Positions 1 through 64,000 of a stretch of 64,000 nucleotides of DNA are shown here, piece after piece. The translations under genes and the position numbers were made by a program. The notes under the pieces were generated by a model. The model searched no databases. It was not told where the DNA came from and saw only the letters and a program-made list of their open reading frames with translations. Source of the DNA: Eubacteriales bacterium (GTDB lineage Bacteria; Bacillota; Clostridia; Oscillospirales; Butyricicoccaceae); contig JAUNGZ010000001.1 of NCBI GenBank assembly GCA_030524205.1, forward strand, positions 103,528 through 167,527. The letters run 5' to 3'. Numbering within the stretch: the first letter of the stretch is position 1; each line of letters begins with the position of its first letter.

Positions 1-479
1 AAAGCGACGCGGCCCCCGCGGTCGGCGCGCTGTACGACGCGATCCTGCGCGGCGCGCCCGAGCTGGAAAAGCAGGAGGCGTTCTTCTATCTGCTCGAGCA
101 GGTGCTCGCGGAATACGCCGGCCCCTTCGAGCAGGCCGCGCTTCCCGAGCAAAGCGCGGAAATCCGGGCGCTGTGCGCCTATATGGACGAGCACTACGCC
201 GAAAACCTCACGCTTGACGACCTGCTCGCCATGACGCACTTCGGCAAATCCTATCTGCTGCGCCTGTTCGCGCGGCAGGTCGGCGTTTCGCCCTACCGCT
301 ATCTGCAAACCGTGCGGCTTGACCGCGCGGGACGGCTGCTCGAGCAGGGCGTGCCGCCGATCGAAGCGGCCGGGCTGACCGGCTTTTCCGACCAAAGCCA
401 CTTCACCCATTATTTCAAGGAATTCATCGGGCTGACGCCCAAGCAGTATCAGAAAATATTTACCGAACAAAACAGCTAA
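1..479 (+). CDS. AraC-family transcriptional regulator, C-terminal part (5' end outside window)
   Basis: The reading frame is open from the first bases of the window to the TAA at 477-479, so the gene starts upstream; an internal ATG at 102 is probably not the start. The last ~100 residues form a double helix-turn-helix DNA-binding domain of the AraC/XylS type: a first helix pair around LTLDDLLAMTHFGKSYLLRL and the family signature around GFSDQSHFTHYFKEFIGLTP. The ligand-binding N-terminal domain is mostly missing, so the effector is unknown. The DUF2000 gene follows after 17 bases and is probably in the same transcript. The family call is certain; the target is not known. Confidence 0.88.
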   Translation, partial: SDAAPAVGALYDAILRGAPELEKQEAFFYLLEQVLAEYAGPFEQAALPEQSAEIRALCAYMDEHYAENLTLDDLLAMTHFGKSYLLRLFARQVGVSPYRYLQTVRLDRAGRLLEQGVPPIEAAGLTGFSDQSHFTHYFKEFIGLTPKQYQKIFTEQNS

Positions 480-496
480 AAGGAGCATCGCACAAA

Positions 497-919
497 ATGG
501 ACGCACAAAACGAAAAATGCGTAATGGTGATCGACGAAACCCTGCCGCTCGGCGTGATTGCCAATACGGCCGGCATTCTCGGCATCACGCTTGGCAAGCA
601 CATCCCCGAAGCCGTCGGACCGGACGTATGCGATAAAGACGGCCGTTCCCATCTGGGGATCATCGGCATCCCCGTCCCCATTTTAAAAGCAAGCCGCGAG
701 GCGCTGCGCGAATTGCGGCAGAAGCTCTATCAGCCGGATTTCGCCGGACTGGTCACGGTCGACTTTTCCGATGTTGCGCAAAGCTGCAATACCTACGACG
801 ATTTCATCAGCAAGGCCGCGCAGACGGAGGAAAAAGCGCTTGCCTATTTCGGCGTCGGCATCTGCGGCGCAAAAAAGCTGGTCAACAAGCTGACCGGCAG
901 CCTGCCGCTGCTGCGGTAA
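497..919 (+). CDS. DUF2000 family protein
   Basis: A 140-residue protein starting at an ATG that follows an AAAGGAG site at 479-485. The N-terminal stretch KCVMVIDETLPLGVIANTA is typical of the DUF2000 family, a small alpha/beta fold related to peptidyl-tRNA hydrolase-like proteins, with no established biochemical role. No signal peptide or membrane segment is visible. It lies 17 bases after an AraC-type regulator, an arrangement common for this family, and is closed by an intrinsic terminator at 932-963. I infer co-transcription with the regulator, and nothing about substrate. Confidence 0.8.
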   Translation: MDAQNEKCVMVIDETLPLGVIANTAGILGITLGKHIPEAVGPDVCDKDGRSHLGIIGIPVPILKASREALRELRQKLYQPDFAGLVTVDFSDVAQSCNTYDDFISKAAQTEEKALAYFGVGICGAKKLVNKLTGSLPLLR

Positions 920-931
920 AGCCCATCTTCG

Positions 932-963
932 AGACCGCCCCTTCCCAAAGGGGCGGTCTTTTT
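932..963 (+). terminator. Intrinsic terminator after the DUF2000 gene
   Basis: A 9-bp GC-rich stem (GACCGCCCC at 933-941 with GGGGCGGTC at 950-958) and a short loop are followed by five T residues. Confidence 0.9.
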
Positions 964-1010
964 CCGTCCCCCGCCGCATAGGCTTTACCAAGCGAAAGGA
1001 GGCGGCGAAC

Positions 1011-1748
1011 ATGACAGGAAAACAGCCGGTGCGGAGGCGCAGCGGCGGCGGCAAGGGGCTGCTGCTGCTTGTGGCGCTCGTCCTCGCCGCGGGCGTTATT
1101 AAATACGCCGACACGCCCTTTGCCGTGGCCGCGCGGCAAAAGGCGGCGGAGGTGGTCGCGGGCCTACCCGGGGCGGACCGAGTGCTCGCCGTGTTCGGCG
1201 GCAAGGAAAACGATCCGGGGGTCAGCGAGGTATTCGGGCAGCAGCAGCCGTCGGCCGGCGGAACCGATTACGCCGCGTCCTCGGGCGGCGCGGACGATAT
1301 TCTCGGACGCGAGCAGACGCTGTTCCCCGACACGGTCGACCAGACGGTCTATCCGATGGAATTTGAGCACGTGATGCCCGCCGAGGGAACGCAGACCTCG
1401 GATTTCGGCAGCCGTCTCAGCCCGATTACCGGACAGCCCGGCTTCCACTACGGTCTGGACATCGCCGCGGACGAGGGCGTGAAGATCGGCGCGTTTGCAG
1501 ACGGCACGGTGCGCGAGGTGGGGGAATCGAGCTACGGCAATTATCTGATCGTCGACCACGACGACGGCTTTACCACCCTGTACGCGCATTGCAGCAGCAT
1601 TTCCGCCAAGGTCGGGGACAAGGTGAAATGCGGCGGCGAGATCGCGCGCGTCGGCCAGACGGGCAACGCAACCGGCCCGCATCTGCATCTGGAGCTATGG
1701 AAGGGCGGCGCGGCGCTCGATCCCGCCGACTACCTGACCGAGGCGTAA
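1011..1748 (+). CDS. spoIVFA: M23 (LytM) peptidase-domain membrane protein, SpoIVFA-like
   Basis: This 245-residue protein has a basic N-terminus and one membrane segment at about residues 18-35, then a low-complexity linker and a C-terminal LytM domain (about 125-240). The LytM metal-binding elements look intact: HYGLD (HxxxD), the YAH histidine and HLHLEL (HxH). In Bacillus, SpoIVFA is a LytM-domain regulator of the intramembrane protease SpoIVFB in the forespore outer membrane. Here the stop codon abuts the ATG of an M50 protease, which is why I favour SpoIVFA over a SpoIIQ-like or cell-wall hydrolase role. The start ATG is preceded by AAAGGAGG at 995-1002. Intact metal ligands suggest the domain could be catalytic. 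Confidence 0.7.
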   Translation: MTGKQPVRRRSGGGKGLLLLVALVLAAGVIKYADTPFAVAARQKAAEVVAGLPGADRVLAVFGGKENDPGVSEVFGQQQPSAGGTDYAASSGGADDILGREQTLFPDTVDQTVYPMEFEHVMPAEGTQTSDFGSRLSPITGQPGFHYGLDIAADEGVKIGAFADGTVREVGESSYGNYLIVDHDDGFTTLYAHCSSISAKVGDKVKCGGEIARVGQTGNATGPHLHLELWKGGAALDPADYLTEA

Positions 1749-2309
1749 ATGCGCGGCAAAATCGAGGTGCGGGACGGTTTTCTCGTGTTGCTCGCCGCGC
1801 TGTGGTGCGTGGATGAAACGGGTGTGCTGCCGCTGTTCCTGCTCGCCGCCGCCGTGCACGAGGGCGGACATCTCACCGTACTGTACCTTGCGGGCGGGCG
1901 GGTGCTGCGGCTGACGCTGACCGCGTGCGGCGCTACGCTGCACTGCGCGCTGCCCGAGGGCCGGTGCGCGCGGGCGGCCGTCTGCCTTGCCGGGCCGGCG
2001 GCGAGCTTTGCGCTGACCGCGCTTGTCCAGCCCTTGGGCTGGTACCGCCTTGCCGGCGCGAGCGTGCTGCTCGGCGCGTTCAACCTGCTGCCCATGCCGC
2101 CGCTCGACGGCGGCATGGCGCTTTCCCACCTGTGCCTTTCTCGCTTTGGCTGTATCCGGCAGGCGCTTGCCCTGCTGACGATGCTCTCGCTGCTTAGCGC
2201 GGGCATATGGCTCGCCGGACGCGGCGGCGGGTGCTGGCTGCTGCTGACCGGCGCGCTGATAAGCGTCCAAACGGTGAAAAAACTTGCAAAAAATGCGATA
2301 CAGGTGTAA
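1749..2309 (+). CDS. spoIVFB: M50 site-2 metalloprotease, SpoIVFB-like
   Basis: A 186-residue polytopic membrane protein with the zinc-metalloprotease motif HEGGH (residues 37-41) and a second motif NLLPMPPLDGG in a later membrane helix, where the aspartate is the third metal ligand. This is the site-2 protease (M50) family. The ATG begins directly after the stop of the LytM-domain gene, so the two are translationally linked as spoIVFA-spoIVFB are. In Bacillus SpoIVFB cleaves pro-sigma K in the mother cell. The protein is shorter than Bacillus SpoIVFB (about 288 residues) and seems to lack the C-terminal CBS domain. The specific sporulation role is inferred from pairing and family. Confidence 0.75.
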   Translation: MRGKIEVRDGFLVLLAALWCVDETGVLPLFLLAAAVHEGGHLTVLYLAGGRVLRLTLTACGATLHCALPEGRCARAAVCLAGPAASFALTALVQPLGWYRLAGASVLLGAFNLLPMPPLDGGMALSHLCLSRFGCIRQALALLTMLSLLSAGIWLAGRGGGCWLLLTGALISVQTVKKLAKNAIQV

Positions 2310-2349
2310 GATAAACATAATAACTGTGGCTTGCTGGAACGGAGGAAAC

Positions 2350-2829
2350 ATGTTTCAGATCGGTGATAAGATCGTACATCCCCTGCACGGCGCGGGCGTG
2401 ATCGAGGACATTGTGGAGCGGACGATCGACGGTGAAAGCACGCGGTACTATGCCCTCAAATTGGCGCTGGACGATACCCAGCTTTTCCTGCCGGTCGATG
2501 CGTGTGAAAAGCTCGGCATCCGCCCGGTCTGTTCCAAAAAGCAAGCGGAGGATTTTCTCGCCCGGCTCGACGACGTCGCCCGGGGTGAGGATAAGGGCTG
2601 GAACCAGCGCTATCGGGAAAACATGCTGCACATCCGCTCGGGCGACCTGCTCGAGGTCGCGCAGGTGGTCAAAAATCTGGCCGAGCGCGAAAGCGAGCGC
2701 GGCCTGTCGACGGGCGAAAAGAAAATGCTGTCCTCCGCGCGGCAGATTCTGGATTCTGAAATCGCCTTTGCGCTCGGCAAAACCCCGCAGGAGGCGCAGG
2801 CGCTGATCAACGAGAGGCTTTGCATTTAA
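2350..2829 (+). CDS. CarD/CdnL-like RNA-polymerase-interacting regulator
   Basis: A 159-residue soluble protein whose first ~60 residues (FQIGDKIVHPLHGAGVIEDI) form the Tudor-like CarD/TRCF RNA-polymerase interaction domain, followed by a helical C-terminal domain expected to contact promoter DNA. CarD-type proteins bind the RNAP beta subunit and stabilise open complexes. I chose the ATG at 2350 because GGAGG lies at 2341-2345; an upstream in-frame ATG at 2284 lacks a good site and would overlap the preceding gene. It ends just before the terminator at 2881. Confidence 0.85.
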   Translation: MFQIGDKIVHPLHGAGVIEDIVERTIDGESTRYYALKLALDDTQLFLPVDACEKLGIRPVCSKKQAEDFLARLDDVARGEDKGWNQRYRENMLHIRSGDLLEVAQVVKNLAERESERGLSTGEKKMLSSARQILDSEIAFALGKTPQEAQALINERLCI

Positions 2830-2880
2830 AAAGGCCGCGCCGCGTCCGAACGCCGCGCCGACCCAATACGGTTCGCGCAA

Positions 2881-2910
2881 AAGGCCCGCTGTGCTCCGCG
2901 GGCCTTTTTT
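2881..2910 (+). terminator. Intrinsic terminator after the CarD-like gene
   Basis: The stem AAGGCCCGC (2881-2889) pairs with GCGGGCCTT (2898-2906), followed by a T run to 2910. Confidence 0.9.
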
Positions 2911-2955
2911 AGGGCGCGCACAGCATGAAACGCCATATCAGGAGGTTGAAACGAC

Positions 2956-3669
2956 TTGTTTGGAAAACGGAAAAAACAGACGCCGCCCGCCGTGTGCGCG
3001 GTGATCGTCGCGGCGGGCTCGTCGCGGCGCATGGGCGGGGAGAACAAGCTGCTGCTTCCGCTGGCAGGCGCGCCCGTGCTGGCGCACACGCTGTCCGCGT
3101 TTGAGCGGTGCGCCGCCGTGCGGGATATCGTGCTCGTCTGCCGCGAGCAGGACATCCTGCCCTACACGGAGCTGGCGCAGGCCTACGGGGTGTCCAAGCT
3201 GCGCACCGTTACGCGCGGCGGAGACAGCCGGACGGCTTCCGTGCTCGCGGGGGTCGCCGCCGCGCCGGAGGATGCCGCGCTCGTCGCCGTACATGACGGC
3301 GCGCGGCCGCTGGTGTCCGACCGGATCATCTCCGAGGCGGTGCGGGCCGCGGCCGACTGCGGCGCGGCCGCGCCGGTGGTTGCGGTCAAGGACAGCATCA
3401 AGCGCATCGAAAACGGCCTGATCGCGGCCGACGTGCCGCGCGATACGCTCGCCGCCGTACAAACGCCGCAGGTGTTCGACCGCGCGCTGCTCACCCGCGC
3501 GCTGACCGCCGCCGCGCGCGGCGGCCGCACCTTTACCGACGACTGCGCCGCGGTCGAAGCGCTCGGCCACGCCGTGCGTGCCACCGACGGGGCTTATGAG
3601 AACATCAAAATCACAACGCCCGAGGACATTCCGGTCGCGGAGGCGTTTTTGCAGCGGGAGGAACTCTAA
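2956..3669 (+). CDS. ispD: 2-C-methyl-D-erythritol 4-phosphate cytidylyltransferase
   Basis: A 237-residue cytosolic nucleotidyltransferase of the MEP isoprenoid pathway; it joins CTP and MEP to give CDP-ME. The N-terminal VIVAAGSSRRMGGENK is the CTP-binding loop of the IspD family, and VAVHDGARPLV and the T-P-Q motif (AAVQTPQVF) are family hallmarks. It starts at TTG 2956, nine bases after AGGAGGT; no better ATG exists in frame. The TAA is followed immediately by the ispF ATG. The two genes are consecutive in many bacteria and sometimes fused. Confidence 0.95.
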   Translation: MFGKRKKQTPPAVCAVIVAAGSSRRMGGENKLLLPLAGAPVLAHTLSAFERCAAVRDIVLVCREQDILPYTELAQAYGVSKLRTVTRGGDSRTASVLAGVAAAPEDAALVAVHDGARPLVSDRIISEAVRAAADCGAAAPVVAVKDSIKRIENGLIAADVPRDTLAAVQTPQVFDRALLTRALTAAARGGRTFTDDCAAVEALGHAVRATDGAYENIKITTPEDIPVAEAFLQREEL

Positions 3670-4143
3670 ATGCGAATCGGACACGGATACGATGTGCACA
3701 AGCTCGCCGCCGGGCGCAGGTGCGTGATCGGCGGGGTGGACATCCCGCACGAGACCGGGCTTGTGGGCCATTCGGACGCCGACGTGCTGACGCACGCGGT
3801 CATGGACGCGCTGCTGGGCGCGCTCGCCCTCGGAGACATCGGGCGGCATTTCCCGGACACCGACGAACTCTTCAAGGGCGCGGACAGCCTTGCGCTTCTG
3901 CGCCATGTCGCCGCTATGGTCGACGGGCAGGGCTGGCGGCTGTGCAATCTGGACGCGACGGTTTTGGCGCAGGCGCCGAGGCTTGCGCCGCACATCGCGC
4001 AAATGCGGGAAAACCTCGCCGCCGCCATCGGCTGCGCGGTAGCGCAGGTGTCCGTCAAGGCGACGACCGAGGAGGGTCTGGGCTTCACCGGAAAGCGCGA
4101 GGGCGTCGCCGCCCACTGCGTCTGCCTGCTGGAGGAAAAATAA
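3670..4143 (+). CDS. ispF: 2-C-methyl-D-erythritol 2,4-cyclodiphosphate synthase
   Basis: A 157-residue enzyme, the usual length, which converts CDP-ME 2-phosphate to MEcPP and CMP. The zinc-binding DVH motif (GHGYDVH, residues 4-10) and [18 protein letters not shown] are diagnostic. Its ATG directly follows the ispD stop, so it is translated from the same mRNA. IspE, which acts between IspD and IspF, is not in the window. Confidence 0.96.
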
Positions 4144-4153
4144 ACGCAAAAAG

Positions 4154-4186
4154 GGAGCGGAACCGAACGGTTCCGCTCCTTTTTTT
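4154..4186. terminator. Bidirectional terminator between ispF and the MATE gene
   Basis: An 11-bp stem (GGAGCGGAACC 4154-4164 with GGTTCCGCTCC 4169-4179) and loop GAAC carries a T run on the plus side and an A run (4148-4152) on the other. It lies between convergent genes. Confidence 0.88.
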
Positions 4187-4257
4187 ATGAAACCCCCGCG
4201 CTCGCGGCGCGTATTTGTGGAACGATGCGAAGCTCCGTCGAAAGTCCGGTCTTTCTC

Positions 4258-5640
4258 CTATATCCGCTTTTCCATACCGCGCAGGATCTGCCGGAAGCGG
4301 ACGAGGAACAGCACGGTCGTCGTCGCGGCGGCGAGAAAATCGGCCACCGGCTCGGCGAAAAACACCGCGAACAGCTTATCCTCAAAAAAGCGCGGCAGAA
4401 CCAGAATCAGTGGGATGAGCAGGATGATCTTGCGCTCAAGCGCCAAAAACAGCGAAATTTTCGCCTCGCCCAGCGCGACGAACGACTGTTGGAACACCGT
4501 CTGGAACGCGGTCGTAAAGCCGACCGCCAGATAAATGCGCAACGCCCACGCGGTCATATCGACCAGCGCGGGGTCCTGATTGAACAGGCGCGCGACCGTC
4601 TGCGGCGAAAGCTGCACGAACGCCCACACGGCAAAGGAAAACGCGCAGGCGATCAGCAGGTTGTATTGGACGACCCGCTTCATCCGCTCGGGCCTGCCCG
4701 CGCCGTAGTTGTAGCTCAAAATAGGCTGCGCGCCCTGCGTCAGACCGAGCAGCGGCATTTGCAGCATCTGGGCGACCGAGGTTAAAATCGTCATTGCGCC
4801 GACCGCAAGGTCGCCGCCGTATTTGCGCAGCGACACGTTGAAGGTGACGGTCAGCAGGCTTTCGGTCGCCTGCATGACAAACGGCGACGCGCCGAGCGCG
4901 ACCGCGGGCAGCAGCAGACCTTTGTCCAGCCGGAAAAAGGTCTTTTTCAAATGCAGATCGCTCTTGCCGCCCGACAGAAAGCGGACCACCCACACGGCGG
5001 ACACGGCCTGCGAAATCACCGTGGCAATCGCCGCACCGCGCACGCCCATGCCGAACACGAAGATGAAAACGGGGTCGAGCGCGACATTGAGCGCCGCGCC
5101 GATCAGCACGGTCTGCATCGCGACGGCCGACTTGCCCTGCGCCGTGATAAAGCCGTTCAAGCCCAACGCGGTCATCACAAAGACCGTGCCGAGCACGTAA
5201 ATATTGAGATACTGCATCGCGTAGGGCAGCGTGTCGGACGAGGCGCCGAACAGCCGGAGCAGCGGCTGCTGAAACAGCAGGAACACGACCGTCAGCACGG
5301 CGGCAAGCCCCCAGAGCGCGGCGGTGCACGCGCCGAGCGTCCGCTCGGCCCTTTCATGCTCGCCCGCGCCCAGCGCGATCGACGCGCGCGGCGCGCCGCC
5401 CATGCCGATCAGCGCGGCAAACGCCGCGATCAGCGTGATGACCGGAAACGTGACGCCCATGCCGGTCAGCGCCACCTTGCCTTCGCCCGGAATCTGCCCG
5501 ATGTAGACGCGGTCGACGATGTTGTACAGCAGGTTTACCACCTGCGCACAGATCGTCGGCAGCGCCAGACGTACAAGAAGTGGGCCGACCGGGTCGCTGC
5601 CCAGATCGGCCTCGCGTTTTCTCTTTTCCTCGGCTGCCAT
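4258..5640 (-). CDS. MATE family efflux transporter
   Basis: A 460-residue integral membrane protein with about twelve hydrophobic segments, typical of the MATE (multidrug and toxic compound extrusion) family. The N-terminal half has the characteristic stretch VNLLYNIVDRVYIGQI and a helix-end motif LTGMGVTFPV. Substrate cannot be predicted. It is the last gene of a minus-strand operon: its ATG shares one base with the stop codon of the nucleoside phosphorylase gene (TAATG), so translation is coupled. The link to a nucleoside enzyme is suggestive only. Confidence 0.9.
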   Translation of the reverse strand: MAAEEKRKREADLGSDPVGPLLVRLALPTICAQVVNLLYNIVDRVYIGQIPGEGKVALTGMGVTFPVITLIAAFAALIGMGGAPRASIALGAGEHERAERTLGACTAALWGLAAVLTVVFLLFQQPLLRLFGASSDTLPYAMQYLNIYVLGTVFVMTALGLNGFITAQGKSAVAMQTVLIGAALNVALDPVFIFVFGMGVRGAAIATVISQAVSAVWVVRFLSGGKSDLHLKKTFFRLDKGLLLPAVALGASPFVMQATESLLTVTFNVSLRKYGGDLAVGAMTILTSVAQMLQMPLLGLTQGAQPILSYNYGAGRPERMKRVVQYNLLIACAFSFAVWAFVQLSPQTVARLFNQDPALVDMTAWALRIYLAVGFTTAFQTVFQQSFVALGEAKISLFLALERKIILLIPLILVLPRFFEDKLFAVFFAEPVADFLAAATTTVLFLVRFRQILRGMEKRI

Positions 5641-6401
5641 TACCCCGCGTTGTCCTCCCGTATCAGGATGCGCAGCGCCTCGACCGCGGTTCGCACGCCC
5701 CGCTCGGCGGCGTCGGGCGGGATGCTCGGCGCGTCGTCGTTATCGGCGTTCCACAGCACGTTCAGCACCGCGCCGCAGCGCACGTGCAGCACCTGCGACA
5801 CGATCAGCAGCGCCGCTGTTTCCATCTCGCTCGTCAGCGCGCCCGCCGCCTTCCACGCCCTCCATTTGGCCAAAAGCTCCTCCGCGATGGGCTGGACGGA
5901 CGGGCGTATCTCCCCGTAAAAGCTGTCCTTGGACTGGATGACGCCGATATGGTGCGTCAGACCGAGCGTTACCGCAGCGTCCCGCAGCGCGGACACAACC
6001 TCGAAGCTGGCCGCCGCCGGGAACTCGATCGGCAGGTATTCGCGGCTGGTACCCTCCTGCCGGATGGCGGCGGTCGCGATGACGATATCGCCGCCCTTCA
6101 CCTCGTCCACAATGCCGCCCGAGGTGCCCACGCGGATAAACGTGTCCGCCCCGCACTCGACCAGCTCCTCTAAAGCGATCGCGGCGGACGGACCCCCGAT
6201 GCCGGTCGAGCAGACGGCGACGGGTTCGCCGTCCAGCCGTCCCGTCCAGAGCGTGTACTCGCGATTCTGCGCAAGCTGCTTCGGTTCATCGAAATACCGC
6301 GCGATTTTTTCGCAGCGGCCGGGGTCGCCCGGCAGGATGACATAGCGGCCGATGTTGCCCTTTTGAATCTGGATATGCATTTGCTTGCCGTCGATCATCA
6401 T
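5640..6401 (-). CDS. udp: Nucleoside phosphorylase (uridine phosphorylase type)
   Basis: A 253-residue enzyme of the PNP/UDP phosphorylase family, which splits a nucleoside with phosphate into base and ribose 1-phosphate. YVILPGDPGRCEKIA and IRVGTSGGI are the phosphate-binding motifs, and SEMETAALL is the ribose-binding motif of the family. Overall resemblance is to uridine phosphorylase, but exact base specificity cannot be read from the sequence. Two consecutive ATG codons (6401 and 6398) can start it; the first overlaps the stop of the DUF951 gene (ATGA). It sits mid-operon between DUF951 and a MATE transporter. Confidence 0.85.
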   Translation of the reverse strand: MMIDGKQMHIQIQKGNIGRYVILPGDPGRCEKIARYFDEPKQLAQNREYTLWTGRLDGEPVAVCSTGIGGPSAAIALEELVECGADTFIRVGTSGGIVDEVKGGDIVIATAAIRQEGTSREYLPIEFPAAASFEVVSALRDAAVTLGLTHHIGVIQSKDSFYGEIRPSVQPIAEELLAKWRAWKAAGALTSEMETAALLIVSQVLHVRCGAVLNVLWNADNDDAPSIPPDAAERGVRTAVEALRILIREDNAG

Positions 6402-6595
6402 ATGCTTTTTCCCTCCCGTTCGATAATGCGGATGTTTTTTTCCGCTTTCGAGCGCGGCAGCATGACTTCATGCCCGCAGCCCTCGCATTTGAGTTTGAAA
6501 TCCATCCCCGTGCGCAGCACCTTCCAGCGTTTAGAGCCGCAGGGATGCGGTTTTTTCATGGTCAAAACGTCGTTTACCTGTACGTCCATGCACAT
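6398..6595 (-). CDS. DUF951 family small zinc-ribbon-like protein
   Basis: A 65-residue protein (63 if it starts at the second ATG, 6589). It matches the DUF951 family, a conserved Firmicute protein of unknown role: HPCGSKRWKVLRTG followed by KCEGCGHEVMLPRS. Cysteines at residues 19, 37 and 40 could bind a metal. It is the first gene of the operon with the nucleoside phosphorylase and MATE genes. A TATAAT box on the minus strand at 6633-6638 is a plausible -10 element, though no convincing -35 is visible. Confidence 0.85.
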   Translation of the reverse strand: MCMDVQVNDVLTMKKPHPCGSKRWKVLRTGMDFKLKCEGCGHEVMLPRSKAEKNIRIIEREGKSI

Positions 6596-6709
6596 GCACG
6601 CCCTCTCATCCGCAAGTCTTTTCGATAGGTTTATTATAGCATATTCGGGGTGCTATTCATAGCCGGATTTTCATATAGTAGCACAGACCCCAAAGGAGGC
6701 ACGGCTTTT

Positions 6710-7648
6710 ATGAAAACAAGCGAATCCTATCTGCCCGAGGGCAGTTATTCCGCCTATCCCGAGGTGCGGCAGGCGCTCGAATCGCTCGACGGGCTGCGCG
6801 CCGCGCAGGACGGAGGCGTGATCCTCGAAGCGGTTGCCGAGCGCTGCACGGCGGCGCACGATCTGGCCTTCGATTTCGGCTTTGCGGCGGGGGTGATGCC
6901 GCGCGCCTGCTGCGCCCTCGGCGTTGCCGAGGGCGATACGCGGGAGATCGCCATTTTATCCCGCGTCGGCAAGCCGACATGCTTTGTCGTCACCGAAATC
7001 GACGAATCGACCGCCCCGCCGACCGTCTGGCTGTCCCGCACGATCGTGCAGCAGCGCGCGCAGGATTTTTTGCTGGAAACCCTGCGGCCGGGCGATATCA
7101 TCCCGGCCAAGGTGACGCATTTGGAGCCGTTCGGCGCGTTTGTCGACATCGGCTGCGGCGTGGCCTCGCTCATCGGCATTGAAAACCTGTCGGTCTCCCG
7201 CATTTTCCACCCGCGCGACCGGCTTATCGTCGGGCAGGATATTTACGCGGCCGTCCGCGCGGTCGACCCGGAGGCGCGCCGCGTCTCGCTGACCCACCGC
7301 GAGCTTTTGGGCACGTGGGAGCAGAACGCCGCGCTCTTTTGCCCGGGCGAGACCGTGCGCGGCGTGGTGCGGTCGATCGAGCCGTACGGCGTGTTCATCG
7401 AGCTGACGCCCAACCTGTCCGGCCTTGCCGAGCCGCGCGGCGACCTTTCGGTCGGCATGGTGGTCTCGGTATACATCAAGTCCATTCTGCCCCAGCGCAT
7501 GAAAATCAAGCTGACCGTAATCGACGTGCTCTCGCCGGGCGAGCCGCCCCCGCTGCCGCAGTATTACCTGACCGAAGGGCACATCAGCGAATGGGTCTAT
7601 ACGCCCGCGGGGTGTGAACATAAGTATATCGCTACGCTCTTCGATTGA
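6710..7648 (+). CDS. S1 RNA-binding domain protein (short RpsA-like)
   Basis: A 312-residue protein with two or more OB-fold S1 repeats in its second half: RPGDIIPAKVTHLEPFGAFV at about residue 125 and ETVRGVVRSIEPYGVFIELT at about 215. It belongs to the S1-like proteins of Firmicutes, which have fewer repeats than proteobacterial S1. It probably binds mRNA or the ribosome; no enzyme domain is seen. I chose the ATG at 6710 because AAAGGAGG lies at 6692-6699. The last codons, GAT TGA, fall inside the first hairpin of a downstream repeat array, so the native 3' end may have been altered by that element. Confidence 0.85.
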   Translation: MKTSESYLPEGSYSAYPEVRQALESLDGLRAAQDGGVILEAVAERCTAAHDLAFDFGFAAGVMPRACCALGVAEGDTREIAILSRVGKPTCFVVTEIDESTAPPTVWLSRTIVQQRAQDFLLETLRPGDIIPAKVTHLEPFGAFVDIGCGVASLIGIENLSVSRIFHPRDRLIVGQDIYAAVRAVDPEARRVSLTHRELLGTWEQNAALFCPGETVRGVVRSIEPYGVFIELTPNLSGLAEPRGDLSVGMVVSVYIKSILPQRMKIKLTVIDVLSPGEPPPLPQYYLTEGHISEWVYTPAGCEHKYIATLFD

Positions 7649-7885
7649 AAGCACGCTTTCAATCGAGGGACGCCCTGCGGGCGTTCAAACCGGACGTACA
7701 GTCCGGTTTGAGGGACGCCTTCCGGCGGAGCGCCGGAAAAGCTATTGCAGAGAAAACCGCTGAAAATTTCGATTTTCAGCGGTTTTCTCTATTTGATAAA
7801 AAAGTCAGGCACTGGTCCTGACTTTTTTGTCGAGCGGACGCAGAAGCGTCCGCTCTCCTTTTGAAATGCGCCTGCGGGCGGGGAT
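7641..7885 (+). repeat. Modular hairpin array, copy A
   Basis: A chain of hairpins fills the gap between the S1-domain gene and rarA. In order: TCGATTGAAAG/CTTTCAATCGA with loop CACG (7641-7666); GCCC/GGGC; CAAACCGGAC/GTCCGGTTTG (7686-7710); TCCGGCG/CGCCGGA; the linker GCTATTGCAG; a 19-bp stem around AACCGCTGAAAAT (7750-7791); AAAAGTCAGG/CCTGACTTTT; GAGCGGACGC/GCGTCCGCTC; and a final GCGCC/GGGCG. The order matches copies B-F elsewhere in the window. The AAAAGTCAGG stem followed by T residues could terminate transcription from either side. Confidence 0.8.
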
Positions 7886-7900
7886 GCGGAGGACGGGGGG

Positions 7901-9148
7901 CTATTTGCCTTTGACGCGGTCCCAATAAGCGCGGGCGGCCTGCTCGGTCTTGTTGGAGCCATAGTCGTAATAACGCGCGTTCTTTAGTTCGTCCGGCAGG
8001 TACTGCTGCGCCGTCCAGTGATTCGGGTAGTCGTGCGGGTATTGATAGGTCAGCCCGCGCCCGAGCTTGGCCGCGCCGCCGTAATGCGCGTCCTTGATGT
8101 GCGCCGGAATATCGCCCGTTTTGCCGGCGCGCACGTCGGCAAGGGCGGCGTCGATCGCGAGATTCGCGCTGTTCGACTTGGGCGCGGTCGCCATCAGGAT
8201 GACCGCCTCGGCCAGCGGGATGCGCGCCTCGGGCAGGCCGAGCTGGAACGCGGAATCGACGCAGGCTTTCACAATGGCGGCACACTGGGGGTACGCCAGC
8301 CCCACGTCCTCCGACGCGATCACCAGCATCCGCCGCGCCGCCGAAATCATATCGCCCGCTTCGAGCAGCCGGGCGAGGTAGTGCAGCGCCGCGTCCGGGT
8401 CGGAGCCGCGGATCGACTTTTGCAGGGCGGACAGGATATCGTAATGACTGTCTCCGTCGCGGTCGTAGCGCATGTTGGAGCGCTGGGCGGCCTGCTCCGC
8501 GTCCGCGAGGGTCACGCGCCCCCCCTTCGCGCCGAGCGCGAGCAGCTCGACCGCGCCGAGGGCTTTGCGCACGTCGCCGCCGCAGGCCCCCGCGATATGG
8601 GCGGCCACGCCGTCCTCGACCGAAAACGCGCCGTCCTCCATGGCAAGGCCAAACGCCCGCTCGACCGCCCGTTCCATAGCCGCGGGGCCGACCGGCTTAA
8701 ACTCAAACACCGTGCACCGGCTGAGGATCGCGTTATAGATATAAAAATACGGGTTTTCGGTCGTCGAGGCGATCAGCGTCATTTTGCCGGTCTCGATGAA
8801 TTCCAGCAGGCTTTGCTGCTGCTTTTTGTTGAAATACTGGATCTCGTCCAGATAGACGAGCGCGCCGTTCGGCGCGAGAAAGGTATCCAGCTCGTCAATG
8901 ATCGCCTTGATATCCGCAATGCCCGCCGTCGTCGCGTTTAAATGATACAGCTTGCGCTCGGTCTGCTTTGCGATAATCGACGCGACCGTCGTTTTGCCCA
9001 CGCCGGACGGGCCGTAAAAAATCAGGTTGGGGATCGTGCCCGACTCGATCACGCGGCGCAGCAGGCCGTTTTTGCCTAAAAGATGCTGCTGGCCTACCAC
9101 ATCGTCCAGCGTTTTGGGACGGATTTTGTCCGCTAAGGGTTGGTACAT
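7901..9148 (-). CDS. rarA: Replication-associated recombination protein A (RarA/MgsA AAA+ ATPase)
   Basis: A 415-residue AAA+ ATPase of the RarA/MgsA/WRNIP1 family, which acts at stalled replication forks. Walker A is FYGPSGVGKTT (about residues 44-54) and Walker B is LVYLDEIQ, followed by the sensor TTENP. The C-terminal half has the family's tetramerisation domain (ASEDVGLAYPQ; YPHDYPNHWTAQQYLP). The ATG is preceded by AGAGGAAG. A small membrane-protein gene lies 24 bases upstream in the same direction, so both probably share the promoter at 9539-9567. Confidence 0.93.
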   Translation of the reverse strand: MYQPLADKIRPKTLDDVVGQQHLLGKNGLLRRVIESGTIPNLIFYGPSGVGKTTVASIIAKQTERKLYHLNATTAGIADIKAIIDELDTFLAPNGALVYLDEIQYFNKKQQQSLLEFIETGKMTLIASTTENPYFYIYNAILSRCTVFEFKPVGPAAMERAVERAFGLAMEDGAFSVEDGVAAHIAGACGGDVRKALGAVELLALGAKGGRVTLADAEQAAQRSNMRYDRDGDSHYDILSALQKSIRGSDPDAALHYLARLLEAGDMISAARRMLVIASEDVGLAYPQCAAIVKACVDSAFQLGLPEARIPLAEAVILMATAPKSNSANLAIDAALADVRAGKTGDIPAHIKDAHYGGAAKLGRGLTYQYPHDYPNHWTAQQYLPDELKNARYYDYGSNKTEQAARAYWDRVKGK

Positions 9149-9172
9149 GTCGTTTCTTCCTCTTATCTTAAA

Positions 9173-9502
9173 TTACAACGACGAAACCGCCGTAAAGGTG
9201 AGCCATCCGGTCAGATTCACGATACAAAGCAAAGTAAGCGGCAGCAAAAACACCTTTTCGCCCAGCGGCAGTCCCGCCCCGCCAAACAGGCCTTTGATCG
9301 CCCAAGCCGTGAGAAACGCGAAAAGGATTGCCCACGCCCACGGCAGCCAGTAGGCCAGCGCGACCGCGGTGCGCAGCGCCGCCCAAACGCCGTCCTCCCT
9401 GCGCAGTCCTTCCACTAAGGCTGCGGGCGCCAGCGACAGCAGATAGAGCGACAGTCCGTTCAGCGCGGTCGAAAGAATATACTTCGCCTTTTTCGCTTTC
9501 AT
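9173..9502 (-). CDS. Small membrane protein of unknown function
   Basis: A 109-residue hydrophobic protein with a basic N-terminus (MKAKKAKY) and about three membrane segments (residues 10-30, 50-72 and 84-106). I recognise no family. It is the first gene after a convincing minus-strand promoter and precedes rarA by 24 bases. Codon use matches its neighbours, so it is likely a real gene, but nothing indicates its role. Confidence 0.65.
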   Translation of the reverse strand: MKAKKAKYILSTALNGLSLYLLSLAPAALVEGLRREDGVWAALRTAVALAYWLPWAWAILFAFLTAWAIKGLFGGAGLPLGEKVFLLPLTLLCIVNLTGWLTFTAVSSL

Positions 9503-9538
9503 GTGCGCCCCTCCCCGTCCGCGTCAATTTGTGGTTTC

Positions 9539-9567
9539 ATTATAGCATCTTCCCCGCCGGAACACAA
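9539..9567 (-). promoter_or_regulatory. Sigma-A-type promoter for the small membrane protein and rarA
   Basis: On the minus strand TTGTGT and TATAAT are separated by 17 bases. The promoter is divergent from the hisC promoter. Confidence 0.7.
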
Positions 9568-9574
9568 ACAGGGC

Positions 9575-9603
9575 TTGACTTTCTCGCTTTACCGTGGTAA
9601 ACT
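9575..9603 (+). promoter_or_regulatory. hisC promoter with palindrome over the -10 region
   Basis: TTGACT (9575-9580), a 17-base spacer and TAAACT (9598-9603) form a good housekeeping promoter. A perfect 14-base palindrome, TTTACCGTGGTAAA (9588-9601), covers the spacer and most of the -10 box and could be a repressor operator. Confidence 0.75.
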
Positions 9604-9639
9604 TTTCCTAGTAAATAAACGGACGCAAGGAGAACCGCC

Positions 9640-10695
9640 ATGAACAAGCCCTTTCTGGACAAGCTGCGCCAAATCGACCCCTATGTACCGGGCGAGCAGC
9701 CGAAATCGACCGGAACCATCAAATTAAACGCCAATGAGAACCCCTATCCGCCCGCGCCGGGCGTGGGCGAGGCGCTGCGCTCCTTCGATGCGGCGGCGCT
9801 CGCGCTCTATCCGGACGCGAACGGCCGGAAGCTAAAAAACGCGCTCGCCGAACGCTTCGGCCTACGGAACACGCAGGTGTTCCTCGGCAATGGGTCGGAT
9901 GACGTGCTCGCGCTCGCGTTCCAGTCGTTTTTCTGCTCGGAAACGCCGATTTTGTATCCGGATATCACGTACTCGTTCTATCCGGTCTGGTGCGACCTGT
10001 TCCGCATCCCCTATGAGACCGTGCCGCTTGACGCGGACTTTTGCGTAAACGCCCGCGATTACGACCGGCCGAACGGCGGCGTCGTGCTGCCCAACCCGAA
10101 CGCGCCGACCGGGCGCGGGGTTTCGCTTGCTTTTCTGGAGGATATCCTCGCGCACAATCAGGACTGCGTCGTCATCATCGACGAAGCCTATGTCGATTTT
10201 GGCGCGCAGTCGGCTGTTCCCCTGCTTTCCAAGTACGAAAACCTGCTGATCGTGCAGACGATGAGCAAATCGCGCTCGCTCGCGGGCATGCGCATCGGGT
10301 ACGCGCTCGGCTCGGAAACGCTGATCGGCACGCTCGAGGCGGTCAAAAACTCCTACAACTCCTACACGATGGACGCGCTCGCGCTCGAAGCCGGCGCGGC
10401 TTCGGTCGCGGACGAAGCGTATTTCCGCACGGTTTGCGGCAAGGTGATCGCCACGCGCGAGCGCGCGGCCAAAGCGCTCGAGGCGCTCGGCTTCACCGTG
10501 CTGCCGTCGCTGACGAATTTTCTTTTCGTCACCCATCCCAACAAGGACGCATCGGTCATTTTTAACGCTTTGCGACAAAAAAATATCCTTGTCCGTCATT
10601 TCCGCCTGCCTCGAATCGAAAATTATCTGCGCATCACGGTCGGCACCGACGCGCAGATGGACGCGCTGATCGCCGCCTTGCGGAATATCCTATAA
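9640..10695 (+). CDS. hisC: Histidinol-phosphate aminotransferase
   Basis: A 351-residue fold-type I PLP enzyme of histidine synthesis, which converts imidazole acetol phosphate to L-histidinol phosphate. Visible elements are KLNANENPYPP at the N-terminus, FLGNGSDDVLAL, the NPNAPTG motif, VIIDEAYVDFG and the PLP-lysine region TMSKSRSLAGMRIGY (lysine near residue 210). The length is typical. The ATG follows AAGGAG. The gene stands alone, between its own promoter and a terminator, not in a his operon, so a broader aromatic or class-II aminotransferase activity cannot be excluded. Confidence 0.9.
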   Translation: MNKPFLDKLRQIDPYVPGEQPKSTGTIKLNANENPYPPAPGVGEALRSFDAAALALYPDANGRKLKNALAERFGLRNTQVFLGNGSDDVLALAFQSFFCSETPILYPDITYSFYPVWCDLFRIPYETVPLDADFCVNARDYDRPNGGVVLPNPNAPTGRGVSLAFLEDILAHNQDCVVIIDEAYVDFGAQSAVPLLSKYENLLIVQTMSKSRSLAGMRIGYALGSETLIGTLEAVKNSYNSYTMDALALEAGAASVADEAYFRTVCGKVIATRERAAKALEALGFTVLPSLTNFLFVTHPNKDASVIFNALRQKNILVRHFRLPRIENYLRITVGTDAQMDALIAALRNIL

Positions 10696-10697
10696 AA

Positions 10698-10724
10698 AAA
10701 GCCGCTCCTTTCGGAGCGGCTTTC
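10698..10724 (+). terminator. Intrinsic terminator after hisC
   Basis: GCCGCTCC-TTTC-GGAGCGGC (10701-10720) is flanked by A and T runs. Confidence 0.88.
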
Positions 10725-10740
10725 ATCTTGTCGAAAAGCC

Positions 10741-11152
10741 CCCGCGCCGCAGCGCGCATGAAACAGAAAATCGAAAGCGGAGCGAAGCGAAGTCTCGATT
10801 GCTCTCATCAAATTGCCGCACGACGGCAGAAAGTGGATAGAGGGCTACGGCCTCATAAAATCCAAGGACATGTGCGTGACTTTTTATAGCCCGTAGGCCA
10901 CTATCCTTATTCTTGCGCTATGCGCGATTATAATGAGTACAAACCGGCTTCAAGTGTACTCCAGAGTGGCTTCGCCTCCAGAGGCCTCTCTCGCCGTCTG
11001 CGACGGCTCACCTTGTCTTGCCGCTTTGCGGCAATTCACCTACTGCCTGAAAGGCGCGCGCAGAAGCCGGAATACTCGATTGGAGGCCGTAGCCCGCCAA
11101 TCTTTATTCCGCCGCTGTGCGGCGATTTGATGGGTGCGCATGCCTTCAATCG
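10741..11152 (-). repeat. Modular hairpin array, copy B (largest)
   Basis: About 400 bases with no credible gene. Read on the minus strand from the stop of the pentapeptide-repeat gene, it shows CGATTGA...TCAAATCG, then TTCTGCGCGCGCC, ACTTGAAGCCGGTTTGTA, TATAAAAAGTCA...GATTTTATG, an AATCGA...TCGATT stem rich in CTTCGC, and the end module CATGCGCGC-TGC-GGCGCGGGGGC. These words and their order match copy D (17569-17745) and, more loosely, A, C and E. It carries extra hairpins, such as GCCGTCGCAGACGGC and GCCGCAAAGCGGC. Stop codon and last Asp codon of the pentapeptide gene lie within its first arm. Confidence 0.7.
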
Positions 11153-11790
11153 ACAACGATCAGTCCCAGCCGTTTGGCCAGACCAGCCGCCTGCATGGGG
11201 GTGACGAGCGCGCCGCGCAGCTCGGCGTTCGTGTCCGACACGGTCAGGCCGTCCAGCTCGCAAGAGGTAAGATCCAGACCCGCGAGCGGGGTGTGCAGGA
11301 AGCAGGCGGCGCACAGCCGCGTCTGCTCAAAGGTCAGGTTCTTCCATTGGCACTCGTTCAGCGTCGCCTGTCCGAGGTCGCAGCGCGCAAACGCAACGTC
11401 CCGCAGGCGGGCGTAATCGAAGCCCGCGCAGGACAGCGCGCAGCCCTCGAACCGCGCCTGCCGCCAGCCGCTTTCCGGGAAATTTACGCCGACCGCCTTG
11501 CATTCCGCAAAATCGACGCGGGAGAAAAAGCCCCCGCTCCAATCGCTGCCCGACAGCTCGCACCGCCGGAACGCCGTGTCGCCGAGATCCGCGCCGTGCC
11601 AGCGGGCACCGGTCAGGCGGCAGTCCTCAAAGAGCACGCCGTGCAGGCGAAGCCCCTCGTACCGCGTCTCGGACAGATCCGCCCCGCGGATATGCAGGCC
11701 CTCGGCCATGCGCTCTTCCCGCTCGATGCGCGCAAGCAGCCCGGCCGCGTCCTGCACCGGCTCCAGCACGCCCGGCAGCCGCGCGGTCAT
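11146..11790 (-). CDS. Pentapeptide-repeat protein
   Basis: A 214-residue protein built of A(D/N)LXX-type pentapeptide repeats, seen between residues 30 and 175 (for example GADLSETRYEGLRLHGVLF and GADLGDTAFRRCELSG), expected to fold as a right-handed quadrilateral beta-helix. Some such proteins mimic DNA and bind gyrase, but no such role can be inferred here. Its ATG overlaps the csoR stop (ATGA), making it the third gene of a copper operon, an unusual partner. It ends VVD-stop, where GAT TGA belongs to the downstream hairpin array. Confidence 0.85.
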   Translation of the reverse strand: MTARLPGVLEPVQDAAGLLARIEREERMAEGLHIRGADLSETRYEGLRLHGVLFEDCRLTGARWHGADLGDTAFRRCELSGSDWSGGFFSRVDFAECKAVGVNFPESGWRQARFEGCALSCAGFDYARLRDVAFARCDLGQATLNECQWKNLTFEQTRLCAACFLHTPLAGLDLTSCELDGLTVSDTNAELRGALVTPMQAAGLAKRLGLIVVD

Positions 11791-12053
11791 GTTTTATCCA
11801 GCAGGCGGACGATCTCACCGATCTTGTCCTCCCGCGCCTGCTCGTCGTCCGCCTCGAACGCCTGCCGCACACAGCCCGACAGGTGGGCGCGCAGCACCTC
11901 GCGCTGCGCCTTGTGCACCAGCGATTCGACCGCCTGCAGCTGCGCCGCGATATCCATGCAGTAGCGGTCGTCCTCGATCATTTTGAGCACGCCGTCAAGC
12001 TGCCCCCGCGCGGTGCGCAGCAGCGGCTCGACCTTTTTCCTGTCCGCCCTCAT
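11787..12053 (-). CDS. csoR: CsoR-type copper-sensing repressor
   Basis: An 88-residue all-helical DNA-binding protein of the CsoR/RcnR/FrmR family. The Cu(I) ligand set of CsoR is present: Cys32 (DRYCMD), His57 (RAHLSG) and Cys61 (GCVRQ), so copper rather than nickel or formaldehyde is the likely signal. The family binds GC-rich dyads and releases DNA when loaded with metal. It overlaps both neighbours by ATGA junctions: copA upstream and the pentapeptide gene downstream. It probably represses its own operon through the dyad at 14582-14600. Confidence 0.92.
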   Translation of the reverse strand: MRADRKKVEPLLRTARGQLDGVLKMIEDDRYCMDIAAQLQAVESLVHKAQREVLRAHLSGCVRQAFEADDEQAREDKIGEIVRLLDKT

Positions 12054-14560
12054 TCAAATCCGACCACCTTATAGCCGGCTTTCTCGACCGCCTCGGTCAG
12101 CTTGGCCTCGTCCGGCACCGCGCCCTGCACGATGGCCTTGCCGCCGTCCAGATCGACCACCGCGCTCACGCCCGGAAACGCCTGCAAGGCCTGCTGCACG
12201 TGACCGGCACAATGCGCGCACATCATGCCCTCGATTTTGATGGTTTTTGTCATTTTTTCTTCCTCCTTCGGCAATACAACATAGCGGTCGGACGCCGGCT
12301 TAGGCGTCGCCGCAAAGAACTTTAAACGCAGCGCGTTGGATACCACACAGACCGAGCTGAGGCTCATCGCCGCCGCCGCGAACATCGGGCTCAGCCCCAG
12401 CTGAAACGGCGCCCACAGCACGCCCGCCGCCAGCGGGATGCCGATGCAGTTGTAGAAAAACGCCCAAAACAGGTTTTGGCGGATGTTGCGCATGGTCTGG
12501 CGGGACAGGCGGATCGCGTCCACCGCGTCCATCAGGTCGCTCTTCATCAGCACCACGTCGGCGGACGAGATGGCAACGTCCGTTCCCGCGCCGATGGCAA
12601 CGCCGACGTCGGCGCGCGCCAAGGCGGGCGCATCGTTGATGCCGTCGCCGACCATGGCGACCTTTCGGCCCTGCTCCTGCTTTTCGCGCACCACGCGCTC
12701 CTTGTCCTGCGGCAGCACCTCGGCGACCACGTCGTCGATGCCGAGCTCGCCCGCGATCGCCCGGGCGGTTGCCTGATTGTCGCCCGTCAGCAGGGTCACG
12801 CCCAAACCGAGCGCGCGCAGCTTTTCCACCGCCGCGCGGCTGGTCGGCTTGACCACGTCGGCCACCGCGAAAATGCCGACGACCTGCCGGTTCGCCGCAA
12901 AATACAGCGGCGTCTTGCCCGCCGCGGCCAGCTCGTCGCCAAACTGCTGCGCCGAGCGCGGCAGGGCGAGGCCGCCCGCCAGCATCATGCGCCGGTTGCC
13001 CGCCATGCAGGCCACACCGTCCACCACGGCCGAAATGCCCTGTCCCTCGATTGCCTGAAACTCCACCGTTTCGCGCTCTCTTGCGCCCTGCCCGCGCGCA
13101 TAGCGCACAATGGCGTCGGCCAACGGGTGGTCGCTTTTGACCTCGAGCGACAGCGCCAGAGAAAGCAGATCGCCGGTTTCCACACCAAGCGATTTCACAT
13201 CGGTCACAACCGGGCGGCCCTCTGTGACCGTGCCCGTTTTATCCAAAATCACACATTTGACATTGTGCAGGTTTTCCAGCGCCTCGGCCGACTGGAACAG
13301 CACGCCGTTTTTCGCGCCCACGCCCGTGCCGACCATGATGGCGACCGGCGTGGCCAGCCCCAGCGCGCACGGACACGAAATCACCAGCACGGCGATCGCG
13401 CGGGTGAGCGCGAAGCTCGGCGTCTGTCCCAGCAGCAGCCACACGGCGGCGGTCAGCGCCGCAAGCCCGAGCACGACCGGCACAAAAATGCCCGCCACCT
13501 TGTCGGCCAGCTTGGCGATCGGCGCCTTGGACGCGCCCGCCTCCTCGACCAGACGGATGATCTGGGACAGCGTGGTGTCGTCGCCCACGCGGGCGGCCTT
13601 CATCACAAAATAGCCGCTTTTGCTCACCGTCGCGCCGATGACCGTATCGCCCACGCCCTTGCCGACCGGCATGCTCTCGCCCGTGATCGCGCTTTCGTCG
13701 AGCGACGCGCCGCCCTCGGTGATCTCGCCGTCCACCGGCACCGACTGCCCGCCGCGCACGACCACCAGATCGCCCACGCGCACCTCGTCGACCGGGACGC
13801 TGACCTCCTCGCCGCCGCGGATGACGCTCGCGGTCTGCGGCCGCAGATCCATCAGCGCGGCGATGGCTTCGCCCGTTTTGCGCTTGGCGCGCGCCTCAAA
13901 AAACTTGCCGAGCGTGACAAGCGCGAGGATCATGCCCGCCGACTCGAAATACAGGTCGTGCGCGAACGAATGCACCAGCGCTTCGTTGCCCGCCGCGCCC
14001 GCGTAGCCGATCTGGAACAGCGCGTACACGCCGTATACCAGCGCCGCGCCCGAACCGACCGCGATCAGCGCGTCCATCGTCGGCGCGCGGTGCCATAGCG
14101 TCTTAAAGCCGTTGATATAGTACTTGCGGTTAATGAATACGATGGGCAGTGTAAGCAGCAGCTGCACAAGGGCAAGGGCAAAGGCATTTTTCATGCCGCT
14201 GACAAACGGCGGCAGCGGCAGCCCGACCATCGGCCCCATCGAAAAATACATCAGCACGGCGAGAAAGACAAACGACACGATAATGCGCGTTTTCATCTCG
14301 TCCAGCTCGTCGTTTGCCTGCGGCGCGTTCGCGGGCGTTTGGTTTCCGCCGTCGTCCACGACGGCGGTGTACCCGCCCGCGGTCACCGCGGCGATGATTT
14401 CCCGCGCGCCGCACACGGCTTCGTCATACCGCACCGCCATGCTGCCCGCGAGCAGGTTGACCTGCACCTCGGAAACGCCGGGCACGGCGGCGACGCTTTT
14501 CTCCACATGGGCCGAGCACGCCGCGCAGCTCATGCCGCCGACGCGAAATCGTTGTTTCAT
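12050..14560 (-). CDS. copA: Copper-exporting P1B-type ATPase with an extra C-terminal HMA domain
   Basis: An 836-residue heavy-metal ATPase. In order: an N-terminal HMA domain with GGMSCAACSAHVEK (residues 8-21), membrane helices, the actuator TGES motif, the CPC metal-transport motif (ISCPCALGLATP), the phosphorylation motif DKTGT and the hinge GDGINDAPAL. CPC with a CxxC N-terminal domain indicates Cu(I)/Ag(I) export. Unusually, a second HMA domain (EGMMCAHCAGHVQQAL) is attached after the last membrane helix through a short linker containing EEEKM, as if a CopZ chaperone were fused in frame. The gene starts the operon copA-csoR-pentapeptide protein behind a near-consensus promoter. Confidence 0.95.
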   Translation of the reverse strand: MKQRFRVGGMSCAACSAHVEKSVAAVPGVSEVQVNLLAGSMAVRYDEAVCGAREIIAAVTAGGYTAVVDDGGNQTPANAPQANDELDEMKTRIIVSFVFLAVLMYFSMGPMVGLPLPPFVSGMKNAFALALVQLLLTLPIVFINRKYYINGFKTLWHRAPTMDALIAVGSGAALVYGVYALFQIGYAGAAGNEALVHSFAHDLYFESAGMILALVTLGKFFEARAKRKTGEAIAALMDLRPQTASVIRGGEEVSVPVDEVRVGDLVVVRGGQSVPVDGEITEGGASLDESAITGESMPVGKGVGDTVIGATVSKSGYFVMKAARVGDDTTLSQIIRLVEEAGASKAPIAKLADKVAGIFVPVVLGLAALTAAVWLLLGQTPSFALTRAIAVLVISCPCALGLATPVAIMVGTGVGAKNGVLFQSAEALENLHNVKCVILDKTGTVTEGRPVVTDVKSLGVETGDLLSLALSLEVKSDHPLADAIVRYARGQGARERETVEFQAIEGQGISAVVDGVACMAGNRRMMLAGGLALPRSAQQFGDELAAAGKTPLYFAANRQVVGIFAVADVVKPTSRAAVEKLRALGLGVTLLTGDNQATARAIAGELGIDDVVAEVLPQDKERVVREKQEQGRKVAMVGDGINDAPALARADVGVAIGAGTDVAISSADVVLMKSDLMDAVDAIRLSRQTMRNIRQNLFWAFFYNCIGIPLAAGVLWAPFQLGLSPMFAAAAMSLSSVCVVSNALRLKFFAATPKPASDRYVVLPKEEEKMTKTIKIEGMMCAHCAGHVQQALQAFPGVSAVVDLDGGKAIVQGAVPDEAKLTEAVEKAGYKVVGFE

Positions 14561-14581
14561 ATCGGGTTCTCCTTGTCTCTA

Positions 14582-14600
14582 CCCCTCCCCCGGGGAGGGA
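14582..14600 (-). promoter_or_regulatory. Candidate CsoR operator
   Basis: A GC-rich dyad with 8-bp perfect arms (CCCTCCCC 14583-14590 and GGGGAGGG 14592-14599) lies between the copA start and its -10 box. Its C-run/G-run form matches CsoR-family operators. The assignment is inferred from context. Confidence 0.6.
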
Positions 14601-14617
14601 GGTTGTTTTCTACCGTC

Positions 14618-14646
14618 AGTATACGACGGCGGCAGCGGTTTGTCAA
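14618..14646 (-). promoter_or_regulatory. copA operon promoter
   Basis: On the minus strand TTGACA (14641-14646), a 17-base spacer and TATACT (14618-14623). Confidence 0.85.
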
Positions 14647-14721
14647 GTAGTTTGCGCTGATGCTTCCCCGGTATACAACGGTTTCTTTCCGTTGCCGCAA
14701 TGGCCGGCGCTAAGGGCAGAC

Positions 14722-14762
14722 AAAAAAAACCGCTGAAACCCGAAATTTCAGCGGTTTTTTGT
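14722..14762. terminator. Bidirectional hairpin terminator downstream of the aldose epimerase gene
   Basis: AACCGCTGAAA (14728-14738) pairs with TTTCAGCGGTT (14746-14756), with A and T runs on the two sides. The stem resembles the AACCGCTGAAAAT module of hairpin array copy A. The 70 bases between it and the gene hold other short hairpins (CCGAAAACGCGTTTTCGG) and may be a degenerate array. Confidence 0.75.
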
Positions 14763-14830
14763 AACAGCCCTGTCCGGCGCAGCCGAAAACGCGTTTTTCG
14801 GGCGCAGCGCCTTTTAATCGAAACGCTTTT

Positions 14831-15712
14831 TCAGTCGGTAATCGTGGTGGAAAAGGAGAGCGTCTCGCTCTGTCCGGGCCTCAGCACGCGCACGCCGATC
14901 TTGTTTTCGATCGCGTGGTCGAGATAGCCGCCGTCCGGCAGCGTGCTCCACGGCTCAAGGCAGACGAAGGGCACGTCAAAATCCTTATACGGGCTCCACA
15001 GGGCGAAGTACGGCAGATCGGAAAATTCCATCGTAACCCGCTTGCCGTTCTTGCGGCACGCAATGGACGCGCGGCGCACGGGCAGCTCGTCCAAAATCAT
15101 CGCGTCGTCCTTAAACGTCTCGCGCGTGATCGGCAGACAGCCGTTTTCCAGCGGCAGATCGCCGTGCTCCTTCGACAGATAGACGTTTTCGTCGGTCAAA
15201 ATAGGATGCAGCACCTCAACGCCCTCGAACTCGACGTAATAATCGGTGATCGCTTCGCCCGGCAGCCAGCACAGCGAATATGCATCGTGCCCGCCGACCT
15301 CATAATACATATCGGTATCGCTCTCGTTGACAGTGAAATGTTCTTTTTTGAGCGTCGCGCCGTCGAGTGTGAAGCGCACGGTGCAGGCGAAATCCCACGG
15401 GTACATCTGCTTGGTGTATTCGTTCTGCGTCAGCAGAAATTCCACGCAGGTATCGCTAACCCGGCTGGCCTGCCATGCAAGGTCGCGCCCGAAGCCGTGC
15501 TGGGTGATCTCATACGCCTTGCCGCCCACGGTGTATTTCTTATCCTTGAGCCGGCCGACAATCGGGAACAGGATGGGTGCATGGCGTTTCCACGCGGCCG
15601 GGTCGCCCTTCCAGACGTATTCCGTGCCGTCCTTCTTGCTCCGAAAGCTGGACAGCTCGGCGCCGAACTCGTTGATCTCCACACGGAAATCCTGATTTTC
15701 CAAAATCTGCAT
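14831..15712 (-). CDS. Aldose 1-epimerase family protein (LacX-like)
   Basis: A 293-residue protein of the galactose mutarotase-like superfamily, a beta-sandwich enzyme that interconverts sugar anomers. Visible family stretches are GAELSSFRSKKDGTEYVWKG, HAPILFPIVGRL and ITQHGFGRDLAW, the LacX-like subgroup often annotated as aldose 1-epimerase family. I start at the ATG at 15712, nine bases after GGGAGG; the ATG at 15721 abuts that site and is less likely. No sugar operon surrounds it, so the substrate is unknown. Confidence 0.88.
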   Translation of the reverse strand: MQILENQDFRVEINEFGAELSSFRSKKDGTEYVWKGDPAAWKRHAPILFPIVGRLKDKKYTVGGKAYEITQHGFGRDLAWQASRVSDTCVEFLLTQNEYTKQMYPWDFACTVRFTLDGATLKKEHFTVNESDTDMYYEVGGHDAYSLCWLPGEAITDYYVEFEGVEVLHPILTDENVYLSKEHGDLPLENGCLPITRETFKDDAMILDELPVRRASIACRKNGKRVTMEFSDLPYFALWSPYKDFDVPFVCLEPWSTLPDGGYLDHAIENKIGVRVLRPGQSETLSFSTTITD

Positions 15713-15819
15713 AGCTGACATCCTCCCGTTCGTTTTGGTATCTTCAGCATACCGCCTTTGCGCGGCAAAGTCAATCGCAAAAGCGCCGCTCCGGCGCAAC
15801 CGTCCCCCGTCCCCCGTCC

Positions 15820-16068
15820 ACCCCCGCGCCGTATCGGCGCGCATTAAATAGAAAACGGCGGCAGCGCCGCCGTTTTCATAAAAAGTCCGGCGCAGGTCCT
15901 GACTTTTTATCCAAAGGCGAAGCCCCGCCGGAATCTTGATTCCGGCGGGGCTTCGGCGCAATAGTCGTCTCCGGCCAAAGGCCGGAACGCCGTCCCTCAA
16001 GACGGACGGTATTTCCGGTTTGAACGCCCGTCAGGGCGTCCCTCGATTAAGAGCGTGCTTTTAATCGA
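15820..16068 (-). repeat. Modular hairpin array, copy C
   Basis: Read on the minus strand from metK: TCGATTAAAAG-CACG-CTCTTAATCGA (16043-16068), GGGACGCCCTGACGGGCG, TTCAAACCGG, a GACGG stem, TCCGGCC/GGCCGGA, GACTATTGCGC, a stem GCCCCGCCGGAATC/GATTCCGGCGGGGC, GATAAAAAGTCAGG/CGGACTTTTTAT, GAAAACGGCGGC/GCCGCCGTTTTC and the end module ATGCGCGCC/GGCGCGGGGG. Order and linkers match copy A almost module for module. The metK TAA lies inside the first stem. The remaining 100 bases toward the epimerase gene (15722-15819) contain only C-rich sequence and no gene. Confidence 0.82.
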
Positions 16069-17245
16069 CCGCCTTGCGCAGCTCATCTGCTTTATCCGTC
16101 CGCTCCCAGCGGACGCCCAGCTCCTCGCGGCCCATGTGACCGTAAGCGGCGAGCTTTTTGTAAATGGGCTTGCGCAGGTCGAGCGTCTCGATCAGCGCGG
16201 CGGGGCGCAGGTCGAACACACGGCGGACGGCCTCAGACAGCTTCGCCTCATCGACCGTGCCCGTGCCGAACGTCTCGACCATAATCGACACCGGCTCGGC
16301 CACGCCGATGGCATAAGCGAGCTGCAATTCGCACCGCTTCGCCAGCCCCGCGGCGACGATGTTCTTCGCCACCCAGCGCGCGGCGTAGGCCGCCGAGCGG
16401 TCGACCTTGGTCGGATCCTTGCCCGAGAACGCGCCGCCGCCGTGGCGGCCGATGCCGCCGTAGGTGTCGACGATGATCTTGCGGCCGGTCAGTCCGGAAT
16501 CGCCCTGCGGGCCGCCGATGACAAAGCGGCCGGTCGGGTTGATGTAATACTTGGTGTTTTCGTCCAGCAGATAAGCGGGTACGACGGGCTTGATCACCTG
16601 CTCGATCATATCCTCCCGGATCTGCCGCAGCGAAACGTCCGGCCCGTGCTGGGTGGACAGCACGATAGCGTCGACGCGGACGGGGCGGTTGTCCTCGTCA
16701 TACTCGACCGTGACCTGCGTTTTACCGTCCGGACGGAGATAATCGAACATGCCGTTCTTGCGTACCTCGGTCAAGCGCTTTGCCATTTTGTGCGCCAGCG
16801 AGATCGGCAGCGGCATCAGCTCGGGCGTTTCATCGCACGCATAGCCGAACATCATGCCCTGATCGCCCGCGCCGATGGCGAGGTCGGCCTCGCTCGCGCC
16901 CTCCTTGCGCTCGAGCGAATTGTCAACGCCGAGCGCAATGTCGGCCGACTGCTCGTCGATCGAGGTGAGCACCGCGCAGGTATCGCAGTCGAAACCGTAC
17001 TTCGCGCGGTCGTAGCCGATCTCGCGCACGGTGTCGCGCACGATCTTGGGGATGTCCGCATAGCATTTGGTCGAGATCTCGCCCATGACCGACACCATGC
17101 CGGTCGTGCAGGTGGTCTCGCAGGCGACGCGCGCATACGGATCCTCCGTTAAGATTTCGTCAAGAATTGCGTCCGAAATCTGGTCGCAGATCTTGTCCGG
17201 ATGGCCTTCGGTGACCGATTCCGAGGTAAAGAGACGATGTGCCAT
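16061..17245 (-). CDS. metK: S-adenosylmethionine synthetase
   Basis: A 394-residue enzyme of normal length that makes SAM from methionine and [23 protein letters not shown] at the N-terminus carries the ATP-binding residues, [12 protein letters not shown] is the signature hexapeptide region, and [20 protein letters not shown] is the second PROSITE-type signature. Expression is controlled by the SAM-I riboswitch and terminator in its leader, giving feedback by its own product. The reading frame ends GTC GAT TAA, where CGATTAA is the first arm of hairpin array copy C. Confidence 0.97.
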
Positions 17246-17285
17246 GGTAGTTCCTGTTCCTTTCTTTCTGTCGTGCGGAGAGCAT

Positions 17286-17426
17286 AAAAAATGCTCCCCT
17301 TCGGGAGCGAATACAGCGTTTGCTCCCTCATCTTTCGTGTTCTTACGCCGGATTTAGCACCTTACGCGCTTTCGCACGCAGGTTGCCGGGTTTCATAGGG
17401 CCGTTCCCTCCACCGCTCTCGATAAG
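17286..17426 (-). ncRNA. SAM-I riboswitch with expression-platform terminator
   Basis: The minus-strand leader contains the SAM-I (S-box) core: P1 strand CTTATC (17421-17426), then GAGAGCGGTGGAGGGAACGG, CCCTATGAAACCCGGCAACC, GGTGCTAAATCC and the closing P1 strand GATGAG (17327-17332). Downstream, GCTCCC-GAAG-GGGAGC followed by ATTTTTT (17286-17308) is an intrinsic terminator. The GGGAGC just after P1 (17323-17328) can instead pair with the terminator's GCTCCC, forming an antiterminator that excludes P1. Binding of SAM should therefore stop metK transcription. Confidence 0.95.
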
Positions 17427-17450
17427 GCAATTTATTCAATTACGGAGTAT

Positions 17451-17479
17451 AGTTTATATAAAAAGCAAGCTTTTGTCAA
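17451..17479 (-). promoter_or_regulatory. metK promoter
   Basis: On the minus strand TTGACA (17474-17479), a 17-base spacer and TAAACT (17451-17456), about 25 bases ahead of the riboswitch. Confidence 0.85.
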
Positions 17480-17515
17480 GGGTAAAATTCAGTCATTTGT
17501 GCCTATCGTTGCCGA

Positions 17516-17544
17516 TTGACTTTTCCACCGCGCGCGTATATATT
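17516..17544 (+). promoter_or_regulatory. Promoter for the acyl-CoA dehydratase activase operon
   Basis: TTGACT (17516-17521), a 17-base spacer and TATATT (17539-17544). Transcripts would begin near 17551 and carry hairpin array copy D as a leader of about 230 bases. Confidence 0.75.
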
Positions 17545-17568
17545 AAATAAGAAAGAATATGCTTATAT

Positions 17569-17745
17569 TCGATTGGAAGCACGCTTCCAATCGAGTCTGC
17601 CGACTTCTGCGCGCGCCCTATGGGCGCACTTGAAGCCGGTTTGTATAAAAAGCACGGGCAAAGCTCGTACTTTTTATGAAAATCACGCTTTCGCTTCGCC
17701 GTGATTTTCTATTGAAATGCGCGCCGAGGCGCGGGGGATAGAGAC
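17569..17745 (+). repeat. Modular hairpin array, copy D, in the activase leader
   Basis: The modules are TCGATTGGAAG-CACG-CTTCCAATCGA (17569-17594), TTCTGCGCGCGCC, GCGCACTTGAAGCCGGTTTGTA, ATAAAAAGCACG...CGTACTTTTTAT, GAAAATCACG...CGTGATTTTC and the end module GAAATGCGCGCC/GGCGCGGGGG. They share words and order with B and E. Unlike the other copies it follows a promoter, so it should be part of the 5' UTR. Confidence 0.78.
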
Positions 17746-17780
17746 ATCCCACACCTGTCTATGGAGAGAAAAAGGATAAT

Positions 17781-20735
17781 ATGAACGTAAATTTAGGCAT
17801 TGATATCGGCTCGACGACGGTTAAGATCGTCGTCGTTCGCGATGGAGAAATCATTCATAAGCGCTATGAGCGCCACTTTTCCAAGGTTCGCGAAAAGGCG
17901 GTCGAGCTGGTGCGCGACGCGCGCGAAAGCATCGGCGAGGATGCGTCCGTGCGCTGCGCCATCACCGGCTCGGCGGGTCTGGGCGTGGCCAAGGCCTCGG
18001 GGGTCGACTTCGTACAGGAGGTGTACGCCACCCGCAAAGCGGTCGGCGTACATGTGCCGCAGGCCGACGTGGTCATCGAGCTGGGCGGAGAGGACGCGAA
18101 AATCGTCTTTCTCACCGGCCAGCTCGAGGAGCGCATGAACGGCTCGTGCGCGGGCGGCACCGGCGCGTTTATCGACCAGATGGCCGTGCTGCTCGACGTC
18201 ACCCCCGCCGAGCTCGACGAGCTCTCGCGCGGCGCCGAGCGCATTTACACCATCGCCTCGCGCTGCGGCGTGTTCGCCAAATCGGATATCCAGCCCCTTT
18301 TAAATGAAGGCGCGCGCAAGGAGGACGTGGCCGCCTCCATTTTCCAAGCCGTCGTCGGGCAGACGCTCACCGGTCTGGCGCAGGGGCGCGAAATCAAGGG
18401 CGACGTTTTGTTTCTCGGCGGCCCGCTGTTCTTCTTCAAGGGCCTGCAAAAGCAGTTCCAGCAGACGCTGGGGCTGGATAAGGCGCACGCGCATTTCCCC
18501 GCCCTCGCCCCCTACGCCATCGCGGCGGGCGCGGCGGAATACGCGGGCGGCACAAAAAGCGAATACACCGTCGCCTCCCTGCTCGAAGCGCTCGAAAAAG
18601 CCGCGGACGCGCCCATCGTGGCGCAGTATCTGCCGCCCCTGTTTGAAAACGAGGCGCAGTATCAGGAATTTCAGCGCCGCCACGGCGTACACGATGTGAT
18701 GACCGAAAACGTCACGGTGTACACGGGCGACGCTTACCTCGGCATCGACTGCGGCTCGACCACGACCAAGCTGGTGCTGATCGGCGAGCAAAACCAGATT
18801 TTATTCCACCACTACCAGTCCAACAAGGGCAACCCGGCGGACGTGATCCGCGAGCAGCTCACCAAGCTGTATGAGCTGTGCGGCGACCGGGTACATATCG
18901 TTTCCTCCTGCGTCACCGGCTACGGCGAGGCGCTCATCCAGAACGCCTTCGGCGTGGACTTCGGTCTGGTCGAAACGGTCGCGCACTTCCGCGCGGCGCG
19001 CCACTTCTGCCCGGAGGTCGATTTCATCATCGACATCGGCGGGCAGGACATCAAATGCTTCAAAATCCGCAACAAATGCATCGACAACATCTCTCTAAAC
19101 GAGGCCTGCTCGTCAGGCTGCGGCTCGTTTATCGAAACCTTCGCCCGCTCGATGGGCTATTCGATCGAGGAGTTCTGCAAGCTCGGCTTGTTCGCCGAAC
19201 ACCCGATCGACCTCGGCTCGCGCTGCACGGTGTTTATGAACTCCTCGGTCAAGCAGGCGCAGAAGGACGGCGCGGGCATCGACGCGATCTCGGCCGGCCT
19301 GTCGGTCTCGGTCGTCAAAAACGCGCTGTACAAGGTCATCCGCGCCCACTCGCCGGACGATCTCGGGCAGAACATCGTCGTGCAGGGCGGCACGTTTTTG
19401 AACGACGCGATCCTGCGCTCGTTCGAGCAGGAAATCGGCCGCAACGTCACCCGTCCGGCGATTTCCGGCCTGATGGGCGCGTACGGCGCGGCGCTGCACG
19501 CCAAGGACAACCGCCCCGCCGAAACCGGCCTGATCGGCCCGGACGTGCTCGCGCAGTTCGAGCACACCGCCAAATCGGTGCGCTGCGGCCTGTGTGAAAA
19601 CCACTGCAATCTGACGATCAACGACTTCGGCGGCGGCCGCCGCTTTATCTCGGGCAACCGCTGCGAGCGCCCGCTCGGCAAGGGCGAGCACAAGGAGCTG
19701 CCCAACCTGTACAAATGGAAGCTCGAAAAGCTGAAAAGCTACGGCGCGCCGAGCGGCAGGCCCGCGCCGAACGGCACGATCGGCCTTCCCTTCGGCCTGA
19801 ACTACTACGAGCTGCTGCCGTTCTGGACGACCTTTCTGCGCACGCTCGGCTTCGAGACCGTGCTGAGTGACGTTTCCACCCGCGACATGTACCAGCAGGG
19901 CCAGCACTCCATTCCGTCGGACACGGTGTGCTATCCCGCCAAGCTGATGCACGGCCATATCGAAAACCTGCTGCAAAAGGGCGTCGACGCGATCTTCTAC
20001 CCCTGCATGACCTATAACCTTGACGAGGGGCGCGCGTCCAACTGCTACAACTGCCCGGTCGTAGCCTATTATCCCGAGCTGTTAAAAGCCAACGTGGCCT
20101 CCCTGCAGCAGTTCGACTTCATGATGCCCTATTTCGAGCTGACCGACCATAAGCGCTTCATCCAGCAGGCCGCCAAGTATTTCTGCGGCAAGTACCCGTC
20201 GCTGAAAAAGCGGCAGATCGCGGCCGCGGCCGAGGCCGCCTATCAGGCGCTCGCCGATTATTACGCACAGGTGCGCGACGAGGGGCAGAAGGCCATCGCC
20301 TACGCCGACACGCACGGGCTGGAAATCGCGGTGATCGCGGGCCGCCCGTACCACGTCGACCCCGAGGTCGGTCACGGCATCGACCAGCTTATTTCGTCCT
20401 TCGGGCTGGTCATCGTGTCCGAGGACGCGGTGTGGCAGCTGACCGACGCGCCCGAGGTGCATGTTTTGAACCAGTGGACGTACCATTCGCGCATGTACGG
20501 CGCGGCCCGCTATGTGACCCACAAGGAAAACGCGCAGCTCATCCAGCTCGTCTCCTTCGGCTGCGGCATTGACGCCATCACGACCGACGAAATGCGCGCC
20601 ATCTGCGAGGACGGCGGCAAAATTTACACACAGCTCAAGATCGACGAGATCAGCAACCTCGGCGCGGCCAAAATCCGTATCCGCAGTATGCTGGCCGCCG
20701 TAGAGGAGGGCAGAAAACTTGCAAAGCAATCCTAA
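17781..20735 (+). CDS. 2-hydroxyacyl-CoA dehydratase activase-type protein (two ASKHA domains plus DUF2229)
   Basis: A 984-residue protein with two BcrAD/BadFG-type ATPase domains of the actin-like ASKHA fold: GIDIGSTTVKIVVV at residue 5 and GIDCGSTTTKLVLIG at about 320. Each has a CAGGTGAF- or CSSGCGSF-type cysteine motif expected to help hold a [4Fe-4S] cluster at a dimer interface. The C-terminal part is DUF2229 (LPFGLNYYELLPFWTTFLRT; SDTVCYPAKLMHGH). Relatives use ATP to drive low-potential electron transfer into 2-hydroxyacyl-CoA dehydratases; the substrate here is unknown. The downstream gene supplies the remaining portion found fused in larger homologues. Confidence 0.85.
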   Translation: MNVNLGIDIGSTTVKIVVVRDGEIIHKRYERHFSKVREKAVELVRDARESIGEDASVRCAITGSAGLGVAKASGVDFVQEVYATRKAVGVHVPQADVVIELGGEDAKIVFLTGQLEERMNGSCAGGTGAFIDQMAVLLDVTPAELDELSRGAERIYTIASRCGVFAKSDIQPLLNEGARKEDVAASIFQAVVGQTLTGLAQGREIKGDVLFLGGPLFFFKGLQKQFQQTLGLDKAHAHFPALAPYAIAAGAAEYAGGTKSEYTVASLLEALEKAADAPIVAQYLPPLFENEAQYQEFQRRHGVHDVMTENVTVYTGDAYLGIDCGSTTTKLVLIGEQNQILFHHYQSNKGNPADVIREQLTKLYELCGDRVHIVSSCVTGYGEALIQNAFGVDFGLVETVAHFRAARHFCPEVDFIIDIGGQDIKCFKIRNKCIDNISLNEACSSGCGSFIETFARSMGYSIEEFCKLGLFAEHPIDLGSRCTVFMNSSVKQAQKDGAGIDAISAGLSVSVVKNALYKVIRAHSPDDLGQNIVVQGGTFLNDAILRSFEQEIGRNVTRPAISGLMGAYGAALHAKDNRPAETGLIGPDVLAQFEHTAKSVRCGLCENHCNLTINDFGGGRRFISGNRCERPLGKGEHKELPNLYKWKLEKLKSYGAPSGRPAPNGTIGLPFGLNYYELLPFWTTFLRTLGFETVLSDVSTRDMYQQGQHSIPSDTVCYPAKLMHGHIENLLQKGVDAIFYPCMTYNLDEGRASNCYNCPVVAYYPELLKANVASLQQFDFMMPYFELTDHKRFIQQAAKYFCGKYPSLKKRQIAAAAEAAYQALADYYAQVRDEGQKAIAYADTHGLEIAVIAGRPYHVDPEVGHGIDQLISSFGLVIVSEDAVWQLTDAPEVHVLNQWTYHSRMYGAARYVTHKENAQLIQLVSFGCGIDAITTDEMRAICEDGGKIYTQLKIDEISNLGAAKIRIRSMLAAVEEGRKLAKQS

Positions 20736-21984
20736 AACCAAAATCCATCAGGCCGGGCACGTTCCCTTTACGGAGGAAATGCGCGCGGATTACACCATCC
20801 TCGTGCCCAATATGCTGCCCGTGCAGCTCGGCCTGATCTGCCGTTTGATGAAAAACTACGGCTATCGCATGGAGCTGCTCGACACCGAGGGGCAGAGCAT
20901 CGTCGAGGAAGGTCTGAAAAACGTCCACAACGACACCTGCTACCCCGCGCTGCTCGTTATCGGCCAGCTGATGGACGCGATCCACAGCGGCAAATACGAC
21001 GTGCACAAGCTCGCGCTCATTATGCCGCAGACGGGCGGCGGCTGCCGCGCTTCCAATTACATCCATCTGCTGCGCAAGGCGCTGGAGAAAAACGGCTATG
21101 GCTTTATCCCCGTTATTTCGCTCAACTTTTCCGGGCTGGAGGACAATCCCGGCTTTCAGCTCAGCAAAACCATGCTGGTTCAAATCGCCTACGCGCTTTT
21201 GATCGGCGATCTGATCATGATGGTTGCCAACCAGTGCCGTCCCTACGAATGCGTCGCCGGTTCGACCGACAAAGCCATCGAAATCTGCATGGAGGCCGTC
21301 ACCGCGCGCTTCACGGGCGACCGCATGGTGCGCTACGGCGAGGTCAAGCATCTGTTCCGGTACGTGCTGCAAGCGTTCGGCAAGGTTAAGCTCGACCGGT
21401 CGCAGAAAAAGAAGCTGGTCGGCATCGTCGGTGAAATTTACGTAAAATTCTCTCCGCTCGGCAACAACAATCTGGAAAAATTTCTGCTCTCCGAGGGCTG
21501 CGAGCCCGTGCTGCCCGGCCTGATGGATTTCTGCCTGTACTGCGTGTACAACTCCGTGATCGACCACGACCTGTATGGGCGCGGCGGCAAAACCGCGGCA
21601 ATCTACAAGCTGGTTTACAATTTTATCCTCAGCAAGCAGAACGATATCATCAAGCTGATGAAAAAGGACGGCAAGTTCCGCCCGCCCATGCCGTTCGACG
21701 AGGTGCGCAAAAAAGCGCAGAGCATCATCGGCCCGGGCGTCAAAATGGGCGAGGGCTGGCTGCTGCCCGCCGAAATGGTCGAGCTGATCTCGGAGGGCGT
21801 GCGCAACATCGTATGCACCCAGCCCTTCGGCTGCCTGCCCAACCATATCGCGGGCAAGGGCATGATCCGCAAAATCCGCGAAACCTATCCCGAGGCCAAC
21901 ATCGTCGCGATCGACTACGATCCCGGCGCGAGCAAAATCAATCAGGAAAACCGCATCAAGCTGATGCTGTCCTCCGCGGAATAA
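20719..21984 (+). CDS. 2-hydroxyacyl-CoA dehydratase-like protein, partner of the activase
   Basis: A 421-residue protein starting at TTG 20719 behind GAGGAGGG (20703-20710), overlapping the activase gene by 17 bases in another frame. It resembles the C-terminal portion of the large (about 1400-residue) activase-related proteins of Firmicutes and the 2-hydroxyglutaryl-CoA dehydratase D-component fold: NVHNDTCYPALLVIGQL, MPQTGGGCRASNY and CTQPFGCLPNHI, with conserved cysteines that could bind an iron-sulfur cluster. The own ribosome-binding site argues for a natural two-gene arrangement rather than a frameshift. The reaction is unknown. Confidence 0.78.
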   Translation: MQSNPKTKIHQAGHVPFTEEMRADYTILVPNMLPVQLGLICRLMKNYGYRMELLDTEGQSIVEEGLKNVHNDTCYPALLVIGQLMDAIHSGKYDVHKLALIMPQTGGGCRASNYIHLLRKALEKNGYGFIPVISLNFSGLEDNPGFQLSKTMLVQIAYALLIGDLIMMVANQCRPYECVAGSTDKAIEICMEAVTARFTGDRMVRYGEVKHLFRYVLQAFGKVKLDRSQKKKLVGIVGEIYVKFSPLGNNNLEKFLLSEGCEPVLPGLMDFCLYCVYNSVIDHDLYGRGGKTAAIYKLVYNFILSKQNDIIKLMKKDGKFRPPMPFDEVRKKAQSIIGPGVKMGEGWLLPAEMVELISEGVRNIVCTQPFGCLPNHIAGKGMIRKIRETYPEANIVAIDYDPGASKINQENRIKLMLSSAE

Positions 21985-21986
21985 AA

Positions 21987-22009
21987 AAAGAGGCCGAAAG
22001 GCCTCTTTT
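21987..22009. terminator. Bidirectional terminator
   Basis: AAAGAGGCC-GAAA-GGCCTCTTT lies between the convergent activase operon and the pseudopilin gene. Confidence 0.9.
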
Positions 22010-22010
22010 C

Positions 22011-22832
22011 TTATTCCCATTTATAGTATTGGTCGCCCGTGTTCAGCGTCAGATAGGTCACCGGCGTTTTGACCTCCTGTCCGTTCACGATCTCCACCTT
22101 GTTCTCAGTTTTAGAAAGGAGCGGCACCTCCTGCTCGGTCCCTACCTTTGTGATCTTGCCGGCCGAGCCGCTGTAAAGGTACCCCGTGACGCGCACCTTG
22201 TCCGACGCGGTTTTTCCCGTTAGGCTCTCGCTGATATAGATTTTATAATCCCCTCCCTGTGGATAAATGCGGAAATCGAAGCTGTCCGCCCGCACGCCCA
22301 GCGCTCTGGCGGCCTGCTCGCGGCCTACCTGCCCGAAGTTGGGGCCGGTGGAATCGAGCGCGATTGTGCTGTGCTTCTGAAAATACGCGGTCACCTTATC
22401 CTGCGCCATTATCTTTTCGATATTGAGCGGATCTTGCAGCTTGTCCTGCTCGCTGCCGCCATGCACCGAGCAGCCGGCCGTCCAGCCGTTAGCTCCGTAC
22501 TTGTATGTATAGACCCCGCCCGCCGCGCACAGCCCTGTGCAGCTCGCCTCTGTCGGCCGGTTGTCCGCGTCCGCGGCGACTTTGACTGCCTCCGCCTCGT
22601 AATTCCCCAAAATGCGCTGGACGGTTTCCGCTTCGATCTCGCCGCGCCGCAGCTCGGTCTGCGTACGAAGCGCGCCGAGGGTGGCGGCCAGATTGCCCGC
22701 GCACACTTCCTCGCGCGAACGCTCCAAATGAGAGGCGAACAGGGGCAGCGCCAGCGCGGTCAGCACGCCGAGAATCGCGGCGACCAGCAGCAGCTCGGCC
22801 AGCGTAAAGCCCTTCTTCCGTCTGTTCCGCAT
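22011..22832 (-). CDS. Type IV pilin-like (pseudopilin) protein with N-terminal methylation motif
   Basis: A 273-residue protein beginning MRNRRKKGFTLAELLLVAAI: a short basic leader, the prepilin peptidase site G|FTLAE with the invariant glutamate at +5, and a single hydrophobic helix. The rest is a secreted domain with several cysteines (CTGLCAAGG; AGCSVHGG) and no recognised fold. The ATG at 22832 has AAAGGGGG upstream. It stands alone with its own promoter (22857-22885); no pilus ATPase, platform protein or peptidase gene is in the window. It may be a competence or secretion pseudopilin acting with machinery encoded elsewhere. Confidence 0.82.
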   Translation of the reverse strand: MRNRRKKGFTLAELLLVAAILGVLTALALPLFASHLERSREEVCAGNLAATLGALRTQTELRRGEIEAETVQRILGNYEAEAVKVAADADNRPTEASCTGLCAAGGVYTYKYGANGWTAGCSVHGGSEQDKLQDPLNIEKIMAQDKVTAYFQKHSTIALDSTGPNFGQVGREQAARALGVRADSFDFRIYPQGGDYKIYISESLTGKTASDKVRVTGYLYSGSAGKITKVGTEQEVPLLSKTENKVEIVNGQEVKTPVTYLTLNTGDQYYKWE

Positions 22833-22856
22833 ATGCGCCCCCCTTTCATTTTTCTC

Positions 22857-22885
22857 ATTATATCCTGTCCGGTCCGGTTTTGCAA
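22857..22885 (-). promoter_or_regulatory. Promoter of the pseudopilin gene
   Basis: On the minus strand TTGCAA (22880-22885), a 17-base spacer and TATAAT (22857-22862). Confidence 0.75.
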
Positions 22886-22976
22886 GCCGCACGACTCGCC
22901 GCGCGGCGGCATAGCATGGAGTAACCGCACACCCGCAAGGCGTGAGCGGCCAAATCCACAAACGAGGGCTGAAACC

Positions 22977-23222
22977 ATGAGAAACGAAACCTTTTTCCCG
23001 CTGCCCGACCTGCCCGAAGGCGGACAGGCGCGAGTGCGCGCGCTGCACCTGTCGGGCGGCATGCGGCGCCGCCTGCAAGATCTCGGGCTGGTTGCGGGCA
23101 CGCGCGTCACCTGTTTGCAGCGCGCCGCCTCGGGCGACCCGACCGCCTACCTGATCCGCGGCGCGGTGATCGCGCTGCGCAATACCGACGCCGCGCAGGT
23201 TGAAGTGGGGGTGTCCCCTTGA
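22977..23222 (+). CDS. feoA: FeoA-type SH3-like protein
   Basis: An 81-residue cytosolic SH3-fold protein, typical of FeoA: RVRALHLSGGMRRRLQDLGL followed by GTRVTCLQRAASGDPTAYLI and RGAVIALR. FeoA is an accessory to the ferrous iron transporter FeoB. The gene ends GTGTCCCCTTGA and feoB begins at the overlapping TTG at 23219, the usual feoAB coupling. The upstream region (22886-22976) has no clear -10 box or Fur-like site that I could identify. Confidence 0.88.
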   Translation: MRNETFFPLPDLPEGGQARVRALHLSGGMRRRLQDLGLVAGTRVTCLQRAASGDPTAYLIRGAVIALRNTDAAQVEVGVSP

Positions 23223-24339
23223 AGCAGCCGGAAGCCTCCCCCGTAATCGCCCTTGCGGGCAATCCTAACGTCGGCAAGTCGACCGTGTTCAATGCGCTGA
23301 CGGGCGCGCATCAGCATACAGGGAACTGGGCCGGCAAGACGGTGGTAAACGCGCACGGCACGATGCGCTGCGGCGATACCAAGCTGACGCTGGTCGACCT
23401 GCCGGGTACTTATTCCCTGCGCGCCCGCTCGGAGGAGGAGCGCGCCGCGCGCGATTTTCTGCAAAGCGGCGCGGCCGACTGCACCGTGCTTGTCGCGGAC
23501 GCGACCTGTCTGGAGCGCAACCTGATTCTGGTTCTGCAAGTGCTCGAGGTGACCCCAAACGTCGTCCTATGCCTTAACCTGATGGACGAAGCGCGCAAAA
23601 AGCACATCGAAATCGACGTCGGCGCGCTTGAAAGCGAGCTGGGCATACCGGTCGTGCCGTGCGCCGCACGCCGGCGGCAGGGACTGCCCCAGCTGACGCG
23701 GGCGGTCTGCCGCGCGCTCGAAACCGGCGCGCCGGACAAAGTCGCGGCGATCCGTTATCCGGCGGCGCTCGAAACCGCCCTGCGGCAAACCGGCCTTGCG
23801 CGCGCGGAAGCGCTGGCCGCGCTATTGCAGGACCCACCCGAGGGCATGACCGCCCAGCAGGTCGACGACATGTTGACCGCCTCGGCCGCCCTGCGGGCCG
23901 AGGAAATCGCAATGACCTGCATGCTGCAAAGCGAAAGCGCCTGCCTGCGCGACCGCCGCATCGACCGCGTGCTGATGAGCCGGCGGTTCGGCGTTCCGCT
24001 GATGCTGCTGCTGCTCGCGCTGGTATTCTACATCACGCTGTTCGGCGCCAACGTGCCCAGCCAGTGGCTGGGCGACCGGCTGCTCGGCCTGACCGAACCG
24101 ATCGCGGCGGGGCTTGCCGCAATCGGCCTGCCGCCCTTCCTCGTGTCGCTGCTGACCGACGGCATGTGGCGCGTGCTGGCCACCGTCGTCTCGGTCATGC
24201 TGCCGCCGATGGCGATTTTCTTCCCGCTGTTCACGCTTTTGGAGGACGCGGGCTACCTGCCCCGCGTCGCCTTCCAGCTCGACCATTCGTTCCGCCGCGC
24301 GCACGCCTGCGGAAAGCAGAGCCTATCCATGTGCATGGG
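23219..24339 (+). pseudogene. feoB: feoB 5' portion, interrupted by an integrated element
   Basis: The first 373 codons of a ferrous iron transporter. The G domain is complete: GNPNVGKST (G1), LVDLPGTYS (G3), NLMDEA (G4 region), followed by the first membrane helices (VPLMLLLLALVFYITLFG). It starts at TTG 23219, overlapping feoA. The reading frame leaves FeoB inside the conserved segment SLSMCMGF, where the mobile element begins, and then runs open into element DNA to 25300, giving a nonsense tail antisense to the amidase gene. Joining 23219-24339 to 27937-28759 restores 647 codons in frame, so the gene is split but potentially repairable by excision. Confidence 0.93.
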
Positions 24340-24354
24340 TTTTCCGGCTCTGCG
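24316..24354 (+). other. attL: left junction of the feoB element
   Basis: The core CCATGTGCATGGG (24327-24339) is identical to that at the right junction. On the feoB side lies GCAGAGCC (24316-24323) and on the element side TTTTCCGGCTCTGCG (24340-24354), the mirror image of the element's other end. Within the core, CATG-TG-CATG is symmetric except for the central TG (24332-24333), a plausible crossover dinucleotide for a serine integrase. Confidence 0.88.
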
Positions 24355-24365
24355 CTTTTGCCCGG

Positions 24366-24404
24366 AAAAAGGGCTCCCGCCTGCCGCAGCCGGCGGGAGC
24401 CCTT
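24366..24404 (-). terminator. Terminator after the amidase gene
   Basis: A 13-bp stem (AAGGGCTCCCGCC 24369-24381 with GGCGGGAGCCCTT 24392-24404) is followed on the minus strand by a T run. Confidence 0.85.
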
Positions 24405-24415
24405 CTTGCTTCCCC

Positions 24416-25078
24416 TTATGCTTTGTACAGGCCCGCCCGGTCGTTTACGACCAGCGTGCGCAGCAGATCCTCCGTCAAGCCCAGACCGCTGCCGCCGCCC
24501 TGCAAATAGCCCTTTTCGACCAGCTTCTGCACTGTGGGCTTAGCCCAGCCGGGCACCTCGTCCACCGTGTTGTAACGATCGGCCGCAAGCGCGTCGTGCA
24601 CGATCCGCTTCACCTCATCCTCCGTCATCTCGTCCTCTCCCTCCTCATACCGCTGCACCGCCTCCCACGGATAGTTTTTGCCGGGGCAGTCGGTCGAATT
24701 GACGTCTTTATGCCGTTTGAGCGTCAGCGCGCCCAGCCGCTCCGTAATATCCCGCAGCAGCGCTTTCACGCTGACAAGCTGCGTCTCGGACATGGTCTCC
24801 ACCATGAAGTTTCCTTCACAGCAGACGCCGATCGAGCGGTCGTTGTGCCCGACCGCGTGCGCGCCGACCGCCCATTCCGGCCGGCCGCGGTAGACCTCGC
24901 CGTTTTTGCGGATATAATAGTGGTAGCCGATCCCCACCCAGCCGCGGTCCAAGTGCCAGCTGTTGACCGTCTCGACGCTCGCCGTCTCCGCTTCGGCGTG
25001 GTGCAGGATGATCTCGTCGGTTTTGCTGCGGTGCGTGAAAACGCCGTTGCGCCGGAGCGGCACCTCGATAATTTTCAT
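24416..25078 (-). CDS. N-acetylmuramoyl-L-alanine amidase (amidase_2/PGRP type), phage endolysin-like
   Basis: A 220-residue protein with an N-terminal zinc amidase domain: IILHHAEAE supplies the first zinc histidine, GIGYHYYIRKNGEVYRGR is the family core, and KRHKDVNSTDCPGKNYPW carries the second histidine and the cysteine ligand. It cleaves the MurNAc-L-Ala bond of peptidoglycan. The C-terminal ~70 residues (MTEDEVKRIVHDALAA; VEKGYLQG) look like a small phage-lysin attachment domain. Its start overlaps the holin gene by four bases. It is the final gene of the element's lysis cassette. Confidence 0.9.
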   Translation of the reverse strand: MKIIEVPLRRNGVFTHRSKTDEIILHHAEAETASVETVNSWHLDRGWVGIGYHYYIRKNGEVYRGRPEWAVGAHAVGHNDRSIGVCCEGNFMVETMSETQLVSVKALLRDITERLGALTLKRHKDVNSTDCPGKNYPWEAVQRYEEGEDEMTEDEVKRIVHDALAADRYNTVDEVPGWAKPTVQKLVEKGYLQGGGSGLGLTEDLLRTLVVNDRAGLYKA

Positions 25079-25347
25079 ACGCTGTCACCGCCTCCAAGCT
25101 GCTTGACGATCTGGTTGACGCCCGTCGCCGCAAGGCCGGACACAATGCCGATCGCAACCGCGGTGATCACGTCCGACGCCGCGAAATCAGGCATCACATG
25201 CATCGCCACCGGCCCCAGCACCGCGCCGGCCACACCGCATATGACCGGCAGCCACTTATTGTCGAGCGCCGTTGCCTTGACGATCTGGGCGATCAGATAG
25301 CAGATCACCGTAATCGCCGGAATTGCCGTAAACCCTAAATTTTCCAT
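25075..25347 (-). CDS. Phage holin family protein
   Basis: A 90-residue protein with an N-terminal membrane helix (GFTAIPAITVICYLIAQIVK), a middle hydrophobic segment (WLPVICGVAGAVLGPVAMHV) and a C-terminal amphipathic stretch ending in SGLAATGVNQIVKQLG. The pattern is that of phage holins from Firmicutes that precede an amidase. The stop overlaps the amidase ATG. It would permeabilise the membrane to release the amidase. Confidence 0.83.
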   Translation of the reverse strand: MENLGFTAIPAITVICYLIAQIVKATALDNKWLPVICGVAGAVLGPVAMHVMPDFAASDVITAVAIGIVSGLAATGVNQIVKQLGGGDSV

Positions 25348-25360
25348 TGCTATGCTCCTT

Positions 25361-25660
25361 TCATGCCAAATGGTCCGCCGCCTGTTGGTTCAAAAAGGCG
25401 ACGTAGCTTGCTTTCGCCTGCTCGTAAGCCTCGATGCCCTCCTCAACCTCTCCGTTGGCCACCCCGCGCTTGAGCGCCATCGCGGTCGCGTAGGACAGCT
25501 TCGCGGTCGCCATCTGCAGGCCGAGCGCCAGCAGGCTTTCCTGCTTTCTCGCTTGCGCGCGCGCCGCCGTCTCCTTGTCCCGCCGCGCCTGCGTCCGGTT
25601 GAACAGCGCCATGCATAACGCGGTCAGCAGCGACGGCAGCACAGATACCAGTATATTCAT
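25361..25660 (-). CDS. Small protein of the lysis cassette, function unknown
   Basis: A 99-residue protein with one N-terminal hydrophobic segment (ILVSVLPSLLTALCMALF) and a long charged helical remainder rich in Ala, Gln and Glu (QARRDKETAARAQARKQESL; EVEEGIEAYEQAKASY). It lies 13 bases before the holin gene. Similar small proteins precede holins in Clostridial phage lysis modules, but I do not recognise a named family. It may be an accessory or antiholin-like factor; that is inference. Confidence 0.6.
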   Translation of the reverse strand: MNILVSVLPSLLTALCMALFNRTQARRDKETAARAQARKQESLLALGLQMATAKLSYATAMALKRGVANGEVEEGIEAYEQAKASYVAFLNQQAADHLA

Positions 25661-25742
25661 CTCTCCGTCCTTTCTGACCCGCTTCCCCTGTTCTTTTGCC
25701 GATTGGGCTGTGGATTTGTCCCCCTTTGGTCAAGCTGGAAAA

Positions 25743-25801
25743 ATATATTGCGCTTTTATTGCAATATTTTATTTGACATCCTCATGCCTGTATGCTATTA
25801 T
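25743..25801 (+). promoter_or_regulatory. cspA promoter and adjacent AT-rich dyad
   Basis: TTGACA (25773-25778), a 17-base spacer and TATTAT (25796-25801) form a strong promoter. Just upstream, an inverted repeat ATATTGC/GCAATAT (about 25745-25767) sits in the divergent control region between the lysis cassette and cspA. Confidence 0.82.
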
Positions 25802-25923
25802 TGATGTACAGTCCAAATGTATCAATCAACTCACTTCTTGTAAGTCATTGTTCTTTTGATGATTTGCGAGGCGTGGGTTTTTTTATTTGCACGAGGATAA
25901 TTTTTTTAGGAGGTATCTTTACT

Positions 25924-26136
25924 ATGAGTACAGGTACGGTAAAATGGTTTAATTCCGAAAAGGGCTTCGGCTTCATCAAGAACGACGACGGCAGCGACGA
26001 TCTGTTCGTCCACTTCTCCGCCATCCAGTCTGACGGCTACAAGTCGCTCGACGAAGGCCAGCGCGTTGAATTCGACGCCGAGGTCGACCCCAAGAACAGC
26101 AGCAAGATGCGCGCTGTCAACGTCCGCACGATCTAA
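25924..26136 (+). CDS. Cold-shock domain protein carried by the element
   Basis: A 70-residue CspA-family single-stranded nucleic acid-binding protein. The first strands read [16 protein letters not shown] (RNP1 KGFGFI) and the second motif is [10 protein letters not shown] (RNP2). The ATG is preceded by AGGAGGT. The mRNA has a leader of about 115 bases (25808-25923), as is usual for cold-shock genes. It lies wholly inside the feoB element, with its own strong promoter. Whether it is cargo, an integration or excision co-factor, or a captured host gene cannot be told from sequence. Confidence 0.93.
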
Positions 26137-26240
26137 AAAGAAAATCGTTTGCGACCACGCTCGCAAACGAAAAACGCACTTTAAAAAGTGCTATTGCAGC
26201 GAAGCGGCCACGGAATCATGATTCCGTGGCCGCGCTGCGG
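26137..26240 (+). repeat. Short hairpin array, copy F, inside the feoB element
   Basis: It begins one base after the cspA stop. TCGTTTGCGA-CCACGC-TCGCAAACGA (26145-26170) matches the position and loop (CACG) of the first module of other copies. GCACTTTAAAAAGTGC follows, then the linker CTATTGCAG and a perfect 30-bp palindrome (26204-26233) centred on GGAATCATGATTCC. The linker and the GGAATC...GATTCC stem recur in copies A and C. Confidence 0.7.
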
Positions 26241-26403
26241 CTCGGGGGATTTCTTCGGTCTGCGGCGCAGAGGGGCCGTGCCGCGCGAGCGCTTGCAGCG
26301 TGCGCGCCGCTTCGGGCGGCAGCGCACGCGGCTCCAAATAGCCGGACAGCGATCCGCGCACCATCCCGTCCGCCATCAGATTTTCGACCGTGATTTCTTC
26401 CAT
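26191..26403 (-). CDS. Small ORF divergent from the recombinase, unknown function
   Basis: A 70-residue reading frame starting at the ATG at 26403 after GGGAGGGGAG. The first 45 residues (MEEITVENLMADGMV; EPRALPPEAARTLQALARHG) look protein-like. The last 15 are encoded by the 30-bp palindrome of array F, so the native C-terminus is doubtful. It is 111 bases from the recombinase in the opposite direction. Small genes in this position sometimes encode excision factors, but I have no sequence evidence for that. Confidence 0.4.
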   Translation of the reverse strand: MEEITVENLMADGMVRGSLSGYLEPRALPPEAARTLQALARHGPSAPQTEEIPRAAARPRNHDSVAASLQ

Positions 26404-26514
26404 GCGTCTCCCCTCCCGCTCCATCCTATGCGGGAAGTCGCGCGGTCAGCGCCGGATTTTTTCGGCAAGCCCCGCCCCTTTCCGCCATATGCTTTGGTGG
26501 AAGGGGGATTTTTT

Positions 26515-27906
26515 ATGCCCGCGAAACAGCTTCCGGCGCAAAGCCGCCCGGTCGTCGGCTATGTCCGCGTATCGACCGAAAACCAGCTGGAAAATTACAG
26601 CATCGACGAGCAGCGGCGGCGTGTTTCCGCTTACTGTCAGGCCAAGGGCTGGCGGCTGCGCCAAATCTACACCGACGGCGGCTTTTCCGGCGGCACGACC
26701 GACCGGCCCGCGCTCCGGCGGATGCTGGACGAGATCCGCAAGGGCGGCGTTGCGGCGGTCGTCGTTTACAAGCTTGACCGCCTCAGCCGCAGCCAAAAGG
26801 ACACGCTCACGCTGATCGAGGACGAATTTCTCGCAAACGGCGCGGATTTCGTCTCGATCTGCGAAAATTTCGACACATCCACGCCGTTCGGCCGCGCGAT
26901 GATCGGCATTCTGTCCGTTTTCGCCCAGCTTGAAAAGGAGCAGATCACCGAGCGCTTCACCATGGGCCGCATCGGGCGCGGCAAGGCGGGCTACTACCAC
27001 GGCGGGCCGTCCATCCCGTTCGGCTACCGCTACGCGGACGGACTGCTCGCGCCCGACGCATACCGCGCCGCGCTGGTGCGCGAGATTTTTGAACGCTTCT
27101 GCGCCGGGCAGAGCCTGTCGTCCATCTGCCGCGCGATGGAGCAGGCCTGCCCCGGCAAATGGAGCACGGCCAAGCTCCGCTACCTGCTGCGCAACACCAA
27201 CTACATCGGCAAGGTAAAATTCCGCGGCGTGACCTACGACGGCGTGCACCAGCCGCTTGTCGGCCGGCAGACCTTTGAGGCCGCCCAGCGGCTGCTCGAC
27301 GCGCGGCGCGCCAACGGCGCGCCCTTCCGCGCGGGCACGCTGCTGTCCGGCCTGCTGTACTGCGGGCGCTGCGGCGCGCGGTACGCGGGCGCGCACGGCT
27401 TCTATAAATGCTATTCGCGCGCGAAAACCTCCAAGGCGCGCGTGATCGACCCCGCCTGCAACAACGCGCACTGGAAAACCGAAGCGCTCGACGGCGCGGT
27501 CTGGCAGCAGCTCGCACTGCTGCTCTCCCCCGCCGTGCTCGCCTCCGCCCTGCGGGAGGAGGACGGCGCGCCCCCGCCCGATCCCGCCGCCGCGCGCCGC
27601 CGCTTGACCCAGATCGAAGCCGAGCGCGGGCGGCTGGCCGAGCTGTATCAGACCGGCGCGCTTCCGCTGGACACGCTGACCGCACGCGCGGCGGCGCTGC
27701 GGGCCGAAGCCGGCGGCCTGCACGCCTTGCTCGCGGCGCAGGCGCCGCCCGCACCCGCGCCGGACGAACGGGCCGCGCGAACCGCCGAACGGCTCGCGCG
27801 CGGCTTTCCGGACGCGCCGCTCGAAACGCGCCGCCAGCTCGTCCGGTCGCTGATTCGTAAAATCACGCTCGACGGGCCGAGCGTCCGCATCGAGTGGCGC
27901 GTTTGA
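26515..27906 (+). CDS. Large serine recombinase (site-specific integrase)
   Basis: A 463-residue large serine recombinase. The N-terminal resolvase domain has the catalytic serine at residue 20 (GYVRVSTENQLENYSIDEQ), KLDRLSRSQKDTL and ENFDTSTPFGRAMIGILSVF. A recombinase domain follows (GRIGRGKAGYYHGGPSIPFG), then a zinc ribbon (LLYCGRCGARYAG; FYKCYSR) and a C-terminal coiled-coil stretch (RRRLTQIEAERGRLAELY). I start at the ATG at 26515 because GGAAGGGGG precedes it. It ends two bases before the right arm of the element, the usual integrase-att arrangement. It should catalyse attP x attB integration into feoB, and excision with a directionality factor. Confidence 0.95.
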   Translation: MPAKQLPAQSRPVVGYVRVSTENQLENYSIDEQRRRVSAYCQAKGWRLRQIYTDGGFSGGTTDRPALRRMLDEIRKGGVAAVVVYKLDRLSRSQKDTLTLIEDEFLANGADFVSICENFDTSTPFGRAMIGILSVFAQLEKEQITERFTMGRIGRGKAGYYHGGPSIPFGYRYADGLLAPDAYRAALVREIFERFCAGQSLSSICRAMEQACPGKWSTAKLRYLLRNTNYIGKVKFRGVTYDGVHQPLVGRQTFEAAQRLLDARRANGAPFRAGTLLSGLLYCGRCGARYAGAHGFYKCYSRAKTSKARVIDPACNNAHWKTEALDGAVWQQLALLLSPAVLASALREEDGAPPPDPAAARRRLTQIEAERGRLAELYQTGALPLDTLTARAAALRAEAGGLHALLAAQAPPAPAPDERAARTAERLARGFPDAPLETRRQLVRSLIRKITLDGPSVRIEWRV

Positions 27907-27907
27907 A

Positions 27908-27944
27908 CGCAGAGCCGGAAAACCCATGTGCATGGGCTTCGGCT
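27908..27944 (+). other. attR: right junction of the feoB element
   Basis: The element arm CGCAGAGCCGGAAAA (27908-27922) is followed by the core CCATGTGCATGGG (27924-27936) and feoB sequence CTTCGGCT. The arm is the exact inverse complement of the left element arm. Confidence 0.88.
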
Positions 27945-28759
27945 GCAACGCCTGCGGCGTGACCGGCTGCCGCATCATCGACAGCCCGCGCGAGCGGCTG
28001 ATCGCCATGCTGACCAATTCGTTCGCGCCGTGCAACGGCCGGTTTCCGCTGCTGATTTTCCTGTGCTCGGTCTTTTTCGCGGGCAGCGCGGTCGGCGGGT
28101 CGCTGCTGCTGACCGCCGTGATCGCGGGCAGCGTCGTGCTGACGCTCGCGGCCTCCCGTCTGCTGTCCGCCACGATTTTGAAGGGCGTGCCGTCGTCCTT
28201 TACGCTCGAGCTGCCGCCCTACCGCGCCCCGCAGCTTGGCAAGGTGATCGTGCGCAGCGTGTTTGACCGCACGCTGTTCGTGCTCGGACGCGCGGTCGCC
28301 GTGGCCGCCCCCGCCGGACTGCTCATCTGGCTGCTCGCCAACATCACGGTGGGCGACACCTCGGTTTTCCAGCACCTTGCCGCCTTTCTCGACCCGCTGG
28401 GCCGCCTGATCGGGCTGGACGGCGTGATCCTGCTTGCCTTTATTCTCGGGTTCCCGGCAAACGAGCTGGTCATGCCGCTGATCGTCATGGGCTATCTTGC
28501 CACGGGCACGCTGACCGATATCACCAGCCTGCAGTCCTTTCACGCGCTGCTGCTGGCCAACGGCTGGACGGTGTCCACCGCGCTGTGCACGCTGGTTTTC
28601 ACCGTTGCGCACTGGCCCTGCTCGACCACGTGCCTGACCATCTGGAAGGAGAGCCGCAGCGCGAAATGGACGCTGGCCTCCATCGCCCTGCCGACGCTGT
28701 TCGGCTTTGTGCTGTGCTTTGCCGTGTCGGCCGTCTGCCGCTTGTGCGGATTGACGTGA
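27926..28759 (+). pseudogene. feoB: feoB 3' portion, downstream of the integrated element
   Basis: The open frame from ATG 27926 to TGA 28759 encodes the C-terminal FeoB membrane region: MCMGFGCNACGVTGCRII, SPRERLIAMLTNSFAPCNGRF, then several helices including LLIFLCSVFFAGSAVGGS and the gate/core segment GFPANELVMPLIVMGYL. The ATG is part of the recombination core, and no promoter or ribosome-binding site precedes it, so it is probably not expressed as a separate protein. It connects in frame to the 5' portion if the element leaves. A terminator follows at 28761-28790. Confidence 0.92.
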
Positions 28760-28760
28760 G

Positions 28761-28790
28761 AAAAGCCCCATCCGAAAGGATGGGGCTTTT
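28761..28790 (+). terminator. Intrinsic terminator after feoB
   Basis: AAAAGCCCCATCC-GAAA-GGATGGGGCTTTT, immediately after the feoB stop codon. Confidence 0.92.
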
Positions 28791-28861
28791 AGCCGGTCGC
28801 GGCTCCCCAGCTTGTTTCCTGTCTCGAATTTCCCGTTCACGAACAGAAGAAATAAGAACAT

Positions 28862-28890
28862 TTGTTTTCTTTCCTCGTTTATGGTATACT
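28862..28890 (+). promoter_or_regulatory. Probable pcrA promoter
   Basis: TTGTTT (28862-28867), a 17-base spacer and TATACT (28885-28890). Confidence 0.6.
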
Positions 28891-28924
28891 GAATATGTAT
28901 CTCCATAACGAAACGAGGGTACCT

Positions 28925-31357
28925 ATGGAACCGACTAAATTCGACCTGAAATACGCCGCCGTCCGGCGCGCGGTGATCGAGCAGAAATTTTCCCGCCTGA
29001 ACGACAAGCAGCGCGAGGCCGTCTACGCCACCGAGGGGCCGCTTTTGATCCTCGCGGGCGCGGGCAGCGGCAAGACGACCGTGCTGATCAACCGCATCAT
29101 CAACATCCTGCGGTTCGGGCAGGGACTCGCCAGCGAGCTTGCACCTCCCGGCGCGACCGAGGCCGACCTGCTGTTTTTGACCGAATACTTAACCGACCCC
29201 AAGCCGGAAAACCGCGCGCGGGCCGAGCGTCTGTGCGCCATGAATGCGGCGAAGCCGTGGGAGATCATCGCGATCACCTTCACCAACAAGGCGGCCAAGG
29301 AGCTGCGCGAGCGCCTTCTGCTGGCCGTTGGGGACGAGGAGGCGGCAAACGCCGTCTGGGCGCACACCTTCCACACCGCCTGCCTGCGCATCCTGCGGCG
29401 GCACGTCGATCTGCTGGGCTTTGAAACCGCCTTCACCATCTACGACGAGGACGACAAAAAGCGCGTGTTCAAGGCCGTGATGCGCCGCCTGAACCTAGAC
29501 GAAAAGACCTTTGACCCGCGCACAGTGACCGGCATGATCAGCCGCGCCAAGGACAAGCTGCTGACCCCCAAGCAGTTCCGCGCGGACGCGGCGGGCGATT
29601 ACTTCCGCGAAAAGGTCGCGGATATTTACGAGCTGTACGAAAAGGAAATGAAAAAAGCGTGCGCGCTCGATTTTGACGACATCATCATGAAAACCGTGCT
29701 GCTGCTGCAAAAGAACCCCGAGGTGCTCGAATATTACCAGCACAAGTTCCGCTACGTGCTGGTGGACGAATATCAGGACACCAACTACGCCCAGTACGTG
29801 CTGACCAGCCTGCTGGCGGGCTATTATGAGAACATCTGCGTCGTCGGCGACGACGACCAGTCCATCTACAAATTCCGCGGCGCGACGATCACCAACATTC
29901 TGGAATTTGAAAAGCAGTTTCAGGACGCGAAAACCATCCGGCTGGAACAGAATTACCGGTCGACCGGCAATATTCTGGACGCCGCGAACGAGGTCATCCG
30001 CAACAACGTAAACCGTAAGGGCAAGGAGCTGTGGACGGCGAGCGAGGGCGGCGCCAAGCTCAAGCTCCACCGGTCGGACAGTCAGGAGGGCGAGGCCGCG
30101 TACATCGCGGAAACCATCCGCTCCGGCGTGGAAGAGGGCCGCAAATGGGGAGATTACGCCGTTTTATACCGGAACAACGTGCTTTCCGATAATATCGCGG
30201 CCGCGTTCATCCGGGGCGGCATCCCTTACCGCGTGTACAAGGGACGCGACTTCTTCTCCCGCGCCGAGGTGCGCGACATGTTCGCCTACCTGTGGGTGAT
30301 CGAGAACCCGGCGGACGAGCTGCGGCTCAAGCGTATTATCAACGTGCCCGCGCGCAAAATCGGAGACAAATCGGTCGAAACCGCCGAAAGCGCCGCCGCC
30401 GCTGCCGGCACGATGCTGTACGAGGTCGTGCGGCACGCCTCCGACTACCCCGCCCTGTCGCGCGGCGCAAACGCGATGGTAAAGTTCGGCGAAATGATGG
30501 AAAACCTGCGGAAGCAGCGCGAATTTCTCTCGCTTTCCGAGCTGTACGACGAGCTGCTGGACAAATCCGGCTACAAGCGCGCGCTCGAAGCCAAGGGCGA
30601 CATGGAAGCCGAGGGCCGCATCGAGCATATTGAGGAGCTGAAAAGCTATATCATCAACTATGAGCGCGAGGCGGAGAAAAAGGACGAAAAGCCCACGCTC
30701 GGCGGCTTTTTGGAGGACATGGCGCTCTATACCGACGCCGACCAGTCGGGCGAGGACGAGGACGCCGTGCTGATGATGACCATGCACTCGGCCAAGGGGC
30801 TGGAGTTTCCGGTCGTGTTCCTCGCGGGCATGGAGGACGGGCTGTTCCCCGGCTTCCGCGCGATGGAACGCGAGGAGGACATGGAGGAGGAGCGGCGGCT
30901 GTGCTACGTCGCGGTGACGCGCGCCAAGGAGCAGCTCTACCTGACCTGCGCCGAGCGGCGCATGCTGTACGGCCGCACGCAGTACGCGCACCCCTCCCGC
31001 TTTGTCGACGAAATGCCGCGCGAGCTGCTCGACAGCAACATCGGCGAAGGCCAGATGCGCCAGTCGATCTTGCAGGCCGAGGCCGCGCAGCCCGGGCCGG
31101 ACTTCGCCAGCGCGCGCAGCGTGTCGGCGGCGGCGCGGCCGTCGGTTGCGGCTTCGTCCCCCGCGCTGCGCGCGAAAAGCGCGCCGCTTCCCGATTTTGA
31201 GGCCGGCAGCCGCGTGCGGCACAAGGCCTTCGGGGACGGGATGGTCGTCTCCGTCAAGCCCATGGGAGGCGACGCGCTGCTCGAAATCGCCTTCGACGAA
31301 AAGGGCACCAAGCGGCTGATGGCCAAATCCGCAGCGCAGTTTATGCAGAAAATTTGA
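28925..31357 (+). CDS. pcrA: PcrA/UvrD-type ATP-dependent DNA helicase
   Basis: An 810-residue superfamily 1A 3'-5' helicase. Motif I is LAGAGSGKTTVL, Ia TFTNKAAKELRERL, II VDEYQDTN, III VGDDDQSIYKFRGA, IV QNYRSTGNIL, V TMHSAKGLEFPVVFLAG and VI YVAVTRAKEQLYLT, all in order. A C-terminal Tudor-like segment (GSRVRHKAFGDGMVVSV) is the RNA polymerase-binding region known in PcrA. An insert between motifs I and Ia, with the sequence EYLTDPKPENRARAERL, lengthens domain 1A. The start ATG at 28925 is preceded by GAGGGT. The protein would act in nucleotide excision repair and removal of replication-transcription conflicts. Confidence 0.93.
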   Translation: MEPTKFDLKYAAVRRAVIEQKFSRLNDKQREAVYATEGPLLILAGAGSGKTTVLINRIINILRFGQGLASELAPPGATEADLLFLTEYLTDPKPENRARAERLCAMNAAKPWEIIAITFTNKAAKELRERLLLAVGDEEAANAVWAHTFHTACLRILRRHVDLLGFETAFTIYDEDDKKRVFKAVMRRLNLDEKTFDPRTVTGMISRAKDKLLTPKQFRADAAGDYFREKVADIYELYEKEMKKACALDFDDIIMKTVLLLQKNPEVLEYYQHKFRYVLVDEYQDTNYAQYVLTSLLAGYYENICVVGDDDQSIYKFRGATITNILEFEKQFQDAKTIRLEQNYRSTGNILDAANEVIRNNVNRKGKELWTASEGGAKLKLHRSDSQEGEAAYIAETIRSGVEEGRKWGDYAVLYRNNVLSDNIAAAFIRGGIPYRVYKGRDFFSRAEVRDMFAYLWVIENPADELRLKRIINVPARKIGDKSVETAESAAAAAGTMLYEVVRHASDYPALSRGANAMVKFGEMMENLRKQREFLSLSELYDELLDKSGYKRALEAKGDMEAEGRIEHIEELKSYIINYEREAEKKDEKPTLGGFLEDMALYTDADQSGEDEDAVLMMTMHSAKGLEFPVVFLAGMEDGLFPGFRAMEREEDMEEERRLCYVAVTRAKEQLYLTCAERRMLYGRTQYAHPSRFVDEMPRELLDSNIGEGQMRQSILQAEAAQPGPDFASARSVSAAARPSVAASSPALRAKSAPLPDFEAGSRVRHKAFGDGMVVSVKPMGGDALLEIAFDEKGTKRLMAKSAAQFMQKI

Positions 31358-31436
31358 CGCTCCCTTGCGGAGGGGCGGGCAGAAGCGCCCGTCCCTCCGC
31401 CCTTATACCGGCCTTCCGCAAGGATGGCAAGCCAAA

Positions 31437-31462
31437 GCGCCCCCTCTTTTCAGAGGGGGCGC
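31437..31462. terminator. Hairpin between pcrA and sigF
   Basis: GCGCCCCCTCT-TTTC-AGAGGGGGCGC lies between the convergent genes. It has no long T run on either side, so it is a weaker terminator candidate. Confidence 0.6.
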
Positions 31463-32169
31463 TATTCGATCAGTTTTTCCCGCAGCGCCTCGATCGCGCG
31501 CTTTTCGATGCGCGAAATCTGCACCTGCGATACGCCGATGACCTTGGCCGCCTGCTGCTGCGTCAGATCGCGGACAAAGCGCAGGGCGAGCACCTCGCGG
31601 TCGCGCTCGGGCAGCGTTTTGATCGCCTCGCCCAGCGACAGATACAGGCAGGCGCGCTCCTCCATGCCCTCGTCGCCCACCAGATCGCCCAAGCGCCCGC
31701 CGCCCGCCAGCTCGCGCTCGAACGAATCGACCGCCACATCGGCCTGCTCGCAGGCGGCGACCTCCTCGTTTGTCAGCCCGGTGGCCGCCGCCAGCTCGGA
31801 AACGGTCGGGGAACGGCCGGTTTTGCTTTCCAGCTCGCTCTGCACCCGCCGCACCCGCACGGCGCGCTCCTTTACCGTGCGGCTGACCTTGACCGCGCCG
31901 TCGTCGCGCAGGAACCGGCGGATCTCGCCCGCGATTTTGGGCACCGCGTAGGTCGAAAACTCGTTGCCGAGCGCCGGATCGAAGCCGCGCACCGCCTTGA
32001 TAAAGCCGACGCAGGCAAGCTGGTACAGGTCGTCCGGCTCGGCGCCGCGGCCGTAATACCGCCGGGCGATCGACCAGATCAGGCCGCTGTTGGTTTCGAT
32101 CAGACGCGCCTCCGCGCCGCTGTCGCCCGCGGCCGCGGCCTGTAACAGGCCGCGCATTTCACTCGTCAC
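31462..32169 (-). CDS. sigF: Sporulation sigma factor SigF
   Basis: A 235-residue sigma-70 family factor. Region 2 shows DDLYQLACVGFIKAVRGFDP and FSTYAVPKIAGEIRRFLRDD, region 3 VKVSRTVKERAVRVRR, and region 4 LPERDREVLALRFVRDLTQQ with the helix-turn-helix AAKVIGVSQVQISRIEKRA. Its identity rests on the operon spoIIAA-spoIIAB-sigF. It starts at GTG 32169, overlapping the spoIIAB stop by three bases. SigF is the first forespore-specific sigma factor and is held inactive by SpoIIAB. Confidence 0.96.
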   Translation of the reverse strand: MTSEMRGLLQAAAAGDSGAEARLIETNSGLIWSIARRYYGRGAEPDDLYQLACVGFIKAVRGFDPALGNEFSTYAVPKIAGEIRRFLRDDGAVKVSRTVKERAVRVRRVQSELESKTGRSPTVSELAAATGLTNEEVAACEQADVAVDSFERELAGGGRLGDLVGDEGMEERACLYLSLGEAIKTLPERDREVLALRFVRDLTQQQAAKVIGVSQVQISRIEKRAIEALREKLIE

Positions 32170-32609
32170 GCGCCGCGCTCCGCCAGCGTTTTGACCATGG
32201 TCACAAGCGTCCCCTTGCCCGGCGTCGAGCGCACGCGCAGGCGGTCGGTGAAGGTCTCCATGATCGTAAAGCCCATGCCCGAGCGCGTGTCGTCGCCCGT
32301 GGTGAACATCGGCTGCCGCGCCTGCTCGACATTGGCGATGCCGCAGCCGGCGTCCTTGATTTTGAGCTCGAGCACACGGCCCTCAAACAACCGCACGGTA
32401 ACGGTGATAAAGCCCAGCTTGTCCGCGTAGCCGTGCACGATGGCGTTGGTGACCGCCTCGGACACCACGGTTTTGATATCGCCCAGCTCCTCCATCGTCG
32501 GGTCGAGCTGCGCGGTGAAAGCGCCGACCGCCTGACGGGCAAACGCCTCGTTGACCGAGCGGCTTTCAAATTTAAGGCTCATTTTATTGATGACGGCACG
32601 CATGCTCAT
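32166..32609 (-). CDS. spoIIAB: Anti-sigma F factor / serine kinase SpoIIAB
   Basis: A 147-residue GHKL-type ATPase. The N box is TVVSEAVTNAIVHGY, the G1 box KIKDAGCGI, and the later glycine-rich region DDTRSGMGFTIMETFTD. SpoIIAB binds SigF and phosphorylates SpoIIAA. QLDPTMEELGDIKTVVSEA is close to the Bacillus protein. The start may be the ATG at 32609, overlapping the spoIIAA stop (ATGA), or the ATG at 32603. Confidence 0.95.
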   Translation of the reverse strand: MSMRAVINKMSLKFESRSVNEAFARQAVGAFTAQLDPTMEELGDIKTVVSEAVTNAIVHGYADKLGFITVTVRLFEGRVLELKIKDAGCGIANVEQARQPMFTTGDDTRSGMGFTIMETFTDRLRVRSTPGKGTLVTMVKTLAERGA

Positions 32610-32923
32610 TCCCCCCTCTCAAAAATCATAACCTGCGGCAGGCCGGCCGCCTCAAATACCCGCATGGGCTGCGGCGGCGTGCCGCGCACGACAAAATCGT
32701 AACCTGCGCGCGCACAGGTACGGTGCAGATGCAGCACGACCGCAAGGCCGGACGAATCCATGAACGTCAGCCCGGACAGATCGAGCGCCAGCCTTTGGCA
32801 GGGATAGAGCACAAGCAGGTCCTCGGCCTGCTCAATCGCCGCGCGCGCCGCGTGGTGGTCCAGCTCGCCCGCGAGCGAGATCGTCAGCGCGCCGTCGCGC
32901 TCGGTCTGCGTGATATGTAACAT
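32606..32923 (-). CDS. spoIIAA: Anti-anti-sigma factor SpoIIAA
   Basis: A 105-residue STAS-domain protein. The phosphorylated serine lies in LTFMDSSGLAVVL (Ser57/Ser58). Dephosphorylated SpoIIAA binds SpoIIAB and frees SigF. It is first in the operon, with AGAGGTGA before the ATG. The space between its start and the preceding terminator is only about 30 bases; a GAAT-containing stretch there could be part of a sigma H-type promoter, but no matching upstream element is clear. Confidence 0.95.
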   Translation of the reverse strand: MLHITQTERDGALTISLAGELDHHAARAAIEQAEDLLVLYPCQRLALDLSGLTFMDSSGLAVVLHLHRTCARAGYDFVVRGTPPQPMRVFEAAGLPQVMIFERGE

Positions 32924-32954
32924 CGGTACTTCACCTCTATCAAATTCATTGCAT

Positions 32955-32988
32955 GAAAAAAGGGCTTGTACCCTTTCGGTACAAGCCC
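32955..32988 (-). terminator. Intrinsic terminator after folC
   Basis: GGGCTTGTACC (32962-32972) pairs with GGTACAAGCCC (32978-32988), followed on the minus strand by a T run (A residues at 32955-32961). It separates folC from the spoIIA operon. Confidence 0.9.
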
Positions 32989-33010
32989 AAGTTTACCATT
33001 ATTTGCCGTT

Positions 33011-34315
33011 TTATTCTGACGGTTTCTGTCGCGCGCGCAGGATTTTTTCGGCTTCGCCCACGAGAAACAACGAACCGCAGATCAGCACGCAGTCCTTCGG
33101 CCCGGCGTGCGCGAGCGCAAGGCCGACCGCCTGCTCCGCGCTGCCGCAGTCGTGCGTTTGGGCGCAGTCCTGCTCGGCGATGGCCGCCACAGTCTGCGCG
33201 GGCAGCGCGCGGTCCTCCGCCTCGGGCGTGCACGCCCAGAACGTGTCCGCGCGGCGCGCCAGCTCGCGGATGCAGGTTTCGTATTCCTTATCGCGCACCA
33301 TGCCCATGACGACATGCAGCTTCCGCATTTTCAGCATTTCGTCCGCCGCGCGGCACAGTGCCGCAACGCCCGCCGCGTTATGCGCGCCGTCGAGCAGCAC
33401 CAGCGGCGCTTCCCGCAGACGCTCCAGCCGCCCCGCCATGCGCGCGCGGGCCAGCCCGCGCACCGCCGCCGGAACCGGGATTTCCCAGCCGCGCTCGCGC
33501 AGCGCCTCGACCGCATGCAGCGCGGTCACCGCGTTTTGCAGCTGATGGCGGCCGGGCATGGCGAGCGTATAGCCCTGTCCCTCGTACACAAAGGCCGTTC
33601 CGCCGATATCGCAGCGCAGCAGCTTATATTCGATCGGCGCCGCGCACCATACCGCGCCCGCCGCTTCACACGCGCGCACGATAGCGTCGAGCGCCTCGAC
33701 CGGCTGGCCCACCGCGCACACGACCGCGGAGGCGGGCTTGATGATCGCCGCCTTTTCCGCCGCGATCTCGGCGATGGTATCGCCCAAAACGGCCATATGG
33801 TCGCGCGAGACCGGCGTTAGCACGCACACCTCGGCCGCGGGAATGACATTGGTCGCGTCGCACCGGCCGCCAAGGCCGGTTTCCAGCACGACGATATCGC
33901 ACTCCCGCTCGACATAATAGAGAAACGCGAGCGCGGTGGTAAATTCAAATTCCCCGATCGTCTCGCCTTCCGGCAGCTCGAGCGACTGCGCCGCAAGGGC
34001 AACGCGCTCGGCCAGCCGGGACAGGTCGCCGTCCGGTATCATCTGCCCGTCCACGCGGATGCGCTCATGGAACTGTACAAGGTACGGCGAGGTGTACAGG
34101 CCGGTGCGGCAGCCCGCCGCCTGCAAAACCGACGCGATCATGCACGCGGTCGAGCCCTTGCCGTTCGTTCCCGCCAGATGGACAAACTTCAGCCGGTTCT
34201 GCGGGTCGCCCAGCGCCGCGCACAGCGCGCGGATGCGGTGCAGGCCGGGCTTGCCGGAAAACCGGCCCAATGTGTGGATGTATTCGATTGCGGTTTTGGG
34301 AGTTGCGGTTTCCAT
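33011..34315 (-). CDS. folC: Folylpolyglutamate synthase / dihydrofolate synthase
   Basis: A 434-residue Mur-ligase-fold enzyme that adds glutamate to folates, and in many bacteria also to dihydropteroate. The ATP-binding loop is HLAGTNGKGSTACMIASVLQ; VVLETGLGGRCDATNVI, SRDHMAVLGDTIAEIAAEKA and LLDGAHNAAG are further family motifs. The carboxylated lysine is expected in the EKAAIIKP stretch. The gene is monocistronic: terminators lie on both sides. A TATACT box on the minus strand at 34348-34353 with an upstream TG is a plausible -10. Confidence 0.94.
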   Translation of the reverse strand: METATPKTAIEYIHTLGRFSGKPGLHRIRALCAALGDPQNRLKFVHLAGTNGKGSTACMIASVLQAAGCRTGLYTSPYLVQFHERIRVDGQMIPDGDLSRLAERVALAAQSLELPEGETIGEFEFTTALAFLYYVERECDIVVLETGLGGRCDATNVIPAAEVCVLTPVSRDHMAVLGDTIAEIAAEKAAIIKPASAVVCAVGQPVEALDAIVRACEAAGAVWCAAPIEYKLLRCDIGGTAFVYEGQGYTLAMPGRHQLQNAVTALHAVEALRERGWEIPVPAAVRGLARARMAGRLERLREAPLVLLDGAHNAAGVAALCRAADEMLKMRKLHVVMGMVRDKEYETCIRELARRADTFWACTPEAEDRALPAQTVAAIAEQDCAQTHDCGSAEQAVGLALAHAGPKDCVLICGSLFLVGEAEKILRARQKPSE

Positions 34316-34372
34316 GATAGATCCTTTCCTTGTTCAGCGATAGCAACAGTATAGCACAGTTCGGGAAAAAGC

Positions 34373-34400
34373 AAAAGGAGAAACCGCAGTTTCTCCTTTT
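34373..34400. terminator. Terminator downstream of the TM2 protein gene
   Basis: GGAGAAAC-CGCA-GTTTCTCC (34377-34396) has an A run on the left (a T run for the minus-strand transcript) and a T run on the right. Confidence 0.85.
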
Positions 34401-34422
34401 TTCCGCTCAGCGCTTTCCAGTA

Positions 34423-34608
34423 TCATGGAAAATACGGGTTCGGCTTGAACAGCAATATGATCAGGTCGATCAGCACGCCGACGCCGCAAAGACCTAGCGT
34501 CAGCAGATAAACGATCCCGAGCAGCACTCTGCCCTCGTAAAACTTGTGCGCGCCCAGCACGCCGAAGAACAGACACAGCACAAAGGCCGTCCACTTGCTT
34601 TTTGCCAT
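34423..34608 (-). CDS. TM2-domain small membrane protein
   Basis: A 61-residue protein with two membrane helices and the TM2-domain pattern: FVLCLFFGVLGAHKFYEGR, then GIVYLLTLGLCGVGVLIDLI. TM2 proteins have no settled function in bacteria. Its ATG follows directly on the stop of the upstream 291-residue membrane protein, so the two are in one operon. Confidence 0.85.
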   Translation of the reverse strand: MAKSKWTAFVLCLFFGVLGAHKFYEGRVLLGIVYLLTLGLCGVGVLIDLIILLFKPNPYFP

Positions 34609-35484
34609 TTATTCCGCCTCCCGGCCCGCAGCCTCCGCCGGCTTTGCACGCGGCTTATGCCGGAACCGTCCGTGCACAGTGCGCGCCGCGCCGCGCACGG
34701 ACGCCGGGATTTGAATACCGAATATGATCTTGATCACCCAGAGCAGGAACAGCAGCACCGCGATTGGGATGACGCACGCAGTAATGATGAGCACCGCGAC
34801 CGCGTCGATAAAGCTGCTGAGCATGGACTTGGCCCATTCGATCGTGTTGGAAACGCTGCTCGTGATCTTTTCTCCGATCTGCGACAGCCACCCGCTCAAA
34901 CCGGTCTTATCCTCCGCGGCCGGCTCCTCGTCCACCGCCGGTTCGGTCTCCTCGCCGATCTGCAGCGCGCTGTCCAGCGTCTTCTGCATGTCAAATATCC
35001 GCTCCACCTGTCCGGACGCCTGCAGGCTGACCGGTACGGTAAGGGTGATCACCAGCGAAAAAACCGTCAACCGCACCGCAAGCTGCAGCAGCGCGGCCTT
35101 TTGCCGGAAGACCCACACGATCGCGAGCGCACACGCAGCCGGGACAAGGAGCCTGAACGCCGCCAGACAGGTCATGGTCAGCAGAAATTTCTCGAGCATG
35201 ATCGCGCCCACAACGACCAGCAGATAGGACGCCAGCTCTGCGATCTGATCGGCGATCGGCGTGGTCGCGTCGCCCGGCACCGCCGACACCGCAATCGACG
35301 CCGCCGCTGCCGCGGCGGTCATCTCGGTCACTGTTATCTTTTTTTCGTCCAGCATCGCGATTGATTTCTTGTGAAACGCTGGATCGGAGGTAATCGGCGC
35401 GATCACGAACAGCGACAGCAGAGCAGCCACGACCAGCAGCGCCGCCGCAATGCATTTTTTCTTCATTTGCAGATCCAGTTTCAT
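34609..35484 (-). CDS. Multi-pass membrane protein of unknown function
   Basis: A 291-residue protein with a basic start (MKLDLQMKKK) and an N-terminal hydrophobic segment (residues 11-33) that could be a signal anchor. It has further membrane segments near 85-140 and 225-255, an acidic extracellular-type stretch (EETEPAVDEEPAAEDKT) and a basic C-terminus. The ATG has TAGGAG nine bases upstream. I recognise no family. It is co-transcribed with the TM2 gene behind the promoter at 35584-35612. Confidence 0.65.
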   Translation of the reverse strand: MKLDLQMKKKCIAAALLVVAALLSLFVIAPITSDPAFHKKSIAMLDEKKITVTEMTAAAAAASIAVSAVPGDATTPIADQIAELASYLLVVVGAIMLEKFLLTMTCLAAFRLLVPAACALAIVWVFRQKAALLQLAVRLTVFSLVITLTVPVSLQASGQVERIFDMQKTLDSALQIGEETEPAVDEEPAAEDKTGLSGWLSQIGEKITSSVSNTIEWAKSMLSSFIDAVAVLIITACVIPIAVLLFLLWVIKIIFGIQIPASVRGAARTVHGRFRHKPRAKPAEAAGREAE

Positions 35485-35583
35485 ATGTTTTCTCTCCTAT
35501 CGTTTTGTTTTTGCGTTTCCGCATAAGGGAGCCTGTAATTTTCGCGCCTGCCCGCGCGGCCGACAAAAAATGACATCGTTTTC

Positions 35584-35612
35584 AGTATAGCACGCCCGCC
35601 GCGCCGCCGCAA
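35584..35612 (-). promoter_or_regulatory. Promoter for the membrane protein-TM2 operon
   Basis: On the minus strand TTGCGG (35607-35612), 17 bases and TATACT (35584-35589), with a TG dinucleotide upstream of the -10. Confidence 0.65.
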
Positions 35613-35620
35613 TATACGAC

Positions 35621-35655
35621 AAAAAAGCCGGCACAGGCTGCCCCGTGCCGGCTTT
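35621..35655 (-). terminator. valS terminator
   Basis: AAAGCCGGCAC (35624-35634) pairs with GTGCCGGCTTT (35645-35655), and a T run follows on the minus strand. Confidence 0.9.
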
Positions 35656-35673
35656 GTATTTTGTTCAAAACGG

Positions 35674-38295
35674 TCAGCCCAGCGCTGCGATGGATTCCTC
35701 GAGCTTTGCGAGATGCGCGCGCAGCTTTTCGGCCTTCTCCCGCTCGATATTCACGACCTTCTCGGGCGCTTTATCGACAAAGCCGGGATTACCCAGCTTT
35801 TTCATAACAAACGCGATGTCGTCCTCTACCTTGGCCTTTTCCTTTTCGAGGCGGGCGCGCTCGGCCGCAAAGTCGATCAGATCGCCCATCGGCATATAGA
35901 GCTGCGCGTCGCCGGTGACGACCGAGGCCATTTTGGCCGCGTCCGCCGGCGCTTCGTCAATCAGCTCGATGCCGGACGCATACGCAAGCTTGGGGAAGAA
36001 GCCCGCGCCCGCGGCAAAGGTCTCCTTCTGCGCGGACAGGATGAGCACCTTGGCCTTTTTGGACGGCGGCACGTTCATCTCGGCGCGGCGGTTGCGGATG
36101 GCGCGCACCGCGTCCATCAGCGTTTCCATCTGCGCCTGCTCGGCGGCAAAGTCAAGCGCCGCGTCGTATTCCGGCCACTTGGACACCATGACGCTCTCGC
36201 CCTCGTGCGGCAGCGCCTGCCAGATGGTCTCGGTGATGAACGGCATGAACGGGTGCAGCAGCTGCATCGCGCCCGAGAGCACATAGCACAGCACCTTCTG
36301 CATGTCCTCGTCCCCCGCCTGCAAGCGGGTCTTGGCGATTTCGATATACCAGTCGCAGAAATTATCCCAGATAAAATCGTTCAGCTTGGAGGCGGCAAGC
36401 CCTAACTCGTACTGGTCGATGTTGCGCGTGACCTCGCGCACGAGCGTGTTGTACTTGCCGATAATCCACTTATCCTCGAGCGCGAGCTCGGCGGGCAGTC
36501 CGACCTGAACGTCCTTTTCGAGCGTCAGGTTCATCTGGATGAAGCGCGAGGCGTTCCAGATCTTATTGCAGAAGTTGCGCGAGGCCTCGACGCGCTCGGT
36601 CGAGAAGCGCATGTCGTTTCCGGGGCTGTTGCCGGTGGCGAGCGTAAAGCGCAGCGCGTCCGCGCCGTACTGGTCGATGACCTCTAAGGGGTCGATGCCG
36701 TTGCCGAGGGATTTGGACATTTTGCGTCCCTGCGCGTCGCGCACCAGACCGTGGATATACACGGTGTCGAACGGGGTTTCCTGCATGTGCTCGACGCCGG
36801 AGAAAATCATGCGCGCGACCCAGAAGAAGATGATGTCGTAGCCGGTGACGAGCGTGGAGGTCGGATAAAAATACTCGAGCTCCTTGGTTTTTTCCGGCCA
36901 GCCGAGGGTCGAGAACGGCCACAGGGCGCTTGAGAACCACGTGTCGAGCACGTCCTCCTCCTGCCGGACGTTCTTCGAGCCGCACTTGGGGCAGACGTGG
37001 ATATCGTCCTTGGAAACGACCATCTCGCCGCAGTCATCGCAATAAAACGCGGGGATGCGGTGGCCCCACCAAAGCTGGCGGGAGATGCACCAGTCGTGCA
37101 CGTTTTCCATCCAGCGCAGATAGGTCTTAGAGAAGCGGTCTGGCACAAACTTGGTCTTGCCCTCGTGCACCACGTCCATGGCGGGCTTTGCCAGCGGCGC
37201 CATCTTGACGAACCACTGCGCCGAGGTCATCGGCTCGACGGTCGTCCCGCAGCGGTAGCAGGTGCCGACGTTGTGCTCGTGCTCCTCGATCTTGACGAGG
37301 TAGCCGCCCTCTTCCAAATCCTTGATAACGGCCTTACGGCACTCATAGCGGTCCATGCCCTCATATTTGCCGCCGTTTTCGTTGACGGTCGCGTCCTCGT
37401 TAAAGACGAGGATCTGCTCGAGGTTATGGCGCTGGCCCATATCGAAGTCGTTCGGGTCGTGGCAGGGCGTGACCTTGACGCAGCCCGTGCCGAACTCCAT
37501 ATCGACGTACTCGTCGCCGAAAATCGGGATCTCGCGGTTCATGATGGGCAGGATACAGGTCTTGCCGATCAGGTGCGCGTAGCGCTCGTCGTTCGGGTTG
37601 ACGGCAACGCCCGTGTCGCCCATGAAGGTCTCCGGGCGGGTGGTGGCGACAACAAGGTCGCCCGAGCCGTCCGCCAGCGGGTAGCGGATGTGCCACAGCT
37701 TGCCGGGCTGGGTCTCGTATTCGACCTCCGCGTCGGACAGCGCGGTGGCGCAGTGCGGGCACCAGTTGATGATGCGGTGTCCCTTGTAGATGAGACCCTT
37801 GTCATACAGGTTGACGAACACCTCGCGCACGGCCTTCGAGCAGCCCTCGTCCATCGTAAAGCGCTCGCGCTGCCAGTCGCAGGACGAGCCGAGCTTCTTT
37901 AATTGGTCGATAATGCGGCCGCCGTACTTGTGTTTCCAGTCCCAGACGCGCTCCAAAAACTTCTCGCGGCCGAGGTCGTAGCGGGTCAGCCCCTCCTCCT
38001 TGCGGAGGTTCTCCTCCACCTTGATCTGCGTGGCGATGCCGGCGTGGTCGGTGCCGGGCACCCACAGCGCCTCGAAGCCCTGCATCCGCTTGGTGCGGAT
38101 GAGGATATCCTGAAGCGTTTCGTCGAACGCATGGCCCATGTGGAGCTGGCCGGTGACGTTCGGGGGCGGAATGACGATGGTGAACGGTTTCTTATCCGGG
38201 TTCACCTCGGCGTGGAAAAAGCCGGAATCGTTCCAGAAGCTGTACAGCTTGTCCTCGACCGCTTTCGGGTCGTAGGTCTTTGGCAGTTCGCTCAT
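35674..38295 (-). CDS. valS: Valyl-tRNA synthetase
   Basis: An 873-residue class I aminoacyl-tRNA synthetase of normal length. The HIGH-type motif is [14 protein letters not shown] and the KMSKS motif is [14 protein letters not shown]. An editing domain lies between them ([17 protein letters not shown]), and the C-terminus carries the valyl-specific coiled-coil arm ([33 protein letters not shown]). Transcription is controlled by a T-box leader with a GUC (Val) specifier, so the gene responds to uncharged tRNA-Val. Confidence 0.98.
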
Positions 38296-38330
38296 TCAAC
38301 TATCTCCTTTTTGATTTTGTTCGCAAAAAT

Positions 38331-38568
38331 AAAAAATGCCCCGTCCAAAACAGGACGAAGCAAACTCCGTGGTACCACCTGAATTTCCGGCGGGGCCGGA
38401 CACTCGAAGCCCGTAACGGGGGCAAGGCGAAACGGCTTACTGCGCTTTTCGGCCGTTTTGCTCCAAAGCGACTTCTCCACGCCCCGCACCAAGGCTTGCA
38501 CCGACCGCCTTTTCTCTGAGAACGGGAATATGGATACTACTCTTTGTCATTGCAGTTTTCGTATTAAC
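38331..38568 (-). ncRNA. T-box leader, valine specifier, upstream of valS
   Basis: The minus-strand leader contains the T-box sequence AGGTGGTACCACGGAG (38365-38380), followed by a terminator CGTCC/GGACG with a T run (38331-38357). Upstream, stem I carries GAGAAGTCGCTTTGGAG, in which GUC at 38470-38472 sits at the specifier position. This agrees with the downstream valS gene. Confidence 0.93.
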
Positions 38569-38574
38569 TTTAAT

Positions 38575-38603
38575 AGTATATCCACAAAACGAGCGCTTGT
38601 CAA
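38575..38603 (-). promoter_or_regulatory. valS promoter
   Basis: On the minus strand TTGACA (38598-38603), a 17-base spacer and TATACT (38575-38580). Confidence 0.88.
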
Positions 38604-38631
38604 GCCAAACGCGCGGAAACCGCGGCCGCGC

Positions 38632-38668
38632 TTGACAAAAACGGGATTTATGCTATACTTAGCATAAA
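38632..38668 (+). promoter_or_regulatory. Promoter with dyad operator for an orphan small RNA
   Basis: TTGACA (38632-38637), a 16-base spacer and TATACT (38654-38659). The -10 box is centred in an inverted repeat, TTTATGCTA (38647-38655) and TAGCATAAA (38660-38668), a likely repressor site. Confidence 0.78.
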
Positions 38669-38756
38669 GGGAACGCCGCTGCGACGGTTGACCCCTAAGA
38701 GATTAGACTAAAAAGCTAACCGTTCGGGTGCCAGCCGAGCGGTTAGCGCGCTTTTA
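38666..38756 (+). ncRNA. Candidate orphan small RNA of about 90 nt
   Basis: Starting just after the promoter, the transcript would run to a hairpin with a 13-bp stem, GCTAACCGTTCGG (38715-38727) with CCGAGCGGTTAGC (38735-38747), followed by CGCGCTTTT. There is no start codon with a ribosome-binding site and no plus-strand gene follows for 400 bases. The upstream segment CGGTT (38684-38688 region) can also pair with AACCG in the terminator arm, so a switch is possible. It matches no RNA class I recognise. Confidence 0.55.
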
Positions 38757-38795
38757 CAAGGAAAAAGCAAACACGTCCAAAAAACGCATTTGCTT

Positions 38796-39041
38796 TCATT
38801 CTTCAAAATTAAACTCATTTAATTCCTTGTAATCCAGAAACTCTGCTAGCGTCATGCTAAACGCAAGAGCAACTTTATGCAACGTTTTGATTTGTGGATT
38901 GAAGGTTCGTCCATTGATAAGGTTGTCTAAAGTTGATTGTGCAACACCGCTCATATCTGCCAAATGATTCACGGAAATGCCACGTTGCTCGCATAACTGC
39001 ACAATGCGATTGACAATTACTCGCGCATATTCCTGATTCAT
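38796..39041 (-). CDS. XRE-family helix-turn-helix regulator
   Basis: An 81-residue protein that is essentially one Cro/C1-type HTH domain: RIVQLCEQRGISVNHLADMS, GVAQSTLDNLINGRTFNP and LHKVALAFSMTLAEFLDY. The coding sequence is visibly AT-richer than its neighbours, suggesting acquisition. It is divergent from the two-gene operon at 39164-39591; the spacer holds inverted operator-like sites. Such small regulators commonly control their own promoter and a divergent one. Confidence 0.9.
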   Translation of the reverse strand: MNQEYARVIVNRIVQLCEQRGISVNHLADMSGVAQSTLDNLINGRTFNPQIKTLHKVALAFSMTLAEFLDYKELNEFNFEE

Positions 39042-39052
39042 TCACATCATCC

Positions 39053-39097
39053 TTGCTATCATAAGATGGCACTTTTATAGTGTCTCCATGATAGCAA
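39053..39097. promoter_or_regulatory. Divergent promoter region with inverted 10-bp operator sites
   Basis: TTGCTATCAT (39053-39062) and its exact inverse complement ATGATAGCAA (39088-39097) lie 35 bases apart. The first half includes a plus-strand -35 (TTGCTA) 17 bases before TATAGT (39076-39081). On the minus strand GAGACA (39081-39086) and TATGAT (39058-39063) are also 17 apart. Binding at the repeats would cover both promoters. Confidence 0.6.
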
Positions 39098-39110
39098 TAA
39101 AAACGCCCCA

Positions 39111-39132
39111 ACTTACCCGTATACGGGTAAGT
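39111..39132. promoter_or_regulatory. 22-bp perfect palindrome
   Basis: ACTTACCCGTA/TACGGGTAAGT, between the plus-strand promoter and the start of the small HTH gene. It is either an operator or a short stem in the leader; it has no T run. Confidence 0.65.
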
Positions 39133-39163
39133 GCGAAAACATCATTTTCAGGAAGGTGAATTT

Positions 39164-39355
39164 ATGGAAAAGGACTTATCCACCCTGACCGAACGCCAAA
39201 AAACCGCCTATTTGCTGCGCGAACAAGGGTTGACGCTCAAACAGATCGGGGAAAAAATGGGCGTTTCCAAAAACGCCGCTTGGGAGCATGTCCATGCCGC
39301 GGGCAAACGCCTCCGCGCGCTTGCACCGGAAGAACAGCGAGGCGAACCGTTATGA
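39164..39355 (+). CDS. Small sigma-70 region 4-like HTH protein
   Basis: A 63-residue protein with one helix-turn-helix resembling sigma region 4 or LuxR-type output domains: LTERQKTAYLLREQGLTLKQ followed by IGEKMGVSKNAAWEHVHAAG. There is no sigma region 2, so it is not a complete sigma factor. AGGAAGGTG precedes the ATG. Its stop overlaps the start of the next small gene (ATGA). It probably binds DNA; target unknown. Confidence 0.75.
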   Translation: MEKDLSTLTERQKTAYLLREQGLTLKQIGEKMGVSKNAAWEHVHAAGKRLRALAPEEQRGEPL

Positions 39356-39591
39356 ACCATATGCCCTTTCTCAGCTCCAAGCGGTTCTCGCGGCACTTCG
39401 CAAAGAAGATTCTTGACAGCCGCACCGCCGGACAACTGCTCGACGGCTTGACCAACATGCACATAAAATACATGTTTGACATCTATTCGCACGGCTGCTT
39501 TTTGGAGCTGCTCGATTCCTCCCGCTATCATTACCGCCGCGGCTGGAAACGCGGCCGATACCGCCGTTCTTACCGCAGAACGCGCAAATAA
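39352..39591 (+). CDS. Small basic protein of unknown function
   Basis: A 79-residue protein that starts at an ATG overlapping the previous stop. The C-terminal quarter is highly basic (YHYRRGWKRGRYRRSYRRTR), suggesting nucleic-acid binding. The first part (FSRHFAKKILDSRTAGQLLD) is helical. No family is recognised. Co-translation with the HTH protein suggests a joint role. Confidence 0.6.
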   Translation: MNHMPFLSSKRFSRHFAKKILDSRTAGQLLDGLTNMHIKYMFDIYSHGCFLELLDSSRYHYRRGWKRGRYRRSYRRTRK

Positions 39592-39604
39592 TACAAAATC
39601 CCCC

Positions 39605-39633
39605 TTGCATTTGGCGCTAAACTGTGTTTTAAT
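39605..39633 (+). promoter_or_regulatory. pheST promoter
   Basis: TTGCAT (39605-39610), a 17-base spacer and TTTAAT (39628-39633), ahead of the T-box leader. Confidence 0.6.
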
Positions 39634-39639
39634 AAGACT

Positions 39640-39904
39640 GTTATCTGCGATGAGCAGGGAAAGTACCTCCGTACCCTTTCTTTTCAGAGAAGGCGGCCTT
39701 GGCTGCGAACCGCCCAAAGAAAACCGGAGCGAAGTTCCCCTGTGAGCACCGGCGCTGAACCCTTTCCCAGTAGGCGCGGGCGGTGTGACGGGACGTTATC
39801 CCCGTTCAATGAGCGCCCGGCTCTGCCCGGGAATCAGGGTGGTACCACGGAAAGCGTATTTTTCGCCTTTCGTCCCTATTTTATGGGACGAAAGGCGTTT
39901 TTTG
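39640..39904 (+). ncRNA. T-box leader, phenylalanine specifier, upstream of pheST
   Basis: The T-box sequence AGGGTGGTACCACGG is at 39836-39850. A terminator follows: CGCCTTTCGTCCC (39864-39876) pairs with GGGACGAAAGGCG (39885-39897) and then a T run. In stem I, GCGAAGTTCCCC places UUC (Phe) at 39735-39737 in the specifier loop, consistent with pheS downstream. Confidence 0.94.
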
Positions 39905-39940
39905 TTGCGTCCCTGACATTTTTGCAAAAGGAGAATCGCT

Positions 39941-40960
39941 ATGAAAGAAAAACTGCAAGGCATTTTGCAGGCCGCCAAGGCGCAGCTCGAAAACGCCGCC
40001 GACGCGCGTGCGCTCGACGACGCGCGCGTCAAGTTCCTCGGCAAAAAGGGCGAGCTGACCGCGCTGCTCAAGGGCATGAAGGACGTGGCCGCGGAGGAGC
40101 GCCCGGCCGTCGGCCAGCTCATCAACGACGTGCGCGCCGAGATCGAAAAGACCATCGACCGCCAGAAGGAGGCCATTGAGCAGGCCGCCCTCAAGCACAA
40201 GCTGGAGAGCGAGACCATCGACGTGACCCTGCCGGGCGAGGAGGTCGTCATCGGCAAAAAGCACCCGCTGAACATCGTGCTCGACGAATTCAAGGAAATC
40301 TTTCTCGGCCTCGGCTTCTCCATCGCGGAAGGCCCGGAGGTAGAGCTGGACCACTACAACTTCGAGGCGCTCAACATCCCAAAGGACCACCCCGCGCGCG
40401 ACACGCAGGACACGTTCTACATTTCGGACAACGTGGTGCTGCGCACACAGACCTCGGGCATGCAGGTGCGCGTGATGGAAAAGAAAAAGCCGCCGATCCG
40501 CATCATCGCGCCCGGCCGCGTGTACCGCTCGGACGCGGTGGACGCGACGCATTCGCCGCTGTTCCACCAGATCGAGGGCTTGGTCGTCGATAAGGGCATC
40601 CGCATGTCGGATTTGAAGGGCATTTTGGAGCTGTTCGCCAAAAAGCTGTACGGCGAGGACACGGTCGTGCGCTTCCGCCCGCACCACTTCCCGTTCACCG
40701 AGCCGTCCGCCGAAATGGATATCCAGTGCTACCGCTGCCACGGCGAGGGCTGCCCGCTCTGCAAGGGCGAGGGCTGGATCGAGATCCTCGGCTGCGGCAT
40801 GGTGCACCCCAAGGTGCTCGAGATGAGCGGCATCGACCCCGAGGAGTATTCGGGCTACGCGTTCGGCATCGGGCTGGAGCGCATGGTCATGGGCCGGTTC
40901 AAGATCGACGATATCCGGCTGTTTTATGAGAACGACGTTCGGTTTTTGCACCAATTCTAA
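39941..40960 (+). CDS. pheS: Phenylalanyl-tRNA synthetase alpha subunit
   Basis: A 339-residue class II synthetase subunit. The N-terminal coiled coil (residues 1-85) binds tRNA. The catalytic core shows [36 protein letters not shown] (motif 2 region), [20 protein letters not shown] and the motif 3 stretch [23 protein letters not shown] precedes the ATG. It forms an alpha2beta2 enzyme with PheT. The operon is regulated by the Phe T-box. Confidence 0.98.
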
Positions 40961-40964
40961 AATT

Positions 40965-41120
40965 TCGATTGGAACCACGGTTCCAATCGAGGGTTCCGAG
41001 CAAAAACAGCCGAAGTAAGCGTCTGTTTTTCTCGGTTTGTATTGCAAAATCCGGCAAAGCTGGATTTTGCAATGCAATTCACAGAATTGCGGATTGAAAT
41101 GCGCGCCTACGGCGCGAGGG
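40965..41120 (+). repeat. Modular hairpin array, copy E, between pheS and pheT
   Basis: It starts five bases after the pheS stop. Modules: TCGATTGGAAC-CACG-GTTCCAATCGA (40965-40990), GAGCAAAAACAG...CTGTTTTTCTC, the linker GGTTTGTATTGCAA, GCAAAATCCGGC/GCTGGATTTTGC, GCAATTC/GAATTGC and the end module GAAATGCGCGCC-TAC-GGCGCGAGGG (about 41096-41120). It interrupts a normally tight operon by about 200 bases. Confidence 0.8.
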
Positions 41121-41162
41121 AGCGCCTGCGGGCGCGAGTATCCTTATAAGGAGTAATGTGTT

Positions 41163-43571
41163 ATGAAACTGCCGCTTTCGTGGTTTTCGGATTATACCGA
41201 TATGGCGGGCGTCACGCCCAAGGAATACGACGCGAAAATGACCATGTCCGGCTCCAAGGTCGAGGAGGTCTATTACCTCGGCGCGGAGATCGAAAACGTC
41301 GTGACGGGCAAAATCCTGTCCGTCGTCGACCATCCGGATTCCGACCATCTGAAAATCTGCCAGCTCGATGTGGGCAAGGAAGAGCCCGTCCAGATCGTCA
41401 CCGGCGCGCCCAACGTGACCGAGGCCTCCGTGGGCGAGATCTGCCCGGTGTGCCTGCACAAGTCGACGCTGCCCGGCGGCGTCAAAATCACCAAGGGCAA
41501 GCTGCGCGGCGTGGCGTCCAACGGCATGATGTGCTCATTTCAGGAGCTGGGGCTGTCGCACGGCTGCGTGCCCTACGCGTGCGAGAACGGCATCCTGTTC
41601 CTGCCCGCGGAAACGCCGGTCGGCGAGGACATCAAAAAGGTGCTGGGGCTGGACGATTATGTGGCCGATTTTGAGATCACGTCCAACCGGCCGGACTGCC
41701 TTTCGGTCATCGGCCTTGCGCGCGAGTCCGCCGCGACGTTCGACCGCCCGTTTTCCGTCAAAACGCCCGAGGTAAAGGGCATGGGCGACTCGATCTCGGA
41801 CTACATGTCGGTCGAGGTGCGCGACAAAGACCTGTGCCCGCGCTACACCGCGCGGCTGGTAAGAAACATCAAGATCGAGCCGTCGCCCGCATGGATGCGC
41901 GAGCGCCTGCACGCCTCTGGCGTGCGCCCGATCAACAACATCGTCGACATCACCAACTACGTGATGCTCGAATACGGCCAGCCCATGCACGCGTTCGACT
42001 ATAAGTGCCTGTCGGACGGCCGCATCGTCGTGCGCCGCGCGAAAAACGGCGAGTCCATCCAGACGCTCGACGGGCAGGATCACGTCCTGACCGACAAGAT
42101 GCTCGCCATCTGCGATGGCGACAAGCCGGTCGCGGTCGCGGGCGTGATGGGCGGCGCGAACAGCGAGATCGAGGACGACACGAAAACGGTCGTGTTCGAG
42201 TCCGCCAATTTCCACGGCGCGACCGTGCGCGTGACCGCCAAGGCGCTCGGCATGCGCACCGAGGCCTCCGGCCGCTTTGAAAAGGGGCTGGACCCGCGCA
42301 TGACGCTCGACGCGGTCAACCGCGCGTGCGAGCTGGTCGAACAGCTCGGCGCGGGCGAGGTCGTCGGCGGCGTGATCGACGTGGACGCGACCGACCCCGC
42401 TCCCAAGCGCCTGCCCTTCGAGCCGGACAAGATGAACGCCCTTTTAGGGCTTGACCTGCCGGCGGACGAGCAGAAAGCCTATCTCGAAAAGCTGTCCTTC
42501 GCGGTCGAGGAGGGCGAGGTCGTCGTGCCCTCCTTCCGCACGGATATCGCCCGCATGTGCGATCTGGCCGAGGAGGTCGCGCGCATGTACGGCTACGACA
42601 ACATCCCGACGACGCTGTACGCGGGCGAAATGGTGCAGGGCGAATTCACACCTGTCCAGCAGGCCGAGCGCACCGTGTCGCTCATCTGCCGCGAGGCGGG
42701 CTTCGACGAGGCGATGAGCCATTCCTTTATCTCCCCGAAGTTCTACGACATGATCGGCTGGGCCGAGGACGATAAGCGCCGCATTTCGACCACGATCCTG
42801 AACCCCTTGGGTGAGGATTTCAGCGTCATGCGCACGACCGTGCTGCCCTCGATGCTGGATAATCTGGCGCACAACCACGCGCACCGCAACCCGTCGGCCT
42901 GCCTGTTCGAGCTGGGCACGGTCTACCTGCCCGAAATCTGCGGCGGCAAGGCAAACCCCGACGTTCTGCCGCGCGAGGAAAAGATACTGGCGCTCGGCGC
43001 TTACGGGCGGCTGTCGTTCTTCCAGCTCAAGGGCGTGGTCGAGGCGGTCTGCCGCGAGCTGAACATCCGGGACGTGCGCTTCGAGCCGGAAAAGGCAAAT
43101 CCCTCCTACCATCCGGGCCGCTGCGCCAAGGTGCTGATCGGCGGCGCGGAGGCCGGCGTGCTCGGCACGGTGCACCCGACGGTGTGCAAGACCTACGGCC
43201 TGTCGGGCGAGGTGCTCGCCGCTGAAATCCGCATGGACGCGCTGCTTGCCGCCATCGACCCCGTGCGCCTGTACCACCCGCTGCCCAAGTTCCCGGCCTC
43301 GACGCGCGACATCGCCGTGATCGTTTCCGACGAAACGCCCGCCGCCTCCATGCGGGACTGCATTGAAAAGGCCGCAGGCGGCATTCTGGAAGACGTCAAG
43401 CTGTTCGACGTATACAAGGGCAAGGGCATCCCGGAGGGCAAGAAGTCGGTCGCCTATTCGCTCATCCTGCGCGCGGCCGACCGCACGCTGACCGACGAGG
43501 AATGCGACAAGGCGATGCGCGCCGCATTGGCAGCTTTGGAAAAAGATTTCGGCGCAGTACTTCGCGGATAA
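41163..43571 (+). CDS. pheT: Phenylalanyl-tRNA synthetase beta subunit
   Basis: An 802-residue protein with the standard order of PheT domains: a tRNA-binding EMAP/OB domain (VVDHPDSDHLKICQLDVG), the B3/B4 editing domain (RPINNIVDITNYVMLEYGQP), a B5 domain, the catalytic-like core, and the C-terminal ferredoxin-fold anticodon-binding domain (HPLPKFPASTRDIAVIV). The ATG is preceded by AAGGAG. It is in the pheS operon, but an array of hairpins separates the two genes. Confidence 0.98.
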   Translation: MKLPLSWFSDYTDMAGVTPKEYDAKMTMSGSKVEEVYYLGAEIENVVTGKILSVVDHPDSDHLKICQLDVGKEEPVQIVTGAPNVTEASVGEICPVCLHKSTLPGGVKITKGKLRGVASNGMMCSFQELGLSHGCVPYACENGILFLPAETPVGEDIKKVLGLDDYVADFEITSNRPDCLSVIGLARESAATFDRPFSVKTPEVKGMGDSISDYMSVEVRDKDLCPRYTARLVRNIKIEPSPAWMRERLHASGVRPINNIVDITNYVMLEYGQPMHAFDYKCLSDGRIVVRRAKNGESIQTLDGQDHVLTDKMLAICDGDKPVAVAGVMGGANSEIEDDTKTVVFESANFHGATVRVTAKALGMRTEASGRFEKGLDPRMTLDAVNRACELVEQLGAGEVVGGVIDVDATDPAPKRLPFEPDKMNALLGLDLPADEQKAYLEKLSFAVEEGEVVVPSFRTDIARMCDLAEEVARMYGYDNIPTTLYAGEMVQGEFTPVQQAERTVSLICREAGFDEAMSHSFISPKFYDMIGWAEDDKRRISTTILNPLGEDFSVMRTTVLPSMLDNLAHNHAHRNPSACLFELGTVYLPEICGGKANPDVLPREEKILALGAYGRLSFFQLKGVVEAVCRELNIRDVRFEPEKANPSYHPGRCAKVLIGGAEAGVLGTVHPTVCKTYGLSGEVLAAEIRMDALLAAIDPVRLYHPLPKFPASTRDIAVIVSDETPAASMRDCIEKAAGGILEDVKLFDVYKGKGIPEGKKSVAYSLILRAADRTLTDEECDKAMRAALAALEKDFGAVLRG

Positions 43572-43648
43572 GCCTTTACTTTTCACGTGTTTTGTATTAT
43601 GCTATTTGTAGTGAAAAACAAACCGAGTGAATCGGAAAGGAGACAGAC

Positions 43649-43894
43649 ATGCTTGACGGCACGAGAAAATTCAGCCTTGTAGACGAGTCCAACAAGGAGA
43701 TGAAGCGCACGCTGACCGCGGTATACGATGCGCTCAAGGAGAAGGGCTACAACCCGATCAACCAGATCGTGGGCTATCTCCTCTCCGAGGACCCGACGTA
43801 CATCACCAACCACAACAACGCGCGCAGCCTGATCTGCAAGATCGACCGCGACGAGCTGATGCAGGAATTGGTGCAGTTCTACCTCGACAACTGA
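43649..43894 (+). CDS. ireB: IreB family regulatory phosphoprotein (UPF0297)
   Basis: An 81-residue protein with the conserved IreB/YrzL sequence: [20 protein letters not shown] and [20 protein letters not shown]. In enterococci IreB is phosphorylated by the IreK kinase and affects cephalosporin resistance. The usual partners (yqgF/ruvX and DUF1292) are not adjacent here. AAAGGAG precedes the ATG. TTTACT-17-TATGCT around 43574-43602 is a possible promoter. Confidence 0.92.
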
Positions 43895-43915
43895 AGGCTT
43901 GACACGACATAACAA

Positions 43916-43952
43916 AAATAACCGCTTCGGTTTGGGAGCGGTTATTTTTTTA
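43916..43952 (+). terminator. Terminator after ireB
   Basis: AAATAACCGCT (43916-43926) pairs with AGCGGTTATTT (43937-43947), followed by T residues. Confidence 0.88.
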
Positions 43953-43974
43953 CCATTTTGAAGGACGGGAAGCA

Positions 43975-45894
43975 ATGAACGATTTTCTCCCAATCTCCCA
44001 TGAGGACATGGCCGCGCGCGGCTGGTACTACTGCGATTTTCTGCTCGTCACAGGCGACGCCTACGTCGACCATCCCTCGTTCGGCACGGCGGTCATCTCG
44101 CGCGTTTTAGAGGACGCGGGCTATAAGGTCGCCATCCTTTCCCAGCCCGATTTCCGCTCGGAGGCGGACTTTCTGGCGATGGGCCGGCCGCGCTACGCCG
44201 TGCTGATCAACAGCGGCAACATCGACTCGATGGTCGCGCATTACACGGCGGCCAAAAAGCGCCGCTCGGACGACGCGTACACCCCGGGCGGCAAGGCGGG
44301 CCGGCGCCCCGACCGCGCCGTGACCGTCTATTCCATGCTCGCGCGGCGCGCGTTTCCGGACACCCCCATCTATCTGGGCGGCATCGAGGCCAGCCTGCGC
44401 CGCTTCGCGCACTACGATTACTGGGCCGACCGCGTCATGCCGTCCATCCTTGAATCGACCGGCGCGGACGGGCTGATGTACGGCATGGGCGAGCGCTCGG
44501 TTTTGGCGCTCGCGGACAACCTCCGGCACGGCAAAAAGGGCGCGGCGGCCTGCGTCGGCGTGCGCGGCACGGCGTATCTGGCGCACGATGCGCAGTTTTT
44601 GCCGTTCGAAGCGGCCGAGTGCCCTTCCTACGAGGCGGTGCTGGACAGCAAGGCCGATTACGCCCGCTCGGTCAAAGCCCAGTACGACGAGCAGGACTTT
44701 GTGCGCGGCAGGGCGCTCTTACAGCGCCACGGCAAGCGCGTTTTGGTGCAGAATCCGCCCGCGAAGCCCCTTTCGACCGAGGAAATGGACAAGGTTTACG
44801 CCCTGCCCTATGCCCGCGCCTACCATCCCTCCTACGAGGCGGCGGGCGGCGTGCCCGCGATTCAGGAGGTGCAGTTCTCCATCATCCACAACCGCGGCTG
44901 CTTCGGCGCGTGCAACTTCTGCGCGCTCGCCTTCCATCAGGGGCGCTATATCTCGGTGCGCAGCCACGAAAGCGTGCTGGCCGAGGCCCGGCAGATCGCC
45001 GCGATGCCCGGCTTTAAGGGCTACATCCACGACGTCGGCGGGCCAACGGCAAACTTCCGCTTCCCCTCCTGCAAGCAGCAGGAGCAGCACGGGCTGTGCC
45101 GGGACAAGCGGTGCCTGTTCCCGTCGGCCTGCAAAAACCTCGAGGCCGACCACGGCGACTACCTGAACCTGCTGCGCGAGCTGCGGCAGATAGAGGGCGT
45201 TAAAAAGGTCTTTGTGCGAAGCGGCCTGCGCTACGATTATATGATGGCCGACCGGAACGACGCCTTCTTCCGCGAGCTGGTCGAGCACCATATCTCCGGC
45301 CAGCTCAAGGTCGCGCCCGAGCACATGAGTGATAACGTACTGTATTATATGGGAAAACCATCATTCTCCGTATACGAGAGCTTCCGCGAGCGGTACGCGC
45401 GCATCAACCAGAAATTAGGACGCAAGCAGTACCTTGTTCCCTATCTGATGTCGTCCCATCCGGGCGCGACGCTGAGAGACGCGGTGCTGCTGGCCGAGTA
45501 CCTGAACAAGGTCGGCTACATGCCGGAGCAGGTGCAGGACTTCTACCCCACGCCGGGCACGCTGTCCACCGCCATGTACTACACCGAGCTTGACCCGCGC
45601 ACGATGAAGCCCGTTTTCGTCGCCAAAACGGCTGAGGACAAGGCCATGCAGCGCGCGCTGCTGCAATGGCGCAGACCGGACAAGCGCCCGATCGTGCTCG
45701 CCGCGCTGAAGAAAGCCGGACGCGAGGATCTGATCGGCTTCGGCAAAGAGTGCCTGATCCGCCCCGCGCGCGGCGAAAAGCCGCCCGTTCCGGCGAAAAA
45801 AGCGCCAAAAAACGCCAAACCCGCCCGCCCCGCGTCCCGTCCCGCGCCCAAGAAAAAGGGCTGGGCGCAGACTAAGGCCAAACGCAAAAAATAA
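43975..45894 (+). CDS. YgiQ family radical SAM protein
   Basis: A 639-residue protein of the YgiQ/UPF0313 family. The N-terminal B12-like fold includes FLLVTGDAYVDHPSFGTAVI and the motif YLGGIEASLRRFAHYDYW. The radical-SAM cluster motif is RGCFGACNFCALAFHQGR (Cx3Cx2C). The C-terminus is a basic low-complexity tail rich in Lys, Pro and Ala. The reaction is unknown for the family. The start ATG at 43975 follows GACGGGAAG; no other gene is in the transcript. Confidence 0.93.
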   Translation: MNDFLPISHEDMAARGWYYCDFLLVTGDAYVDHPSFGTAVISRVLEDAGYKVAILSQPDFRSEADFLAMGRPRYAVLINSGNIDSMVAHYTAAKKRRSDDAYTPGGKAGRRPDRAVTVYSMLARRAFPDTPIYLGGIEASLRRFAHYDYWADRVMPSILESTGADGLMYGMGERSVLALADNLRHGKKGAAACVGVRGTAYLAHDAQFLPFEAAECPSYEAVLDSKADYARSVKAQYDEQDFVRGRALLQRHGKRVLVQNPPAKPLSTEEMDKVYALPYARAYHPSYEAAGGVPAIQEVQFSIIHNRGCFGACNFCALAFHQGRYISVRSHESVLAEARQIAAMPGFKGYIHDVGGPTANFRFPSCKQQEQHGLCRDKRCLFPSACKNLEADHGDYLNLLRELRQIEGVKKVFVRSGLRYDYMMADRNDAFFRELVEHHISGQLKVAPEHMSDNVLYYMGKPSFSVYESFRERYARINQKLGRKQYLVPYLMSSHPGATLRDAVLLAEYLNKVGYMPEQVQDFYPTPGTLSTAMYYTELDPRTMKPVFVAKTAEDKAMQRALLQWRRPDKRPIVLAALKKAGREDLIGFGKECLIRPARGEKPPVPAKKAPKNAKPARPASRPAPKKKGWAQTKAKRKK

Positions 45895-45904
45895 GGGTCC
45901 GCCG

Positions 45905-45949
45905 TTGACAAAACGGCGTTCCTTTGCTATAATTCAGTAGCAAGCTACT
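45905..45949 (+). promoter_or_regulatory. marR promoter with GTAGC-N2-GCTAC operator
   Basis: A consensus promoter: TTGACA (45905-45910), 17 bases and TATAAT (45928-45933). A 14-base palindrome AGTAGC-AA-GCTACT (45936-45949) overlaps the start point. The same palindrome recurs before the MATE gene. Confidence 0.88.
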
Positions 45950-45968
45950 ATTTTTAGGAAGTGACGCT

Positions 45969-46400
45969 ATGTCCGGCGTGCCGTTTCCCGGCGAATATTT
46001 CAAGCTGATCAATCTCAACGTCATCGCGCGGCTGGACGCCGCGCTGCGTCCGCTCGGCCTGACGACCGCGCAGAGCGACCTGCTGTGCTTTCTTGACCAG
46101 CGCGGCGGCGCGGAAACCACCGTGCAGGACATCGGCACGCATTTCCACCTCAAGCATCCGACAGTGGTCGGCATCGTGCACCGGCTGGAGGATAAGGGCT
46201 TTGTCTCGACCGCCGTTTCGCCGCGCGACCGCCGCTGCCGCATCGTTCGGCTGACCCTGCGTTTCGACGAGGTGCGCCGCGTCATGAGCAACCACCGCGC
46301 CCTGCTGGACGAACGCTCGACCCGCGGCTTTACAGACGGCGAGCTGCTCCGGCTCCGCGATATGCTCGAACGGGTATACCAAAACGTCAGGATGGACTGA
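45969..46400 (+). CDS. MarR-family transcriptional regulator
   Basis: A 143-residue winged-helix regulator: LGLTTAQSDLLCFLDQRGG, HFHLKHPTVVGIVHRLEDKG (recognition helix) and a wing with VSPRDRRCRIVRLT, then the C-terminal dimerisation helix. It is followed by a MATE efflux pump. The palindrome GTAGC-NN-GCTAC present ahead of both genes suggests it represses itself and the pump until a ligand binds. Confidence 0.92.
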   Translation: MSGVPFPGEYFKLINLNVIARLDAALRPLGLTTAQSDLLCFLDQRGGAETTVQDIGTHFHLKHPTVVGIVHRLEDKGFVSTAVSPRDRRCRIVRLTLRFDEVRRVMSNHRALLDERSTRGFTDGELLRLRDMLERVYQNVRMD

Positions 46401-46406
46401 CGTTTT
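46381..46406 (+). terminator. Terminator overlapping the end of marR
   Basis: AAAACGTCAG (46381-46390) pairs with CTGACGTTTT (46397-46406), followed by CTTT; the marR stop codon lies within it. Confidence 0.7.
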
Positions 46407-46420
46407 CTTTCGCCCAAATA

Positions 46421-46434
46421 TGTAGCCTGCTACA
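46421..46434 (+). promoter_or_regulatory. Second MarR operator, before the MATE gene
   Basis: TGTAGC-CT-GCTACA, the same half-sites as at 45936-45949, 30 bases ahead of the MATE gene start. Confidence 0.7.
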
Positions 46435-46463
46435 CAAAGCAGTTAATTACAGGAGGTAATATA

Positions 46464-47837
46464 ATGAATCAAAATAACGAATCGCTGTTCAAGGACGCGC
46501 CGATCCCCAAGGCGGTCGCGCAGATGGCGGTGCCGACCGTTTTAAGCATGCTGGTGGTCGTCGTGTACAACATGGTGGACACCTTTTTCGTCGGCCAGAC
46601 GGGCGACACCAATCAGGTGGCGGCGGTTTCGGTCGCAACGCCCGTGTTCCTCATCCTGATGGCGTTCGGCAACATGTTCGGCATCGGCGGTTCTTCCCTG
46701 ATCTCGCGGCTCTTGGGCGGCGGCGAGCACGGCCGCGCCAAGCAGGTGAGCGCGTTCTGCTGCTACGGCTCGCTGATCTGGGGCGTGGTCATGGTTGCGC
46801 TCACGCTCGCGTCCATGCCGGTCATCCTGAAAGCCATCGGCACGGACGCGGACACCGTCGGTTTTGCCGGGGAATACCTGCGCTGGATTGCGCTCGGCGC
46901 GCCGTTCATCATCTTCGGCACCGCGTTCGGCAACCTGATCCGCGCGGAGGGCGCGGCCACCGCCTCGATGGCGGGCAACATGGTCGGCACGGTGGTCAAC
47001 ATCATCCTCGACCCCATCATGATCCTCGGCCTCGGCTGGGGCGTGCGGGGCGCGGCCATCGCCACCGTGCTCGGCAATCTCGCGGCCAGCGTGTTCTATC
47101 TGCTGTATTTTGTGCGCGGTAAATCGGCTCTGTCCATCCATCCGCGCGACTTCGCGGCGCGCGGCGTGATCGGCGGCGTAATCGCCATCGGCCTGCCCGC
47201 GTCGCTCAACAATATTTTGATGAGCGCGACCAATATCCTGCTCAACAATTTCCTCATCCTGTACGGCGCGGCGGCCGTCGCCGCGATGGGCGTTGCGATG
47301 AAGGCCAATATGCTGGTCGTTTTCGTGCAGCTCGGCCTTGCGATGGGCATTCAGCCGCTGGTCGGCTATGCGTTCGGCGCTAAAAATGTGGCGCGGCTGC
47401 GCGGCATCGTCAAATTCTCGATTGTGTGCACCACGGTCATGGGCGTAATCCTGACCGCCGTCTATTGGTTCGGCGCGGAGCGCATCATTTCGGTGTTTAT
47501 CGACGATGCGGCGGTTATTTCGGCGGGCGTGCCCATGCTGCGGGCGCTGATGGTCTCCGCCCCGGTGCTCGGCGTGCTGTTCGTGCTGACCAACGCCTTG
47601 CAGGCGATGGGGCGCGCCGCCGCGTCGATGGTGCTGTCGATCAGCCGGCAGGGCTTCATTTTTGTGCCCTGCCTGTTCCTGTTCAACGCGCTGCTTGGTC
47701 TGGACGGCATTATCTATACCCAGCCGATCGCCGACCTGTGCTCGATCGTGATCGCAGTCGCGCTGTTCGTCGCCATCACGCACAAGCTGTCGCGTCAGGC
47801 GCGGCAGAACGCGCTCGACGCGGCCTGCACGTGCTGA
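46464..47837 (+). CDS. MATE family efflux transporter (MarR-associated)
   Basis: A 457-residue, 12-helix MATE protein. VYNMVDTFFVGQTGDTNQVA and FGNMFGIGGSSLISRLLGGG are characteristic of the N-terminal lobe. The C-terminal lobe repeats the pattern with LGLAMGIQPLVGYAFGAKN. AGGAGGT precedes the ATG. It is the probable regulated target of the MarR protein upstream; the exported compound is unknown. It is not a close duplicate of the MATE protein at 4258-5640. Confidence 0.93.
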   Translation: MNQNNESLFKDAPIPKAVAQMAVPTVLSMLVVVVYNMVDTFFVGQTGDTNQVAAVSVATPVFLILMAFGNMFGIGGSSLISRLLGGGEHGRAKQVSAFCCYGSLIWGVVMVALTLASMPVILKAIGTDADTVGFAGEYLRWIALGAPFIIFGTAFGNLIRAEGAATASMAGNMVGTVVNIILDPIMILGLGWGVRGAAIATVLGNLAASVFYLLYFVRGKSALSIHPRDFAARGVIGGVIAIGLPASLNNILMSATNILLNNFLILYGAAAVAAMGVAMKANMLVVFVQLGLAMGIQPLVGYAFGAKNVARLRGIVKFSIVCTTVMGVILTAVYWFGAERIISVFIDDAAVISAGVPMLRALMVSAPVLGVLFVLTNALQAMGRAAASMVLSISRQGFIFVPCLFLFNALLGLDGIIYTQPIADLCSIVIAVALFVAITHKLSRQARQNALDAACTC

Positions 47838-47926
47838 GATTTGCGCACTTTTTCCCAAAACAGTTCTCTTTCATCCCCGTTTTGTCATGCAATACTGATA
47901 AATATTCGTTTTGCTCTTTATTTAAT

Positions 47927-47955
47927 TTGACAGTGCCGTTTCGGCGGTTTATAAT
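47927..47955 (+). promoter_or_regulatory. Consensus promoter upstream of the Lrp-type regulator
   Basis: TTGACA (47927-47932), 17 bases and TATAAT (47950-47955). Confidence 0.85.
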
Positions 47956-47968
47956 GAAAACAGAACAA

Positions 47969-48005
47969 AGGAGTTCACCGCAGAGGCGGTGGACTCCTAT
48001 TTTTT
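47969..48005 (+). terminator. Terminator-like hairpin in the leader of the Lrp-type gene
   Basis: AGGAGTTCACCGC (47969-47981), loop AGAG and GCGGTGGACTCCT (47986-47998), followed by ATTTTTT. It lies between the promoter and the gene's ribosome-binding site, so it would stop most transcripts after about 45 bases unless bypassed. Confidence 0.78.
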
Positions 48006-48030
48006 ATGCCTGCAAAGGGGGCTTACCTCG

Positions 48031-48462
48031 ATGGATGAAATAGACCTGAAGCTGCTGCGGCTGCTGCAGCAAAATTCGCGGGCGCCCGTCAAGTATTTGG
48101 CGGGGGCGGTCAGCCTGTCCTCCCCCGCGGTGTCCGCGCGGATCGAACGGCTGGAAAAGCGCGGCGTGATCCGCGGCTACACCCTCGATATCGACCCGCT
48201 GCAGCTCGGCTATCACATTTTGGCCTATATCAATCTGGATATGCAGCCCGCGCAGAAGGCCGAGTTTTACCCTTTTATCCAATCGTGCCCCAGCGTGCTT
48301 GAGTGCAACTGCGTCACAGGCAACTATTCGATGCTGGTCAAGGTGTCCTTTGGCTCGACGCAGGAGCTTGACAGCTTTATCGGACAGCTGCAAAAATTCG
48401 GAAAAACCAAAACGCAGATCGTTTTTTCCTCCCCGGTGCCGCCGCGCGCCACCGTGGTGTGA
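48031..48462 (+). CDS. Lrp/AsnC family transcriptional regulator
   Basis: A 143-residue protein with an N-terminal HTH (DEIDLKLLRLLQQNSRAPVK; SLSSPAVSARIERLEKRGVI) and a C-terminal RAM/AsnC ligand-binding domain (VLECNCVTGNYSMLVKVSFG). The effector is usually an amino acid. The ATG at 48031 has AAAGGGGG upstream. Its leader carries a terminator-like hairpin, hinting at attenuation. Confidence 0.9.
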   Translation: MDEIDLKLLRLLQQNSRAPVKYLAGAVSLSSPAVSARIERLEKRGVIRGYTLDIDPLQLGYHILAYINLDMQPAQKAEFYPFIQSCPSVLECNCVTGNYSMLVKVSFGSTQELDSFIGQLQKFGKTKTQIVFSSPVPPRATVV

Positions 48463-48522
48463 AACCCCCATTCTTTACGGCCATATCCGTCCATACTCCT
48501 ATTCTTTCTTTTTTTCTTTTTG

Positions 48523-48557
48523 AAGCAAGCCGCACTTTTCGTGCGGCTTGCTTTGTT
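48523..48557 (+). terminator. Terminator after the Lrp-type gene
   Basis: AAGCAAGCCGCAC (48523-48535) pairs with GTGCGGCTTGCTT (48541-48553), followed by GTTTTT. Confidence 0.85.
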
Positions 48558-48696
48558 TTTCTCCGGCTTTTCGCTGTTTTCCATAAAAACCGGTGTCTTG
48601 ACACCCATTCTTTTTTCATTGCGCCCCGCGCCGTTTGGTGGTAGAATAGAGACTGATACAGTGTGTAAATTTCACACAGAATGAGGAATGTGCTTT

Positions 48697-49563
48697 ATGT
48701 GGATTGCGGAAAATTGGAAAGACTATACCGTTCTGGACTGCGGCGGCGGCGAAAAGGCCGAACGCTGGAGCGATCAGGTGCTGGTGCGCCCCGACCCGCA
48801 GGCCATCTGGCCCAAGCAGGAGGGCTGCCGCGCATGGGACAAGCCCAACGCGGTCTACCACCGCTCGGCCTCGGGCGGCGGCAAATGGGAGATCCGCAAG
48901 CTGCCCGAGCAGTGGGCCGTCCGGTATAAGGAGCTGACCTTCCAGCTCAAGCCCATGTCGTTCAAGCACACCGGCCTGTTTCCCGAGCAGGCCGCCAACT
49001 GGGATTTTATCGACCAAATGGTGCGCGGCGCGGGCCGGCCGGTCAGCGTTTTGAACCTGTTCGCCTACACGGGCGGCGCGACGCTCGCCGCGGCAAACGC
49101 GGGCGCCTCGGTCTGCCATGTGGACGCTTCCAAGGGCATGGTCGGCTGGGCGCGGGAAAACGCGGCTTCCAGCGGGCTTGCGCAGGCGCCCATCCGCTGG
49201 ATCGTGGACGACTGCAAGAAATTCGTCCAGCGCGAGATCCGGCGCGGCCGCAAATACGACGCGATCATCATGGATCCGCCGAGCTACGGACGCGGCCCCT
49301 CGGGCGAAACGTGGAAAATCGAAGAGGATGTGGCCGATTTTATCGCGCTTACGATGGAGCTGCTTTCCTCCAAGCCCTTGTTCGTGCTGATTTCCAGCTA
49401 TTCAACCGGGCTGGCCCCGTCGGTCATGGCCTATCTGCTCGGCATTACGGCGGGAAAACGCGCCGCCGGGCATATCGACGCGCAGGAGCTCGGCCTGCCG
49501 GTGCAGTCGACCGGGCTTACGTTGCCGTGCGGCTCTTCCGCGCGGTTTATCGCGGAAGCGTAA
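48697..49563 (+). CDS. Class I SAM-dependent RNA methyltransferase (RlmI-like)
   Basis: A 288-residue Rossmann-fold methyltransferase. SAM-binding motif I is LNLFAYTGGATLAAANAGA, motif II VCHVDASKGMVGWARENA and motif IV YDAIIMDPPSYGRG. This is the pattern of the RlmI/RlmK-type 23S rRNA m5C methyltransferases, but the N-terminal PUA domain and a clear second catalytic cysteine are not evident, so the target base is uncertain. The start ATG at 48697 has TGAGGA upstream. The ecfA genes follow after 60 bases. Confidence 0.85.
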   Translation: MWIAENWKDYTVLDCGGGEKAERWSDQVLVRPDPQAIWPKQEGCRAWDKPNAVYHRSASGGGKWEIRKLPEQWAVRYKELTFQLKPMSFKHTGLFPEQAANWDFIDQMVRGAGRPVSVLNLFAYTGGATLAAANAGASVCHVDASKGMVGWARENAASSGLAQAPIRWIVDDCKKFVQREIRRGRKYDAIIMDPPSYGRGPSGETWKIEEDVADFIALTMELLSSKPLFVLISSYSTGLAPSVMAYLLGITAGKRAAGHIDAQELGLPVQSTGLTLPCGSSARFIAEA

Positions 49564-49623
49564 CGGCGCGTCCTTCAGAGAAAGCCGCTTCCCCGCACAA
49601 TCCACGCAAAGGACGAATGAAAC

Positions 49624-50472
49624 ATGTCTGAAATTATTAAAACCGAAAATTTGGAATACGCCTATCCCGCCGAGGAGGGACAGCTCTCCGTGCCGGTGCT
49701 CAAGGGCGTCAGCCTGACGGTCGGACGCGGCGAGTTCGTCGCGGTGCTCGGGCACAACGGCTCGGGCAAGAGTACGCTCGCGGGTTGCTTCAACGCCATC
49801 CGCCTGCCCACCGGCGGCGTGTGCTATGTCGATATGATGGACACGCGCGACGAGCAGAACACCTACGAGGTGCGCAAGACCGTCTCGATGGTGTTCCAGA
49901 ACCCGGACAACCAGCTCGTCGCCACCGTGGTCGAGGAGGACGTGGCGTTCGCGCTTGAAAACATGGGCGTACCGCCCGAGGAGATCCGAAAGCGCGTGGA
50001 CGACGCGCTGAAAGCCGTCGGCATGTACGAATACCGCGCGCAGGCGCCGCACCGGCTGTCGGGCGGGCAGAAGCAGCGCGTCGCCATCGCGGGCGTGATC
50101 GCCATGATGCCGCGCTGCGTCGTGCTCGACGAGCCCACCGCCATGCTCGACCCGCAGGGCCGGCGCGAGGTGATGGCGGTCGTGCGCGACCTAAACCGCA
50201 CCTACGGCATCACGGTCATCCTGATCACGCACCACATGGACGAGGCCGTGCAGGCCGGCCGCGTGGTCGTCATGCATCAGGGAAACGTGCTGATGGACGG
50301 CGCGCCGCGCGAGATCTTTACGCAGGTGGACACGCTGCGCGCGGCCTCGCTGACCGTGCCGCAGACGATCGAAATCCTGTACGACCTCAACCGGCAGGAC
50401 GGCGCGGCGCTGCCGATCGGCGCGCTTTCGGTAGCCGAATGCGCGGATATTTTACAGCAGTATTTACAGTAA
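49624..50472 (+). CDS. ecfA1: Energy-coupling factor transporter ATPase EcfA1
   Basis: A 282-residue ABC ATPase. Walker A is GHNGSGKSTLAG, the Q loop VFQNPDNQLVAT, the signature LSGGQKQRVAIAGVIAM and Walker B VVLDEPTAMLD. The order ecfA-ecfA-ecfT-truA is the standard Firmicute arrangement. The complex powers interchangeable S-components for vitamins and metal ions; none is encoded here, so this is the shared (group II) module. Confidence 0.95.
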   Translation: MSEIIKTENLEYAYPAEEGQLSVPVLKGVSLTVGRGEFVAVLGHNGSGKSTLAGCFNAIRLPTGGVCYVDMMDTRDEQNTYEVRKTVSMVFQNPDNQLVATVVEEDVAFALENMGVPPEEIRKRVDDALKAVGMYEYRAQAPHRLSGGQKQRVAIAGVIAMMPRCVVLDEPTAMLDPQGRREVMAVVRDLNRTYGITVILITHHMDEAVQAGRVVVMHQGNVLMDGAPREIFTQVDTLRAASLTVPQTIEILYDLNRQDGAALPIGALSVAECADILQQYLQ

Positions 50473-50487
50473 GCGGAGGAAAATGCA

Positions 50488-51357
50488 TTGTCGACCATTT
50501 TGGAAACGCGGGGCCTGACCCATATTTACGGCGCAGGCACCCCCTTCGAGCGCAAAGCGCTCGACTCCGTCGACCTTCGGATCGAAAAAGGCGAGATCCT
50601 CGGAGTCATCGGCCACACCGGTTCGGGCAAATCGACGCTGATCCAGCATTTCAACGGGCTTTTGAAGCCGGACGCGGGCGAGGTGCTGCTCGACGGCCGG
50701 TCCATCTGGAACGAAAAGGGCAAGTGCGCCAGAGAAACGCGCTTTCGCGTCGGTCTGGTGTTCCAGTACCCCGAATACCAGCTTTTTGAGGAAACCATCG
50801 CGAAGGACATCGCCTACGGCCCGGCCAACATGAAGCTGCCGCAGGACGAGATCGACGAGCGCGTGCGGGATTCCATGCGCGCGGTCGGGCTGGACGAGAG
50901 CCTCGCCGGCCAGTCCCCGTTCGCGCTGTCGGGCGGGCAGAAGCGCCGCGTCGCCATCGCGGGCGTGATCGCGATGCGGCCCGACGTGCTCGTTTTGGAC
51001 GAGCCCACCGCCGGGCTCGACCCCGCCGGGCGGGACGAAATCCTCGAGCTGGTCAAACGCTACCACGACGAATCGGGCGCGACCGTGCTGATCGTGTCCC
51101 ATTCGATGGAGGATATCGCAAAGCTGGCCGACCGCCTGCTTGTGATGAATCAGGCCAAAATCCTGTTCTGCGACACCCCGCGCGAGGTCTTTTCCCACGC
51201 GGAGGAGATCATCGCGGCAGGGCTCGACATCCCGATGATCACCAAGGTTATGCTCGAGCTGAAAAACCGCGGCTTCGCCGTCGACGCCTCGGCGTTCACC
51301 GTCGAGCAGGCGATGCAGGCCATCCGCGCCTGCAAAACGAAGGGGGGCGGCCGCTGA
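50488..51357 (+). CDS. ecfA2: Energy-coupling factor transporter ATPase EcfA2
   Basis: A 289-residue ABC ATPase with Walker A GHTGSGKSTLIQ, the Q loop VFQYPEYQLFEET, signature LSGGQKRRVAIAGVIAM and Walker B LVLDEPTAGLDP. It starts at TTG 50488 with GCGGAGGA upstream. It forms a heterodimer with EcfA1. The stop overlaps the ecfT ATG. Confidence 0.95.
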   Translation: MSTILETRGLTHIYGAGTPFERKALDSVDLRIEKGEILGVIGHTGSGKSTLIQHFNGLLKPDAGEVLLDGRSIWNEKGKCARETRFRVGLVFQYPEYQLFEETIAKDIAYGPANMKLPQDEIDERVRDSMRAVGLDESLAGQSPFALSGGQKRRVAIAGVIAMRPDVLVLDEPTAGLDPAGRDEILELVKRYHDESGATVLIVSHSMEDIAKLADRLLVMNQAKILFCDTPREVFSHAEEIIAAGLDIPMITKVMLELKNRGFAVDASAFTVEQAMQAIRACKTKGGGR

Positions 51358-52160
51358 TGCTTAAGGATATCACCATCGGCCAGTTCTTCCCCGGGAACAG
51401 CGCGGTGCACCGGCTTGATCCGCGCGTCAAGATCGTGCTGACGGTCGCGTTTATCATCACGCTGTTTCTGGCCGCCGGGCCGGTTTCCTACGCGCTGATC
51501 ATCGCGTTTCTCGCGGTGATTATCGGCATATCGCGCATTTCCCCCAAAATGGTCGTGCGCGGGCTGAAGCCGATCCTGTTCATCGTCATTTTCACTGCGG
51601 TTCTGAACCTTTTCTACACGCCGGGCGACTATATCTGGCAGTGGGGCTTTCTGCATATTTCAAAGGAGGGCATCAAGGTCGCCTTCTTCATGGTGCTGCG
51701 GCTGATGCTGCTGATCATCGCCACCTCGATGCTGACCTACACGACCAGCCCCATCCAGCTGACCGACGGCCTCGAGCGCCTGCTCGCGCCGCTGAAACGG
51801 CTGCACGCGCCCGTGCACGAGCTTTCCATGATGATGTCGATCGCGCTGCGCTTCATTCCGACGCTGATCGAGGAAACCGAGAAGATCATCTCCGCGCAGA
51901 AGGCGCGCGGCGCGGACTTCGACTCGGGCAATATTTTGCAGCGCGCCAAGGCGATGATCCCCATTCTCGTGCCGCTGTTCATTTCGGCCTTCCGCCGGGC
52001 GGACGAGCTTGCCACCGCGATGGAGTGCCGCCTGTACCGGGGCGACGTCGGCCGCACGCGCATGAAGCAGCTCAAAATCGAGCGCGTGGACGTCTGCGCG
52101 CTCATCATCAGCGCGCTCGTCATCGGCGCGGTCGTCGTGCTGCGGCGGTACGGTTTATGA
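51357..52160 (+). CDS. ecfT: Energy-coupling factor transmembrane protein EcfT
   Basis: A 267-residue membrane protein with an N-terminal stretch IGQFFPGNSAVHRLDPRVKI, several membrane helices, and the two coupling helices with the conserved Ala-Arg-Gly motif (SAQKARGADFDSG; AMECRLYRGD). It couples the EcfA ATPases to S-components. Its stop overlaps the truA start (ATGA). Confidence 0.95.
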   Translation: MLKDITIGQFFPGNSAVHRLDPRVKIVLTVAFIITLFLAAGPVSYALIIAFLAVIIGISRISPKMVVRGLKPILFIVIFTAVLNLFYTPGDYIWQWGFLHISKEGIKVAFFMVLRLMLLIIATSMLTYTTSPIQLTDGLERLLAPLKRLHAPVHELSMMMSIALRFIPTLIEETEKIISAQKARGADFDSGNILQRAKAMIPILVPLFISAFRRADELATAMECRLYRGDVGRTRMKQLKIERVDVCALIISALVIGAVVVLRRYGL

Positions 52161-52948
52161 ACATTGCGCTGATTTTGTCCTACGACGGGACCAATTACCA
52201 CGGCTGGCAGGTGCAGAAAAACGGCGCGTCCATCCAAGAGACGCTGGAAACCGCAGTTCTCCGCCTGCTCGGCCAAAAAACGCATGTCTCGGGCGTCGGC
52301 CGCACGGACGCGGGCGTGCACGCCCGCCGCTATGCCGCGAACTTCAAAGCCGGCTGCTCCATCCCGATGGACCGCCTGCCCTACGCGCTGAACAGCTTTC
52401 TGCCCGAGGATATCGCGGTAACGGGCGCGTGCGAGGTGCCGGACGGATTCGACGCGCGGTTCGACTGCACCAAGAAGGAATACGCTTACTATATTTATCC
52501 GTCCACCCTGCGCAACCCCTTTTACGCGCGCCGCGCCTACCGTTACAGCTACCCGCTCGATCTCGACCGGATGCGGCGGGGCGCCGAGCGGTTTGTGGGA
52601 CGGCAGGACTTTGCCGCCGTGCGCAGCCAAGGCACGCCGGTCAAGAGCACCGTGCGCACGGTTTTCTGGTGCGAGGTCGAGCCGGTGGACGGTCTCATCC
52701 GCGTCCGCGTGTGCGGGGACGGCTTTCTGTACAACATGGTGCGCGCCATCGCGGGCACGCTTGTCTATGTAGGTGGCGGCAAGCTGACGCCGGACGACGT
52801 CTCCGCCATCCTGCGGGCGGGAGACCGCGAGGCCGCCGGCCCCACCCTGCCCGCGCACGGGCTGTTCATGAACCGGCTTTGGTACGAGCACACGCCCGCG
52901 CTCGCCCCGTTCGAGCTGGACAAGCAGCCAAAATCGGGTATTTTCTGA
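52157..52948 (+). CDS. truA: tRNA pseudouridine(38-40) synthase
   Basis: A 263-residue TruA enzyme. The catalytic aspartate is in GVGRTDAGVHARRYAANF; LSYDGTNYHGWQVQ at the N-terminus and GDGFLYNMVRAIAGTLVYVG near the C-terminus are family signatures. It modifies the anticodon stem-loop of many tRNAs. It is translationally coupled to ecfT. Confidence 0.96.
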   Translation: MNIALILSYDGTNYHGWQVQKNGASIQETLETAVLRLLGQKTHVSGVGRTDAGVHARRYAANFKAGCSIPMDRLPYALNSFLPEDIAVTGACEVPDGFDARFDCTKKEYAYYIYPSTLRNPFYARRAYRYSYPLDLDRMRRGAERFVGRQDFAAVRSQGTPVKSTVRTVFWCEVEPVDGLIRVRVCGDGFLYNMVRAIAGTLVYVGGGKLTPDDVSAILRAGDREAAGPTLPAHGLFMNRLWYEHTPALAPFELDKQPKSGIF

Positions 52949-53009
52949 GAATTTCATTTTTATTCACATTTTCATCCGTTAAACGCGGTACAATGAGGAG
53001 GTGGACCCT

Positions 53010-54266
53010 ATGGGAGAGCATACAACAAAACCGAATATCGTCCGCTTCCCGTCGTCCAAAAAAGAGCGGCGCAAGATCCTGCGCGAAAGCGAGGATAAGC
53101 GCGTGCGCATCGTGACCACGCTGCGCACCGCCTGCGGCTGGCTGCTTGTGATCGGCGTTTTTTTCTTCCTGCTGACCAATTACCGGCTGCTCACGCCTTC
53201 CTCCATCCGAAGCCTTGCCGGTTATGCCATCGCGGGCTTCCGCCAGCACGAGGGCGATATTACAACGATCAGTTATGAAAACGGCTCGTTTTCCGACGGC
53301 GCGCTGTTCGGCTCCGGTCTGGCCTATGCCGACAGCGACTCGCTTTATCTTGCCAAGCCCGGCGGCGTAACCACGCTCAAGCAGTCGCTTGGCTACTCCG
53401 ATCCCGTGGTGGAAACCGCCGGAGACTACGCGCTGGCCTATGACCGCGGCGGCACCAAGGCCGTGCTGACCAACTCGGTCGCCGCGACCGCCTCGCTTGA
53501 GCTGGACTCTCCCATCATCACGGGCCGCGCCGCGAAGGACGGCCATTTTGTGCTCATTACCGATGAACAGGGCTACCGCACCGCCGCCGCCGTTTACGAC
53601 GCGCGCGGCAAAGAGGTTTTCAAATACAATTCCTCCGAATACTATATCGTGTCGGCCGCGCTTTCTCCCGACGGCAAAATGCTGGCCGCGCTGGCCTTTC
53701 AGCAGAACGGCGTATCGCTCGATTCGCATGTGCTGTTCTATTCCGTTTCAACCGGCGAATTAAGCGCCGACGGCATGCTGGAGGGCTCGCTCGGCATGGA
53801 GCTGTGCTATCTGTCGAACGGCACAGTTGCCGCGCTGTGCGACGACGGACTGTACCTGATCAGCCGCAAGGGAAAAACCGAGCATGTGCTGACGGCGGCG
53901 AGCAGCGACCTGCTTACCTTCGCCGTGCGGGACGATGCGCTCGCGCTCGCGACCCGCTCCTATTCGGGCGGCGCGCGCAGCGATCTGTACACCCTGCGCG
54001 CAAACGGCAGGCTGGAGGGACCGTTTTCCCTCGCCGCCGAGCCGTCGGCCATCGCGGTATCGAACGCCGGCGTCGCCGTATTGAGCGCGTCGGGCGTATC
54101 CGTGTACGACAGCGGCTTTGCGCCGCTCTGGCAGAACAGCGAAGCTGTCGGCGCGCGCCGCGTGCTGCTGACCGACGACGGCACCGTGTTCGCGCTCTAC
54201 GCCAAAAACACCCGTCTTTTTACCGCCCACTCCGAACGAAGCGAGGACATCTCCGATGCAACCTGA
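53010..54266 (+). CDS. DUF5711 family membrane-anchored protein
   Basis: A 418-residue protein with a basic cytosolic N-terminus, one membrane helix (GWLLVIGVFFFLLTNYRLL, about residues 45-63) and a large external region of repeated beta-strand motifs (DGHFVLITDEQGYRTAAAVY; SPDGKMLAALAFQQNGVS) resembling a beta-propeller. This is the DUF5711 pattern of Clostridia. AGGAGGT precedes the ATG at 53010. It overlaps the CvpA-like gene and is probably a cell-envelope protein; function unknown. Confidence 0.8.
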   Translation: MGEHTTKPNIVRFPSSKKERRKILRESEDKRVRIVTTLRTACGWLLVIGVFFFLLTNYRLLTPSSIRSLAGYAIAGFRQHEGDITTISYENGSFSDGALFGSGLAYADSDSLYLAKPGGVTTLKQSLGYSDPVVETAGDYALAYDRGGTKAVLTNSVAATASLELDSPIITGRAAKDGHFVLITDEQGYRTAAAVYDARGKEVFKYNSSEYYIVSAALSPDGKMLAALAFQQNGVSLDSHVLFYSVSTGELSADGMLEGSLGMELCYLSNGTVAALCDDGLYLISRKGKTEHVLTAASSDLLTFAVRDDALALATRSYSGGARSDLYTLRANGRLEGPFSLAAEPSAIAVSNAGVAVLSASGVSVYDSGFAPLWQNSEAVGARRVLLTDDGTVFALYAKNTRLFTAHSERSEDISDAT

Positions 54267-54870
54267 CCTGTCGCAGACCCTGCTGAAGCTGCTCAACCTG
54301 CCCGATCTGATCCTGATCGTACTGCTGCTGATCAATGTGATTCTCGGGTGCCGCCGCGGATTTTTCGGCGCGCTGGCCGGTCTGGTCGGACGAATCGTCG
54401 CGCTGGCGGCCTCCTTCTTCGCCGCGCGCGCCGCCGCCCCGATCGTGGCGAAATGGATCGTCACGCCGATCGTGGGCAAGGTGTTCGAGCAGCAGGCCGC
54501 GCTCGGCGGCGCGGCAGGACTTTTAGACGGCCTCAAGCAGACCGTCACCGAAGCAGCGGCGGGCATGGCGGAAAGCATCGCTTTCCTGCTGCTGCTCATC
54601 CTGTGCGGCATTTTGTTCGGCTGGCTCGTCGCGCTGGCGGCCAAGGGGCTGCATTTTATCGCCCAGCTCACCCCGCTCGGCGTGCTGGACTCGCTCGCGG
54701 GCGGCGCGGTCGGCCTTGCGGCGGGCGTCGCGCTGATCGCGCTGGTCCTGCTCGGCATCGAGTGGTTTTCCCCGATCACCTACACCTCGCTCGGCTATCT
54801 TTCCCCGCAGCGGGTGGCCGATACGGTCCTGCTGGCAAAGCTGATCGACGTGCTGCCGGTGGCGATTTAA
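54256..54870 (+). CDS. CvpA-family membrane protein
   Basis: A 204-residue protein with about four membrane helices. NLPDLILIVLLLINVILGCR followed by RGFFGALAGLVGRIVALAAS is the CvpA/colicin V production domain. It overlaps the DUF5711 gene by 11 bases and precedes a Clp ATPase by 31 bases. No colicin is involved in Firmicutes; the role is unknown, perhaps envelope-related. Confidence 0.85.
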   Translation: MQPDLSQTLLKLLNLPDLILIVLLLINVILGCRRGFFGALAGLVGRIVALAASFFAARAAAPIVAKWIVTPIVGKVFEQQAALGGAAGLLDGLKQTVTEAAAGMAESIAFLLLLILCGILFGWLVALAAKGLHFIAQLTPLGVLDSLAGGAVGLAAGVALIALVLLGIEWFSPITYTSLGYLSPQRVADTVLLAKLIDVLPVAI

Positions 54871-54901
54871 GCGCCCATTCCCAAAAAGGAGAATTTTTTC
54901 T

Positions 54902-57205
54902 ATGAATATGCCAATGTGCTCGCGGTGCAAGAAAAACATCGCGGTCGTCTTTATCACCAAGATCGAAGGCCCCGATCAAACGTCGCAGGAAGGCCTGTGC
55001 CTCAAATGCGCCCGCGAGCTGGGCGTGAAGCCGCTCGACAATATTATGGAGCAGATGGGCATTACCGAGGACGATCTCGAAGCGCTTTCGGGCGAGATCG
55101 GCTCGCTTGCCGACTTAAACGACCTTGTCACCGCCGGGTCGGACGGCACGGACGACGACGCGCCGCACGAAACGGACGCGGACGACGACCGCGCCGCTCC
55201 CCCCGCCATCTTTCAGCCGCAGTCGCCGCAGCGCGCGCCCGAAAACGCGCGCACGCGCACGCAGGCTCCGCCGCGCGACGACAAAAAGCGCAAATACCTG
55301 AACAATTACTGCGAAAACCTGACGCGCAAGGCCGCCGAGGGCCGCATCGACCACATCGTCGGCCGCGACCGCGAGACCGACCGCGTCATCCAGATTTTAA
55401 ACCGCCGGCAGAAGAACAACCCCTGCCTGATCGGCGAGCCGGGCGTCGGCAAGACCGCCGTGGCCGAGGGGCTGGCGGTTCGCATTAACGAGGGCCGCAT
55501 TCCGTTTAAAATGCGCAATAAAGAGGTGCATCTGCTCGACCTGACCGCGCTTGTCGCGGGCACGCAGTTCCGCGGCCAGTTTGAAAGCCGCATGAAGGGC
55601 CTGATCGAGGAGATCAAAAAGCTCGGCAACATCATCCTCGTGATCGACGAGGTGCACAATATCGTCGGCGCGGGCGACTCGGAAGGGTCGATGAACGCCG
55701 CCAATATCCTCAAGCCCGCCCTCGCGCGCGGCGATATTCAGGTGATCGGCGCGACCACGCTGACCGAATACCGCAAGCATATCGAAAAGGACGCCGCGCT
55801 CGAGCGCCGCTTCCAGCCGGTGTTCATCGGCGAGCCGTCGGTCAAGGAAACGGCCGAGATCCTGCGCGGCATCCGCTCCTATTACGAGAGCTTCCACGGC
55901 GTCGTGGTGCCGGACGAAATCTGCGAGCGCGCCGCCGAAATGTCGGAGCGCTATATCACCGACCGCTTCCTGCCCGACAAGGCCATCGACCTGATCGACG
56001 AGGCCTGCTCGCGGCTGAATCTCGACTCGCCGCAGCTTTCCGAAATCCCGGCGCTGCAAACCGAGCTGGAGGGCCTGCAGACCCAGCTTGAGCTGCTGAC
56101 GCAGTCCGCCCAGCGGGACGAAAAGGAGGAAACCTACGCGCGCATCGCGTCCTGCCGCTCGCGCCTGCTGCAGGTGGAAGGACGGCTGCACGAGCTGCTC
56201 ACCCAGCCCGCCCCCACGGTGGACGAGGCGGGGCTTGCCGCGGTCGTCGAGCTGTGGACGGGCATCCCGGCCTCCAAGGTCGCCTCGCAGGAATCCGCGC
56301 GGCTGCGCGGCATGGAAGCCCGCCTGAAAGCACGCATCATCGGGCAGGACGAAGCCGTCGACGCGGCCTGCGCGTCCATCCGCCGCTCGCGGGCGGGCAT
56401 TTCGCCCAAGAAAAAGCCCGCGTCCTTCCTGTTCGTCGGCCCGACCGGCGTGGGCAAAACCGAGTTGGTCAAACAGCTCGCGCTCGACCTGTTCGATTCG
56501 CCCGACGCGCTTGTGCGGCTCGACATGTCCGAATATATGGAAAAGCACACGGTTTCCCGCCTGATCGGCTCGCCTCCGGGCTACGTCGGTTACGACGAGG
56601 CAGGGCAGCTGACCGAGAAGATCCGCCGCCGCCCCTACTCGGTCGTGCTGTTCGACGAGATCGAGAAGGCGCACCCGGACGTACTCAACGCCCTGCTGCA
56701 AATCCTTGACGACGGCCGCCTGACCGACGCGCAGGGCCGCGTGGTCAGCTTTGAGAACGCCGTGATCGTCATGACCTCGAACGCCGGTTCGCAGGGGAAC
56801 GGCACGCCCGCGGGCTTCGGCCGGACGGTGTCCGCGCAGAGCAAGGAACGCGCGATGAAGGCGCTTGAGGAGATCATGCGCCCCGAGTTTTTGAACCGCA
56901 TCGACGAAATCATCGCCTTCAACCAGCTCTCCGAGGCCGACTTCGGCCGCATCGCGTCGATCATGCTGAGCGAGCTGCGGGACAGTCTCGCTGCCAAGCG
57001 CATCCGCCTGACGTGGGACGACAGCCTGATCGCCTATCTGACGGAAAAAGCGTTTTCCATCAAATTCGGCGCGCGCAACCTGCGCCGCCTGATCGAAAAG
57101 GAAATCGAAAACCCGCTGGCGACCGTGATCGTCACGAGCGAAGCGCCGCTCTCCGGCGCGTATCTGCATATGGACGGCGGCAAGCTGCAAATCGACACGA
57201 TTTAA
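54902..57205 (+). CDS. Clp-family AAA+ ATPase with N-terminal zinc finger (ClpE/ClpC-like)
   Basis: A 767-residue unfoldase. The N-terminus has a four-cysteine zinc finger (MCSRCKK, Cys6/9; GLCLKCAREL, Cys33/36) as in ClpE, then a linker and two AAA+ modules: GEPGVGKTAVAEGLAVRI with VIDEVHNIVGAGDSEGS, and GPTGVGKTELVKQLALDL with LFDEIEKAHPDVLN. A middle coiled-coil region is short. It would feed substrates to ClpP; the ClpP-docking tripeptide is not clear to me. The start ATG follows AAGGAG. It closes the DUF5711-cvpA-clp transcript. Confidence 0.9.
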   Translation: MNMPMCSRCKKNIAVVFITKIEGPDQTSQEGLCLKCARELGVKPLDNIMEQMGITEDDLEALSGEIGSLADLNDLVTAGSDGTDDDAPHETDADDDRAAPPAIFQPQSPQRAPENARTRTQAPPRDDKKRKYLNNYCENLTRKAAEGRIDHIVGRDRETDRVIQILNRRQKNNPCLIGEPGVGKTAVAEGLAVRINEGRIPFKMRNKEVHLLDLTALVAGTQFRGQFESRMKGLIEEIKKLGNIILVIDEVHNIVGAGDSEGSMNAANILKPALARGDIQVIGATTLTEYRKHIEKDAALERRFQPVFIGEPSVKETAEILRGIRSYYESFHGVVVPDEICERAAEMSERYITDRFLPDKAIDLIDEACSRLNLDSPQLSEIPALQTELEGLQTQLELLTQSAQRDEKEETYARIASCRSRLLQVEGRLHELLTQPAPTVDEAGLAAVVELWTGIPASKVASQESARLRGMEARLKARIIGQDEAVDAACASIRRSRAGISPKKKPASFLFVGPTGVGKTELVKQLALDLFDSPDALVRLDMSEYMEKHTVSRLIGSPPGYVGYDEAGQLTEKIRRRPYSVVLFDEIEKAHPDVLNALLQILDDGRLTDAQGRVVSFENAVIVMTSNAGSQGNGTPAGFGRTVSAQSKERAMKALEEIMRPEFLNRIDEIIAFNQLSEADFGRIASIMLSELRDSLAAKRIRLTWDDSLIAYLTEKAFSIKFGARNLRRLIEKEIENPLATVIVTSEAPLSGAYLHMDGGKLQIDTI

Positions 57206-57223
57206 ACGCGGCCGCACCGTGCG

Positions 57224-57263
57224 AAAGCCCCGCATATCACCGACGATATGCGGGGCTTTTCTC
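57224..57263. terminator. Bidirectional terminator
   Basis: AAAGCCCCGCATATC (57224-57238) pairs with GATATGCGGGGCTTT (57245-57259), between convergent genes. Confidence 0.9.
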
Positions 57264-57274
57264 GTTTTTACATC

Positions 57275-57997
57275 TCAAAACAGCCGTTTTCCGTCCAGAA
57301 TATCAATACCGAGCGCCTTTGCCTCGCCGCTCTGCCGGAAGGGGTTTATGGTTTCCACCACGCCGTTCCGCCTAAAATACGAGCCGGTGTTTTTAAACCA
57401 AAAGGTCACCCCCGCGTTGACGCATTGCTCCCGGATGGCGAGCACCCAATCGTAATCGCAGACGCGCGCGTCCCGTCCCGTCTCGCCGCCGGCGGTGACA
57501 TGCTGCACCCCGTGCAGATACGGCGTCAAGTCGATCGCCTCCAGAAGCGGGGCGCAGGCAATAAAGCGCCGCTTGATCGGATAGGACAAAAACAGCGGCA
57601 GCCTGTCGTCGGCGCGCCTTTGATTCTCGACCGTGCAGCCGATGTTCACATTGTCGTATCCCGCGCCCCAATCCGGCGGAAGCGACGCCGGAAAACGGTC
57701 GATCCGCTTGGTCAGGATCAAAAAATCAATATCCGTTCGTTCCCTGATCATCGCCCAAGCCTCAGCGCGCCACGCATCCGCTTCCGGCAGGAAAAAATCC
57801 GTCGCAAAACAGGTTGCAAGAATTTTATCGCCCTTGATGTTGTAGGCGCCCTTTGCATTTTTCCGAATCGGCCAATCAAATTTATCCGTCTTTTGTATCG
57901 TGTTCTGCCCATAGCGTTTGGCGCGCGGTCCGTAAAAATAGCAGTTAGCACACCCCTCGCTCGCCGGATAACAGCCGGTCCACGGCTCCCAGTTCAT
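57275..57997 (-). CDS. DUF5131 family (phage Gp37/Gp68-like) protein
   Basis: A 240-residue protein starting MNWEPWTGCYPASEGCANCY, where Cx6Cx2C resembles a radical-SAM-type cluster motif. TDFFLPEADAWRAEAWAMI, FLILTKRIDRF and VTAGGETGRDARVCDYDWV are typical of the DUF5131/Gp37-Gp68 family, found in phages and bacteria with no known reaction. An extended -10 (TGGTATAAT on the minus strand, near 58029) likely starts transcription. It is a single-gene unit. Confidence 0.85.
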   Translation of the reverse strand: MNWEPWTGCYPASEGCANCYFYGPRAKRYGQNTIQKTDKFDWPIRKNAKGAYNIKGDKILATCFATDFFLPEADAWRAEAWAMIRERTDIDFLILTKRIDRFPASLPPDWGAGYDNVNIGCTVENQRRADDRLPLFLSYPIKRRFIACAPLLEAIDLTPYLHGVQHVTAGGETGRDARVCDYDWVLAIREQCVNAGVTFWFKNTGSYFRRNGVVETINPFRQSGEAKALGIDILDGKRLF

Positions 57998-58149
57998 AAG
58001 CGCCCTCCTCGCCTGCGTGTTTTATTTCATTATACCATAACCGCGGCATAAATTCAGTTAAAGCGCCGCTTCAACTGCCGGTATGGGATTTTATATAACA
58101 GCCGCCTGCGCAATGGGGCCGTGTCGGCCGGACGGGGGCGGCCGGCGGC

Positions 58150-59799
58150 CTATTTCCCAAACCGGAACCAGAAGCGCGGGCCCTCGGGCGTATTTTCCGC
58201 GCCGAACGGCCAGCCGTGCAGCTCAAACACGGCCTTTGCCACCGCAAGGCCAAGGCCCGCGCCGCCGTCCGCTCGCGCGGGATCAGCCTGATAGTAGGCG
58301 TCCCATAGACGCGGCAGCGCGTCCTGCGGGATGGGCGCGCCCGTGTTTTCCACCGCGCACACGCCGTTTTCAACGCGCACCGCGACCCTTCCGCCGGGTG
58401 GCGTAAAGCGCACGGCGTTGCCGAGCAGGCTGTCGAACGCGCGGGAGAGAAGCGCGCGATCAGCCTCGGTTTCGTCCGCGCCGTCCGTCAGCGCCACGGT
58501 CGTGATTTCCCCGCTCAGCGGCGCAAGCGCGTCAAGCTGTTCGCGGGCCAGCGCCGCAACCGACACCCGCTCGGGACGCAGCCGCTGCGCGCCCGCCTCC
58601 AGCCGGGATAGGTCGAGCATCCTTTTGACGCTGCCGTCCATACGCGCGGCCTGCGCCCGGATCTGTTCCATGTAATACGCGCGCTTATCCGCCGCCATGT
58701 CGCCCGAAAGCAGCTCGGCGGTCGCCGAGAGCGCCGAGAGCGGCGTTTTCAGCTCATGCGCGATAGCGGCGGTCGTATCGCGGCGGGCCTGCTCGACACG
58801 CTCCTGTCTGCGCCACACGCGCAATAGGGCGGCGGCGAGGACGGCTGCAAAGAGCAGCGCGAGCAGCAGCCCGAAGCCCCAGACCGGCATGAGAATCGGC
58901 AGATTGGCCTTTATGGGGTAGCCCTCGGCGGCGTACTGCGCGATCACAAAGCCGCCCGGCGCGCCCGCCGACACGACGACACGATAGCTGTAATAGTTGA
59001 CCCGCCACGGCCTTACAGTCTCCACCAAATTGCCCGTGCCCTTTGTATTGCCGGTCACCTGCGCGCGCAGCGCCATGCGGCGCGGCGAGGAGAGCGAGTT
59101 CCGGAGCTGCGCGGGCGTTTCCGTGCCGTTGCTCGGATGGACGGCGCTTTGGATCAAATAGGTCTGCGCCGGTTCCTCGTCCAGCCGCGCGTCATAGGTG
59201 CAGGCTACCGCCCGCGGCGCGCCGTCGGCAACCCAGCCGTCCTGCTCCGGCGTGCTTTTCCGGCGCTGTATCAGCAGCCGCTTGGGATAGATCCTGCCGT
59301 CCTTCAGCCAGCCCTCCACCGACCGCTGCGACAGGCCGTCCTCCCCGCACAGCCAACTGACGATGGCGTCGTACACCGGCGCGGGCTGCCCCTCCATCGC
59401 AACGGGATAGGTTTGCGCACTGCCGCCCGCGTCGATCTGCTCCTGCCAGTCGGGATCGACCGCGCGCAGCCAGCCGCTGTTGCTTTGCAGCACCTCGCCG
59501 GATGCGGACAGCACCCCGGTCTCCGTGATGCGGATGTCCGCGCGATCCCGGATGCGCCGGTCGGCGACAAACGGCTCACCCAGCCGCTCCGCCAAGCTCG
59601 CGCCGTCCGCGTCGGTCAGCGCGAGCTTTACCCAGTCCTGAAATTCCGATTCCGAGACCGACATATCGCCCGCCATGGAATACGCGCGCTGCCAGCTGAG
59701 CAGCAGCGTAAACACGCTCATCACCGCCAGATAAAACGCCAGAAATCCCGCGCCTACGCGCCAAAAGAAGCTCCAATAGTTTTTACGTTTGGTTTTCAT
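58150..59799 (-). CDS. Sensor histidine kinase
   Basis: A 549-residue membrane kinase: first membrane helix at residues 15-36, an extracytoplasmic sensor region to about 300, a second helix (WGFGLLLALLFAAVLAAALL), then HisKA with AAIAHELKTPLSALSATAEL (phospho-His near 348) and the ATPase domain (LLGNAVRFTPPGGRVAV; GGAGLGLAVAKAVFELH). It lacks an obvious HAMP domain. Its start overlaps the response-regulator gene by 17 bases. The signal is unknown. Confidence 0.93.
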   Translation of the reverse strand: MKTKRKNYWSFFWRVGAGFLAFYLAVMSVFTLLLSWQRAYSMAGDMSVSESEFQDWVKLALTDADGASLAERLGEPFVADRRIRDRADIRITETGVLSASGEVLQSNSGWLRAVDPDWQEQIDAGGSAQTYPVAMEGQPAPVYDAIVSWLCGEDGLSQRSVEGWLKDGRIYPKRLLIQRRKSTPEQDGWVADGAPRAVACTYDARLDEEPAQTYLIQSAVHPSNGTETPAQLRNSLSSPRRMALRAQVTGNTKGTGNLVETVRPWRVNYYSYRVVVSAGAPGGFVIAQYAAEGYPIKANLPILMPVWGFGLLLALLFAAVLAAALLRVWRRQERVEQARRDTTAAIAHELKTPLSALSATAELLSGDMAADKRAYYMEQIRAQAARMDGSVKRMLDLSRLEAGAQRLRPERVSVAALAREQLDALAPLSGEITTVALTDGADETEADRALLSRAFDSLLGNAVRFTPPGGRVAVRVENGVCAVENTGAPIPQDALPRLWDAYYQADPARADGGAGLGLAVAKAVFELHGWPFGAENTPEGPRFWFRFGK

Positions 59800-60481
59800 C
59801 TTCCTTCACCTCCAGCTTATAGCCCGCCTTGAAGACGGTTTTAATACAGTCCGCGCGCGGCCCCAGCGCACGGCGCAGCTTTTTGATATGGCTGTCGATC
59901 ACGCGGTCGGCGCCGTCGAAGTCCCAGCCCCACACGCGGACGAGCAGCGCCTCCCTTGTCAGCAGCTTGTTTTTGTTTTCAAGCAGCACTTTCAGCAGCG
60001 CGAACTCCTTGGGCGGCAGGGCGACCGGCCTGCCGTCCGCCATGACCATGCCGCGCGCGGGGTCGAGGATCAGCGAACCCGCCGTGAGACGCGCGTCCCG
60101 CGTCAGTCCCTTGGCGCGGCGGATCAGCGCCTGTGCCTTGGCATACAGCACCGCGAGCGAAAAGGGCTTGACCACATAATCGTCCGCGCCCAGCCCGTAG
60201 CCGCGCAGGCGGTCCTCCTCCGCCTCGCGGGCGGTGACAAATAAAATCGGCACGTCGCTCGTCCTGCGCGCCGCGCGGCAAATCGTGAACCCGTCCGCGC
60301 CCGGCAGCATCACGTCGAGCAGCAGCAGGTCGAACGCATCCGCGTCCAGCAGCGCAAGCGCCGCGTCGCCGTCCGCCGCGGGCACAATTTCCATCTGCCC
60401 GCCGCTCTTTTCCGAAAAATAATCCGCTACCACCTCGCGCAGGGCGCGCTCGTCCTCCGCCAGCAAAATTCGATATGCCAT
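59783..60481 (-). CDS. OmpR/PhoB-type response regulator
   Basis: A 232-residue regulator. The receiver has EDE (10-12), the phosphoacceptor Asp56 (LLLLDVMLPGADGF), FVTAREAEEDR and KPFSLAVLYAK. The C-terminal winged helix includes LPPKEFALLKVLLENKNKLL and VWGWDFDGADRVIDSHIKKL. It is first in the operon with the kinase. A minus-strand TATACT near 60506 may be its -10. Confidence 0.95.
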   Translation of the reverse strand: MAYRILLAEDERALREVVADYFSEKSGGQMEIVPAADGDAALALLDADAFDLLLLDVMLPGADGFTICRAARRTSDVPILFVTAREAEEDRLRGYGLGADDYVVKPFSLAVLYAKAQALIRRAKGLTRDARLTAGSLILDPARGMVMADGRPVALPPKEFALLKVLLENKNKLLTREALLVRVWGWDFDGADRVIDSHIKKLRRALGPRADCIKTVFKAGYKLEVKEDENQT

Positions 60482-60571
60482 TTACATCCCTCCTAACCTA
60501 GGCAAAGTATAACATGCGGTTCTGTCCTTTTGATGCCCTGTTTCGAAATTATTTCACCGCGCCCGCGCGGG

Positions 60572-60600
60572 TTGACAGCGCGCCGCGCGTCCGCTATACT
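60572..60600 (+). promoter_or_regulatory. Strong promoter upstream of the GNAT leader
   Basis: TTGACA (60572-60577), a 17-base spacer and TATACT (60595-60600). Confidence 0.85.
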
Positions 60601-60606
60601 GTAAGC

Positions 60607-60781
60607 ATCTTATAATGAAGGAAGTGTCTGTTTGTCGGTTCTGTAAGCGCAGCTTTCTGCGTACAGCCGGAAAAGCGCCGGAAACGGGGCTTGGGTTTGT
60701 GCGCCCCAAAGCCGCCCTTGCGGAACACGATGCGCACGTTTGGACACGGGCATGGTGTTTTTCGCACCATGCCCGTTTTTT
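60607..60781 (+). ncRNA. Structured leader or small RNA of about 170 nt ending in a terminator
   Basis: From the promoter, the transcript holds a hairpin GCGCAG-CTTT-CTGCGT flanked by CTGT/ACAG, a GGCTT...AAAGCC stem and a GTGTC/GGACAC long-range pair (about 60622 and 60741). It ends with the intrinsic terminator GGGCATGGTG/CACCATGCCC plus T run (60747-60781). It lies 50 bases before the GNAT gene. It could be a riboswitch-like attenuated leader or an independent RNA; I cannot assign it to a known class. Confidence 0.55.
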
Positions 60782-60832
60782 ATGGCCGCAAGGGCGCAAG
60801 CTGATGATATCCAACCACGGAAAGGAACTGCT

Positions 60833-61444
60833 ATGATGAAAAACTATACCCTGCGTTTGGAAACGCCGGACGATTACCGCACAGTTGAGGAATTGACGCG
60901 CGACGCATTCTGGGATGTGTTCAAGCCCGGCTGCGACGAGCATCTGATCCTGCACCGGCTGCGCGCGCACGCGGACTTTATCCCGGAGCTGAGCGTCGTC
61001 GCGCTCGACGGCGGCACAATCGCCGGACATGCGGCGTACAGCCGCGCGGCAATCGTTCAGAAGGACGGCGCGCGCTTTCCGATTATCATTCTCGGCCCGC
61101 TGTCCGTATTGCCGGCGTACCAGAAGCAGGGCGTCGGCTCCGCGCTGCTGCGGCACACGCTCGCGCGGGCGAAGGAAACGGGCTTTGCGGGCTGCGCGGT
61201 GTGCGGCTGGCCGGACTATTACCCGCGCTTCGGCTTTGAACGCGCGCGAAAATACGCCGTCACGGACGCGGCGGGCGAAAGCCCGGATCATTTGATGATC
61301 CTGCCGCTGGCCGTGAACGCTCTGCCCGCGGGCACGCTTGCGGAGAGCGAGGTGTTCTATTCGGTCACGCCCGAGGCGCTCAAAGCCTTTGACAAAACCT
61401 TCCCGCCGCGTGAAAAGCACCGGCGGCCCGGACAGCTCGTTTGA
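60833..61444 (+). CDS. GNAT-family N-acetyltransferase
   Basis: A 203-residue protein of the YhbS-like GNAT group. The acetyl-CoA loop is LSVLPAYQKQGVGSALLRH; TPDDYRTVEELTRDAFW is the N-terminal motif and CAVCGWPDYYPRFGFERARK the later core. It starts at ATG 60833 or 60836, with AAAGGA upstream. The substrate is unknown. It lies behind a leader with a terminator, so expression may be conditional. Confidence 0.88.
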   Translation: MMKNYTLRLETPDDYRTVEELTRDAFWDVFKPGCDEHLILHRLRAHADFIPELSVVALDGGTIAGHAAYSRAAIVQKDGARFPIIILGPLSVLPAYQKQGVGSALLRHTLARAKETGFAGCAVCGWPDYYPRFGFERARKYAVTDAAGESPDHLMILPLAVNALPAGTLAESEVFYSVTPEALKAFDKTFPPREKHRRPGQLV

Positions 61445-61525
61445 TTTTTTCTCCTTCCCCGGGAGCATTTCGCCCCGCCGGGACATCTTATAAGTGTCCG
61501 GACGATGAAAACGAGGTGAACCCTA

Positions 61526-62041
61526 ATGGAACTGACATTGATCCCGCCGCGCGAGGACGCGCGCGAACGATTTGCCGCCGCGGTCACCGCGCACAGCCGC
61601 GCCATGTTCCGCGCGGCGCGGGCACTTTTAGACTGCGACGCGGACGCGGAGGACGCGGTGAGCGAAGCCGTATTGCGCGCCTGGCAGGCCTTCGGACGGC
61701 TGCGCGACGAAAAGGCGCTCAAAGGCTGGCTGATCAAAATTGCAGTCAACTGCGCCTACGAGCACCGGCGCAAGAGCGCGCGGGTGACCTATACCGACGA
61801 TCTGGAGCCCCTCGCGGGCGGCGCGGAGGACGCGCACGGCCTCGGCCTGTGGGACACGGTCCAACGTCTGCCCGAGGAGTTCCGCATCGTGACCGTGCTG
61901 TTCTACTACGAGGACCTGCCGACGGCCGAGATCGCAAAGATACTCGGCGTGCGCGAGGGCACGGTGCGCAGCCGCTTGACGCGGGCGAGGAACCGCCTGC
62001 GCACGCTTTTGGAGGAGGAAGGCTACCATGATGACATTTGA
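61526..62041 (+). CDS. ECF-type sigma factor
   Basis: A 171-residue sigma-70 family protein with only regions 2 and 4: RALLDCDADAEDAVSEAVLR and WQAFGRLRDEKALKGWLIKI (region 2), and LPEEFRIVTVLFYYEDLPTA followed by EIAKILGVREGTVRSRLTRA (region 4). Its last 14 bases overlap the downstream DUF4179 gene, the classic sigma/anti-sigma arrangement. GAGGTG precedes the ATG. Confidence 0.93.
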   Translation: MELTLIPPREDARERFAAAVTAHSRAMFRAARALLDCDADAEDAVSEAVLRAWQAFGRLRDEKALKGWLIKIAVNCAYEHRRKSARVTYTDDLEPLAGGAEDAHGLGLWDTVQRLPEEFRIVTVLFYYEDLPTAEIAKILGVREGTVRSRLTRARNRLRTLLEEEGYHDDI

Positions 62042-63395
62042 TGAAAAGCTGAAGGCGCGCGCCGGGCGCGAGGACTGCCCCATCCCGGAGGACTTTGATG
62101 CGCGCATGGACGCGCTGCTCGAAACGCTGCCCGCACAGGCAGCGCCGCAGCGCCGCCGTCCTGTGCGGCGCATGGTGATCGTCGGCGTGGCCGCGGCGGT
62201 CTGCCTTGCGGGCGCGGCGGCGGCAGCGCCCGCCGTGCTCTCGATGGCTCGGGGCGCGGTCGGCTACTTTTCCGCAAAGCCCGATTCGCCCTACGCTTCC
62301 CAGCTCGCGGCGTTCGAGAAATACAACGCCGCCGTCGGCGTCAGCCAAACCGTGGACGGACGGACGCTGACCATCGACAACCTCGCAGTGGACGACAGCT
62401 ATCTGCATGTTTTCTACACGCTCTCGAGCGAAACGCCGATCGAACGTCACGGAGACGGCAGCGAACCCGAGGCGTGGCTCGCCCAGTGGTCCGCGCCGCC
62501 CTTCTGGGCCGAGATCGACGGCAAACCGCTGAATATCGAAGGCACCGTTAAAGCCGAAGCCACCTTTATCGACGACCGCACAATCAAAGGCATGCGCCGC
62601 ATGGCGCTCGACCGGAATCTGCCCGACCAGTTTGATCTGCTGCTGTATACCGGCGGCTCCAGCTCGCTTGCGGATTCTGAATTCCAGTTCCGTCTGGCGG
62701 TGGACAAAAGCGCGGTCGCGGTGGAGAGCCGCACCGTCGAGCCGAAGACCAACTTTGAGATCTACGGCCACAAGGTGCGCATCGAGCGGCTGTCCATCTC
62801 CCCCTTCGGCTCGACCATCACGCTCAGCGAAGCGGCGGAAGATCCGTGGCAGGCCTTCCTGCTGCGCGACGACAAGGGAAACTATCTTCCGCTGACCGAC
62901 CGGGGCAATACCGGCAGCAACGGCTTTACCCGCGTCAGCAACACGTACGAATTCCTCGGCGCGGACAAATCCACACAGTCGGTCACGCTGCTCCCCATTT
63001 CTTACGATGGCGCGGACGCTCCCGCGCACCTTGTCAAAGGCTCGCTCGATTCCCTGCCGCTGACCGACGCTTCGGCCGATGGACTTACGCTGGAGTCGCT
63101 TGACGTCGGCGCGAAAAAAGCGGTCGCCACGTTCTCGGTGCACGGCGCGGTGTATACCGCCGACGCGCAGTTTTACCTGACCGGCCCGGACGGCGGCGAG
63201 CTTAAAGTGACCGGCGACACCTATTTCGACTGCGCGGTCGACCGGGAAACCGGCTTGATCACCGCAACCTACTACTACCCCGACGCCGCCGCCGAGGAAC
63301 TCGCACAGGCCGAAGGAATTGCCTTCTTTCAGGCCGCGCCGCTGACGCTGCTGGAGGATCAGGCAATTACCATTGACTTGCAGCCCGCGCAATAA
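62028..63395 (+). CDS. DUF4179-type membrane protein, probable anti-sigma factor
   Basis: A 455-residue protein with a cytosolic N-terminal part (TFDEKLKARAGREDCPIPED), one membrane helix (MVIVGVAAAVCLAGAAAAAP, about residues 48-68) and a large external domain (VGVSQTVDGRTLTIDNLAVD; SPFGSTITLSEAAEDPWQAF) typical of DUF4179 proteins encoded beside ECF sigma factors. It probably holds the sigma factor inactive until an envelope signal; the signal is unknown. Confidence 0.82.
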   Translation: MMTFDEKLKARAGREDCPIPEDFDARMDALLETLPAQAAPQRRRPVRRMVIVGVAAAVCLAGAAAAAPAVLSMARGAVGYFSAKPDSPYASQLAAFEKYNAAVGVSQTVDGRTLTIDNLAVDDSYLHVFYTLSSETPIERHGDGSEPEAWLAQWSAPPFWAEIDGKPLNIEGTVKAEATFIDDRTIKGMRRMALDRNLPDQFDLLLYTGGSSSLADSEFQFRLAVDKSAVAVESRTVEPKTNFEIYGHKVRIERLSISPFGSTITLSEAAEDPWQAFLLRDDKGNYLPLTDRGNTGSNGFTRVSNTYEFLGADKSTQSVTLLPISYDGADAPAHLVKGSLDSLPLTDASADGLTLESLDVGAKKAVATFSVHGAVYTADAQFYLTGPDGGELKVTGDTYFDCAVDRETGLITATYYYPDAAAEELAQAEGIAFFQAAPLTLLEDQAITIDLQPAQ

Positions 63396-63433
63396 GCCGC
63401 TGTTTCGATCGTGAAAAAAGTTATACGACAACA

Positions 63434-63474
63434 AAGAGCCTGCACATTCTAAAGAATGTGCAGGCTCTTGTTTT
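63434..63474. terminator. Terminator between the DUF4179 gene and the tRNA cluster
   Basis: AAGAGCCTGCACATTCT (63434-63450) pairs with AGAATGTGCAGGCTCTT (63453-63469), followed by GTTTT. Confidence 0.88.
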
Positions 63475-63476
63475 GG

Positions 63477-63549
63477 TGATCCAGCGGGGATTCGAACCCC
63501 GGACACCCTGCTTAAAAGGCAGGTGCTCTGCCGACTGAGCTACTGGATC
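63477..63549 (-). tRNA. tRNA-Lys (anticodon UUU)
   Basis: The acceptor stem GATCCAG/CTGGATC is complete, the anticodon loop is CTTTTAA, and the T arm GGGGTTCGAATCCCC is normal. The 3' CCA is not encoded. Confidence 0.96.
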
Positions 63550-63567
63550 ATGGTACAATTAAAAAAT

Positions 63568-63642
63568 TGGCAGGGACGGCTGGATTCGAACCAGCGAATG
63601 TCGGCGTCAAAGGCCGATGCCTTACCGCTTGGCGACGCCCCT
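63568..63642 (-). tRNA. tRNA-Gln (anticodon UUG)
   Basis: The acceptor AGGGGCG/CGTCCCT, anticodon stem TCGGC/GCCGA with loop CTTTGAC, and T arm GCTGGTTCGAATCCAGC are intact. The discriminator G is followed by an encoded CCA. Confidence 0.95.
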
Positions 63643-63713
63643 GTATTCGCGGGCTGAAAGTAAATTCAGAACAACGCGCTGCGGACAGCAGCGCGTCGTG
63701 TTCTGAAAAATGG

Positions 63714-63788
<75 letters not shown>

Positions 63789-63812
63789 ATATTTGGTTTG
63801 TCCAGCGGAATT

Positions 63813-63889
63813 TGGCACGCCAGGAGGGATTCGAACCCCCGGCCTACTGCTTAGAAGGCAGTTGCTCTATCCGGCTGAGCTACTGGCGC
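63813..63889 (-). tRNA. tRNA-Arg (anticodon UCU)
   Basis: The acceptor is GCGCCAG/CTGGCGT, anticodon loop CTTCTAA, T arm GGGGGTTCGAATCCCTC. CCA is encoded. Confidence 0.95.
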
Positions 63890-63920
63890 ATATCAACTCC
63901 GAAAACCCGATATAATAAAA

Positions 63921-63994
63921 TGGAGCGGGTGATGGGAATCGAACCCACGTGTTCAGCTTGGAAGGCTGACATTCTACCATTGAACTACACCCGC
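63921..63994 (-). tRNA. tRNA-Gly (anticodon UCC)
   Basis: The acceptor is GCGGGTG/CACCCGC, anticodon loop CTTCCAA, T arm GTGGGTTCGATTCCCAT. CCA is encoded. Confidence 0.96.
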
Positions 63995-64000
63995 GGGTTT

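Follow-up and report, generated by a model that had tools for sequence, protein, structure and literature searches.

A ferrous iron transporter gene split by a large serine recombinase element in an Agathobaculum-like genome and at the same site in most of the relatives examined

The split feoB locus

The stretch of DNA analyzed here (the window, 64,000 nucleotides) belongs to a metagenome-assembled genome (MAG) of an Agathobaculum-like bacterium. It contains feoA and, overlapping with it, the start of a feoB gene that is interrupted, with breakpoints at 24327-24339 and 27924-27936 (Table 1). The 5' half encodes the G domain and the first half of the first Gate domain and has no internal stops, and the 3' half encodes the remainder of the first Gate domain, FeoB_C and the second Gate domain. 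As proposed in the original prediction, the identical 13-bp core CCATGTGCATGGG is present at both breakpoints, and neither half has decayed, both being free of stop codons. The proposed in-frame rejoining has also been confirmed: deleting 24340-27936 joins 1,119 and 825 nt into an open frame of 1,944 nt, a multiple of three. The empty site predicted after removal reads KQSLSMCMGFGCNACGVT, and the same motif is found uninterrupted in intact relatives. Chance was discounted as the origin of the core, since the breakpoints fall at the same codons in another 17 genomes of the genus. In that precise removal restores the frame of a split host gene, the insert resembles, judged from its sequence, the gene-intervening elements of the skin and gin kind.

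Table 1. Features of the split feoB locus (positions in the window)
Feature	Positions	Strand	Evidence
feoA	22977..23222	+	Pfam FeoA 1.1e-18; overlaps feoB start
feoB 5' half, 373 codons	23219..24337	+	Pfam FeoB_N 9.6e-58, Gate profile positions 2-54 of 104
attL core CCATGTGCATGGG	24327..24339	+	putative central TG 24332-24333
Element-side attL arm (attP right half)	24334..24353	+	20/20 paired with opposite arm around TG
Intervening element, 3,597 bp including one core copy	24340..27936		
Phage N-acetylmuramoyl-L-alanine amidase (endolysin)	24416..25078	-	Pfam Amidase_2 1.7e-19; PHROG lysis/amidase 3.4e-35
Phage holin, Hol44 family	25075..25347	-	Pfam Phage_holin_5_2 1.8e-21; PHROG holin 9.5e-21
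Small phage protein adjoining holin	25361..25660	-	Pfam: none at E 0.01; phrog_9428 4e-10
Cold-shock protein gene (csp)	25924..26136	+	Pfam CSD 4e-28
Large serine recombinase (LSR, integrase), 463 aa	26515..27906	+	Resolvase 2.5e-40, Recombinase 1.3e-13, Zn_ribbon_recom 9.4e-10; phrog_95 integrase 3e-112
Element-side attR arm (attP left half)	27909..27928	+	
attR core CCATGTGCATGGG	27924..27936	+	putative central TG 27929-27930
feoB 3' half	27926..28759	+	Pfam Gate 3.7e-13 (two stretches), FeoB_C 1.7e-12

Gene content and attachment sites of the element

The predicted recombinase is, by its Resolvase, Recombinase and zinc ribbon domains, a large serine recombinase (LSR), and it lies intact beside attR as had been claimed, its gene ending 17 bp ahead of the attR core. 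The ends of the element form an inverted repeat in which all 20 positions pair around the central TG, as would be expected for the attP of an LSR. With these arms and the short core common to both ends, the structure is, as far as its ends tell, that of an integrated LSR element. The best 12 phage matches listed for this LSR include the integrases of BUCT702, phiFC1, EFC-1 and BL3 (43-44% identity, covering 68-79% of it). The cold-shock protein matches that of L079 at 91% over 67 aa, and a csp gene is found upstream of the LSR in Intestinibacillus too. A full prophage would carry structural, replication and lysis genes, and the window has lysis genes and an integrase only. By this gene content (lysis genes, csp and LSR) the element is a deleted prophage. 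At least three types of element, its own among them, use this site in feoB.

Distribution of split and intact feoB in the genus

Among 25 genomes of the genus, this feoB was found in 23, split at the window's site in 18 and intact in 5; the latter provide the uninterrupted gene with an empty site for which a search of relatives had been suggested. The 18 splits carry three end types (A, B, and C), type B accounting for 15 and types A and C for the other three. The element of a type C relative, G005, contains head, portal, and lysis genes. In FeoB trees, which omit G023 and G008, the intact G018 is the sister of the split G022 (98/93) and the intact G021 is the sister of the split G006 (100/100). 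No candidate for azgA was found in G018, and in its split sister the gene is located on the contig of the N-half. In the UvrD tree alone, G021 falls outside the 8 split genomes and not beside G006, and therefore a loss of the element there is not required. At least five changes between the split and the intact state are needed on the trees, with gains indistinguishable from losses. Short frames in an order-level table have been considered as further cases: those of G135 and G091 were rejected as splits after inspection of the sequences, and that of G163 was due to a contig edge.

Inheritance of type B elements and selection on the halves

The type B LSR is present as a single copy (64-100% identity) in all 15 genomes that have type B ends, on the same contig as a feoB half in all but G008 and G015 (13/15). 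LSRs at this level of identity were absent from the five intact genomes and from the three genomes with type A or C ends. Distances among the type B LSRs were correlated with those of FeoB-N, FeoB-C, and UvrD (Mantel r of 0.83, 0.61, and 0.79 over 14, 14, and 15 genomes, respectively; p <= 0.0004). An 8-genome clade matches between LSR and host; within it, the LSR tree conflicts with the host tree (G006, G015, and G020), and therefore some exchange is likely. The cargo order apt-azgA-LSR(-) is common to nine genomes. Identity of the att arms in 13 genomes was 0.82 and 0.80 over the first 18 nt versus 0.24-0.45 further out, and the low values outside the arms may be due in part to differing cargo. 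Overall, the type B split in the 15 relatives looks old and inherited, and the element in the window is a single copy that cannot show whether it is recent.

The split halves contain no stops. For pairs of type B genomes with dS between 0.05 and 1.5, to which the calculation was confined, the median dN/dS was 0.174 in the N-half and 0.124 in the C-half (90 pairs each), and that of the comparison gene UvrD was 0.117 (105 B-B pairs). In the closest pair (G017 and G020), the C-half had a dN of 0.007 and a dS of 0.38. These ratios point to purifying selection on both feoB halves in the type B species.

Search for excised forms

No junction arising from excision of the window's element was seen. 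The attP pattern of type A gave no match in viral contigs, and that of type B gave none in viral contigs and none, as free circles, in the 25 genus genomes. Relatives of the LSR in viral contigs reached only 31-40% identity in a search sensitive to close relatives only. One genome, G012, contains an intact feoB and a phage-like contig carrying an LSR. Directly behind this LSR is a site that has 15 bp in common with the genome's own intact feoB, codon variants included, and 2,000 random 50-mers used as a control reached at most 11. The site was spotted by eye and was absent from the output of the automatic repeat search. It is an imperfect repeat with 14 of 20 positions paired, and six other places on the contig pair better in a 16-base test. 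Its match to feoB and the LSR are on different strands, which is not the case in the window.

Interpretation

We lean, with some reserve, towards the view that LSRs insert reversibly into a common attB within feoB, the split state being recurrent and the intact allele periodically rebuilt. Large serine recombinases of Clostridia would share, as their attB, the feoB motif encoding SL[ST]MCMGFGCN. The insert in the window would stem from a temperate phage that integrated by means of its own LSR and was then mostly deleted, leaving the lysis genes, the cold-shock gene, and the LSR between an intact attL and attR. Integration would interrupt the first Gate domain midway, and therefore this copy should not yield full-length FeoB. 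Recombination of attL with attR by the LSR and a putative directionality factor would restore the frame exactly, and the intact allele may be rebuilt in some cells, lineages, or conditions. An old, inherited split, purifying selection, and conserved arms together argue that rebuilding is frequent enough for selection to act. Excision in living cells would, on this evidence, be what keeps feoB under selection, and the selection on the halves, the intact sisters of split species, and the G012 site lend it indirect support.

Plain insertional inactivation would leave a stranded prophage remnant and a feoB permanently off, with other FeoB proteins compensating. For the window alone this is quite possible; for the whole of the data we rate it as rather unlikely. 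The phage is reduced to lysis and integrase genes, the attP pattern is without a match in viral contigs, and the genome of the window (G000) encodes two further FeoB with all FeoB domains, so that this copy could be dispensable. However, the halves in the window are without stops, its att arms are perfect, and in the 15 type B relatives selection persists on a split that is apparently old. The presence of other FeoB was considered as a sign of a dead feoB and was rejected as such, since selection on the halves opposes loss in the type B species.

A wider form of reversible insertion is a domesticated switch throughout the genus, in which a DUF4368 LSR, passed on vertically together with its pair of att sites, would keep feoB split and rejoin it on cue. 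Phages with an unrelated LSR would take advantage of this site as well, and another LSR would act likewise on sigG. DUF4368 was found in all 4 type B LSRs scanned (of 15). This proposal is speculative and we consider it unlikely; if true, programmed gene reassembly would be a routine layer of control in these gut commensals, outside the mother cell.

It appears distinctly improbable that feoB is under a regulated ferrous iron switch, in which excision on iron, development, or stress would turn the gene on in the manner of skin at sigK or a prophage at comK. To our knowledge, feoB is not among the sporulation genes; neither a triggering condition nor a regulator or directionality factor was found; the element in the window is a shrunken prophage; and the two other FeoB in G000 weaken the reading of the cell's ferrous iron uptake as on or off. 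Such a switch would nevertheless accord with the conservation, in type B species, of the two feoB halves together with their LSR and att arms, and the cited sections of PMC5595907 and PMC10794523 describe precedents at other genes.

The halves might also be two polypeptides that assemble into FeoB with no need of excision, which we regard as very unlikely. The frame of each half has stayed open, an ATG is available in the core, and in the window this ATG follows shortly after the LSR stop with a weak Shine-Dalgarno (SD) sequence ahead of it (-3.5 kcal/mol). However, no SD was found at the core ATG in any of 14 type B C-halves (+0.4 to +3.7, where five control genes of the window gave -6.4 to -11.5), type C has ATC in place of this ATG, and the cut lies inside a Gate domain. 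In one of the 14, G008, a good SD (-10.3) accompanies a start located further upstream, and G011 and G003 have weak SDs; separate translation of the C-half is thus possible in G008 and, with the SD missing, unlikely in most type B genomes. An artefact of assembly or binning, conceivable for a MAG of 82% completeness, is practically negligible, as the halves and the element lie on one contig and the same split occurs in G005 (a single contig), G001 (two contigs), and named isolates such as A. desmolans ATCC 43058 and Agathobaculum sp. Marseille-P7918.

Relation to known systems

The reversible insertion favored here has parallels among known elements. The Listeria phage A118 integrates by an LSR. 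Its excision from comK in active lysogeny leaves an in-frame host gene, according to the part of PMC10794523 cited here; removal in the window would likewise give an in-frame gene, the phage being reduced to lysis genes and the LSR. In the elements skin (sigK), SPbeta (spsM), and gin (gerE), an LSR and attL/attR are found around a split gene and precise excision restores the frame; gin has no phage genes (PMC5595907, PMC4191935, PMC5025042). The window has the same arrangement around a split host gene. In addition, like gin, two type B elements showed no phage family other than the recombinase among the 10 proteins scanned. Unlike these systems, feoB encodes an iron transporter (FeoA and FeoB domains) rather than a sporulation-specific product, and several unrelated elements occupy one feoB site, one kind being seemingly inherited across the genus. 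Known intervening elements are mainly in sporulation or competence genes (PMC5595907).

Durrant et al. (2022) have reported distant LSRs that converge on one conserved attB within a coding sequence, and a link of DUF4368 to multi-targeting LSRs (sections of PMC10083194). The feoB site similarly appears to be a conserved coding attB common to distant LSRs; unlike multi-targeting DUF4368 LSRs, the type B LSR is a single-copy gene in each genome that has it. The word "ferrous" does not occur in the main text of PMC10083194, and no report of feoB as an integration site was found in the covered part of the literature on feoB with integrase, prophage, or recombinase.

In this gut genus, 18 of the 23 species genomes in which this iron-import gene was found have it interrupted at a single codon. 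The elements responsible are of at least three kinds, and both halves are apparently under selection. If excision is real, assembled genomes would misstate the capacity for iron uptake, and the state of FeoB could differ within one strain. The LSRs of types A, B, and C with their matched att sites are natural candidate recombination pairs. As a separate observation, a second gene of the genus, sigG, is interrupted by an LSR related to this one; a 44%-identical LSR present in 22 of the 25 genus genomes, first taken for another feoB LSR, was located there.

Structure of the split feoB locus

The window lies on contig C24 of a 2.2-Mb MAG (G000, 82% complete). The identical cores that the original prediction placed at the two breakpoints were recovered, the 5' half of feoB ending within one and the 3' half beginning within the other. 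Pfam assigns FeoB_N and the first half of the Gate domain to the left of the insert, and the remaining Gate and FeoB_C to the right. The insert contains an amidase, a holin, a small phage protein, a cold-shock gene and a large serine recombinase (LSR), with 17 bp between the LSR stop and the right core. Around TG, the element ends pair at 20/20 positions, and from the structure we infer that an LSR acts at a TG-centred site in both integration and excision. In silico, removal of the element also restores the frame as predicted, the empty site reading through for a total of 1,944 nt. Because a ribosome site is absent at most C-halves (the feoB parts right of the insertion), a working FeoB from the split locus most likely needs joining of the DNA. 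Any physiological effect may be modest, since G000 has two further FeoB with all domains. Known parallels are gin in gerE (PMC5595907), A118 in comK (PMC10794523) and shared attB sites in coding sequence (PMC10083194). A literature search covering few subscription journals turned up no paper that describes feoB as attB.

Coordinates of the split feoB locus and of related features
Feature	Location	Remark
feoA	window 22977-23222	overlaps feoB
Left core	window 24327-24339	5' half ends within it
Right core	window 27924-27936	3' half begins within it
spoIIA-like genes (by eye)	window 31462-32923	sigma factor, anti-sigma, antagonist; downstream of feoB-uvrD
SigG-profile match	G000:C24:135004	belongs to spoIIA-like stretch
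Split sigG, example	G000:C46:5712-7596	L228
feoB, Intestinibacillus massiliensis	L079:554-10837	at least two breaks

Distribution of the split

N-half and C-half searches with junction reading in 25 genomes of the genus (probably Agathobaculum) detected the studied feoB in 23, split at the window's site in 18 (G008 counted from the C-half alone, G023 from the left end alone). The remaining five (G002, G012, G013, G018, G021) are the intact relatives with an empty site for which a search had been proposed. The gene was not found in G007 (86% complete) or G016 (80% complete). Inserts measure 3.6-34.5 kb in the 10 genomes where both halves share a contig. Across the split genomes the ends are of three types: A (the window), B (15 genomes) and C (G004, G005). 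The type C LSR is 59-60% identical to the window LSR by blastp (63% in another search), and G005 has head, portal, amidase and holin genes. Type B ends read GCATCC..CCAAGCA-TG-TGCTTGG..GGATGC, with variation. By eye, the 34.5-kb insert of G014 (C17, L162-L163) has sugar-kinase-, aldolase- and transporter-like genes between LSR and attR. A third feoB break occurs in G023 (C20, L238/L071), where another LSR stops immediately ahead of C-half residue 37; the C-part that remains behind it lacks the first 36 residues.

The same site is also broken outside the genus. An order-level scan gave a feoB match in 159 of 394 genomes; among the 150 matches listed, 139 were non-genus and 12 of these had short frames. 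Eleven of the 12 loci were read and nine were broken at the site; the other two were not, and the twelfth is a contig edge. An LSR lies at most 50 bp from the site in five of the nine (A-like in G243 and G281; B-like in G124, G266 and G431), a B-like LSR lies 0.9 kb away in G045, and none was found within the stretch examined in G303, G138 and G160. A genome-collection scan gave at least 80 loci; among the 80 listed, 74 were non-genus, and five of those were broken at the site. One of these, from Intestinibacillus, carries both A-like and B-like LSRs. In the I. massiliensis locus, the first break has an LSR before codon 319, followed by codons 319-373; the second is occupied by a composite insert (B-type LSR on the left, csp plus A-type LSR on the right), after which comes the C-half.

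Age, selection and proposed excision

The type B insertion looks old from sequence comparisons. All 15 type B genomes carry a single B-type LSR apiece (64-100% to the G009 query), and the rest of the 25 lack one of that level. LSR distances correlate with those of host markers (FeoB-N, r 0.83, 14 genomes; FeoB-C, 0.61, 14; UvrD, 0.79, 15). An eight-genome LSR clade (SH-aLRT 100) matches a UvrD clade except for intact G021, with partial disagreement in branching order inside it. The cargo PAP-YibEF-apt-azgA-PDA-LSR(-) keeps the same order in G009, G014, G017 and G020; G010 and G019 lack its first two genes, G001 and G024 also have apt-azgA and LSR(-), and G022 has these over two contigs. In 11 type B genomes azgA (85-94% identical to the G001 query) sits in the feoB insert or on the same contig as the LSR or one feoB half; in G002, G003, G012 and G013 it is located elsewhere. 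Among 10 cargo proteins scanned (G017, G001), the recombinase alone is of phage kind by family name.

The lack of decay noted in the original prediction was also seen in the genus, all 22 N-halves and all 22 C-halves being stop-free. In pairs of split type B genomes dN/dS is 0.174 (N) and 0.124 (C); intact pairs give values at least as high, 0.252 for N (9 pairs) and 0.199 for C (10 pairs). Conservation covers the att arms but not the sequence beside them. Trees of FeoB and of FeoB+UvrD each join two intact genomes to split ones, G018 to G022 and G021 to G006; in the UvrD-only tree G021 falls outside the eight split genomes. The azgA candidate is absent from intact G018 and also from split G006. 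One G012 contig, which has matches to replicative helicase, regulator and integrase families, carries an LSR. Directly behind this LSR is a site that has 15 bp in common with the feoB site of G012, and beyond the site there is another phage-family match. This site is likely an unintegrated attP, though not certainly, because it is an imperfect repeat and its feoB match is on the opposite strand. The split/intact pattern, which needs five changes at the fewest, could instead reflect multiple gains. Taken together, selection, conserved arms, intact sisters and the G012 site favour repeated precise excision.

Split sigG

Most of the genus also has a split sigG (TIGR02850; L013-L028, L272-L291). 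A separate C-part (about 92-254) was present in 22/25 genomes. The N-part (about 2-96) stands by itself in 21/25, close to a second sigma-factor match; in G000 it was not found. Only G016 and G002 (the latter 2-236) have a whole sigG. A strong SD at the ATG of the C-part was absent in seven readable starts. An LSR sharing 43-45% identity with the window LSR was detected in 22 of the 25 genomes (absent from G002, G016 and G021) and immediately precedes the C-part in 16/16 loci read. In G001 the distance between the two parts is 112 kb; in G005 it is 757 kb, and the parts are on opposite strands. Judged by eye, the ends read ACGTTCAT-GCCG-ATGAACGT.
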